A DNA stretch of 38,257 nucleotides from Candidatus Pacearchaeota archaeon (GTDB lineage: Archaea; Nanobdellota; Nanobdellia; Pacearchaeales; GW2011-AR1): contig JAFCDI010000008.1 of NCBI GenBank assembly GCA_017609755.1, positions 1 to 38,257 of the forward strand, written 5' to 3'. The number at the start of each line of letters is the position of its first letter. Positions within the stretch are counted from its first letter, which is position 1. Both the position numbers and the translations under genes were made by a program. The notes below the pieces were generated by a model, which was not told the DNA's origin, made no database searches, and saw nothing but the letters and a program-made list of their open reading frames with translations. This document shows, in pieces, positions 1-38,257 of this stretch.

Positions 1-40
1 AGTTGGTCACTGTTCAATAACCTCGGCCTGGCACTGCCAG
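1..40. other. Locally GC-rich window edge, possibly the truncated end of a stable structured RNA
   Basis: Much higher GC than its surroundings; contains CTGGC-ACT-GCCAG hairpin; cut off by the window start, so identity unresolved. Confidence 0.25.
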
Positions 41-93
41 TCTTAATATTTAATTCATTAAATTTTTAAATACAAAACTCATTCAATGCATAA

Positions 94-167
94 GGCTCCG
101 TAGCTCAGCCTGGCAGAGCACTGGACTTTTAATCCAGGTGTCGAGGGTTCAAATCCCTTCGGGGCCA
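94..167 (+). tRNA. tRNA-Lys (anticodon TTT)
   Basis: 7-bp acceptor GGCTCCG/CGGGGCC, anticodon arm CTGGA-CTTTTAA-TCCAG, T arm AGGGTTCAAATCCCT; CCA not encoded. Confidence 0.95.
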
Positions 168-252
168 CTTTTGATTTGAAGATAAAATTAAATTACTTTA
201 AAAATATCTGAAGTAAAAACAGATTTGTTTAAATAGTAAGAATTGAAGCCTA

Positions 253-288
253 CTGTTTAAACAGAAGATTATATAAATTTATAATCTT
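253..288. repeat. Perfect palindrome CTGTTTAAACAG followed by 9-bp inverted repeat AAGATTATA/TATAATCTT
   Basis: Palindrome 253-264; arms 265-273 and 280-288; just upstream of the ATG at 303. Confidence 0.6.
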
Positions 289-302
289 AAAGAGGTATAG
301 AA

Positions 303-508
<206 letters not shown>

Positions 509-691
509 TTAATTGAACTTCTAGCGCCAATAATAAAACAAAGTTTCTTTAATAATACTTTTTAAACAGACGCTACTTATTAAATAAACCCAGTAAAAAC
601 AAAACATTTAAAAACTAACTTTTAGTATCTTTTATTATTATAAAGTTGTTAAATTGCTAGTAAAAACTATGTAATTTACCTAAAATTCCTC

Positions 692-898
692 ATGCACTCT
701 CTACAGCCTAAACATTCTAAACTTAATGAAAAAGAAATTAATGAGTTGTTAGAGAAAAAAAATATTTCTAAAGCCCAATTACCAAAAATTCTTTCAACAG
801 ATGCAGGACTACCTGAGAATTGTCAAATAGGAGATGTAATAAAAATAGAGAGAAAAGAAGGAGATAAAGTTAATTTATACTTTAGAGTGGTTATTTAA
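692..898 (+). CDS. rpoH: DNA-directed RNA polymerase subunit H (Rpb5 C-terminal-like)
   Basis: PKHSKL...QLPKIL..D......GDVIKIERKEG....YFRVV; overlaps rpoB start. Confidence 0.93.
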   Translation: MHSLQPKHSKLNEKEINELLEKKNISKAQLPKILSTDAGLPENCQIGDVIKIERKEGDKVNLYFRVVI

Positions 899-3800
899 TG
901 GTAAAAGATATTCAACATTTAATTGTTAAAAAATATTTGAAAGATCATTCTCTAGTTGAATCAAATATAAAATCTTTTAATAATTTTGTTAAAAAAAGAA
1001 TGCAGGAAATTGTGGACGAAGTTTCAGAAACAATAGAAAGCGATGATTTTGAAATTAATCTAGGAAAAATAAAAGTTGAAACTCCTCGAGTTATTGAAGC
1101 TGATGGAAGTTCTTCATTAATAATGCCTTCTGAAGCAAGATTAAGAAATTTAACTTATTCTGCTCCTGTTACTTTAGAAATTACTATTAAAAAAGATGAT
1201 CAAGTTGATTCTGAAAGAGTTGAAATTGGAAGAATTCCAATTATGGTAAAAAGCAAAGTATGTAATACTGCTGAGATGAATGAAGAAAAATTAATTGAAA
1301 ATTATAATGATGCTATGGACCCTGGAGGATATTTCATAATTAAGGGTAATGAAAGAATAATGGTTATGGCAGAAGATTTAGCAGAAAATCAACCTTTTGT
1401 GGAAACAAATAATAAAGGACAATTAATTATGAAAATGTTTTCATCAAAAGGAACTTATAGAATTCCTGTAAATTTGTCTGAAAGCAAAGAGGGAATTTTT
1501 GAATTATCTTTTAGTAGATTTAGAGATATTCCTGCAATTGTTATTTTAAAGGCACTAGGATTAACAAAAGAATCAGAAATTGCAAAATATATTGGAAAAG
1601 AAACAGATAGTGTTATTGTTAATTTATATGAATATGTTAATTTAGCTACAAGAGAAGATGCTATTATGTATATTGCAGAAAAAACAAATCTTCAAGGTAC
1701 AAAAAAAGAAATTCTTGATAGAGCAAAACAAAGAATTGATTCTTATCTTTTTCCACACATTGGAAATAAAAAAGAAGATAGAATGAAAAAAGCAATTACT
1801 CTTTGTAAATTAATTAAACAGTTTTTAATTGCAAAAGAAAATCCACAATTAAGAACAGATAAAGACCATTATGCAAATAAAAGAGTTAGACTTTCTGGAG
1901 ATTTATTAGCTACATTGTTTAGAGTTAATTTAGGAATTCTAATTAGAGATATACAATATTCTTTACAAAAATCAGCCAAAAGAAAAAAGTTTGTTTCAAT
2001 AAAAGTTCTCGCTAAATCAACTTTATTCTCTCATAGAGTTGAATCTGCAATTGCAACTGGTAGTTGGACAGGTGAAAGAAGTGGAATTACTCAAAATATG
2101 GATAAGACAAATTATCTTGCTACAATATCTCAATTGCAAAGAGTTTCTAGTATGCTTCCAAGTGACCAAGAAAATTTTATGGCAAGAACTCTTCATCCAA
2201 CTCATTATGGAAGATTCTGTCCAATTGAAACTCCTGAAGGAACTGAAATTGGATTAAGAAAAAATCTTGCATTATTGAGTCAAGTATCAACAAGATCAGA
2301 TTTAGATGAAAATAAATTTCTCAAAGATTTAGAAAATTTAGGATTAGACAAAGAGGGTGTAAAAGGAAGAGAAGTTTTCTTTAATGGACGATTTATTGGA
2401 AGTGTGGAAAGCTATGAAGAATTTATCTCAGAAATAAGAGAAAAAAGAAGAAAAAGTGAATTGCCTATGCAAATGAGTATAAGAGATGATGAGAGTTTTC
2501 AAACTATTTCAATATCAACAGAACCTGGAAGAGTGTTAAGACCTTTAATTATTGTTGAAAATGGTTCTCCAAGATTAAAAAATGAACATTTAATTCAATT
2601 AGAGCAAAATGAAATAGGTTGGGAAGATTTAATTAAAAAAGGAATAATTGAATATCTCGACGCTGCTGAAGAAGAAAATACTCTTGTTGCATTATATGAA
2701 GAAGAAATAAATCCTGAAACAACTCATCTTGAAATAGATAGCATTGCTTTATTTGGTGTTGTAACTGGATTAGTTCCTTATGGAAATCATGATCAAAGTT
2801 CTAGATTAAATAGAGGAAGTAAAACACAGAAACAAGCATTAGGACTTTATGCTGCTAATTATTTATGTCGAACAGATACAGATGTTAGTATTTTGCAATA
2901 TCCTCAAAAACCAATTGTAAGAAGTTTTGTTTATGATACTTTAAACACTTATCCTGCTGGACAAAATCTAACTGTAGCTATTATGACTTATGAAGGATAT
3001 AATATGGAAGATGCTCTTGTATTTAATCAAGGAAGCGTAGATAGAGGAGTTGGAAGAAGTTTCTATTATCGTCCTTATTCTGCTATTGAAATGAATTATG
3101 CAGGAGGATTAAAAGATGAAATAGCTATTCCTGAAAAAGATTCTTCTGGTTACAAAATGGAAGCTAGTTATAAATTTTTAGAAAATGATGGAATTATATT
3201 TCCAGAAGCAGAGATTAAAGAAGGAGAAGTTTTAATTGGAAAAATGTCTCCTCCAAAGTTTTTATCAGAAGCTAGAGAAATTTCAGTTAGAACAAAAAAA
3301 GAATCAAGTGTAACAATGAGACAAGAAGAAAAAGGAATGGTAGACGCTGTTTTTGTTACTGAAGATTCTGAAGGTAATAAAATTGTTCAAGTTAAAACAA
3401 GAGATCAAAGAATTCCTGAATTAGGAGATAAATTTGCGACTTCTCATGGACAAAAAGGAGTTATTGGAATGATTGTTCCTGAAAATGATATTCCTTTTAC
3501 ATCAAATGGAATAAAACCAGATGTAATATTTAATCCTCATGGACTTCCAAGTCGTATGACAGTTGGATATTTATTAGAATTATTAGCTGGAAAAGTGGGT
3601 TGTTTAAAAGGAGAGATTGTTGATGGAACTTCTTTTTCTGGAACAAGTAAAAAAGAATTAGAAAAAAGCTTAGAAGAACTTGGATTTAGATTTGATGGAA
3701 AAGAAACAATGTATAATGGAATTACTGGTAAAAGAATGGAATCAAAAATATTTGTTGGAAATTTATATTATCTAAAATTAAAATATATGGTCGGCAACAA

Positions 3801-4155
3801 ACTCCATGGAAGAGCTACTGGAAAAGTTGCATTATTAACTCGGCAACCCATTGAAGGTAGAGCAAGAGGAGGTGCTTTGAGACTTGGAGAAATGGAACAG
3901 CAAGCTCTTGTTGCTCATGGTGCTTCATTATTATTAAAAGAAAGATATGACTCTGATAAAGTTGTTTTGCATATTTGCACAAAATGTGGTTCTATTGGAA
4001 TAGAGGATAATATTCGAAATAAAATTGTTTGTCCAATGTGTGGAAGCGAAGAATTAGAACCTGTTGAAATATCTTATGCATTTAAATTATTATTAGAAGA
4101 GTTACAAGGACTTCATATCAATAGTAAATTTGACTTAAAAAACAAATACGAATAG
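898..4155 (+). CDS. rpoB: DNA-directed RNA polymerase subunit B (unsplit B''+B')
   Basis: GRFCPIETPEGTEIGLRKNLALL, GDKFATSHGQKGVIG, C-terminal zinc motif CTKCGS...CPMCGS. Confidence 0.98.
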   Translation: MVKDIQHLIVKKYLKDHSLVESNIKSFNNFVKKRMQEIVDEVSETIESDDFEINLGKIKVETPRVIEADGSSSLIMPSEARLRNLTYSAPVTLEITIKKDDQVDSERVEIGRIPIMVKSKVCNTAEMNEEKLIENYNDAMDPGGYFIIKGNERIMVMAEDLAENQPFVETNNKGQLIMKMFSSKGTYRIPVNLSESKEGIFELSFSRFRDIPAIVILKALGLTKESEIAKYIGKETDSVIVNLYEYVNLATREDAIMYIAEKTNLQGTKKEILDRAKQRIDSYLFPHIGNKKEDRMKKAITLCKLIKQFLIAKENPQLRTDKDHYANKRVRLSGDLLATLFRVNLGILIRDIQYSLQKSAKRKKFVSIKVLAKSTLFSHRVESAIATGSWTGERSGITQNMDKTNYLATISQLQRVSSMLPSDQENFMARTLHPTHYGRFCPIETPEGTEIGLRKNLALLSQVSTRSDLDENKFLKDLENLGLDKEGVKGREVFFNGRFIGSVESYEEFISEIREKRRKSELPMQMSIRDDESFQTISISTEPGRVLRPLIIVENGSPRLKNEHLIQLEQNEIGWEDLIKKGIIEYLDAAEEENTLVALYEEEINPETTHLEIDSIALFGVVTGLVPYGNHDQSSRLNRGSKTQKQALGLYAANYLCRTDTDVSILQYPQKPIVRSFVYDTLNTYPAGQNLTVAIMTYEGYNMEDALVFNQGSVDRGVGRSFYYRPYSAIEMNYAGGLKDEIAIPEKDSSGYKMEASYKFLENDGIIFPEAEIKEGEVLIGKMSPPKFLSEAREISVRTKKESSVTMRQEEKGMVDAVFVTEDSEGNKIVQVKTRDQRIPELGDKFATSHGQKGVIGMIVPENDIPFTSNGIKPDVIFNPHGLPSRMTVGYLLELLAGKVGCLKGEIVDGTSFSGTSKKELEKSLEELGFRFDGKETMYNGITGKRMESKIFVGNLYYLKLKYMVGNKLHGRATGKVALLTRQPIEGRARGGALRLGEMEQQALVAHGASLLLKERYDSDKVVLHICTKCGSIGIEDNIRNKIVCPMCGSEELEPVEISYAFKLLLEELQGLHINSKFDLKNKYE

Positions 4156-4158
4156 CAA

Positions 4159-4178
4159 AGGACACCTCGCGGTTTCCT
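4159..4178 (+). promoter_or_regulatory. GC-rich intercistronic hairpin between rpoB and rpoA
   Basis: AGGA-C-ACC-TCGC-GGT-T-TCCT stem with one C/T mismatch in an otherwise AT-rich context. Confidence 0.4.
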
Positions 4179-4218
4179 ATCGCACTACCTTCCCTTAAAA
4201 ACAAAAAGCTACAAAAAG

Positions 4219-7200
4219 ATGAAACCAATAAGAAAAAAAATAGCAGAAATTAAGTTTTCCTTACTTAGTCCTGACCAAACTAAGAAAATTTCATGTGCAA
4301 AAATTGTAACTCCTGAACTTTATGATATAGATGGATATCCTGTTGATGGAGGATTAATGGATTTAAGATTAGGAGCTATTGATCCAGGAGTTAGATGTAG
4401 AACTTGTGGAGGAAGATTAAAAGAATGTTTAGGACATCCAGGAAGTATTGATTTAGCAAGAGCAGTTATTCATTTAAAATATGTTCCTTTAATTGAAACT
4501 TGTTTAAGATGCTTTTGTCAGGATTGTGGAAAATTAATGGTTGATGATAAAGATTTGAATAACTTATCTCCTAGTGCAAGAGCTAAAAAAGCAAAAGATT
4601 CTAAAAAATGTCCACATTGTCAAGCTTCTCAAATAAAAGTTAAATTAGATAAGCCAACTAATTTTTACAAAGGGAAAACAAGAATTTTTCCAACAGAAAT
4701 AAGAGATATTTTAGTGAATATTCCTGATGAAGAGTTAAAGAAAATTGGAGTTGATTATAAAAATTGTCGTCCTGAATGGGCTGTATTAACTTCTTTATTG
4801 GTTCCTCCAGTAACAGTAAGACCAAGTATTATTCTAGAATCTGGAGAAAGAAGTGAAGATGATTTAACTCATAAACTTTCAGATATTATTAGAGCAAATC
4901 AGAGATTGTGGGAAAATTTAAATGCTGGAGCTCCTGAAGTTATTATTGAAGATTTATGGGACTTACTTCAATTTCACATTACAACTTTCTTTGATAACAC
5001 AACTACAAGAATTCCTCCTGCTAGACATAGAAGCGGACAACCTCTAAAAACAATAACAGAAAGAATAAAAGGAAAAGAAGGAAGAATTAGAAAAAATATT
5101 GCAGGAAAAAGAGTTAATTATTCTGGTAGAACAGTAATTTCTCCAGATCCATATATAAAAATAAATGAAGTTGGAATTCCTTATGAAATTGCAAAAGTTG
5201 TTACTGTTTCTGAGACAGTGAATGATATTAATTCTGAAAAATTAAAAAAATTAATAAGAAAGGGTGAAGAATATCCTGGTGCAAATTATGTTATTCGTCC
5301 TGATGGAAAAAGAAAAAAAATCACAGAAGAATTAAAAGAAGAAATTATTAATGAATTAGTTCCTGGTTATCAAGTAGAAAGACATCTTCAAAATGGAGAT
5401 TTAGTTTTATTTAATCGTCATCCAAGTCTTCATAGAGGAAGTTTAATGGCACACTATGTTAAAGTATTACCTGGAAGAACCTTTAGATTGCATCCTGCTG
5501 CAGCAACTCCTTATAATGCTGATTTTGACGGAGATGAAATGAACATACATTCTCCTCAAACAGAAGAAGCAAGAGCAGAGGCAAAAATACTTTTAGATGT
5601 AAAAAGAAATTTAATGTCTCCAAAGAATAATACAAATCTAGTTGGATGCATTGGTGATGCAATTACTGGAAATTATTTATTAGGATTTCATGAACTTTCT
5701 AAAGAAGATGCTAATCAACTTTTATACAAATCAGGATTAAAAGATTCCTTTTCTAAAAAGAATATAAAAGGAACAGAAATTTTTTCAAAGATACTTCCTA
5801 AAGTTGAATTTTCAAATGAATCTATAAAAATAAAAAATGGCGAAGTTATTGAAGGATTTATAGATAAAACTACTTTTGGTGATGAAGATGGAGATTTAGT
5901 TAAAGAATTAGATAGAACAGTAGGAAGAACAGTTACTTTTGAAACTATTAAAAAAGCGTTTGATTTAGGAAAAAATTATCTTACAGATGTAGGAATAACA
6001 ACTTCTGTTGAAGATTTAGATTTAGATGAACAAGTTATTGAAGCAGGAGAAGAAATAATTAAAAAAGCTGAGAAAAAAACAGAAGAACTAATAATTGCTT
6101 ATAATGAAGGAACTCTCGAAGGAATTCCTGGAAAAACAATGGAAGAATCAAGAGAAATAAAAATACTTCAATCATTAAATGAAGTCAGAACAAAAATAGG
6201 TGAAATTGTTAAAAGAGAATTTCCTGAAACAAATCCAGTTAGTCATATGATTAAATCAGGAGGAGGAGGAAATATTTTAAATATTACTCAAATGGCATCT
6301 TGTGTTGGACAACAAGCATTAGGAAGTCGTAGAGTTGATTTTGGATATACTGGAAGAACTCTTTCATTATTTAAAAAAGGAGATTTATCTCCAAAAGCAA
6401 GAGGTTTTATTAGAAGTCCTTTTATAAAAGGATTAAGACCAGATGAATTCTTTTTTCAAGCAATTACAGGAAGAGATTCTCTTATGGATACTGGATTGAG
6501 AACTCCTAAATCAGGATATTTATACAGAAGATTAGCAAATGCTCTTCAAGATTTAAGAAAAGAATATGATGGAACAATAAGAGATAGCAATAATAACATT
6601 ATTCAATTTGAATATGGAGATGATGGACTTGATGTTACAAAATTACACACTAAAGGAAAATTAGATGCTGGAGAAGCAATAGGAATAATCACTGCTCAAT
6701 CTTTTGGAGAAGCATCTACACAAATGGTTTTAAGAACATTTCATATGGCAGGTGTAGCTGAAATGCAGGTTACTCAAGGACTTCCTAGATTAATTGAAAT
6801 ATTTGATGCTAGAAAAAAACCTTCTTCTCCTAAAATGGAGATTTATTTAAATAAAGATTTCAATAATGAGAAAAGTGCAAAAATCTTTGCTGAAAAAATT
6901 AAAGAAGTTGAACTAGAAGAAATTTCTTCTGAAATTGAATTGGATTTTGGAAATAGATTAATTGAAATAAAAATAGATGATAAAGGATTAAAATCTACTC
7001 ATATTACTAAAAAAACTTTAATTGAAAGATTAAAGGAATTAGGATTTAATGCTAGAGAGAAAACAGATTCTATAATTATAAATGTGTCTGAACTTGGATT
7101 TAGAGAAATATACAAATTAAAAGAAAAACTAAAAGAAACAATTATTTCAGGAATTAAAGGCATCAAACAAGTTTTAATTGTAAAAAAGGATAGAGATTTT

Positions 7201-7704
7201 GTTGTGACAACTCTTGGAACTAATATTAAAGGAGTTATTGATATGAAAGAGGTTAATAAAGACAAATTAGTTTCAAATGATTTCTATGAAATGGCAGAAG
7301 TTTTTGGAATTGAAGTTACTCGTCAATTAATAATTAATGAAATTACAGAAGTTCTTAAGAATCAAGGATTAGACATTGATATTAGACATCTTAAATTAGT
7401 TTCTGATGCAATGACTGATAGCGGAGATGTTAAAGGAGTAACTAGAATGGGTATTATTGCTCAAAAATCTTCTATACTTGCTAGAGCAACCTTTGAAACT
7501 CCTGTAAAACAATTTGTGAATGCAACATTAAAAGGAAGTGGAGATAAATTATCCAGTGTTATTGAAAACATAATTCTTAATCAACCAGTTCCAATTGGTA
7601 CTGGCTTGCCTGGACTTTTAGTTAAAATTGTTGGTCCTCTAATCAAAGAAGAGAATCAAAAAAAAGAAGCAAAAGAAAAAATAGTTGAAGAAGTTAATAA
7701 ATAA
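4219..7704 (+). CDS. rpoA: DNA-directed RNA polymerase subunit A, A' and A'' fused in one ORF
   Basis: CRTCGGRLKECLGHPG, YNADFDGDEMN (A') and GEAIGIITAQSFGEASTQMVLRTFHMAGVAEMQVTQGLPRLIEIFDARKKPSSP (A'') in one 1161-aa frame. Confidence 0.97.
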   Translation: MKPIRKKIAEIKFSLLSPDQTKKISCAKIVTPELYDIDGYPVDGGLMDLRLGAIDPGVRCRTCGGRLKECLGHPGSIDLARAVIHLKYVPLIETCLRCFCQDCGKLMVDDKDLNNLSPSARAKKAKDSKKCPHCQASQIKVKLDKPTNFYKGKTRIFPTEIRDILVNIPDEELKKIGVDYKNCRPEWAVLTSLLVPPVTVRPSIILESGERSEDDLTHKLSDIIRANQRLWENLNAGAPEVIIEDLWDLLQFHITTFFDNTTTRIPPARHRSGQPLKTITERIKGKEGRIRKNIAGKRVNYSGRTVISPDPYIKINEVGIPYEIAKVVTVSETVNDINSEKLKKLIRKGEEYPGANYVIRPDGKRKKITEELKEEIINELVPGYQVERHLQNGDLVLFNRHPSLHRGSLMAHYVKVLPGRTFRLHPAAATPYNADFDGDEMNIHSPQTEEARAEAKILLDVKRNLMSPKNNTNLVGCIGDAITGNYLLGFHELSKEDANQLLYKSGLKDSFSKKNIKGTEIFSKILPKVEFSNESIKIKNGEVIEGFIDKTTFGDEDGDLVKELDRTVGRTVTFETIKKAFDLGKNYLTDVGITTSVEDLDLDEQVIEAGEEIIKKAEKKTEELIIAYNEGTLEGIPGKTMEESREIKILQSLNEVRTKIGEIVKREFPETNPVSHMIKSGGGGNILNITQMASCVGQQALGSRRVDFGYTGRTLSLFKKGDLSPKARGFIRSPFIKGLRPDEFFFQAITGRDSLMDTGLRTPKSGYLYRRLANALQDLRKEYDGTIRDSNNNIIQFEYGDDGLDVTKLHTKGKLDAGEAIGIITAQSFGEASTQMVLRTFHMAGVAEMQVTQGLPRLIEIFDARKKPSSPKMEIYLNKDFNNEKSAKIFAEKIKEVELEEISSEIELDFGNRLIEIKIDDKGLKSTHITKKTLIERLKELGFNAREKTDSIIINVSELGFREIYKLKEKLKETIISGIKGIKQVLIVKKDRDFVVTTLGTNIKGVIDMKEVNKDKLVSNDFYEMAEVFGIEVTRQLIINEITEVLKNQGLDIDIRHLKLVSDAMTDSGDVKGVTRMGIIAQKSSILARATFETPVKQFVNATLKGSGDKLSSVIENIILNQPVPIGTGLPGLLVKIVGPLIKEENQKKEAKEKIVEEVNK

Positions 7705-7761
7705 TCGTCGAGAATAAAACTAAAGGTTTTTAAACTATTTACTTTTAATCAAAATATAAAA

Positions 7762-8178
7762 ATGGGTAGTACTATTGATATGCAGTTTATGAGATATTTA
7801 AATCTCTTTGGAAGAATAACAAAAGTCAACACAAGACATTGTTTTAGATATAATGAAGCATTAATTTTTTGTGTTCCTAAACATCTAATTTCTAAAGCTA
7901 TTGGAGAAAATGCAAACAATATTAAGCAAATTAGTAAGATTTTAAATAAAAAAATAAAAATAATTGCTCTTCCAAAAGATATAAAAGATGCTAAATTGTT
8001 TATTTCAAGCATTATTGCTCCAGTTTCATTTAAGAATGTGGAAATAACTCCTGAAGAAATTATATTAACTGCTGGAAGTTCAAATAAAGCAGCTTTAATA
8101 GGAAGAAACAAAAGAAGACTTTTAGAAATGCAAAAAATAATTAAAGATTTCTTTAAAAGATATTTTAGAATTGTATAA
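7762..8178 (+). CDS. nusA: NusA-like KH-domain transcription factor
   Basis: Size (138 aa), KH-like segments (GENANNIKQISKIL, GRNKRRLLEMQKII), position between rpoA and rpsL. Confidence 0.88.
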   Translation: MGSTIDMQFMRYLNLFGRITKVNTRHCFRYNEALIFCVPKHLISKAIGENANNIKQISKILNKKIKIIALPKDIKDAKLFISSIIAPVSFKNVEITPEEIILTAGSSNKAALIGRNKRRLLEMQKIIKDFFKRYFRIV

Positions 8179-8246
8179 GAAATCTTTATAAACCAATTTT
8201 CTCTCGATTAATTATTATAAATAAATTTAAATTATAAACAATTTCA

Positions 8247-8669
8247 ATGGGACTAAAATCAGCAATAAAAGAAAAGAAGAAAAGAAAAAAATTTAGGTGG
8301 AAAGACAGACATTATAAAGTGAAAACTCTAAATCTTTATGCTAAATCAGATCCTTTAGAAGGAGCTAATCAGGCAAAAGGAATTGTTTTGAAAAAATTTG
8401 AGAAAGAAGCAAAACAGCCAAATTCAGCAATGAGAAAATGTTGTAGAGTTCAACTTAAAAAAAATGGAAAACAAGTTTCTGCTTTTATTCCTGGAAATCT
8501 TGGACAAAAGTTTATTGACGAACACGACGAAGTTATGATTCAAAGAATAGGTGGAAAACAAGGAAGAAGTAAAGGAGATATTCCTGGAATTAGATTTCAA
8601 GTTATTCAAGTAAATGATCAACCTTTGCAAAGATTAGTGCAAAAAAAGATTGAAAAGGGTAGAAGATAA
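8247..8669 (+). CDS. rpsL: 30S ribosomal protein S12 (uS12)
   Basis: [46 protein letters not shown]. Confidence 0.97.
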
Positions 8670-8670
8670 A

Positions 8671-8880
8671 ATGTCTGAACAAAATTTATATGTTAATCTT
8701 GAAGAATTCAATAAAATGGTTAGATATCTAGTTGAAAATTACGGAGATTTTTATAATGCTACAATAAATATATCAAAAGGAAAACAAATAAAAGTTCAAC
8801 CTTATGAAGGAAAAATAGAAATTATGTGTAATGATAAAGAAATCAAAAAAATTTTAGAAAAAATAATAGAAAATGAATGA
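8671..8880 (+). CDS. Small uncharacterised protein between S12 and S7
   Basis: ORF MSEQNLYVNLEEFNKMVRYLV...; start moved from 8650 to the ATG after the rpsL stop; ATGA overlap with rpsG. Confidence 0.75.
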   Translation: MSEQNLYVNLEEFNKMVRYLVENYGDFYNATINISKGKQIKVQPYEGKIEIMCNDKEIKKILEKIIENE

Positions 8881-9490
8881 ACAAAAAATTGAAATTCCTA
8901 AATTCAAAATATTTGATTTGTATGATATTGAAGAAGTAAAAATAGAGGATCCTGGATTAAAAAATGCAATTAATTTAGAACCCAAACTCGTGTTAAAAGA
9001 ATATGGAAGAAATGTTCAAAAATTTGGACAAGCAAAAGTAAATATTATTGAAAGATTAATGAATAGAGTTGCTGTTGCAGGGCATAGAGGTAAAAAACAT
9101 AAAATTATTGTTGGAAGAGCAACAGGAAAATATACTCGAAATATGAAAATTGTTCTAGAAGCTTTAAAAATAATTGAAAAAAGAACAAATTCTAATCCAA
9201 TTCAAATTCTAGTTAAAGCTATTGAAAACTCTGCTCCAAAAGATGAAGTGACTGTTATTGAATATGGTGGAGCAAGATATCCTCAAGCAGTTGATGTTTC
9301 TCCTTTAAGAAGAGTTAATTTAGCATTAAAGCATATTGTTCATGGTTCATCTGATAAAGCTTTTAATAAAAAGAAAAGTTTTTCTCAAGCATTAGCAGAA
9401 GAAATTATTATGGCTTCTGAAAGCAATGGTGAAAGTTTTGCAATTAGAAAGAAAAAAGAAAGCGAAGCTCAAGCAGACAGTGCGAGATAA
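8873..9490 (+). CDS. rpsG: 30S ribosomal protein S7 (uS7)
   Basis: KVNIIERLMNRV, YGGARYPQAVDVSPLRRVNLALKHI; position in operon. Confidence 0.96.
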   Translation: MNEQKIEIPKFKIFDLYDIEEVKIEDPGLKNAINLEPKLVLKEYGRNVQKFGQAKVNIIERLMNRVAVAGHRGKKHKIIVGRATGKYTRNMKIVLEALKIIEKRTNSNPIQILVKAIENSAPKDEVTVIEYGGARYPQAVDVSPLRRVNLALKHIVHGSSDKAFNKKKSFSQALAEEIIMASESNGESFAIRKKKESEAQADSAR

Positions 9491-9492
9491 AA

Positions 9493-11649
9493 ATGGAAAA
9501 AGAAAATTTTGTTGAGTTAATGAAGAATCAAGAGAGAATTAGAAACATAGCAATTGCTGCACATATTGACCATGGTAAAACAACTTTTTCAGATAATCTT
9601 CTTTTAGGTGCTGGAATGATGTCAGAAGAAGAAGCTGGAAAAGCTCTAAAACTTGATTTTCATGAAGACGAAGCTTCAAGAGGAATTACAATTGATTCTG
9701 CTTCTGTAAGTATGGTTCAGACTGTTGGAGGAGAAAAACATCTTATTAATTTAATTGATACACCTGGACATGTTGATTTTGGAGGAGATGTTACTAGAGC
9801 AATGAGAGCTGTAGATGGATGTATTGTTTTATGTTGTGCTGTAGAAGGTGTAATGCCTCAAACAGAAACAGTCTTAAGACAGGCTCTAAAAGAATTAGTT
9901 AAACCAGTTTTATTTATAAATAAAGTTGATAGATTAATTAAGGAAGTAAAATTAACTCCGCAAGAAATGGAGAAAAAATTCATTGCAATTATTGAGCATG
10001 TTAATGAATTAATTGAAAACATTGCTCCAGAAGGATATAAAGAAAAATGGAAAGTGGGTGTTGGAGAAGGAAGTGTTGCTTTTGGTTCAGCGTTTCATAA
10101 TTGGGGTTTAAGTTTTCCTTATATGAAGAAAAAAGGAATAACTTTCAAAGATATAATTGATGCATATAATGAAGATAAACAAAAGGAACTAGCTAAAAAA
10201 GCACCACTACATGAAGTTGTTTTAGAAATGAGTGTAAAGCATCATCCAAATCCAGTAGATGCTCAAAAGTATAGAATTCCAAAAATATGGCATGGAGAAA
10301 CTGATTCTGAAATTGGAAAATCATTAATGAATTGCGATGCAAATGGTCCTGTTGTTTTTATGCCCATAAAAATTGTTGTTGATAAACATGCAGGAGAAGT
10401 TGCAGCAGGAAGATTATTTTCAGGAACAATAAAACAAGGAGATGAACTTTATATGAATCTTGCAAAAAGAAATGTTAGAGCTCAGCAAGTTTCTGTATAT
10501 AAGGGTGCTCAAAGAGTTATTGTTAATGAAGCTCGTTCTGGAAATATTGTAGGAGTTGTTGGATTAAAAGATACTTTTGCTGGAGAAACAGTTAGTAAAG
10601 AAGCAATGGAACCTTTAGAAGCAATTAAACATTTATTTGAACCTGTTGTTACAAAATCAATTGAAGCTGTCAAAGCTGCTGATTTGCCAAAGTTAGTTGA
10701 AGTTTTAAAGCAAATCAATAAAGAAGATCCTTCTATTAAAATTGAAATCAATGAACAAACAGGAGAGAGTCTTATGTCTGGTATGGGTGAATTACACTTA
10801 GAAATCATAGAAAATAGAATTAAAAGTGAAAAAGGTTTGGAAGTTAAAACTTCTCCTCCAATTATTGTTTATAGAGAAACTGTTACAAAAGCTTCTGAAA
10901 CTAAAGAAGGAAGAAGTCCTAACAAACACAATAGTTTTTATTTAAAAATGGAACCTTTAGAAGATAATATTTATGAAGCAATTAGAAGCGGTGCATTGCC
11001 TGAAGGAAGAGTTAAGAAAAAAAGTACTGTTCTTGCAGAAGCTCTATCTCAGTTAGGATGGAGTGGGGAGCAAATAAGAGATGTTAGAGATATTTATAAT
11101 GGAAATATATTTTTAGATGAAACACGAGGAGAAGTACATATTGGAGAAGTTATTGAAATGGTTTTAGATGCATTTGAAATGGTAATGGATGCTGGACCTT
11201 TAGCAAGAGAACCTTGTATGAAAATGAAAGTTTCTTTAGTTGATATTAGACTTCATGAAGATGCTATTCATCGAGGGCCTGCACAAGTTTATCCTGCTGT
11301 AAGAGAAGGAATTACAGAAGCTATTAAAACTGCTGGTGCTGCTATTTATGAGCCTCTTCAAGTTCATGTTATTGAAGCTCCTGATAAATTTACAGGAACA
11401 ATGACTAAATTAGTTGGAAGTAAAAGAGGACAAATGATTGATATGTCTCAAGAAGGAACAACTGCTAAAATAAAAGCAAAAATTCCTGTGGCAGAGATGC
11501 TTGGATGGAGCAATGATTTACGTTCTGCAACAGAAGGAAGAGGAATTTCTTCAATATTAGAACAAAATTTTGAAAGAGTTCCACAAAATATGCAAGCAGA
11601 TATTATAAAAAAGATAAGAGATAGAAAAGGTTTAGCAGAGAATCAATAA
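9493..11649 (+). CDS. fusA: Translation elongation factor 2
   Basis: AAHIDHGKTTFSDNLL, DTPGHVDFGGDVTRAMRAVDG, LHEDAIHRGPAQVYPAVREGI (diphthamide-region His present). Confidence 0.98.
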   Translation: MEKENFVELMKNQERIRNIAIAAHIDHGKTTFSDNLLLGAGMMSEEEAGKALKLDFHEDEASRGITIDSASVSMVQTVGGEKHLINLIDTPGHVDFGGDVTRAMRAVDGCIVLCCAVEGVMPQTETVLRQALKELVKPVLFINKVDRLIKEVKLTPQEMEKKFIAIIEHVNELIENIAPEGYKEKWKVGVGEGSVAFGSAFHNWGLSFPYMKKKGITFKDIIDAYNEDKQKELAKKAPLHEVVLEMSVKHHPNPVDAQKYRIPKIWHGETDSEIGKSLMNCDANGPVVFMPIKIVVDKHAGEVAAGRLFSGTIKQGDELYMNLAKRNVRAQQVSVYKGAQRVIVNEARSGNIVGVVGLKDTFAGETVSKEAMEPLEAIKHLFEPVVTKSIEAVKAADLPKLVEVLKQINKEDPSIKIEINEQTGESLMSGMGELHLEIIENRIKSEKGLEVKTSPPIIVYRETVTKASETKEGRSPNKHNSFYLKMEPLEDNIYEAIRSGALPEGRVKKKSTVLAEALSQLGWSGEQIRDVRDIYNGNIFLDETRGEVHIGEVIEMVLDAFEMVMDAGPLAREPCMKMKVSLVDIRLHEDAIHRGPAQVYPAVREGITEAIKTAGAAIYEPLQVHVIEAPDKFTGTMTKLVGSKRGQMIDMSQEGTTAKIKAKIPVAEMLGWSNDLRSATEGRGISSILEQNFERVPQNMQADIIKKIRDRKGLAENQ

Positions 11650-11694
11650 TTCTATTACAATAATTATTAAAAAGCTTAAAATAAATAATTTAGT

Positions 11695-11935
11695 ATGAGT
11701 GATGCATATACTGATATTCATGAAGATGAAAAGCTTGAAAAACAAAGTATTAAAATAAATAAATAAATTAGAAGAACAATTTAATAAAGAAGATTCTCTA
11801 AAATTAGCAAAAGAAATAATAAAAGAATTTGATATTCTTCTAAATATGAAAAGAGGATATTGGAATTCTGTTAATACTTCAAAAGTTGAAGAAAAGAAAA
11901 AAGAATATTTAAATTATTTAGAAAATCAAAAATAA
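11695..11935 (+). pseudogene. Frame-disrupted small protein gene
   Basis: MSDAYTDIHEDEKLEKQSIKINK* in one frame, KLEEQFNKEDSLKLAKEIIKEFDILLNMKRGYWNSVNTSKVEEKKKEYLNYLENQK* in the next; removing one AAAT unit of (AAAT)4 at 11753-11768 gives a continuous 78-aa ORF. Confidence 0.6.
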
Positions 11936-11984
11936 ATTTTTAAATCATTAAATTTATATAGCAAATTTTTCTAGAAAAGAGCGT

Positions 11985-12302
11985 ATGGATATTAAAAGAG
12001 TTGGAAAATATGCTCTGTATCTTATTCCAGGATATGGAAGCTATCAAGAATTTAAAAAACCAAAAGAAAAAAGAAGTTTAATTGGAACAATTGGTTTTAC
12101 TCTTTATGCAGCAGGTTTTTTTCTTAAACTATCTGTTTTGCCAGCTTATGTTACAAAAGGTATTACAACAGGAGAGTGGAATCCTTTTAAAATAAAATCT
12201 GAAAAAATCAAAGAAATTCCAACGACAAAAAAAAGTAAATTAGAAGAAAAAGCAAATGTTTTTTATGACTCTCTATATCAAAAGAGAAACCTTAAAAAAT
12301 AA
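11985..12302 (+). CDS. Hypothetical protein with hydrophobic segment
   Basis: 105-aa ORF with SLIGTIGFTLYAAGFFLKLSVLPAYV segment. Confidence 0.65.
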   Translation: MDIKRVGKYALYLIPGYGSYQEFKKPKEKRSLIGTIGFTLYAAGFFLKLSVLPAYVTKGITTGEWNPFKIKSEKIKEIPTTKKSKLEEKANVFYDSLYQKRNLKK

Positions 12303-12323
12303 ATTCAAACAAAAGATTTATAA

Positions 12324-12370
12324 AGTAATTTTTTTATAAATTACTATTAAAATTTTCTTTAAGAAAATTT
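12324..12370. repeat. Two adjacent perfect inverted repeats
   Basis: AGTAATTT/AAATTACT (12324-12345) and AAATTTTCTT-T-AAGAAAATTT (12350-12370); upstream of EF-1alpha promoter, terminator-like. Confidence 0.6.
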
Positions 12371-12388
12371 ATCATTTAAACCACAAGA

Positions 12389-12398
12389 TTTAAATATA
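12389..12398 (+). promoter_or_regulatory. Candidate TATA box for EF-1alpha transcription unit
   Basis: TTTAAATATA centred about 25 nt upstream of the uORF ATG at 12418. Confidence 0.45.
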
Positions 12399-12417
12399 AA
12401 AATAGACAAAAAATCTT

Positions 12418-12447
12418 ATGGCAAAAGAAAATCAAAAGATTTTCTAA
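12418..12447 (+). other. Candidate upstream ORF MAKENQKIF*
   Basis: ATGGCAAAAGAAAATCAAAAGATTTTCTAA; first five codons mimic the EF-1alpha start (MAKEKPNM). Confidence 0.4.
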
Positions 12448-12480
12448 ACCCTTTTTTAATAAAAAAACAAAACATAAAAA

Positions 12481-13764
12481 ATGGCAAAAGAAAAACCAAA
12501 CATGAATGTTGTTTTTGTTGGACATGTTGATGCTGGAAAATCAACAATAGTTGGACAAATAATGTTTGAATCAGGTGCTGTTTCTGAGCAAGAAATGAAA
12601 AAGCTAAGAGAAGAAGCTGAAAAGCATGGTAAAGCTGGTTTTGAATTTGCATATATTATGGATAAAATTAAAGAGGAAAGAGAAAGAGGAGTTACTATTG
12701 ATTTAGCTTATAAGAAAATTATGACTCAAAAATGGCAAATTACAATTATTGATGCTCCTGGACACAGAGACTTTGTTAAAAATATGATTACTGGTGCTTC
12801 ACAAGCAGATGCTGCTTTCTTAGTTATTGCTGCTCCTGCAGGTGTGCAACCTCAAACAACAGAACATCTTTGGTTACTAAGAACAATGGGTGTTAAGAAT
12901 ATTTGTGTTGCTGTAAATAAAATGGATGCTGTTGAATACAGTGAAGATAAATTCAATAAAGTTAAAGAAGATGTTTCTGCATTATTAAATCAAGTTGGAA
13001 TTAAATCAGAAAATACTACTTTTATTGCATGTTCTGGATTAAAAGGAGATAACATTGTTAAGAAATCAGATAAAATGGCTTGGTATAAAGGACCTACAAT
13101 AATGGAACAATTTGATTTATTTGAAGCTCCTGAATTACCTACTAATTTACCAATGAGAATGCCTGTTCAAGATGTTTATGAAATTACAGGTATTGGAACT
13201 GTTCCTGTTGGAAAAATTGAAACAGGAATTATGAAAGTTGGACAAAAAGTAAAAGTACTTCCTGGAAGAACTGGAGATGGAATTGCTGGTGAAGTTAAAA
13301 CAATTGAAATGCATCATGAACAAATGCCTGAAGCAATTGCAGGAGATAATGTAGGAATTAATATTAGAGGAGTTGGTAAAAAAGATCTTGCTAGAGGAGA
13401 TGTTATTTGTGAAGCAGAAAATCCAATACCCATTGTTGAGGAATTTATTGCTCAAATAGCAGTTATTAATCATCAAACTGTTTTAGCAAAAGGATATACT
13501 CCTGTATTTCATGTTCACACTGCACAAGTTCCTTGTCAATTTGTAGAATTAATAGAACAAATTGATCCTAAAACAGGACAAGTTATTAAGGAAAATCCTG
13601 ATTTTTTAAAAAATGGAGATGTTGCTAAAGTAAGAATTAAACCTCAAGGAAATCTTGCTCTAGAAACTCAAAAAGAAAATCCATTTACATCAAGATTTGC
13701 AGTTAGAGATGCTGGTTCAACAGTTGCTGCTGGAATGTGTATTGAGATTGTTAAAAAGAAATAA
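12481..13764 (+). CDS. tuf: Translation elongation factor 1-alpha
   Basis: FVGHVDAGKSTIVGQIM, DAPGHRDFVKNMITGASQADAA, NKMDAV. Confidence 0.98.
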   Translation: MAKEKPNMNVVFVGHVDAGKSTIVGQIMFESGAVSEQEMKKLREEAEKHGKAGFEFAYIMDKIKEERERGVTIDLAYKKIMTQKWQITIIDAPGHRDFVKNMITGASQADAAFLVIAAPAGVQPQTTEHLWLLRTMGVKNICVAVNKMDAVEYSEDKFNKVKEDVSALLNQVGIKSENTTFIACSGLKGDNIVKKSDKMAWYKGPTIMEQFDLFEAPELPTNLPMRMPVQDVYEITGIGTVPVGKIETGIMKVGQKVKVLPGRTGDGIAGEVKTIEMHHEQMPEAIAGDNVGINIRGVGKKDLARGDVICEAENPIPIVEEFIAQIAVINHQTVLAKGYTPVFHVHTAQVPCQFVELIEQIDPKTGQVIKENPDFLKNGDVAKVRIKPQGNLALETQKENPFTSRFAVRDAGSTVAAGMCIEIVKKK

Positions 13765-13800
13765 GCCCTACACTGCAAAAAGAGTTCTGACATATTTAAA

Positions 13801-14112
13801 ATGACTAAAGAATATAATCTAAAAAACGCTTTGAATTTTGTTAATAAATTAGAAAAAGAAACTAGTATAGAAAAAGTTGATATTGTAAATTTGGGAATAT
13901 CTTTAAAGCTCTTTGCTGAAGAAAACAACGAAGATAATTTTAAAAAAATTGTAAATAAATATGTTAATCTTTTGGAGAATTCTTCTTCTGAAAATTCAAT
14001 AGATAAAAGAAGTAGAGAAAATCCTTATTCTTTTTTAGAATTTATTTGTACTGAAATAGGAACTACTAGAAGTTTATTTCAAAAATTGTATGGTTCTTTT
14101 AAACTTCAATAA
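13801..14112 (+). CDS. Hypothetical protein
   Basis: 103-aa ORF between coding genes on the same strand. Confidence 0.6.
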   Translation: MTKEYNLKNALNFVNKLEKETSIEKVDIVNLGISLKLFAEENNEDNFKKIVNKYVNLLENSSSENSIDKRSRENPYSFLEFICTEIGTTRSLFQKLYGSFKLQ

Positions 14113-14123
14113 TTCTTAAATAG
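14106..14123 (+). promoter_or_regulatory. 18-nt TCAATAATTCTTAAATAG, copy 1 (TATA-like box overlapping the upstream stop codon)
   Basis: Identical to 14335-14352; TTAAATAG centred about 26 nt before ATG 14144. Confidence 0.6.
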
Positions 14124-14143
14124 CTTTAAATTTTAAAATAAAA

Positions 14144-14341
14144 ATGAAAAAAGAGATAATTGAAGAAGAATCTGCTTATAGATGCAAGAAATATGGCACA
14201 AGATTAGAATGTAAAACTTGTGATGGTTTTGGAAGAAATTTAGATGATAGTGTAGATACTGAAAAGTGTTATGTTTCATTTAATAAAAACAAAGAATATT
14301 CTATAACAGAGGAGAATGATCTCTTATCTTTATCTCAATAA
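14144..14341 (+). CDS. Small Cys-containing hypothetical protein
   Basis: MKKEIIEEESAYRCKKYGTRLECKTCDGFGRNLDD...EKCYV; preceded by TATA-like box. Confidence 0.65.
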   Translation: MKKEIIEEESAYRCKKYGTRLECKTCDGFGRNLDDSVDTEKCYVSFNKNKEYSITEENDLLSLSQ

Positions 14342-14352
14342 TTCTTAAATAG
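14335..14352 (+). promoter_or_regulatory. 18-nt TCAATAATTCTTAAATAG, copy 2
   Basis: Exact duplicate of 14106-14123; about 26 nt before ATG 14373. Confidence 0.6.
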
Positions 14353-14372
14353 TGTTCTTTATTACTCTGATT

Positions 14373-14948
14373 ATGCTAGGTAATGAATTATCTAAGTCAG
14401 ATGTTGAAAAAGAAATATCAGAAAAAGGAGAATATATGCAGATACATTATCTAAGTGGACTTCTAAATAAAGAAATTCACAGAGACACTAAAAAGTTTAT
14501 TTATCTAAAATTAATTGAAATCTACAAAAAAAAGAATATGCTTAATGATGTTGCAAAAATGTATGAAGGAATTGCAGGCATTTCAATTGCTTTTTCAGAG
14601 CAGATAAAAAACTATCTAAAAGCAACAGAATATTATATTAAAGCAGGATTTTTTGATAAAGCAGATTATTCAATGAGAAAAGCTCTAAATGAAGCTAATT
14701 CTGTTGAAAGAGAAGAAATTAATTTTTCTGTTAAAGATTTTTATAAAAAACAAGCAGAAGAATACGAAAGAAATTTAAAGAGAAATTCTGCTACTAGAAT
14801 ATATGAAAAGCTTCTTGAAATGAATATCACTGATTCTGAAAGAAAAGAAATAAAAGAAAGATTAATTGAATTATATGAAAAATTAGGAAAATTAAAAGAA
14901 TTCTATGCAATGAAGAAATTTGAAGAAAAAGAGTTTAGTAGATTGTAA
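14373..14948 (+). CDS. Alpha-helical (TPR-like) hypothetical protein
   Basis: MLGNELSKSDVEKEISEKGEY...; ATG 14373 preferred over GTG 14352, which sits in the TATA-like box; repeated helix-pair pattern (YLKATEYYIKAGFFDKADYSMRKAL). Confidence 0.7.
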   Translation: MLGNELSKSDVEKEISEKGEYMQIHYLSGLLNKEIHRDTKKFIYLKLIEIYKKKNMLNDVAKMYEGIAGISIAFSEQIKNYLKATEYYIKAGFFDKADYSMRKALNEANSVEREEINFSVKDFYKKQAEEYERNLKRNSATRIYEKLLEMNITDSERKEIKERLIELYEKLGKLKEFYAMKKFEEKEFSRL

Positions 14949-14998
14949 TTTACCAATTATATTGAAAGATAATTAATTTTATAAATAAATTATTTAAT

Positions 14999-15343
14999 AT
15001 GACAGTTTCGATTGATGATTTTATACCAACAGCTACAGAAGAGCAAAAACAAGTATTATTTAATTTGGCACTTTTAGCAGAAAGAGAAAATGAAATATGT
15101 AAAAAATATAATGAAAAAATAAAACCTTATTCTGAAATGGCTAAAAAAGAAAATCCTATAATTCAAGAAGATGCTGGAGACTTTGCACTTTTAGCAACCA
15201 AAGAAGAAAGAGATGAATTAAAAAGAATTAGAGAAAAGATGAAAACATTATATATGAAAGCTGTTGAAATTGGAATGAAGGATTTAGGAATAATTCAAAG
15301 ATATTATGAAAATTATGTTGGAGAATCTATAAATAATCAGTAA
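14999..15343 (+). CDS. Hypothetical protein
   Basis: 114-aa ORF MTVSIDDFIPTATEEQKQVLFNLALLAERENEICKKY... Confidence 0.65.
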   Translation: MTVSIDDFIPTATEEQKQVLFNLALLAERENEICKKYNEKIKPYSEMAKKENPIIQEDAGDFALLATKEERDELKRIREKMKTLYMKAVEIGMKDLGIIQRYYENYVGESINNQ

Positions 15344-15351
15344 GCTTTAAA

Positions 15352-15565
15352 AACTCTCTAGAGTTCTAATTATATCAGAAAAATATCACTTTCACACTCA
15401 TTTTGAGCTTTTGCTCTTAAATCGTGAATATAGAGGTATTTTTCTAGCAAAATCATTAGATTTTGAATAATTAAATAAAGAAAATAAAAATGCATTCAAA
15501 ACCAGATTGTGTCTATGCACAGAACTGAGTTAAAGGTTTTGAATACAAAGAAAACAGTAGTTTTC
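15352..15565 (+). promoter_or_regulatory. Run of five stem-loops upstream of dnaG (terminator and/or structured leader)
   Basis: AACTC/GAGTT (15352-15365), AGAAAAATA/TATTTTTCT (15377-15445, inner GAGC-TTTT-GCTC), CAAAATC/GATTTTG (15448-15465), ATTCAAAACC/GGTTTTGAAT (15494-15544), GAAAAC/GTTTTC (15550-15565). Confidence 0.5.
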
Positions 15566-15592
15566 AAGCATTTTATTCAGGAGAACAAACAT

Positions 15593-16765
15593 ATGGCAAA
15601 AATAAGTCCTGTATCAATAAAATATATGATACATGTTAGTTTTACAGCCGAAGGTGCATTAGAAAAACCAGATGTTATTGGAGCATTATTTGGACAAACA
15701 GAAGGATTGCTTGGAGCTGACTTAGAAATGCGAGAACTTCAAAAAGAAGGAAAAATTGGAAGAATTGAAGTTGATTTAGAAAGAAAAGATAAAAAAACAA
15801 CTGGAAAAATCAAAATTCCCACTGCATTAGATCAGTCAGAAACAACTCTAATTGCTGCTGCTATTGAAACAATTGAAAGAATTGGGCCTTGTGACTCTCA
15901 GATAGATGTTGAAAGAATTGAAGATGTTAGAGGAAGCAAAAGAGATTACATCATTGACAGAGCTAAAAAATTAATGAAAGAAATTGAAGGCTCAACTGAT
16001 TCAAGAGAAATTTCAAATGAAATCAAAGACTCTAAAAGAACTTCAGAAATTCTAGAATATGGAGAAGAAAAACTTCCTTGTGGAGATATCTCTGGAAAAG
16101 AATTAATTGTTGTTGAAGGCAGAGCAGATGTTCTAAATATGCTAAGAAATGGTGTTAAGAATGTAATTGGAATGAATGGAACAAAGCTTCCAAACTCAAT
16201 AAAAAAGCTAAGTGAAGAAAAAGAAATAACTCTATTTTTAGATGGAGATAGAGGAGGAAAACTAATTGCTCGAAATGTTATGGATAATGCAAAAGTAGCT
16301 TACATTGCAGTTGCGCCTGATGGCAAAGAAGTTGAAGAATTAACTGGAAAAGAAATTCTAGCAAATCTTAGAAAAAAGATTCCTGCAGAGGATTTCTTTT
16401 CTAAGATTTCTTTTAAAGAATTAGAAAGAGAAGATATCTCTTTAAAAAAATTACAAGAACAAGAATTAGAAAAAAAAATTGAATTAAATAAAGAAACTGA
16501 AAACAAGTTAAAAGAAATATCAAATAAAAATAAAAAATCTAATAAAGCAATTATTCTAAATGAAAATCTAGAAGAAATAAAAACAATTTCAACTCGAAGT
16601 TTGAATAATTTTCTAAAAAGAAATAAAGAAAAGGTTTTTGTAATAGTTATCGACGGAATAGCAACTAGTTATTTAATCTCTAATGCAGAAGAAATTGGAT
16701 GTAAAATAATTGTTGCTAAAAATTTTGCTACAACTGATACAAATATTAAACTATTAAGCCTATAA
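15593..16765 (+). CDS. dnaG: Archaeal DnaG-like primase/exosome protein
   Basis: MAKISPVSIKYMIHVSFTAEGALEKPDVIGALFGQTEGLLG; Toprim ELIVVEGRADV, LFLDGDRGG; start at 15593 (AGGAG at 15579-15583) rather than 15509. Confidence 0.93.
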   Translation: MAKISPVSIKYMIHVSFTAEGALEKPDVIGALFGQTEGLLGADLEMRELQKEGKIGRIEVDLERKDKKTTGKIKIPTALDQSETTLIAAAIETIERIGPCDSQIDVERIEDVRGSKRDYIIDRAKKLMKEIEGSTDSREISNEIKDSKRTSEILEYGEEKLPCGDISGKELIVVEGRADVLNMLRNGVKNVIGMNGTKLPNSIKKLSEEKEITLFLDGDRGGKLIARNVMDNAKVAYIAVAPDGKEVEELTGKEILANLRKKIPAEDFFSKISFKELEREDISLKKLQEQELEKKIELNKETENKLKEISNKNKKSNKAIILNENLEEIKTISTRSLNNFLKRNKEKVFVIVIDGIATSYLISNAEEIGCKIIVAKNFATTDTNIKLLSL

Positions 16766-16787
16766 GATTTTTCTTTAATTCTTATTC

Positions 16788-16841
16788 ACTATCTGTCAGT
16801 TACAGATAGTTGTTTTGTAGTAACTATTAAATTACTACAAA
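16788..16841. terminator. Two consecutive perfect hairpins after dnaG
   Basis: ACTATCTGT/ACAGATAGT (16788-16810) and TTTGTAGTAA/TTACTACAAA (16814-16841). Confidence 0.5.
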
Positions 16842-16876
16842 TAGTAAGATTTATAAATAGGGCTATATGAATATAA

Positions 16877-16897
16877 ATACAGAAAAAATTTCTGTAT
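16877..16897 (+). promoter_or_regulatory. 5' leader hairpin of the putative S-layer gene
   Basis: ATACAGAAA-AAA-TTTCTGTAT, 9-bp perfect; about 26 nt after TTTATAAATAG (16850-16860), 12 nt before ATG. Confidence 0.55.
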
Positions 16898-16909
16898 AAT
16901 TAAATTAAA

Positions 16910-18142
16910 ATGCGTACAAAAATGAATACAAAAAACCTTATGGTTTCTTTCTGTACTCTTGCAATTGCGTTGTTTCTAGTTGGATTTGTAAGCGCAGCTA
17001 CAACTCCTTTAGCATCAATTGAGTCTGTTGAAATTAATGGACTTGAAGAATATGGTAATGAAGACATTGCTGTTGTTGCTGGAGAGACTGTAACTATTAC
17101 AGTGTTTTTCACTGCACTTCAAGATGCCTCTAATGTTAGAATGGAAGCTCAACTTGAAGGAAGCAAAATTGACTTAAGTGAAAAAACTTCTTTTTTTGAT
17201 GTTGAAGCAGGTATGAGATATGCTAAGACTCTTAAGTTAGACATTCCATATGAGCTTGAGGATGAAGTTAGTGATAATTTATTCCTTAATATAGAACTTT
17301 GGAATTCAGACTACAAAACAGAACTTATTGAATTTGTTTTGAGAGTTCAAAGACCTTCATATCATGCAGAAATTATGTCAATAGAAGTTAGTCAAAGAGT
17401 TTCTGCAGGTGAACTTCTTCCAATTGATGTTGTTTTAAAGAACATTGGTTACAATGATCTTGACGACATTTATGTGACTGTAAGTATTCCTGCATTAGAT
17501 CTTGAAAAAACAGCTTATTTCGGAGATATTGTTGCTGAAGAAGACGATGACAACGATGATGTGATAAAAGGAAAATTCTATCTAAGAATTCCTTATGAGG
17601 CTAAAGAAGGCATCTATACTATAGATGTAGAAGCTACTAGTGATGATGACTTAGATGTTGCTGAATCTGAGGAAATTATCATAGAAAACGATTTTTCAAA
17701 CGGAAATGTAATTGTAACTAGTTTCAGAAAAATTGTAGCAACTGGTGAAGATGCAGAATATACCTTTATGATTGTAAACCCAACTAATCAGTTGAAAGTT
17801 TACAGAATTATTGCTGAACCTAATTGTGGAGCTAACTGTAATTTGGATGTAGATGCTAATACAGCCGTGATAGCTATTCCAGCTGGAACAAGCAAAGAAG
17901 TTACAGTAACTGCAAATGCTGCTGAAGAAGGTGAATACACTTTTGATGTTAATGTTTTATCTGGTGAAAAACTAGATAGTGTAATAACATTTAATTTAGC
18001 AACTGAAGGTAAAAAGACAAATGCAATCACTGTTTTAACAGTTATTTTAGCAATTGTGTTTTTAGTTTTACTAGTTGTTTTAATTGTTCTACTAGGAAAG
18101 AAACCTCAGAAAAACGAAGAATTCGGAGAAAGTTATTACTAA
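16910..18142 (+). CDS. Putative S-layer/secreted protein with signal peptide and C-terminal TM anchor
   Basis: N-terminal hydrophobic signal (LMVSFCTLAIALFLVGFVSAA), CARDB-like beta-rich body, C-terminal VLTVILAIVFLVLLVVLIVLLGKK. Confidence 0.75.
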   Translation: MRTKMNTKNLMVSFCTLAIALFLVGFVSAATTPLASIESVEINGLEEYGNEDIAVVAGETVTITVFFTALQDASNVRMEAQLEGSKIDLSEKTSFFDVEAGMRYAKTLKLDIPYELEDEVSDNLFLNIELWNSDYKTELIEFVLRVQRPSYHAEIMSIEVSQRVSAGELLPIDVVLKNIGYNDLDDIYVTVSIPALDLEKTAYFGDIVAEEDDDNDDVIKGKFYLRIPYEAKEGIYTIDVEATSDDDLDVAESEEIIIENDFSNGNVIVTSFRKIVATGEDAEYTFMIVNPTNQLKVYRIIAEPNCGANCNLDVDANTAVIAIPAGTSKEVTVTANAAEEGEYTFDVNVLSGEKLDSVITFNLATEGKKTNAITVLTVILAIVFLVLLVVLIVLLGKKPQKNEEFGESYY

Positions 18143-18198
18143 TTTAATTTTTAGTTTTTTATTTTTTTAGTACTTTCTCCTTTTTTTATATTAAATTT

Positions 18199-18807
18199 TT
18201 AAACTAATTCTACAAATATAAATCCTGATTTAGAAGAAATAATTTTGAACTTGTTTTGATTTCTTTTTATAGCTACTAGAGATTGCATATGTCTTGAACC
18301 AATTGGAGCAACTAAAATTCCATTATTCTTTAATTCAAATAAAAGTTCTTTTGATATCTCTTTAGAGCCTGCACTTATTAATATTCTATCAAAGAGTGCT
18401 TTTTCTTTTAATCCAAATCTTCCATTTTTATTATATATTTGAATATTTTTATAATTACTAATATTTTTTTTTGATTTTTCTGCTAAATCTTTTATAACTT
18501 CAATTCCATAAACTTGTCCAGTATTCCCTATTATTTCAGAAATTAATGCTAAAACATAACCACATCCTGAGCCTATTTCTAATACTTTTTGTCCTAATTT
18601 TAAATTTAGCATATTCAACATAGTTGCAATTGTATATGGTTGAGAAATTGTTGCTCCTTTTCCAATAGCAAGAGGAATATTCTCATAAGCTCTCTCTTCT
18701 AAATTCTTAGAAATGAAATTCTCTCTTTTTACTTTTGAAAATGCATTTATTATTTTTTCTGAAAAACCTTGTTTTTTTAGACTCTCTAAAAGTTGATTTT
18801 TATTCAT
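18199..18807 (-). CDS. pcm: Protein-L-isoaspartate O-methyltransferase
   Basis: IGKGATISQPYTIATMLNML, VLEIGSGCGYVLALISEI, LVAPIGSRHMQSL. Confidence 0.92.
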   Translation of the reverse strand: MNKNQLLESLKKQGFSEKIINAFSKVKRENFISKNLEERAYENIPLAIGKGATISQPYTIATMLNMLNLKLGQKVLEIGSGCGYVLALISEIIGNTGQVYGIEVIKDLAEKSKKNISNYKNIQIYNKNGRFGLKEKALFDRILISAGSKEISKELLFELKNNGILVAPIGSRHMQSLVAIKRNQNKFKIISSKSGFIFVELV

Positions 18808-18808
18808 T

Positions 18809-19060
18809 TTATCTGTATATCTTGCTTCTAAATCCTAATTCAATAACAATTATAATTAATTTATTCTGAAGTATATCTAAGATAAGTCTATATTTGCCTA
18901 CTCTTATCCTATAATATCTTGTTCCTACAAGTTTTTTAATATCATGAAAAAAAGGTCTTATTCTAATTCTATCAAGAAAAAAAGATATTCTTTTTTTAGT
19001 TTCTTTATCTAATTTTTTAAATTGCTTTTCAGCTTTTGGATTAAAAAAAATAGAATACAT
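18809..19060 (-). CDS. RelE/ParE-family toxin
   Basis: YSIFFNPKAEKQFKKLDKETKKRI...LVGTRYYRIRVGKYRLILDI; abuts antitoxin ORF. Confidence 0.87.
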   Translation of the reverse strand: MYSIFFNPKAEKQFKKLDKETKKRISFFLDRIRIRPFFHDIKKLVGTRYYRIRVGKYRLILDILQNKLIIIVIELGFRSKIYR

Positions 19061-19284
19061 TAAAGATTGCTCTCTTTTTTTATTTTCTCAAAAGAAATTC
19101 CTTTAAATGTTTTATCTTTTATACTTTTTTCATATTCAACAATATCTTTCTTAGTTTCTTCTGAAAGTTCCATTCTATCTTCTAATAAATCCCAAATTAA
19201 TTCTTCGTAACTTTCTTTTTCGTGAATCTTCATATTTTGCAATTTCTTTAAAAGTTCGTTGCTTATTTGAATAGTTGTGACCAT
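19060..19284 (-). CDS. Antitoxin of RelE-type pair (ribbon-helix-helix-like N-terminus)
   Basis: MVTTIQISNELLKKLQNMKIHEKESYEELIWDLLEDR; overlaps toxin start. Confidence 0.8.
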   Translation of the reverse strand: MVTTIQISNELLKKLQNMKIHEKESYEELIWDLLEDRMELSEETKKDIVEYEKSIKDKTFKGISFEKIKKESNL

Positions 19285-19298
19285 AGTTAATATATAAG

Positions 19299-19310
19299 TA
19301 ACTATAGTTA
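19299..19310 (-). promoter_or_regulatory. Candidate toxin-antitoxin operator palindrome
   Basis: TAACTATAGTTA between a TATA-like box (minus strand TTTATATAA) and the antitoxin ATG. Confidence 0.5.
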
Positions 19311-19324
19311 TATAAATATTTCTA

Positions 19325-22198
19325 TTACACTTTTAAACTAATTATCTTGCTTATTCCATCATGCATACTAACTCCATATAAATTAGTTGCATTTGAAATT
19401 ATCTCATCATTGTGAGTTATTACAATATATTGTCCATTTTTCATGTATCTCTGTAAGAGATTTGCCAAACGTTCTGAATTTCTTTTATCTAATGCAGCAT
19501 CAATTTCATCTAGAACATAAAATGCATAAGGATTTAATTCTTGAATTGCAAAAATTAAAGAAAGAGCAACTAAAACTTGCTCTCCTCCAGAAAGAGACTT
19601 TACATCAAAATATTTTCCATGTCCTGTTTTTACAATAATATTAACTCCTGCTTCAAAAGGTTCTTTTCTATTTTCTAAATCAAGAAAAACCTGTCCTTTT
19701 GTGCTTAATTGAGAAAAATTTCTTGAGAATTTTTCATTTAAACTTTCAAGAGTTTTTAGAAAAGCTTTCTTTTTTTTAACATCAATTTCATGTATAATTT
19801 TTAAAATTCCAGATTTTTCTTTTTCAACTGTCTCTGCTTTTTCTCTAATTGAATCATACTCTTTTTTAATAGAATCATAAACTTCTAAAGAACGTAAATT
19901 AATTGTTCCTATTTTATCCAAAAGATTTTGAACTCTGAGAAGCCTTTCTACAAGATTTTCTCTCTTTCCTTTTATAATTGAAATATTTCCAAATTCTTTT
20001 ATCTCGTGTTGAAAATTTTCTACTATAGCTTCAATTCTTGCTTTTTCTACTTTAAAATTATTTAGATTTTCTCCAAAATTATAAATTATATTTTGTTTTG
20101 TTGAAAGCCCATATTCCTTATTTCTAATTTCCTTTTGATAACTCTCTTTTTCAGAAATTAGTTTTTGGAATTTTTGAGAAAGTTCTTGCTCTTGTTTCTT
20201 TTTCTTGTCTAGATTTTCTTGTTTTTCTTTTATTTTTTTAGAAAGAGATTCTTTTTCTTCTTCTAAATCAGATTGCTCTCTTAATATTTGTTTTAATGCT
20301 ATTTTTGCTCTTTCTAATTCTCTTTGTTTAAAAGAAATTTCAGAATCTAAATCTTCTTCATCTCTCAAAGAGATTTCTTGAACTTCTATTCTTGCTGTCT
20401 CATATTTTTGCTCTATATTTTGATTTTCTTTAAAATTCTCCTCTAATCTTTTTCTAATTTTATCTAATTCTTTAATCTCTTCTTTAGTTTTTTGTATTTT
20501 TTCTGAGATATCTTTAATTTGTTCTTTTTTATCATTAATATTTGAAATTTTTATTAAATCAGATTCTCGCTTTGAAATTTCTTCATTTAATTGTTCAATG
20601 TCTTGTTTTAATAAATCTCTTTGATTATATAGAGCAGATAATTCTCTATCTGCTTTTTCAATATCTGTTTTTAATTCTTCTATTTTTGGAAAAGTTTCTT
20701 TATTTATTTCTAAAACATGTTCTTTAGTTATTTTGCTTTTGCATAGAGGACATACATCCATTTTAGAGATTGTTTCTGTAATCTTTTTTTCTTTTTCAAT
20801 TTCACTTTCATTTACAGAAGAAATTCTCTCTAATTTTATTTCTTTTTTATTTAGATTTTCCAAAAGCTCTTTTTTCTGTTCCAGAGAATTTTTTAGAGAG
20901 TGTACTTTTGATTCGTTTGTGTTTTTATCAAATAGTTCTTCATATAATAATTTTGATTGTCTAACTAAAAATTCTGATTCGTTTTCATAATTTTCCAAAA
21001 GAGAATTTTTGTCCTGAAGTCTTTCTCTTATTGACTTTAATTCTGATTTTACCATATAGAATTTTTTTCTCTGCTCTTCTAATTTCTCTAGGGATTCTTT
21101 TTTTAATTCTATTTCTTTATCTTTCAAATTTTTTTTAGAACTTGAAGTTTTTGATATATTTTTCTTTAAACTGCTTACTTGTTCTGTAAATTCCTTAATT
21201 GTCTCTTCTAATTCTTTTTTCTGGCTTAATAAACTTGAATTTCTTGATTCTGAATTTTCATATCTTACATTTAATCCAGAAAGTTCTGCTCTAAGATTTG
21301 TAATCTCTGAATTTAATTTCTCCTGTTCTAAACCAGTTGAATTTTGAATTGTTTTTTCTATTGAAATTATTTTTGACTCAAATTCTTCTATGTCTTCATT
21401 TATTTTTGAAATTAATTTTTTTGTTTTTTCTATTTCTGAATTTTTTTCTTGTATTTTTTTATTAATATTGCCTAACTCTTTTTTATTTTTAGTTAAGTCA
21501 AAAGAAATAATGCTTGCTTTTAATATTTGAACATCTTTTTTTAATTTTTTATATCTTAATGCTTGTTGCCTTTCTTTTTCAAGATTATTCAAATAAATTG
21601 TTCTTTCTCTTAAAATTGCAGAAACTTCTTTTAATTTTTCTTCTGTTTTTTTTAGTTCTTTTAGAGATTTTTCTTTTCTTGATTCATAAATAGATATTCC
21701 AGAAACTTCTTCAATTATTTTTCTTCTATCTTCAGGATACATTCTTACAAAATTTTGAATTTCACCTTGAAGAATTATATTAAATCCATTTGGATCTATT
21801 CCTGCTTGAGCAAGCAATCCTAACATCTGTTGCCTTGTTTTAATTTCATTATTTATTTTATAAACACTTTGTCCATTTTTCTTGACTATTCTCTTAAAAG
21901 AAATCTCTTTTTTATCAATTGAAAATGTTTTATCAGAATTATCAAAAACTATTTCTACGCTTGCTTCTTTTGCAGGAGCTGCTGATTTTGTTCCTAAAAA
22001 AATGAGATTTCTTGCCTTTGCAGCTCTCATAGATTTTATACTCAATCTTCCAAGTACAAAACAAAGAGCATCTGAAACATTGCTTTTTCCAGAACCATTT
22101 GGGCCTAGAATAACATTTATTCCTTCTGTAAAAGGAAGTTCTGTTTTTTTTGGAAAACTCTTAAAACCATGCATCACCAGTTTTTTAATATACATCAT
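19325..22198 (-). CDS. smc: SMC-type ATPase with apparent Rad50-like CPLC zinc-hook in place of the SMC hinge
   Basis: GFKSFPKKTELPFTEGINVILGPNGSGKSNVSDALCFVLG; QGEIQNFVRMYPEDRRKIIEEVSGISIYESRKEKSLKEL; C-terminal LSGGEQVLVALSLIFAIQELNPYAFYVLDEIDAALDKRN; central KMDVCPLCKSKIT; long coiled coils. Confidence 0.93.
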   Translation of the reverse strand: MMYIKKLVMHGFKSFPKKTELPFTEGINVILGPNGSGKSNVSDALCFVLGRLSIKSMRAAKARNLIFLGTKSAAPAKEASVEIVFDNSDKTFSIDKKEISFKRIVKKNGQSVYKINNEIKTRQQMLGLLAQAGIDPNGFNIILQGEIQNFVRMYPEDRRKIIEEVSGISIYESRKEKSLKELKKTEEKLKEVSAILRERTIYLNNLEKERQQALRYKKLKKDVQILKASIISFDLTKNKKELGNINKKIQEKNSEIEKTKKLISKINEDIEEFESKIISIEKTIQNSTGLEQEKLNSEITNLRAELSGLNVRYENSESRNSSLLSQKKELEETIKEFTEQVSSLKKNISKTSSSKKNLKDKEIELKKESLEKLEEQRKKFYMVKSELKSIRERLQDKNSLLENYENESEFLVRQSKLLYEELFDKNTNESKVHSLKNSLEQKKELLENLNKKEIKLERISSVNESEIEKEKKITETISKMDVCPLCKSKITKEHVLEINKETFPKIEELKTDIEKADRELSALYNQRDLLKQDIEQLNEEISKRESDLIKISNINDKKEQIKDISEKIQKTKEEIKELDKIRKRLEENFKENQNIEQKYETARIEVQEISLRDEEDLDSEISFKQRELERAKIALKQILREQSDLEEEKESLSKKIKEKQENLDKKKKQEQELSQKFQKLISEKESYQKEIRNKEYGLSTKQNIIYNFGENLNNFKVEKARIEAIVENFQHEIKEFGNISIIKGKRENLVERLLRVQNLLDKIGTINLRSLEVYDSIKKEYDSIREKAETVEKEKSGILKIIHEIDVKKKKAFLKTLESLNEKFSRNFSQLSTKGQVFLDLENRKEPFEAGVNIIVKTGHGKYFDVKSLSGGEQVLVALSLIFAIQELNPYAFYVLDEIDAALDKRNSERLANLLQRYMKNGQYIVITHNDEIISNATNLYGVSMHDGISKIISLKV

Positions 22199-22255
22199 GT
22201 GAAAACAGCCTCCAGGTTTTTTTCGATTTTCTACTTAAATTTGAAGAGTGATTTT

Positions 22256-22288
22256 TTAAATTACCTCCGCTGAAAATCCCAAACCCAT
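22256..22288 (-). other. Candidate upstream ORF MGLGFSAEVI* in the smc leader
   Basis: Minus-strand ATGGGTTTGGGATTTTCAGCGGAGGTAATTTAA; ATG about 26 nt downstream of ATCTTTAAAAATATC (22306-22320). Confidence 0.35.
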
Positions 22289-22327
22289 TAAGATGATAAA
22301 CAATAGATATTTTTAAAGATTAGGATA

Positions 22328-22996
22328 TTAAAAATCTAATTTTTTTTGTTCTGATTTTGCCTGTATTTTTTTCCAGGTGCTCCAATTTTTTCTAAAAATT
22401 CCACTATTTTTATGTTTGCTTGAATTATTAGTTAAAAATTTTGAAGTTAGAGGGTCAGAAGTATAACCAGAACCAATTTCATCTCCATATTTCTTTTTTA
22501 ATTTTGCTATTTGTTTTTCTCTTTCGCTTTTTGCTAGAATTGAAGCAGCTGAAACAGAAATATGATTTTTATCTGCTTTATGCTCACAAATTATTTCTAA
22601 ATTAGATAAATTTTTTATTTGAGTTCTTAAAAAATCTCTCCACTTAACTAGACTTGTTGAAGGACAATCTAAAATTACTTTTATTTTCTCATTTCCAGAA
22701 TTTAGTTTATTTATTATTTTTGCTGCTTTTATTGCTTCTAATTTATTAAGATTTATTCCTGAGTCTTGTTTTAAATTTATTTCGTCTGCTGATGCTAAAA
22801 CAATTTCAAAATTTTTTACCTCTTTTCTTATTTTTTCTGCTAGAAACTCTCTTCTTTTTGGAGTTAATTGTTTAGAATCTCTAATTCCTAGTTTCTTAAA
22901 ATTGATTAATGTTTTGCTGTCAATCAAACAACCTGCTAAAACCATTGGACCGATTACTGGACCTCTTCCTGCATCATCAATTCCTAATTCTAACAT
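22328..22996 (-). CDS. rnhB: Ribonuclease HII
   Basis: MLELGIDDAGRGPVIGPMVLAGCLID, HKADKNHISVSAASILAKSEREKQI, GSGYTSDPLTSKFL. Confidence 0.96.
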   Translation of the reverse strand: MLELGIDDAGRGPVIGPMVLAGCLIDSKTLINFKKLGIRDSKQLTPKRREFLAEKIRKEVKNFEIVLASADEINLKQDSGINLNKLEAIKAAKIINKLNSGNEKIKVILDCPSTSLVKWRDFLRTQIKNLSNLEIICEHKADKNHISVSAASILAKSEREKQIAKLKKKYGDEIGSGYTSDPLTSKFLTNNSSKHKNSGIFRKNWSTWKKIQAKSEQKKLDF

Positions 22997-23052
22997 AAAA
23001 GAAGATAAATCCTCTAGTTTTTTAAAGGTTTAGAAAGATATTATATTGTTCT

Positions 23053-23132
23053 GCCCGTATCGCATAGTGGTATTGCACATCCCTGGAGCGGATGGCCCTT
23101 TGGGCTCCCAGGTTCAATTCCTGGTGCGGGCG
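23053..23132 (+). tRNA. tRNA-Ser (anticodon GGA)
   Basis: Acceptor GCCCGTA/TGCGGGC, anticodon arm CATCC-CTGGAGC-GGATG, long variable arm GCCC-TTT-GGGC, T arm CCAGGTTCAATTCCTGG, G73. Confidence 0.93.
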
Positions 23133-23168
23133 TTAAGTTTAAAAGTAGATTAGAGTATTTATTATTAT

Positions 23169-23295
23169 AGCGAGGTGGAGCAGTCTGGAGTGCTCGTCGG
23201 GCCCATAAAGTTGAAGTTCTCTGAACTTTAAGTTGCTCGGAAATCTTCGATTTCGGACACCCGGAGGTCGCGTGGTTCAAATCCCGCCCTCGCTA
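23169..23295 (+). tRNA. tRNA-Met (CAT), initiator-like, with ~51-nt intron (about 23208-23258)
   Basis: Acceptor AGCGAGG/CCTCGCT with A1-U72, D arm GAGC/GCTC, anticodon stem TCGGG/CCCGG, loop CCCATA(A), A73; intron carries AAGTTC-TCT-GAACTT and GAAATC-TTC-GATTTC hairpins; T stem GCG(T)GG/CCCGC has an extra T. Confidence 0.82.
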
Positions 23296-23304
23296 TTCTC
23301 TGAA

Positions 23305-23496
23305 ATGAAAAGAATTTTTAGAAAATTAAAAAAACAAGATAAAATAAATGCTGTTGTCTGTTCTATTTGTATTCTCTGTTTATTTATTGTTGGAATTATT
23401 TTAAATAGTTCTCTTTTTCTAATAGCAGGATTTATATTGCTACTTTTATCTATATTCTTCTCTAGAGTTTGGTTTAATCAAATAAACAAAAAATAA
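23305..23496 (+). CDS. Small membrane protein (two predicted TM segments)
   Basis: MKRIFRKLKKQDKINAVVCSICILCLFIVGIILNSSLFLIAGFILLLLSIFF; start moved downstream of the tRNA. Confidence 0.65.
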   Translation: MKRIFRKLKKQDKINAVVCSICILCLFIVGIILNSSLFLIAGFILLLLSIFFSRVWFNQINKK

Positions 23497-23497
23497 A

Positions 23498-23905
23498 ATG
23501 CAAACCTTTTTACCATATTCAAGCTTGAAAAAATCTGTGGAAGTATTAGACGATAAAAGACTTGGAAAACAAAGAGTAGAAGCTTTTCAAATTCTAAATA
23601 TTATATTAAATAGAACTAAAACAAAAGGTTGGAGAAATCATCCTGCTGTAAAAATGTGGAAAGGATATTCCAATGCTCTTAAATTATATTTTAATTTGGC
23701 AATTAAAGAATGGATTTCTAGAGGATATAAAAACAATATGAAATTTGAAACTATAAGAGGAAAAATTGTTTTTCCTCCTTGGTTTGGAAGTAGAAAATTT
23801 CATTCATCTCATAGAGGAAATTTATTAAGAAAAGATAAAAATTATTATTCTAAATTTGGTTGGAAAGAATCTCCAGAACTGCCTTATATTTGGCCAAATA
23901 ATTAA
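23498..23905 (+). CDS. MSMEG_6728 / pyrimidine-dimer-glycosylase-like (Pyr_excise) family protein
   Basis: MQTFLPYSSLKKSVEVLDDKRLGKQRVEAFQIL..GWRNHPAVKMWKGY..PPWFGSRKFHSSHRGNLLRKD..YSKFGW..LPYIWP. Confidence 0.8.
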   Translation: MQTFLPYSSLKKSVEVLDDKRLGKQRVEAFQILNIILNRTKTKGWRNHPAVKMWKGYSNALKLYFNLAIKEWISRGYKNNMKFETIRGKIVFPPWFGSRKFHSSHRGNLLRKDKNYYSKFGWKESPELPYIWPNN

Positions 23906-23937
23906 GCTTAAATAGTAGAAAAATATTCTAAAATCAT

Positions 23938-24017
23938 GCCCTGGTCGCATAATGGTATTGCACCGGATTGCTAATCCGGGCCCTTTGGGCTCGCAGGTTC
24001 GATTCCTGCCCAGGGCG
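23938..24017 (+). tRNA. tRNA-Ser (anticodon GCT)
   Basis: Acceptor GCCCTGG/CCAGGGC, anticodon arm CCGGA-TTGCTAA-TCCGG, variable arm GCCC-TTT-GGGC, T arm GCAGGTTCGATTCCTGC, G73. Confidence 0.95.
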
Positions 24018-24033
24018 TATTTTTTAAGAAAAA

Positions 24034-24834
24034 TTATTTACTTATTTGACTTGTTCTTTTGTAATTAATATATAATTTATCTAAAATTTCTATTATTTCG
24101 TCTCTTTGCTCTTTTCTTCCTAATCCTTTCCAATCTAATAATACAAAATCAATTTCTTCTTCTGTTTTTTCAATTGCTTCTTTTATCATTTCTTCTGTTA
24201 GAGGAAAAACATAATTTGGAATTACATGAGAAATTGCTACATTTGAATTTAATTGTATTTTATTAAAATTAGGGCAATAATGTGGTCCTCCAATTGCTAC
24301 TGCAATTTCATTATAAGGATTAGGCTTAAAATTCTTAATTGTCTCTGAAATTGTTTTTGCTACAATAAAGCCTGCTCTTCTGTCTTCCCATTCTTCAGTT
24401 GTTGAGCCAATTTCAATAAATAAACAGGGTTTGTCTAATAAAGGCCCATGATGAGTGCACTCTAAAGTTACTTTATATTTTTCTCCTAATCCTGAACTAT
24501 TTGCATTATAATTTAATTTCTCAAATAATTGCTTTTGAAATAAAGCAGAAGTTTTTGAAATCTCTCTACTTTTTCCTCCTAATTCTGCAATTCTCCAATT
24601 TCCAGGAGCATGAATAGAAAGAGTTTTTTCTTTTTTGCTTGATTCGTGTTTTGAAGCAAAAATAATAAAATCATATCTATTTATTTTTTCTAAATTTAGA
24701 TTTTCTGTATAAATTATCTCTTCTTCAACTAAATAAAAATTAAAAGCTGAATTTGGAAACTGAGATAATTGAGTTGTTATATTTATTCCTGCCTTATCTT
24801 TTTTACTCGCTACTATCAAATATTTAAAATACAT
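24034..24834 (-). CDS. dtdA: D-aminoacyl-tRNA deacylase (DtdA/DTD2)
   Basis: LSIHAPGNWRIAELGG, LECTHHGPLLDKPCLFIEIGSTTEEWEDRRAG, AVAIGGPHYCPNF. Confidence 0.93.
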   Translation of the reverse strand: MYFKYLIVASKKDKAGINITTQLSQFPNSAFNFYLVEEEIIYTENLNLEKINRYDFIIFASKHESSKKEKTLSIHAPGNWRIAELGGKSREISKTSALFQKQLFEKLNYNANSSGLGEKYKVTLECTHHGPLLDKPCLFIEIGSTTEEWEDRRAGFIVAKTISETIKNFKPNPYNEIAVAIGGPHYCPNFNKIQLNSNVAISHVIPNYVFPLTEEMIKEAIEKTEEEIDFVLLDWKGLGRKEQRDEIIEILDKLYINYKRTSQISK

Positions 24835-24882
24835 ATGATTAAGAATACTAAATTATTTAAAGAGTTTTTGTTGATAAAGTAT

Positions 24883-25368
24883 ATGAATCTAGAGGTGAAA
24901 ATAAAAGAGGAGAATTTTAAAATAGCAGAAATTTCAAAACTACTAGAATCTGCAAGAAAAGACTGGAAAAAAAATCGCCCAATAATTGCAGTAGAATCCT
25001 TAAAAATCGCTAGAGAATTTTATGAATCTTTAAATCACTCTAATAATGGAAAATACAAATATTTAAAAGAAAAGATTATTAATACAATAGAAGAATTAAA
25101 TGAAGTTCCTGTAAAAAATTATTGTGAAATGAAACCAAATGAACTTGAAAAAAGACTTGTTGTAACTCTAAATAATCTTAAAGAATTTATTAAGAATAAA
25201 GAACCTGAAAAAATAAATGAAGAGTTAAGAGAAACTATAGTAAATAATATAATCAAAGCAGGAAATTATTATAGAGAATTAACAAGATTTAAAGGAAAAA
25301 ATTATAGAATAGATTTATTAAAAGAAATTAATGATTTCTCAGATAAGTTTCTAAATTATGAAAGTTGA
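24883..25368 (+). CDS. Alpha-helical hypothetical protein
   Basis: MNLEVKIKEENFKIAEISKLLESARKDWKKNRPIIAVESLKIAREFYESL; ATG 24883 preferred over 24769 because ATTATTTAAA lies about 26 nt upstream. Confidence 0.65.
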   Translation: MNLEVKIKEENFKIAEISKLLESARKDWKKNRPIIAVESLKIAREFYESLNHSNNGKYKYLKEKIINTIEELNEVPVKNYCEMKPNELEKRLVVTLNNLKEFIKNKEPEKINEELRETIVNNIIKAGNYYRELTRFKGKNYRIDLLKEINDFSDKFLNYES

Positions 25369-25413
25369 ATTCTTTTCCAAAAGTCTTTTAATCTCAAATT
25401 TCTTTAACTAATT

Positions 25414-25653
25414 ATGCAAGAGATATTTAAAATATTAATAGGAATTGGAATTCTAATTTTAGGTTTTTTTATTGGAGAAATTCTTGCTAAAAAAACAAAA
25501 GAAGAACTAAAAGCAGGAAAAAAATGGTTTAAGATAATTGTTTATCTAAGTTTGCTTGGAGGAATTGCAGGAATGTTAATTAGAAGTGATGTTCTAATGT
25601 TTAGCTTTTTCTTTATTGCTTTAGTTACTAGTAGAAGTTTGAAAAGAAAATGA
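25414..25653 (+). CDS. Small membrane protein
   Basis: Two hydrophobic segments; TATA-like TCTTTTAATC about 26 nt upstream. Confidence 0.65.
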   Translation: MQEIFKILIGIGILILGFFIGEILAKKTKEELKAGKKWFKIIVYLSLLGGIAGMLIRSDVLMFSFFFIALVTSRSLKRK

Positions 25654-26426
25654 AAATAAAATTTGGGCCTTCTGGATTAGGTTCAATTAAGAATGCTGAA
25701 GAAATTCTAAAAAATTATTCTAAATTGGGATTAAAAGCTTGTGAAATTGCATTTACTTATGGAGTTTATATAAAAAATAAAGAAGATGCTCTAAGAATAG
25801 GAAAAATTGCAAAAAAATTAGAAATTGATTTGAGTATTCATGCTCCTTATTGGATTAATTTAAATTCAAATGAGTTAAAGAAGATTGAATCAAGTAAAAA
25901 AAGAATTCTAGATTGCTGTCAAATTGGAAATTGGATAGGAGCAAAAAGAATAATTTTTCATCCAGGATATTTTGGAAAAAATAAAGAATTTGCATTTGAA
26001 AATATTAGATTAAGAATTAAAGAAATTCTAAAAGATATTAAAAAGAATAAATGGAAAATTGAACTGTGTCCTGAAATAATGGGTAAAGTGAATGTTTTTG
26101 GAAGTCCTGAAGAAATTTCAAATTTAGTAAAAGAAACTGGATGTAGTTTTTGTATTGATTTTGCACATGTTCTTGCAAGAGAAAAGAAAATAGACTGGAA
26201 AAAAATAAAAAAATTGTTTCCTTGTGAAAAATGGCATGTTCATTTTTCTGGAATTGAGTATGGAGAAAAAGGAGAAAAAAGGCATAAGAATTTAGAGAAA
26301 AAACAATGGAAAGAACTTCTTGAAAATTTACCTTCAAATAAAGAAACAACTATTATTTGTGAAAGTCCAGATAGAATTAGAAATAGTCTAGAAGGTTTAG
26401 AAATTTGGAAAAGCATGAAAAAATAA
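25650..26426 (+). CDS. nfo: AP endonuclease family 2 / endonuclease IV-like TIM-barrel protein
   Basis: SIHAPYWINLNS, RIIFHPGYFGK, LCPEIMGKVNVFGSPEEI, CIDFAHVLAR, WHVHFSGIEYGEKGEKRHKNL, ICESP. Confidence 0.9.
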   Translation: MKIKFGPSGLGSIKNAEEILKNYSKLGLKACEIAFTYGVYIKNKEDALRIGKIAKKLEIDLSIHAPYWINLNSNELKKIESSKKRILDCCQIGNWIGAKRIIFHPGYFGKNKEFAFENIRLRIKEILKDIKKNKWKIELCPEIMGKVNVFGSPEEISNLVKETGCSFCIDFAHVLAREKKIDWKKIKKLFPCEKWHVHFSGIEYGEKGEKRHKNLEKKQWKELLENLPSNKETTIICESPDRIRNSLEGLEIWKSMKK

Positions 26427-26456
26427 ACTTATAAACTTCTTTTTTCTCTGATTTCT

Positions 26457-27173
26457 ATGTTATATATAATTGGATTGGGATTAAATAGAGATGGAATATC
26501 AAAATTTGGATTAGTAGCTGCTAAAAAATGCAAAAAAATTTATTTAGAAAATTACACTGTAGATTTTCCTTATACAAAGCATCAATTAGAAGAAGTAATT
26601 GGTAAAAAAATAGTTGATGCAAATAGAGAATTTGTAGAAAATCTAGAAATTCTTGAAAAAGCAGATAAATGCGATGTTGCACTTTTAGTTTATGGAAGTC
26701 CTTTAACAGCTACTACACACATAACTTTATTACAAGAAGCAAAAAAATCAGGAATAAGAACAAAAATTATTTACAATGCTTCAATATTTGATGCAATTGC
26801 AGAAACAGGATTACAATTATATAAATTTGGAAAAATAGCAAGTATGCCTGCTTGGAAAAAAAACTATGAACCAACAAGTTTTATGAAAATTGTTCAAGAA
26901 AATCAATCAAGTAAAGCACATAGTTTAGTTCTTATTGATATTGGATTAGAATTTTTAGATGCTCTAAATCAACTAGAAAAAGCTGCTAAAGAATATAAAA
27001 TAAAATTAAATAAGTTAGTTTTATGTCAGGTATTAGGAACTTCAAACAGAAAGATTTCTTATAAAACAATTGAAGAATTTAAAGAATTTTCAGGAGTTAG
27101 AAAACCTTATTGTTTAATTATTCCTAGTAAACTTCATTTCCTTGAAAAGGAATTTTTGGAAGAGCTTAATTAA
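26457..27173 (+). CDS. dph5: Diphthine synthase
   Basis: MLYIIGLGLNRDGISKFGLVAAKKCKKIYLENYT, VYGSPLTATTHITL, NASIFDAIAETGLQLYKFG. Confidence 0.95.
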   Translation: MLYIIGLGLNRDGISKFGLVAAKKCKKIYLENYTVDFPYTKHQLEEVIGKKIVDANREFVENLEILEKADKCDVALLVYGSPLTATTHITLLQEAKKSGIRTKIIYNASIFDAIAETGLQLYKFGKIASMPAWKKNYEPTSFMKIVQENQSSKAHSLVLIDIGLEFLDALNQLEKAAKEYKIKLNKLVLCQVLGTSNRKISYKTIEEFKEFSGVRKPYCLIIPSKLHFLEKEFLEELN

Positions 27174-27208
27174 ATATCTTTAAAAATATTGAATTCTATT
27201 TCTTTAAC

Positions 27209-29767
27209 ATGTATGATTTTAAGCAAGTTGAGCATAAAGCAAGAGAAATTTGGAAAAAGTGCTCTAAAGAGATAAAAAAAGCTGTTCAAGACAATCCTAA
27301 GAAAAAAATATTTTCTTTTCTAGAAGGACCTCCATCTGCAAATGCTCCTCCTGGATTGCATCATTTAGAAGCCCGTACTTTTAAAGATATAATATGTAAA
27401 TTCAAATTCATGAATGGTTTTTCTGTTCCTAGAAAAGGGGGATGGGATTGTCATGGATTGCCTATTGAAGTCCAAGTTGAAAAGAACCTTAATTTATCAG
27501 ACAAGAAGGCAGTCATTGAATATGGAGTTGAAAAATTTGTGAAGAAAGCTAGAGAAAGTGTTTTTGATTATATTAAGGAATGGGAAAAATCAACAGAAGA
27601 ATTAAATTACTGGATTGATTTAGAAAACCCCTATGTTACTCTAGACAATAATTATATTGAAAGTATTTGGTGGAGTTTAAAAGAATTATATGATAAAAAA
27701 ATGCTCTATGAAGGGCATAAGGTTGTTCCTTTTTGTCCTAGATGTGGAACACCTTTATCAAGTCATGAAGTTGCTCAAGGATACAGAGACATAGAAGAAG
27801 AATCTGTATATGTTGCTTTTAAAGTAAAAGGAAAAAAAGACGAATATATTTTAGCTTGGACAACAACTCCTTGGACTTTGCCAGGAAATGTTGCATTAGC
27901 AGTAGGAAACAAGATTGATTATGTAAAGATTAAATTGCCTGATGGAGATAAAATAATTCTTGCAAAAGAAAAAAAAGAACTAGTTAAAGGAGAAATAATT
28001 GAAAAATACAAGGGTAAGGATTTAATTGGATTAGAATATGAACCTCTCTATAGAATTAAAGAAATTTCAAATGAAAATTCTCACAAAATAATTTCTGCAG
28101 ATTTTGTTACAACTGAAGATGGAACAGGAATAGTTCATACAGCAGTAATGTATGGAGAAGACGATTATATAGTGGGAAAAAGAGAGAGACTTCCAGAAAT
28201 TCATACTGTGGGAGAAGATGGAAGATTTCTAAATATTGTTCCAGAATTTATTAGAGGAAAATTTGTGAAGGATGCTGAAAAAGATATAATAGAAGATTTG
28301 AAAAAAAGACATCTTTTATTTAAAAAAGAAAAATTTAAACACACTTATCCTTTTTGTTGGAGATGTGATTCTCCTTTATTATACTATGGAATTGATTCTT
28401 GGTTTATTAGAGTTAATGAAATAAGAGAAAAATTGAGAAAATTAAATAATATCATAAATTGGAATCCAAAACATATTAAAAAAGGAAGATTTGGAAAATG
28501 GTTAGAGGGTGCAAAAGATTGGTCTTTATCTAGATTTAAGTTTTGGGGAACTCCTCTTCCAATTTGGAGATGTGAATGTGGAAAAGAAAAAATAATTGGA
28601 AGTGTTGAAGAGTTGAAAAAAAATTCTACTAAAAAAATAACTGGAAAAGTTGATTTGCACAAACCATGGATAGACAAAATTAAACTTAAATGTGAATGTG
28701 GAAAAGAAATGACAAGAATACCTGATGTTATTGATTGTTGGTATGATTCTGGAGCAGCTAGTTTTGCACAATTTCATTATCCTTTTGAAAATAAAAAAGA
28801 ATTTGAGAGAAGATTTCCTTATGATTATATTGCAGAAGGAGTTGATCAAACAAGAGGGTGGTTTTATACTCTTCATGTTCTAGCTGCTATACTATTTAAT
28901 AAACCTGCATACAAAAATGCTATTTCTATGGGTCACATTGTCGATGAAAATGGAGAAAAAATGAGCAAAAGTAAAGGAAATATAATTGTTCCAAGAGAAA
29001 TTATTGACAAGGCAGGTGTTGATGCAATTCGATTGCAATTCTTCACCTCTGATGTAGGAAATTCAAAGAGATTTTCATTTAATTTAATGAAAGAAGCAAT
29101 AATTCCTTTTTTAACTGTTCTATATAATTGTAATACTTATTATAATCAATTAGAAAATAAAAAATGTTTTCTGCAAATAGAAGATAAATGGATTTTAAGT
29201 AGATTAAATAAATTAATTAAAGAAGTTACAAAAGATTTAGAAAATTATTTGTTAAATCCTCCTTTTGAAAAAATAATGAAATTTGTGGTAAAAGATTTCT
29301 CTAGAGGATATATTAAAATGGCTAGAGAAAGAGAAGATACAAAAAAAATAATTGGAAAAGTTCTAAAAGAGGTTTCTTTGTTGTTAGCTCCATTTGCTCC
29401 TTATATTTCTGAATATGTCTATTCTAATTTTGAAAAGAATTCTGTTCATCTTTCAAAATGGCCTAAATTCAATGAAAAAGAGATAAATAAATCTCTAGAG
29501 AATGAATTTGAAAAACTATTACAAATAATTGAAAGAGGTTTGGCTCTAAGAGATAAAGAAGGTATTGGATTAAAGTGGCCTCTTTCAAAAGTTATTGTCA
29601 AAAAATTAGAATTAAAAAAAGAACTTTCTGAAATTCTCAAAAAACAATTAAATGTCAAGAAAATTGAATTTAAAAAAGCCAAAGAATTTGGAGTAGACTT
29701 TGATTTTAATCTAACTCCATTCTTTAAAGATAATTACCGAAGAGAAATTTCAAAAAATTTTGAATAG
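27209..29767 (+). CDS. ileS: Isoleucyl-tRNA synthetase (annotated C-terminus probably frameshift-truncated)
   Basis: GPPSANAPPGLHHLEARTFKDI, RKGGWDCHGLPIEVQVEK, AWTTTPWTLPGNVALAV, GEKMSKSKGN. Confidence 0.94.
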   Translation: MYDFKQVEHKAREIWKKCSKEIKKAVQDNPKKKIFSFLEGPPSANAPPGLHHLEARTFKDIICKFKFMNGFSVPRKGGWDCHGLPIEVQVEKNLNLSDKKAVIEYGVEKFVKKARESVFDYIKEWEKSTEELNYWIDLENPYVTLDNNYIESIWWSLKELYDKKMLYEGHKVVPFCPRCGTPLSSHEVAQGYRDIEEESVYVAFKVKGKKDEYILAWTTTPWTLPGNVALAVGNKIDYVKIKLPDGDKIILAKEKKELVKGEIIEKYKGKDLIGLEYEPLYRIKEISNENSHKIISADFVTTEDGTGIVHTAVMYGEDDYIVGKRERLPEIHTVGEDGRFLNIVPEFIRGKFVKDAEKDIIEDLKKRHLLFKKEKFKHTYPFCWRCDSPLLYYGIDSWFIRVNEIREKLRKLNNIINWNPKHIKKGRFGKWLEGAKDWSLSRFKFWGTPLPIWRCECGKEKIIGSVEELKKNSTKKITGKVDLHKPWIDKIKLKCECGKEMTRIPDVIDCWYDSGAASFAQFHYPFENKKEFERRFPYDYIAEGVDQTRGWFYTLHVLAAILFNKPAYKNAISMGHIVDENGEKMSKSKGNIIVPREIIDKAGVDAIRLQFFTSDVGNSKRFSFNLMKEAIIPFLTVLYNCNTYYNQLENKKCFLQIEDKWILSRLNKLIKEVTKDLENYLLNPPFEKIMKFVVKDFSRGYIKMAREREDTKKIIGKVLKEVSLLLAPFAPYISEYVYSNFEKNSVHLSKWPKFNEKEINKSLENEFEKLLQIIERGLALRDKEGIGLKWPLSKVIVKKLELKKELSEILKKQLNVKKIEFKKAKEFGVDFDFNLTPFFKDNYRREISKNFE

Positions 29768-29905
29768 TCAAAAATCTCTCATAAAAGAGAGAATTAATTC
29801 AAAAAAACTAGAAATTGTTACAACTAATAAGGAAAGATTTAAAAAGAAAATTGACTTTAAAATAAAAGATAAAAGGGGACAAATAATTGTTATTGACTAC
29901 TAAGA

Positions 29906-29930
29906 AGTAATCCTTCAAGGTTACTCTTTT
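29906..29930 (+). terminator. Terminator-like hairpin after ileS
   Basis: AGTAA(T)CCT-TCA-AGGTTACT followed by CTTTT. Confidence 0.5.
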
Positions 29931-29971
29931 AGCATAATAATCTTTAAAAATAAAACCCAACTAATATCACC

Positions 29972-30778
29972 ATGATTGTCAAAGAAGAATTTTTAAGTAG
30001 GCTCAGGAAAATTTTTGATTTGAACCTCTATGAGGTAAAGGTATGGACTGCTTTATTATCCAGGGGAACTTCTACTGCAGGAGAATTAAGTAATATTTCT
30101 GATGTTCCTCGTTCTAGAACTTATGATATTTTAGAAAGTTTAGAAAAAAAAGGATTTATTATTATGAAGCTAGGAAAACCCATTAAATTTGTTGCTCTAA
30201 AACCAGAAGAAGTTGTTGAAAGAGTAAAGAAAAATTTAATGATTTCTGCTAAAGAAAGAACAAAAAGATTAGAAAGTTTAAAAGAAGATGAAGTTCTTAA
30301 TGAATTAAATATGCTTTTTACAAAAGGAATTAAGTTTGTAGAACCTTCTGATTTGTCTGGAAGTATAAGAGGAAGACAAAATCTTTACAATCATTTAGAT
30401 ATGATGATAAGAGATGCTGAGTCAACAATTACTTTAGTAACAACAGCAGAAGGATTAAATAGAAAACTTGAAGCTTTAATGCCTAGTATGGAAAAGTGTA
30501 AAAAAAGAGGAGTAAAGATAAGAATTGCTGCTCCAATTGATAAAAATAATTTAAAAGTTGCAAAAGAATTAAAGAAAGTTGCAGAAGTAAAACATATTGG
30601 AGAATTAAAAGCTCGATTTATGATTATTGATTCAAATCAATTAATGTTCATGCTTTTAGACGATAAAAAATTCCATCAAAATTATGACATTGGAATATGG
30701 ATAAACACAGAATTCTTTGCTCAGGCTCTAGAACAAATGTTTGAACTTGCTTGGAAAGAAATGAAGCCAGTTAAATAA
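29972..30778 (+). CDS. TrmB-family transcriptional regulator
   Basis: LNLYEVKVWTALLSRGTSTAGELSNISDVPRSRTYDILESLEKKGFI; TATA-like CTTTAAAAAT about 26 nt upstream. Confidence 0.9.
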   Translation: MIVKEEFLSRLRKIFDLNLYEVKVWTALLSRGTSTAGELSNISDVPRSRTYDILESLEKKGFIIMKLGKPIKFVALKPEEVVERVKKNLMISAKERTKRLESLKEDEVLNELNMLFTKGIKFVEPSDLSGSIRGRQNLYNHLDMMIRDAESTITLVTTAEGLNRKLEALMPSMEKCKKRGVKIRIAAPIDKNNLKVAKELKKVAEVKHIGELKARFMIIDSNQLMFMLLDDKKFHQNYDIGIWINTEFFAQALEQMFELAWKEMKPVK

Positions 30779-30861
30779 TAAAAGAGAGTTAAAAGGAGGT
30801 GGCGAACGGTTTTGCGAAAGGCAATTTAATATAAATGCTAAGCGAAATCAAGAGATAAAAA

Positions 30862-31077
30862 ATGAAAAAACTTCATGATAAAGTTAAAAAATTAGATGCT
30901 TGGGACATATCACTTGCAAAATTAAGTGTTTTTGCATTTGCTTTTTTTCTTATGACAGTTTGGCCTGCTTTTTCCAATTTAATATTAGCAGTTCATTGGG
31001 GATGGTATCTTTTAGCATGGATAATTCTTATGATAAGACCATGGAAAAAAGCTTGGTGTGTTAAAAAGAAAAAATAA
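30862..31077 (+). CDS. Small membrane protein
   Basis: 71-aa ORF with two hydrophobic helices and basic termini. Confidence 0.7.
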   Translation: MKKLHDKVKKLDAWDISLAKLSVFAFAFFLMTVWPAFSNLILAVHWGWYLLAWIILMIRPWKKAWCVKKKK

Positions 31078-31176
31078 GCTAAAATTTCCTTTATTTTTAT
31101 TTAATTTCTATTCTAATTCTTAAATCAAATAATCTTTCAGAAAATTTATTAGAAAATAAAATCTTTTTTCTAATTC

Positions 31177-31203
31177 AAAAATAAAAAATAAAAAATAAAA
31201 AAT
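31177..31203. repeat. Heptanucleotide (AAAAAAT) tandem repeat, about 4 units
   Basis: T residues exactly every 7 nt at 31182, 31189, 31196, 31203. Confidence 0.9.
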
Positions 31204-31208
31204 AAAAT

Positions 31209-31406
31209 TTAGATTTTTAATAAAGCTAATACTAATCCTAGTAATGTTGTTACTATCACAACCCAACCAGCAATTACATTAACAATTCCTAAATAAGGAA
31301 CACTCAATGTTCCGCCAATTAGACCAAATCCTACTGCAAGAGATACTATTATCCCTGTTAGCCAAACAACAAAGTTTAAGATTTTTGACCCATCTTTTTT
31401 TGCCAT
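31209..31406 (-). CDS. Small membrane protein with strong Shine-Dalgarno
   Basis: MAKKDGSKILNFVVWLTGIIVSLAVGFGLIGG...; upstream AAAGGAGGT (plus strand 31411-31419). Confidence 0.75.
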   Translation of the reverse strand: MAKKDGSKILNFVVWLTGIIVSLAVGFGLIGGTLSVPYLGIVNVIAGWVVIVTTLLGLVLALLKI

Positions 31407-31473
31407 ATCTACCTCCTTTTTTGTTTAATAGATAAGATTCTAAAATAAAAGCAATTTAAATAAGTTTTGATAA

Positions 31474-31863
31474 CTACTTTTTCTTTTTTACAGTTTTCTT
31501 TTTAGCTGGTGCCTTTTTTTTCTTCTTATCTCCTCCAGTTATTCCAGATATAGTTGCTCTATAACCTATTGGAGCTTGGTCACCTATAAGCTTCATTTCT
31601 CTATTTGAAAGACTTCTTGCTCTCTTAATTGCTTCTCTTATATCTTTGTCTAATCTTTGCAATTCTAAATTTGTCTTTTTTACAGAAGCTGCTAAAGCTC
31701 TTTGAGAAATCTTACCAAAAAAGAATCTCTTACTCTCTAAATCAAATTCATTTAAAATAGATTGTTTTTCGTCTTGTCTAGCACGAATCAATTCTCCTAT
31801 TGTAGTAAGCTCTTTTTGTAATTTTACAAAAAAGTTCTCATTCATCTTTTTTGTCTGAACCAT
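31474..31863 (-). CDS. Basic, Lys-rich-tailed coiled-coil hypothetical protein
   Basis: 129 aa ending GGDKKKKKAPAKKKTVKKKK; upstream GGGAGGTG (plus strand 31871-31878). Confidence 0.75.
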   Translation of the reverse strand: MVQTKKMNENFFVKLQKELTTIGELIRARQDEKQSILNEFDLESKRFFFGKISQRALAASVKKTNLELQRLDKDIREAIKRARSLSNREMKLIGDQAPIGYRATISGITGGDKKKKKAPAKKKTVKKKK

Positions 31864-31921
31864 TAAACTTCACCTCCCTTTTATTTTTATTAAAAGTATT
31901 TTGAATTTAAATAATTTTTCT

Positions 31922-33610
31922 TTACATTTCTTCAAGTAATTCAAATCCTAATAAATGTGCACAATTTTTTATAATCTGTCTAAATGCTTCTACTAAAGCC
32001 AATCTAAACATTTCTGATTTTGAACCAATTACTGGACAAGAATGATAAAACTCATTAAAAAGCTTAGAAATTTTATAAGCATAATTTGCAATTAATGAAG
32101 GATTCAAAAAAGTGTATGCTTTTAATGCAATATCTGGGAACTCTAAAAGTTTTTTTATTAATTCTATTTCTATATTCTCTAAATCATAAACTTCAAATTT
32201 TTGAGAATTCTTTGCTTTTCTTTGAATTGAACTTGCTCTTGCATAACTATATTGAATATACGGGCCTGTATCTCCTTCAAAAGAAACAAATTTTTTAATA
32301 TCAAAAAGAGCGTTGTTTTTTCTATTGTTTTTTAAATCTCCATAAAAGATTGCTGCAATTGCAATTTTAGATGCTCTTTTTTCTAATTCTGATTCATTTA
32401 TTTTTGGACTTCTTTTTTTAATTTCTTTTTTTGCTAGAGAAATTGTTTCTGTTAGAATATCTTTCATAAAAACACTTTTTCCTTTTCTTGTTGAAAATCT
32501 TCTTCCATCTTTATCTAAGTAATGTCCATGAATTACATGTATGCATTTTTCAGCCCATTTATACCCCATTAATTCTAAAATTTTAAATAATTGATTAAAA
32601 TAAAGTTCTTGCTCTTTTCCAACTTCATAAATCATTCTGTCAAATTTATATTTTTTATATCTATCAATTGCAGAAGTCAAATCTCTAGTAGCATAAAGTG
32701 TTGCTCCATCTTTTTTTTCTATTAAACAAACTCCAAGTCCATATTTGGTTAAATCAACTATTTGAGCACCTTGGCTTTTTTTTAATAAATCTTTATTTTT
32801 TAATTCTTTAATAGTTTCTTTCATCTTTTTTCCATACATTGATTCTCCAAGTTGTTGGTCAAATTTTATTCCAAGTTTTTGATACATTTCATTAAATTCC
32901 TCTTGACTATATTCTTTAAAAGTTCTCCAGAGCATTACTTCTTCTTTTTCTCCATTCTCTAGCTTTTTGAATTCTTCTGCTGCTAATTTATCAAATTGTT
33001 TTTTGTTTGCTTTTACATAAAGATTTAGCATATATTCTATTGGATTTTTTTGTAATTCTTTTTCATTTCCAAATTTTTTATATGCTACTAAAAGTCTTCC
33101 AAATTGAGCTCCCCAATCTCCTAAATAATTTAAACGAATTACTTTAAAACCTTGAAATTCACATAGATTTGCAATAGAGTTTCCAATTATTGTTGATCTT
33201 AAATGTCCTATTCCAAAAGGTTTTGCTATGTTTGGAGAAGAAAACTCAACAATAATTTTCTTTTTATCTCCTATTTTACTTTTTCCAAAATTTTCTTTTT
33301 TATTTATTGCATTCCAAACTAATTTTTTTGCAAGACTTTTTCTATTAAAAAAGAAATTAATATAAGGGCCTTGAGTTTGAATATCTTCAAAATCAGTTGC
33401 TGGAGGTGTTCCTATTTTCTCTCTAATATCTAATGCAACTTGTTCTGGAGATTCTTTAAATTTTTCAGCTAGAAAAAAACATGGAAAAGCATAATCTCCT
33501 AATTCTATATTTGGAGGAATTTCAAGAAGTTTGTCTATTTGCTCTTCTTTTATTTTTACTTTTTTTGCTTTTAATGCTTTTTTTAGAAGCTTAATCACCA
33601 GCTCTTTCAT
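31922..33610 (-). CDS. argS: Arginyl-tRNA synthetase
   Basis: VEFSSPNIAKPFGIGHLRSTIIGN, YLGDWGAQFGRLL, DGRRFSTRKGKSV, anticodon-binding tail. Confidence 0.96.
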   Translation of the reverse strand: MKELVIKLLKKALKAKKVKIKEEQIDKLLEIPPNIELGDYAFPCFFLAEKFKESPEQVALDIREKIGTPPATDFEDIQTQGPYINFFFNRKSLAKKLVWNAINKKENFGKSKIGDKKKIIVEFSSPNIAKPFGIGHLRSTIIGNSIANLCEFQGFKVIRLNYLGDWGAQFGRLLVAYKKFGNEKELQKNPIEYMLNLYVKANKKQFDKLAAEEFKKLENGEKEEVMLWRTFKEYSQEEFNEMYQKLGIKFDQQLGESMYGKKMKETIKELKNKDLLKKSQGAQIVDLTKYGLGVCLIEKKDGATLYATRDLTSAIDRYKKYKFDRMIYEVGKEQELYFNQLFKILELMGYKWAEKCIHVIHGHYLDKDGRRFSTRKGKSVFMKDILTETISLAKKEIKKRSPKINESELEKRASKIAIAAIFYGDLKNNRKNNALFDIKKFVSFEGDTGPYIQYSYARASSIQRKAKNSQKFEVYDLENIEIELIKKLLEFPDIALKAYTFLNPSLIANYAYKISKLFNEFYHSCPVIGSKSEMFRLALVEAFRQIIKNCAHLLGFELLEEM

Positions 33611-33679
33611 AAAATAACTAGATTAAAAAGATTAATAAATGTTATTCTATTTGGAACTTCACTAAAAAAAGGAATTATA

Positions 33680-34192
33680 ATGAAGTTAAATAAAAATAAA
33701 AAAATATTCTGGATAGTTTTAGGAATAGTTGTGATAGTGGCTGTTTTACTAATTATATTTTTGAATGGAAAAGATAATAATGTTACTTCTGAAAATACAG
33801 GAAATAATGGAGGAACTTCAATAGAAATTGTTCCTTTAAGTTCTGAAGAAATAAATATTCTTGGACAAAATGTTCTTTATAGTGAAGCTATTTTGGATTT
33901 ACCTTCTAATGGAATAATAGGATTGCAATTTTATAGTTTTGAAGAAGGAGAAAGAGTTTGGAGAAGTGGATTTTTAATTGGAAAAGAAGGATTTCTAAAT
34001 TCTGGAAGTCCTGATTTTGTTTTAATTATGCATGCAAAATATATTTCTGATTTAAATGAAAAAGGATTGTGTGAAGTTGTTCAATCTGCTAAAGCAAATG
34101 GAGATATGTGGGTAGAGAGTGAACTCAGCAATGCGAAATTGCTTCTTAAATATTCTAGTATGATGAAGTATAGAAATTGTTTTGGATTTTAG
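33680..34192 (+). CDS. Hypothetical protein with N-terminal TM anchor
   Basis: IFWIVLGIVVIVAVLLIIFLNGK followed by polar domain. Confidence 0.7.
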   Translation: MKLNKNKKIFWIVLGIVVIVAVLLIIFLNGKDNNVTSENTGNNGGTSIEIVPLSSEEINILGQNVLYSEAILDLPSNGIIGLQFYSFEEGERVWRSGFLIGKEGFLNSGSPDFVLIMHAKYISDLNEKGLCEVVQSAKANGDMWVESELSNAKLLLKYSSMMKYRNCFGF

Positions 34193-34238
34193 ATTTACAA
34201 AAGTTTTTAAGTATAATTCTATTTGAAAATTTGACTAT

Positions 34239-34341
34239 GTGAGGGTGCTGGAGTGGTCAAACAGGCAGGACTTAAGACAAAAAAATTCGTAAGAAATCCT
34301 GTAGCTTAGTGCTTACGCAGGTTCGAATCCTGTCCCTCACA
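34239..34341 (+). tRNA. tRNA-Leu (anticodon TAA) with 19-nt intron (34277-34295)
   Basis: Acceptor GTGAGGG/CCCTCAC, anticodon stem CAGGA/TCCTG, intron at 37/38 with CTTA/TAAG central helix and 3-nt bulges, variable arm, T arm CAGGTTCGAATCCTG. Confidence 0.9.
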
Positions 34342-34370
34342 TTTTCTGAGCTGTTTCTTAAATCTTTATT

Positions 34371-35369
34371 TTATTCAAATAATTTAGAAATAGATTCTCC
34401 TTTTTGAGCACGATAAATTGCTTCTGCAAATAAAGGACTTACATCAATTACTTCTAATTTGTCTTTTCTTGAATAGTGAGTGTTGCTAGTCATTACAATA
34501 TCAAAAAAATTCGTAAGATCTTTTCTTCCTTTAGTAAATATTCCATGAGCAGCATAAGCCAATAATTTTTTTGCTCCATTTTCTCTTAATAATTTTCCTG
34601 CTTCCATAATTGTTCCACAACTATCATAGATATCATCAACAACTAGCACATTTTTATTGTCCACATTTCCTATTAATTTCATATCTTCTACTTCATTATT
34701 TTCATTTCTTATTTTTAGAATGTTTGCCATTGAATAATTATGCTTCTTTGAATCTTCTTTATTTGCAGTATTCATTCTTCTAAAAAAAGATTTAACTCTT
34801 CCAACTCCTCCAGTATCAGGAGCAACAATAACTAAATTCTCTAAATCTTTAAAATGATTTTTTCTGAGATATTTAACTGCTTCTGGAAAACTATACAAAT
34901 TATCTACAGGAAGATTTGCAGGATAAAATCCTTGTATTTGTGAAGCATGTAAATCTGAAGTTATTATTCTCTTTAATCCAGGAGAAATAGAATTAGCAAC
35001 TGCTCTTGCAGATATTGGAACACGAGATTTATGTTTTCTATCTTGTCTTGAATAAGCCATATTTGGCAAAACAAAAGTTAAATTTTCTACAGATGCACTT
35101 AAGGCCATGTCTTTAATTAATAATAATTCTGCCCACCATTTATTAGGGTCTTTATCTGAAGATTGAATTAAATAAACATCTTTTTTTCTTAAATTCTGAG
35201 GAGAATATGGAAGTAATTCCTTATTTCTAAACTCTCTCATTTCCAATTCACATAAATCAATGTAATCTTTTTTTTCTTGTTGAATATACTTTTTTATCTT
35301 TTTTGCAAATTTCCATGCTTTTGAATTTCTATCTGCAAGAAGAATTGAATTTTCCATACTAAATATCAT
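34371..35369 (-). CDS. prs: Ribose-phosphate pyrophosphokinase
   Basis: VLPNMAYSRQDRKHKSRVPISARAVAN, SDLHASQIQGFYPANLPVDNLY, KNVLVVDDIYDSCGTIMEAGKLL. Confidence 0.94.
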   Translation of the reverse strand: MIFSMENSILLADRNSKAWKFAKKIKKYIQQEKKDYIDLCELEMREFRNKELLPYSPQNLRKKDVYLIQSSDKDPNKWWAELLLIKDMALSASVENLTFVLPNMAYSRQDRKHKSRVPISARAVANSISPGLKRIITSDLHASQIQGFYPANLPVDNLYSFPEAVKYLRKNHFKDLENLVIVAPDTGGVGRVKSFFRRMNTANKEDSKKHNYSMANILKIRNENNEVEDMKLIGNVDNKNVLVVDDIYDSCGTIMEAGKLLRENGAKKLLAYAAHGIFTKGRKDLTNFFDIVMTSNTHYSRKDKLEVIDVSPLFAEAIYRAQKGESISKLFE

Positions 35370-35407
35370 ACAAGTTTATTTATATTAATTATTCTTATTG
35401 AAAAGAT

Positions 35408-36190
35408 ATGAATAAAGAAAAATATAGAAAAATATTTCTTATAGGAATTTTAATTTTAATTGGAATTTTACTTGCGTTTTTTCCTGAATTAGATAATAAA
35501 TTAGAAGAATATTTAATTGAATCTGAAACTGTCTTTATTGATAGAGTAATAGATGGAGATACAGTAGAAAGTAATGGAAGTTCTATAAGATTATTAGGAA
35601 TTAATACTCCTGAAAAAGGAGAAAAGTATTATGGAGAGGCTAAAGAACTTTTAGAAAATTTAGTTCTTAATAAAACTGTTATATTAAAATTTGGAAAAGA
35701 AAGAGAAGATAGATATGGACGAAGTCTTGCTTATTTGTATTATAAAAATGAAAATATAAATTTGAAAATAGTAGAAGAAGGATATGCAAATATTTATTTT
35801 CCCTCTGGAAAAGATATGAATTATAATAAATTTTATTTGGCTTGGAGAGAGTGTAATAAAAATCTTTGTGAAAAATCTGAAGATATATGTGCTAATTGTA
35901 TTAGTCTAATTGATTTAGATTATAAAAAAGAGCTTATTATCTTTGAAAATATTTGTGATTATGATTGTAATTTAACTAATTGGGAAATTAAAGATGAAGG
36001 AAGAAAGAAATTTGTATTTTCAGAATTTGTTTTAGGAAAAAACAAACATGTTAATATCTTAACAGGAAAGGGTAGCAATAGTGAAAATACTTTATTCTGG
36101 AAAAATCAAAACTATGTTTGGACTGATTCTGGAGATAGTTTATTTTTAAGAGATGATAGAGGAAAATTAGTCTTATTTGAAAGTTATTGA
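35408..36190 (+). CDS. Membrane-anchored thermonuclease (SNase-like) with lamin-tail-like C-terminal domain
   Basis: N-terminal TM; DRVIDGDTVESNGSSIRLLGINTPEKGEKYYGEAKELL...REDRYGRSLAYLYYK; C-terminal beta-rich CNLTNWEIKDEGRKKFVF...WTDSGDSLFLRDDRGKLV. Confidence 0.87.
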   Translation: MNKEKYRKIFLIGILILIGILLAFFPELDNKLEEYLIESETVFIDRVIDGDTVESNGSSIRLLGINTPEKGEKYYGEAKELLENLVLNKTVILKFGKEREDRYGRSLAYLYYKNENINLKIVEEGYANIYFPSGKDMNYNKFYLAWRECNKNLCEKSEDICANCISLIDLDYKKELIIFENICDYDCNLTNWEIKDEGRKKFVFSEFVLGKNKHVNILTGKGSNSENTLFWKNQNYVWTDSGDSLFLRDDRGKLVLFESY

Positions 36191-36229
36191 ATAAGATAAA
36201 ATTTATATACACAACTTCTATATACTGTT

Positions 36230-36988
36230 ATGAAAAAAAGGGTAATAATCATACTGTTATTAGGAATATTATTAATTTTTCCTTTAGTTCAGGCTCAAAA
36301 TCAATCGCAAACATATTCTGGTATTAATAAATTTGTAGATAATGTTAAAATGTTTTTTTCTTCTGGAGATAATAAAGTAATATTGGCTTTAGAAATTAGA
36401 GAAAAAGAACTTAATTCAGCGATGGAAAATATTCAGAATGGGAAGGATGATGATGCTTCTAAAAATATTGAGCATGCACGTAAAAAACTTCAGTTTGTTC
36501 AAAGAAAAGTTTCTTCTGATATTGCTGATGATGTGATTGAAGATATTGAAGCTACTTTATGTATAATTGGAGATTTTGAGGGGTTTGAATTGTATGCTTT
36601 AGAAGAAAGAAAAACGCAACTGGTTGCAGAACTTGTTGTGGAGATAGAGGGTAGTGAAAAGCAGACACTGAAGAGAGAAATGGCTAGAGATGAAACTGGA
36701 GAAAAGAAAGTTGAAATAATTGTAGATGGAAATAACAGTGAAGGAGATGAAAAACAAACAGAAGTTATGGAAACTGTAGATAGAATAGATGAAATTGTAG
36801 ATAAAATAGATGAAATTGATGATATAATTGTGGAAAGGGATGTTGTTGAGAGTGGAAGTCAAACAATAGACCTTGGTGTAGACCCAAATGCTACTCCAAA
36901 ATCGCCTGCTGGCAATATTGATGATACAGTGGATCCAGGACCACAAGGGATTGTAGGATCTGAATCCGGTGTAGTTGATGAAGATTGA
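36230..36988 (+). CDS. Secreted acidic protein of unknown function
   Basis: Signal peptide KKRVIIILLLGILLIFPLVQAQ; acidic tail; TATA-like ATTTATATAC about 26 nt upstream. Confidence 0.7.
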   Translation: MKKRVIIILLLGILLIFPLVQAQNQSQTYSGINKFVDNVKMFFSSGDNKVILALEIREKELNSAMENIQNGKDDDASKNIEHARKKLQFVQRKVSSDIADDVIEDIEATLCIIGDFEGFELYALEERKTQLVAELVVEIEGSEKQTLKREMARDETGEKKVEIIVDGNNSEGDEKQTEVMETVDRIDEIVDKIDEIDDIIVERDVVESGSQTIDLGVDPNATPKSPAGNIDDTVDPGPQGIVGSESGVVDED

Positions 36989-37090
36989 AAATGATTTCTT
37001 ATATTTCTCGTATCAAAAACAGGAAGTTTGTTCTTTGGGAAAGTTATTGAATTAAGCAAAATTTTTTAAGAAGCCTATCTTAGATAAATT

Positions 37091-38248
37091 ATGAAATTCC
37101 TTAATTTTTTAAAAAAAAGAAAGAAAAAAGAAATTTCTGAGCCTAAAAAAGAGATTTCTTTTTCTGAAATTCCTTCTTATTTAGAAGAAAAAGAAAAGAA
37201 CAATCAAGATGAAAAAGAAAGAATCTTTATTCTAATTTCTGAAGAGATAAAAAATTTTAATGGAAATGTAAAAGAGAGAATAATTTCTGTTAAAGAATTT
37301 GATTTAAATTCTAAAAAAGCAGAAGATAAATTAAAAGCAATTACAGAAGTAGGAAGAAAGAAATATCTTGAAGCTATAGAAGAGTTCTTAGATAATATAA
37401 ATAATCTTGAAAAAGAAGACTTTAAAAAATTCTTTGAAAAAATTGATAGGCTTCTTGTTAATTTTAATAAGAGTTCTAATAAAAATTATGAAAGAGCAAC
37501 TGTGCTTATTGGAAAAGAAATGAGTGATTTGAGAGAGACTCTAAAAAACTTTTCTAAAAGATTGGCAGAAATCTTTAAAGAAAATAAAAAAATTATTGAA
37601 ATCTGTGAGGAAATTGATGCTATTAAAGAAAGGGTAAATGAATTTGAGAAAAATAAAAAAAATTGTGAAAGAATTAAGGAGAATATTGAAGATTTGAAAA
37701 AGAAAATAAGTGAACTTGAAAAAGAAAAAGAAAATACTGAAAAAGAGATTGAAAAAATTAAAGAGAGTAAAGAGTATCTAGAAAATCAAAAAAGAAAAGA
37801 AAAAATTATTTCTCTTGAAAAAGATATTGAAAATAAAATAAATGAATTGCAAAGAGAGATTGATTTCAAAGCATTAGCGAGTTTCTTTCATATATTTGAG
37901 AATTCAATGCAAATTGTAAAATCTCATAAAGAGAATTTTCAAAATGAATTTGAAAAAGATAATGGAAAAAGAATTTTAGAATTATTAGAAGAATCAAAAC
38001 TAAATAATTCCTTTATAGAAAATAAAATAAAAGAAATAAGAAATAAAAAAGAAGAACTTTTTGATTGCAAGCAAAATATCAAAAAAGAGGAAATAGAAGA
38101 TTTATTTTCTAAAATAAAAAATATAAAAGAAGATATTTCTGAATTAAAAAATGAAATAGAAAAAAAAGAAAAGTTAAGAGAAAAATTAAAAGAGAATAAT
38201 TTAGAAATAGAAGAAGCTATAAAATCTGATTTAAGAAATCTAAATTAA
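37091..38248 (+). CDS. Long coiled-coil protein
   Basis: 385 aa, E/K-rich heptad-like sequence with a short non-coil island FKALASFFHIFENSMQIVKSHKENF. Confidence 0.75.
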   Translation: MKFLNFLKKRKKKEISEPKKEISFSEIPSYLEEKEKNNQDEKERIFILISEEIKNFNGNVKERIISVKEFDLNSKKAEDKLKAITEVGRKKYLEAIEEFLDNINNLEKEDFKKFFEKIDRLLVNFNKSSNKNYERATVLIGKEMSDLRETLKNFSKRLAEIFKENKKIIEICEEIDAIKERVNEFEKNKKNCERIKENIEDLKKKISELEKEKENTEKEIEKIKESKEYLENQKRKEKIISLEKDIENKINELQREIDFKALASFFHIFENSMQIVKSHKENFQNEFEKDNGKRILELLEESKLNNSFIENKIKEIRNKKEELFDCKQNIKKEEIEDLFSKIKNIKEDISELKNEIEKKEKLREKLKENNLEIEEAIKSDLRNLN

Positions 38249-38257
38249 TAGGAATCT

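Follow-up and report, generated by a model that had tools for sequence, protein, structure and literature searches.

The leader of the archaeal dnaG gene analysed here appears to be a junction of two RNA modules, the downstream one belonging to a family that may act as a translational switch coupled to a short upstream open reading frame (uORF); we assign this reading a probability of about 0.5. Module 1 (15377–15465) represents the ancestral, dnaG-specific leader, a 5'-terminal helix around a UCAC-repeat loop followed by a hairpin. Module 2 (15487–15577) is one copy of a dispersed, previously undescribed RNA element in which a decoy start (D) is followed by ACAN, a hairpin, AGC and, as D', the reverse complement of D. 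The switch proposal is grounded in sequence comparison, namely in the existence of a family, its structure, position and orientation, a D' strand complementary to D as well as to the gene's own start, and a reading-frame bias; switching as such, its coupling to the uORF and a factor acting on the core are what we infer from these.

Genomic context of the dnaG leader

The window, that is, the whole 38,257-nt stretch analysed, corresponds to contig C3 in an archaeal genome of 0.55 Mb whose nearest named relatives are metagenome-assembled genomes (MAGs) of Candidatus Pacearchaeota and Nanoarchaeota. The family survey covered 181 Pacearchaeota genomes, which are incomplete MAGs; its scans used strict filters, so that the copy and genome counts given below are lower bounds, and the E-values from covariance models built in this analysis are rough. 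The N-terminus MAKISPVS, common to the relatives' DnaG proteins, supports the dnaG start at ATG 15593. The frame open from GTG 15509 (ATG 15515) does not represent a conserved DnaG N-terminus, relatives being devoid of that sequence. A TATA box, which in Pacearchaeota dnaG leaders typically lies 28–33 nt 5' of the first helix arm, predicts transcription to start near 15376, upstream of all RNA features described here.

The first-pass annotation had described repeats and stems between 15448 and the start codon and read them as a candidate switch with mutually exclusive pairings. With each position checked in the sequence, every string was found where it had been placed: TTTTGAAT at 15461–15468 and again at 15537–15544, its complement ATTCAAAA at 15494–15501, a perfect 10-bp stem, two further hairpins, the AGGAG and the ATG (table). 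In 1000 dinucleotide shuffles of 15448–15592, an 8-mer followed by its complement and by the 8-mer again had a chance probability of 0.004 and a perfect stem of at least 10 bp one of 0.038, while 15448–15620 folded with a minimum free energy of −31.8 kcal/mol (z=−3.1). These repeats and stems exceed chance, and they are split between two separate RNA modules. Two helices had been absent from the earlier description, namely AAAATGC (15487–15493) paired with GCATTTT (15568–15574), which closes a three-way junction, and a conserved helix (AGAAAAATATC with GGTATTTTTCT) 5' of the annotated interval. A tandem duplication of the upstream hairpin and ribosome-binding site (RBS) segment as the source of the second TTTTGAAT was rejected (alignment p=0.09), being superseded by the homologous copies described below.

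Table. Features of the dnaG leader and further element copies in the same genome
Feature	Position	Strand	Basis
dnaG TATA box, CTTTAAAA	15345–15352	+	TTTAAAAAC-like box in relatives
P1 5' arm AGAAAAATATC, at predicted mRNA 5' end	15377–15387	+	covariance model R1, covariation
UCAC/UCAU motif ACTTTCACACTCAT in P1 loop, short in window species	15388–15401	+	motif count
P1 3' arm GGTATTTTTCT	15435–15445	+	covariation; pairing probability 0.9–1.0
P3 hairpin CAAAATC-ATTA-GATTTTG (upstream hairpin of the first-pass annotation)	15448–15465	+	covariation
D, outer-helix 5' strand AAAATGC of inserted element	15487–15493	+	pairing probability 0.5–1.0
Putative short uORF MHSKPDCVYAQN (then stop) from decoy ATG, out of frame with dnaG	15490–15528	+	sequence
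Second-stem 5' arm ATTCAAAACC, three-way-junction subtype	15494–15503	+	homologous stems elsewhere
Small subtype-specific hairpin UGUGUCUAUGCACA	15507–15523	+	equivalents CUGUGCCUACGCACAG / CUGCGCCUACGCGCAG
Second-stem 3' arm GGTTTTGAAT	15535–15544	+	folding
Dispersed-element core ACAN–hairpin–AGC with outer strands	15537–15579	+	R2, 43.2 bits, E=4.5e-10 in the window (window among the R2 seeds)
Core hairpin GAAAAC-AGTA-GTTTTC	15550–15565	+	covariation of 29 members
AGC and D' GCATTTTATT, outer-helix 3' strand	15567–15577	+	family comparison
Shine-Dalgarno AGGAG	15579–15583	+	sequence
dnaG (archaeal DnaG, exosome-associated RNA-binding protein)	15593–16765	+	NCBIfam NF003108, E=1.5e-118
Element copy L319, window genome	G000:C13:9155-9198
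Element copy L487, window genome	G000:C16:37950-37996
Element copy L488, window genome	G000:C16:9107-9151
Element copy L489, window genome	G000:C15:33717-33776
Element copy L490, window genome	G000:C23:3050-3091

Module 1 is a conserved leader RNA of dnaG

Starting at the predicted transcription start and closed at its 3' end by the hairpin P3, module 1 follows a layout common to the relatives and the window: TATA box, ~30 nt, P1 5' arm, UCAC loop, P1 3' arm, P3, A-rich linker, RBS and ATG. A covariance model (R1) derived from 12 relatives, with the window left out, matched the window at 15374–15472 (E=1.2e-4 in its own genome) and returned matches in 66 of the 181 family genomes. Sixty-one of 62 matches checked lay directly 5' of dnaG, the remaining weak one looking like chance. 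In 70 matches, a few of which are opposite-strand chance matches, P1 was 96.7% paired, with double changes at 9 of its 12 pairs and 33 double-change cells versus 7.4 after shuffling (0/500 shuffles as high); close relatives alone revealed no covariation at P1 pairs, divergent members being needed. P3 was 99.2% paired in 21 sequences, with double changes at all 6 pairs (30 cells; 0/500 shuffles), as compared to at most 62.7% when its partner strand was slid. Compensatory changes, on which the first-pass annotation had staked its candidate switch, were found in relatives for this module as well as for module 2.

On average, a P1 loop contained 2.38 UCAC motifs, as compared to 0.22 once shuffled (n=82). 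Among the TCAC triples of 20 genomes, the only intergenic ones were dnaG leaders; the others lay inside ORFs, and UCAC repeats were accordingly discarded as a regulon signal. Masking of the RBS by the P1 3' arm was likewise rejected, the complementarity not exceeding that of shuffles (mean z −0.36).

For a spread beyond the family the evidence is weaker: P1 arms were picked there as the best stem, and just one quarter of the sequences scored above their shuffles. By visual inspection and best-stem scanning, Woesearchaeota leaders often harbored UCAY motifs together with a P1 that differs in sequence (AGAACAAG/CUUGUUCU), and the leader layout was not seen in Thermococcus and Archaeoglobus dnaG upstream regions. 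Outside DPANN, two dnaG leaders from Pyrohabitans / Hydrothermarchaeota (L067 and L085) resembled the Nanoarchaeia leader, with a 22-bp P1 and three UCAC motifs.

Several further observations concern dnaG loci. Two assemblies (G089 and G130) each contained two dnaG loci, both with the conserved leader, which may reflect duplication or mixed bins. Woesearchaeota dnaG upstream regions (e.g. L261, L253, L056, L058, L075) carried a structured-looking second conserved segment, GCCCGCCACGAGAGUACUC...GAUGAGCUUGGGAGUUAGUGUUGCGGGC, 5' of the leader, which in the loci tested matched no Rfam family at gathering score. Other lineage-specific inserts between P3 and dnaG (L038, L129, L139, L013, L150) carried short uORFs that begin at the ancestral start site, some overlapping the dnaG start. 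Within the gene, codons 2–10 (window 15596–15622, and relatives) displayed synonymous variation reduced by 0.73–0.78 bits, codon 5 being AGT in 76 of 83 sequences; we set this constraint aside as evidence because it is partly generic, EF-1A codons 2–11 showing 0.41 bits.

With respect to function, we infer module 1 to be a protein-binding site, probably an autoregulatory one. Archaeal DnaG associates with the exosome and possesses an N-terminal RNA-binding domain (PMC4227792), rendering autoregulation through module 1 plausible, and a conserved structured leader placed uniquely 5' of the regulator's own gene is the arrangement of autoregulated leaders. An extended version, in which P1, the UCAC loop and P3 would bind DnaG or the exosome for autoregulation and the region as a whole would exist for this purpose, would account for the near-exclusive position of R1 matches and of intergenic TCAC triples, and we consider it quite possible, if somewhat short of an even bet. 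RNase PH-family (Rrp41/Rrp42-type) genes were present in 29 of 33 genomes, mostly as a tandem pair; no Csl4 (EXOSC1) domain was detected in 33 relatives, although the Pfam model may miss it. The extended version has further to contend with a reported preference of DnaG for poly(A) rather than UCAC, and two papers searched mention no autoregulation. Archaeal autoregulation through an RBS-hiding leader is known for L7Ae (PMC6298567): its folding 5' leaders resemble the role that P1 might play in the dnaG transcript, but they are bound at a kink-turn, whereas the dnaG leader features a UCAC loop and no kink-turn was seen by eye.

Module 2 belongs to a dispersed RNA element family

DNA searches returned homologues of module 2 in another genus, including tandem copies, with E-values down to 1.7e-12. 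A pattern describing the core occurred sparsely across the class and at 35 places in 17 of the 181 family genomes, as compared to none for a backward control pattern. Beyond the four stem pairs that this pattern prescribes, the first pair (next outer) was formed in 33 of 35 Nanoarchaeia matches and at least two further unforced inner pairs in 30 of 35. The corresponding figures for viral contigs, 36/80 and 4/80, were at chance level, and since these IMG/VR matches behave as chance, a viral origin of the element was rejected.

Across 29 members, the core and outer helix contained 65 double-change cells versus 26.3 ± 3.9 in shuffled alignments (0/500 as high), that is, the conserved, covarying structure typical of riboswitches. 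A second covariance model, R2, detected copies in 62 of the 181 Pacearchaeota genomes; the richest contained 14, and the window's own contained six. Stems that R2 recovered outside the first pattern (ACAACGAAA..UUUCGAGC, ACAAUAAAA..UUUUUAAGC, GAGAAUC..GAUUCUC) lend independent support to a structured hairpin. Tandem units were found in G184 (three), L514 (three), at iscU (two) and in L336 (two). In the window's genome, L319, L487, L488 and L490 precede genes that, by eye, we take to encode GluRS, ribosomal protein S8, ribosomal protein L37Ae and a membrane protein, respectively; the place of L489 is unassigned.

Neither module is represented in Rfam 15: at gathering threshold the window returned tRNAs only, 15250–15700 at relaxed threshold gave chance-level matches only, and the relatives' loci yielded a single tRNA. 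No description of either module was found in the open-access literature searched.

The copy in the dnaG leader

Module 2, composed of the 10-bp stem and the structure following it, comprises most of what the first-pass annotation had found. The segment after ~15480 was absent from the dnaG leaders of two same-genus genomes (L004 and L005), and D sits where relatives have their RBS and start. Among ~97 distinct dnaG leaders, the element was recognised only in the window and in L320/L044, a second dnaG leader with module 2 architecture. Homologues of the second stem with other sequences occurred in the G010 copies, L309, L320, L507 and L496, and the small hairpin UGUGUCUAUGCACA with its equivalents was 97.9% paired and contained 3 double-change cells, a count that 14/500 shuffles also attained. 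In the predicted fold of the window, D is closed with D' and the RBS lies mostly outside; AGGAG shows weak predicted pairing with TCCTG 15606–15610.

This copy, of the three-way-junction subtype, may be weakened, degenerate or a relic. Its D' shows little complementarity to the dnaG start (dG −1.1, z +0.9), the first core pair of other copies is an A–A mismatch here, and the frame through its core is fused to dnaG without a stop at the start codon. Together with the absence of the element from same-genus species, these features would suit a decayed, functionless relic, dnaG being controlled only by the conserved upstream leader, which we regard as possible but rather doubtful: the three-way junction is still predicted to be stable (probability 0.84–1.0 for the 10-bp stem, ~1.0 for the core hairpin), and R2 still credits the copy with 43 bits, the window being among its seeds.

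Most element copies precede start codons, and candidate uORFs often cross them

We read 40 element copies, 37 of which could be given a same-strand downstream ORF, in part the longest nearby one. In 32 of these 37, the element lay 9–45 nt before the downstream ORF in sense orientation, with a peak at 15–20 nt. By eye, the host genes presumably encode ribosomal proteins (L3, L13, L19e, L32e, L37Ae, L39e, S3Ae, S8), EF-2, GluRS, the exosome subunits Rrp41/Rrp42, DnaG, RtcB, proteasome alpha, a histone, IscU and NifS; many belong to translation and RNA handling, otherwise without an obvious common pathway.

A decoy of the gene's own start was often found 5' of the core; in L511, L519 and L337 it extended over 25, 27 and 44 nt, respectively. 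Decoys aligned to their own start with a score of 20.5 versus 13.9 for other genes, and D' paired with its own gene start at a mean of −8.0 kcal/mol versus −4.8 for mismatched genes (permutation p<1/5000 in both cases). R2 includes the D–D' helix, so that D–D' pairing is partly built in, whereas the similarity of decoy to start and the complementarity of D' to start are not. Across the family, though not in the window copy, D' was complementary to both D and the gene's own start, to the latter in most other copies; several copies lacked a decoy and some lacked strong D'–start pairing.

Of the three reading frames, the one ending in AUGA ran through the element without a stop in 18 of 32 copies, as compared to 2 and 9 for the other two. 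Of 38 ATG-initiated uORFs through the core, 28 ended within −12 to +15 nt of the main ATG, 12 of them as ATGA. The family thereby presents the uORF at the main start that characterises uORF-coupled attenuators, unlike the window copy with its fused frame.

Two copies are described for their own sake. L336 (G394), before an AMP phosphorylase-like gene, contains two tandem decoy-plus-hairpin units, each a uORF that starts like the gene and ends in ATGA over the next start. In L506 (G153:C27), the IscU behind the element copy gives the sequence impression of an intein-like insertion after its first cysteine.

A proposed translational switch and its alternatives

We propose the following mechanism for the family. 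The order of parts would be D, often a decoy of the host start; the conserved core, ACAN–stem–AGC; D'; and then the real RBS and start. With D' paired to D, the core would be closed and the real RBS free; with D' paired to the real RBS and start, these would be blocked. The short uORF, from the decoy or a core AUG, would cross the element and terminate on the main start codon, in many cases through an AUGA overlap, and a ribosome translating it might peel D' off the RBS and then reinitiate. The core would be the site at which a factor tips the D' balance. Speaking against this switch are the window copy's lack of clear D'–RBS pairing, its A–A first core pair and its frame fusion, the copies without a decoy or strong D'–start pairing, and host genes that, apart from the many with roles in translation and RNA handling, have no obvious pathway in common.

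A self-propagating repeat would also be in line with the tandem copies and the sporadic presence. The element could be a palindromic repeat of the MITE or REPIN kind, selfish or duplicated passively, that settles at gene starts and duplicates them, regulation being incidental. As in such repeats, copies are dispersed and numerous (up to 14 per genome), sometimes in tandem arrays, sporadic among orthologues, and flanked on both sides by direct repeats of the gene start. Random orientation, defined ends and a fixed-length target duplication were not observed: the orientation is sense, the spacing to the start codon is a tight 15–20 nt, the repeats vary in length, viral contigs gave no signal above chance, and D' is gene-specific, complementary to the start of the very gene it precedes, a feature that could not arrive with a mobile unit. 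We therefore deem a mere repeat unlikely, if by no means negligible.

Programmed translational bypass, with ribosomes starting at the decoy and hopping the hairpin to the duplicated start, might explain the first-codon decoy copies and hairpins (44 nt in L337, ~21 nt in L336), but is very improbable given uORFs that mostly traverse the hairpin in a reading frame with a stop of its own at the main AUG and a main gene that retains its start and, in many cases, its RBS.

The switch named by the first-pass annotation, in which the two copies of TTTTGAAT compete for ATTCAAAA in a dnaG-specific manner, has next to no probability left, real and above chance as the repeats are: the pairing of 15461–15468 with 15494–15501 has a probability of ~0 and costs 9.9 kcal/mol in forced folding, because 15461–15465 is locked in P3, the independently covarying hairpin of a different element, and the insert is both missing from sister species and present before many other genes. 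What survives is the principle of one strand with two partners, for which the family provides support, D' being complementary, in much of the family, to an upstream decoy or to the true start region.

Comparison with known systems

The proposed switch shares with translational riboswitches and other RBS-sequestering platforms a conserved core and a 3' strand that serves both an upstream and an anti-RBS helix; the element differs in not being confined to a single pathway, in its gene-specific outer strands and host-start decoys, in its many copies per genome and in having no Rfam match. Like the uORF-coupled attenuator of Salmonella mgtQ-mgtB (PMC8092293), it would combine a short ORF, alternative stem-loops over this ORF and RBS masking, yet here a dispersed multicopy RNA core is common to unrelated genes, the peptide is not conserved and the core is read in all three frames. 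REPIN and MITE repeats are likewise short, multicopy, intergenic hairpins with tandem units, whereas the element is strand-specific, anchored to start codons and equipped with a complement specific to the host gene. Bypassing in the mobile byps elements and in T4 gene 60 also involves a hairpin insert and repeated flanks near codons; the element, in contrast, lies at gene starts and leaves the downstream start intact, with the uORF stop at the main AUG.

Implications

To our knowledge, hardly any regulatory RNA has been described from DPANN archaea. The element may be an on/off switch of protein synthesis that can be reused from gene to gene. More speculatively, and we hold the full scenario to be rather unlikely, Nanoarchaeia might harbor self-spreading cis RNA switches, in which a ~25-nt hairpin core is inserted at gene starts, captures a start decoy, generates its reverse complement and is uORF-coupled from birth, alongside an ancient autoregulatory UCAC leader of dnaG that possibly extends to Hydrothermarchaeota. 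If true, a dispersed element that adapts to any gene start would represent a new route to switches for small genomes and would bear on the origin of riboswitch expression platforms. The dnaG leader, for its part, offers a concrete case for the possible control of an exosome-associated archaeal protein via its own mRNA.
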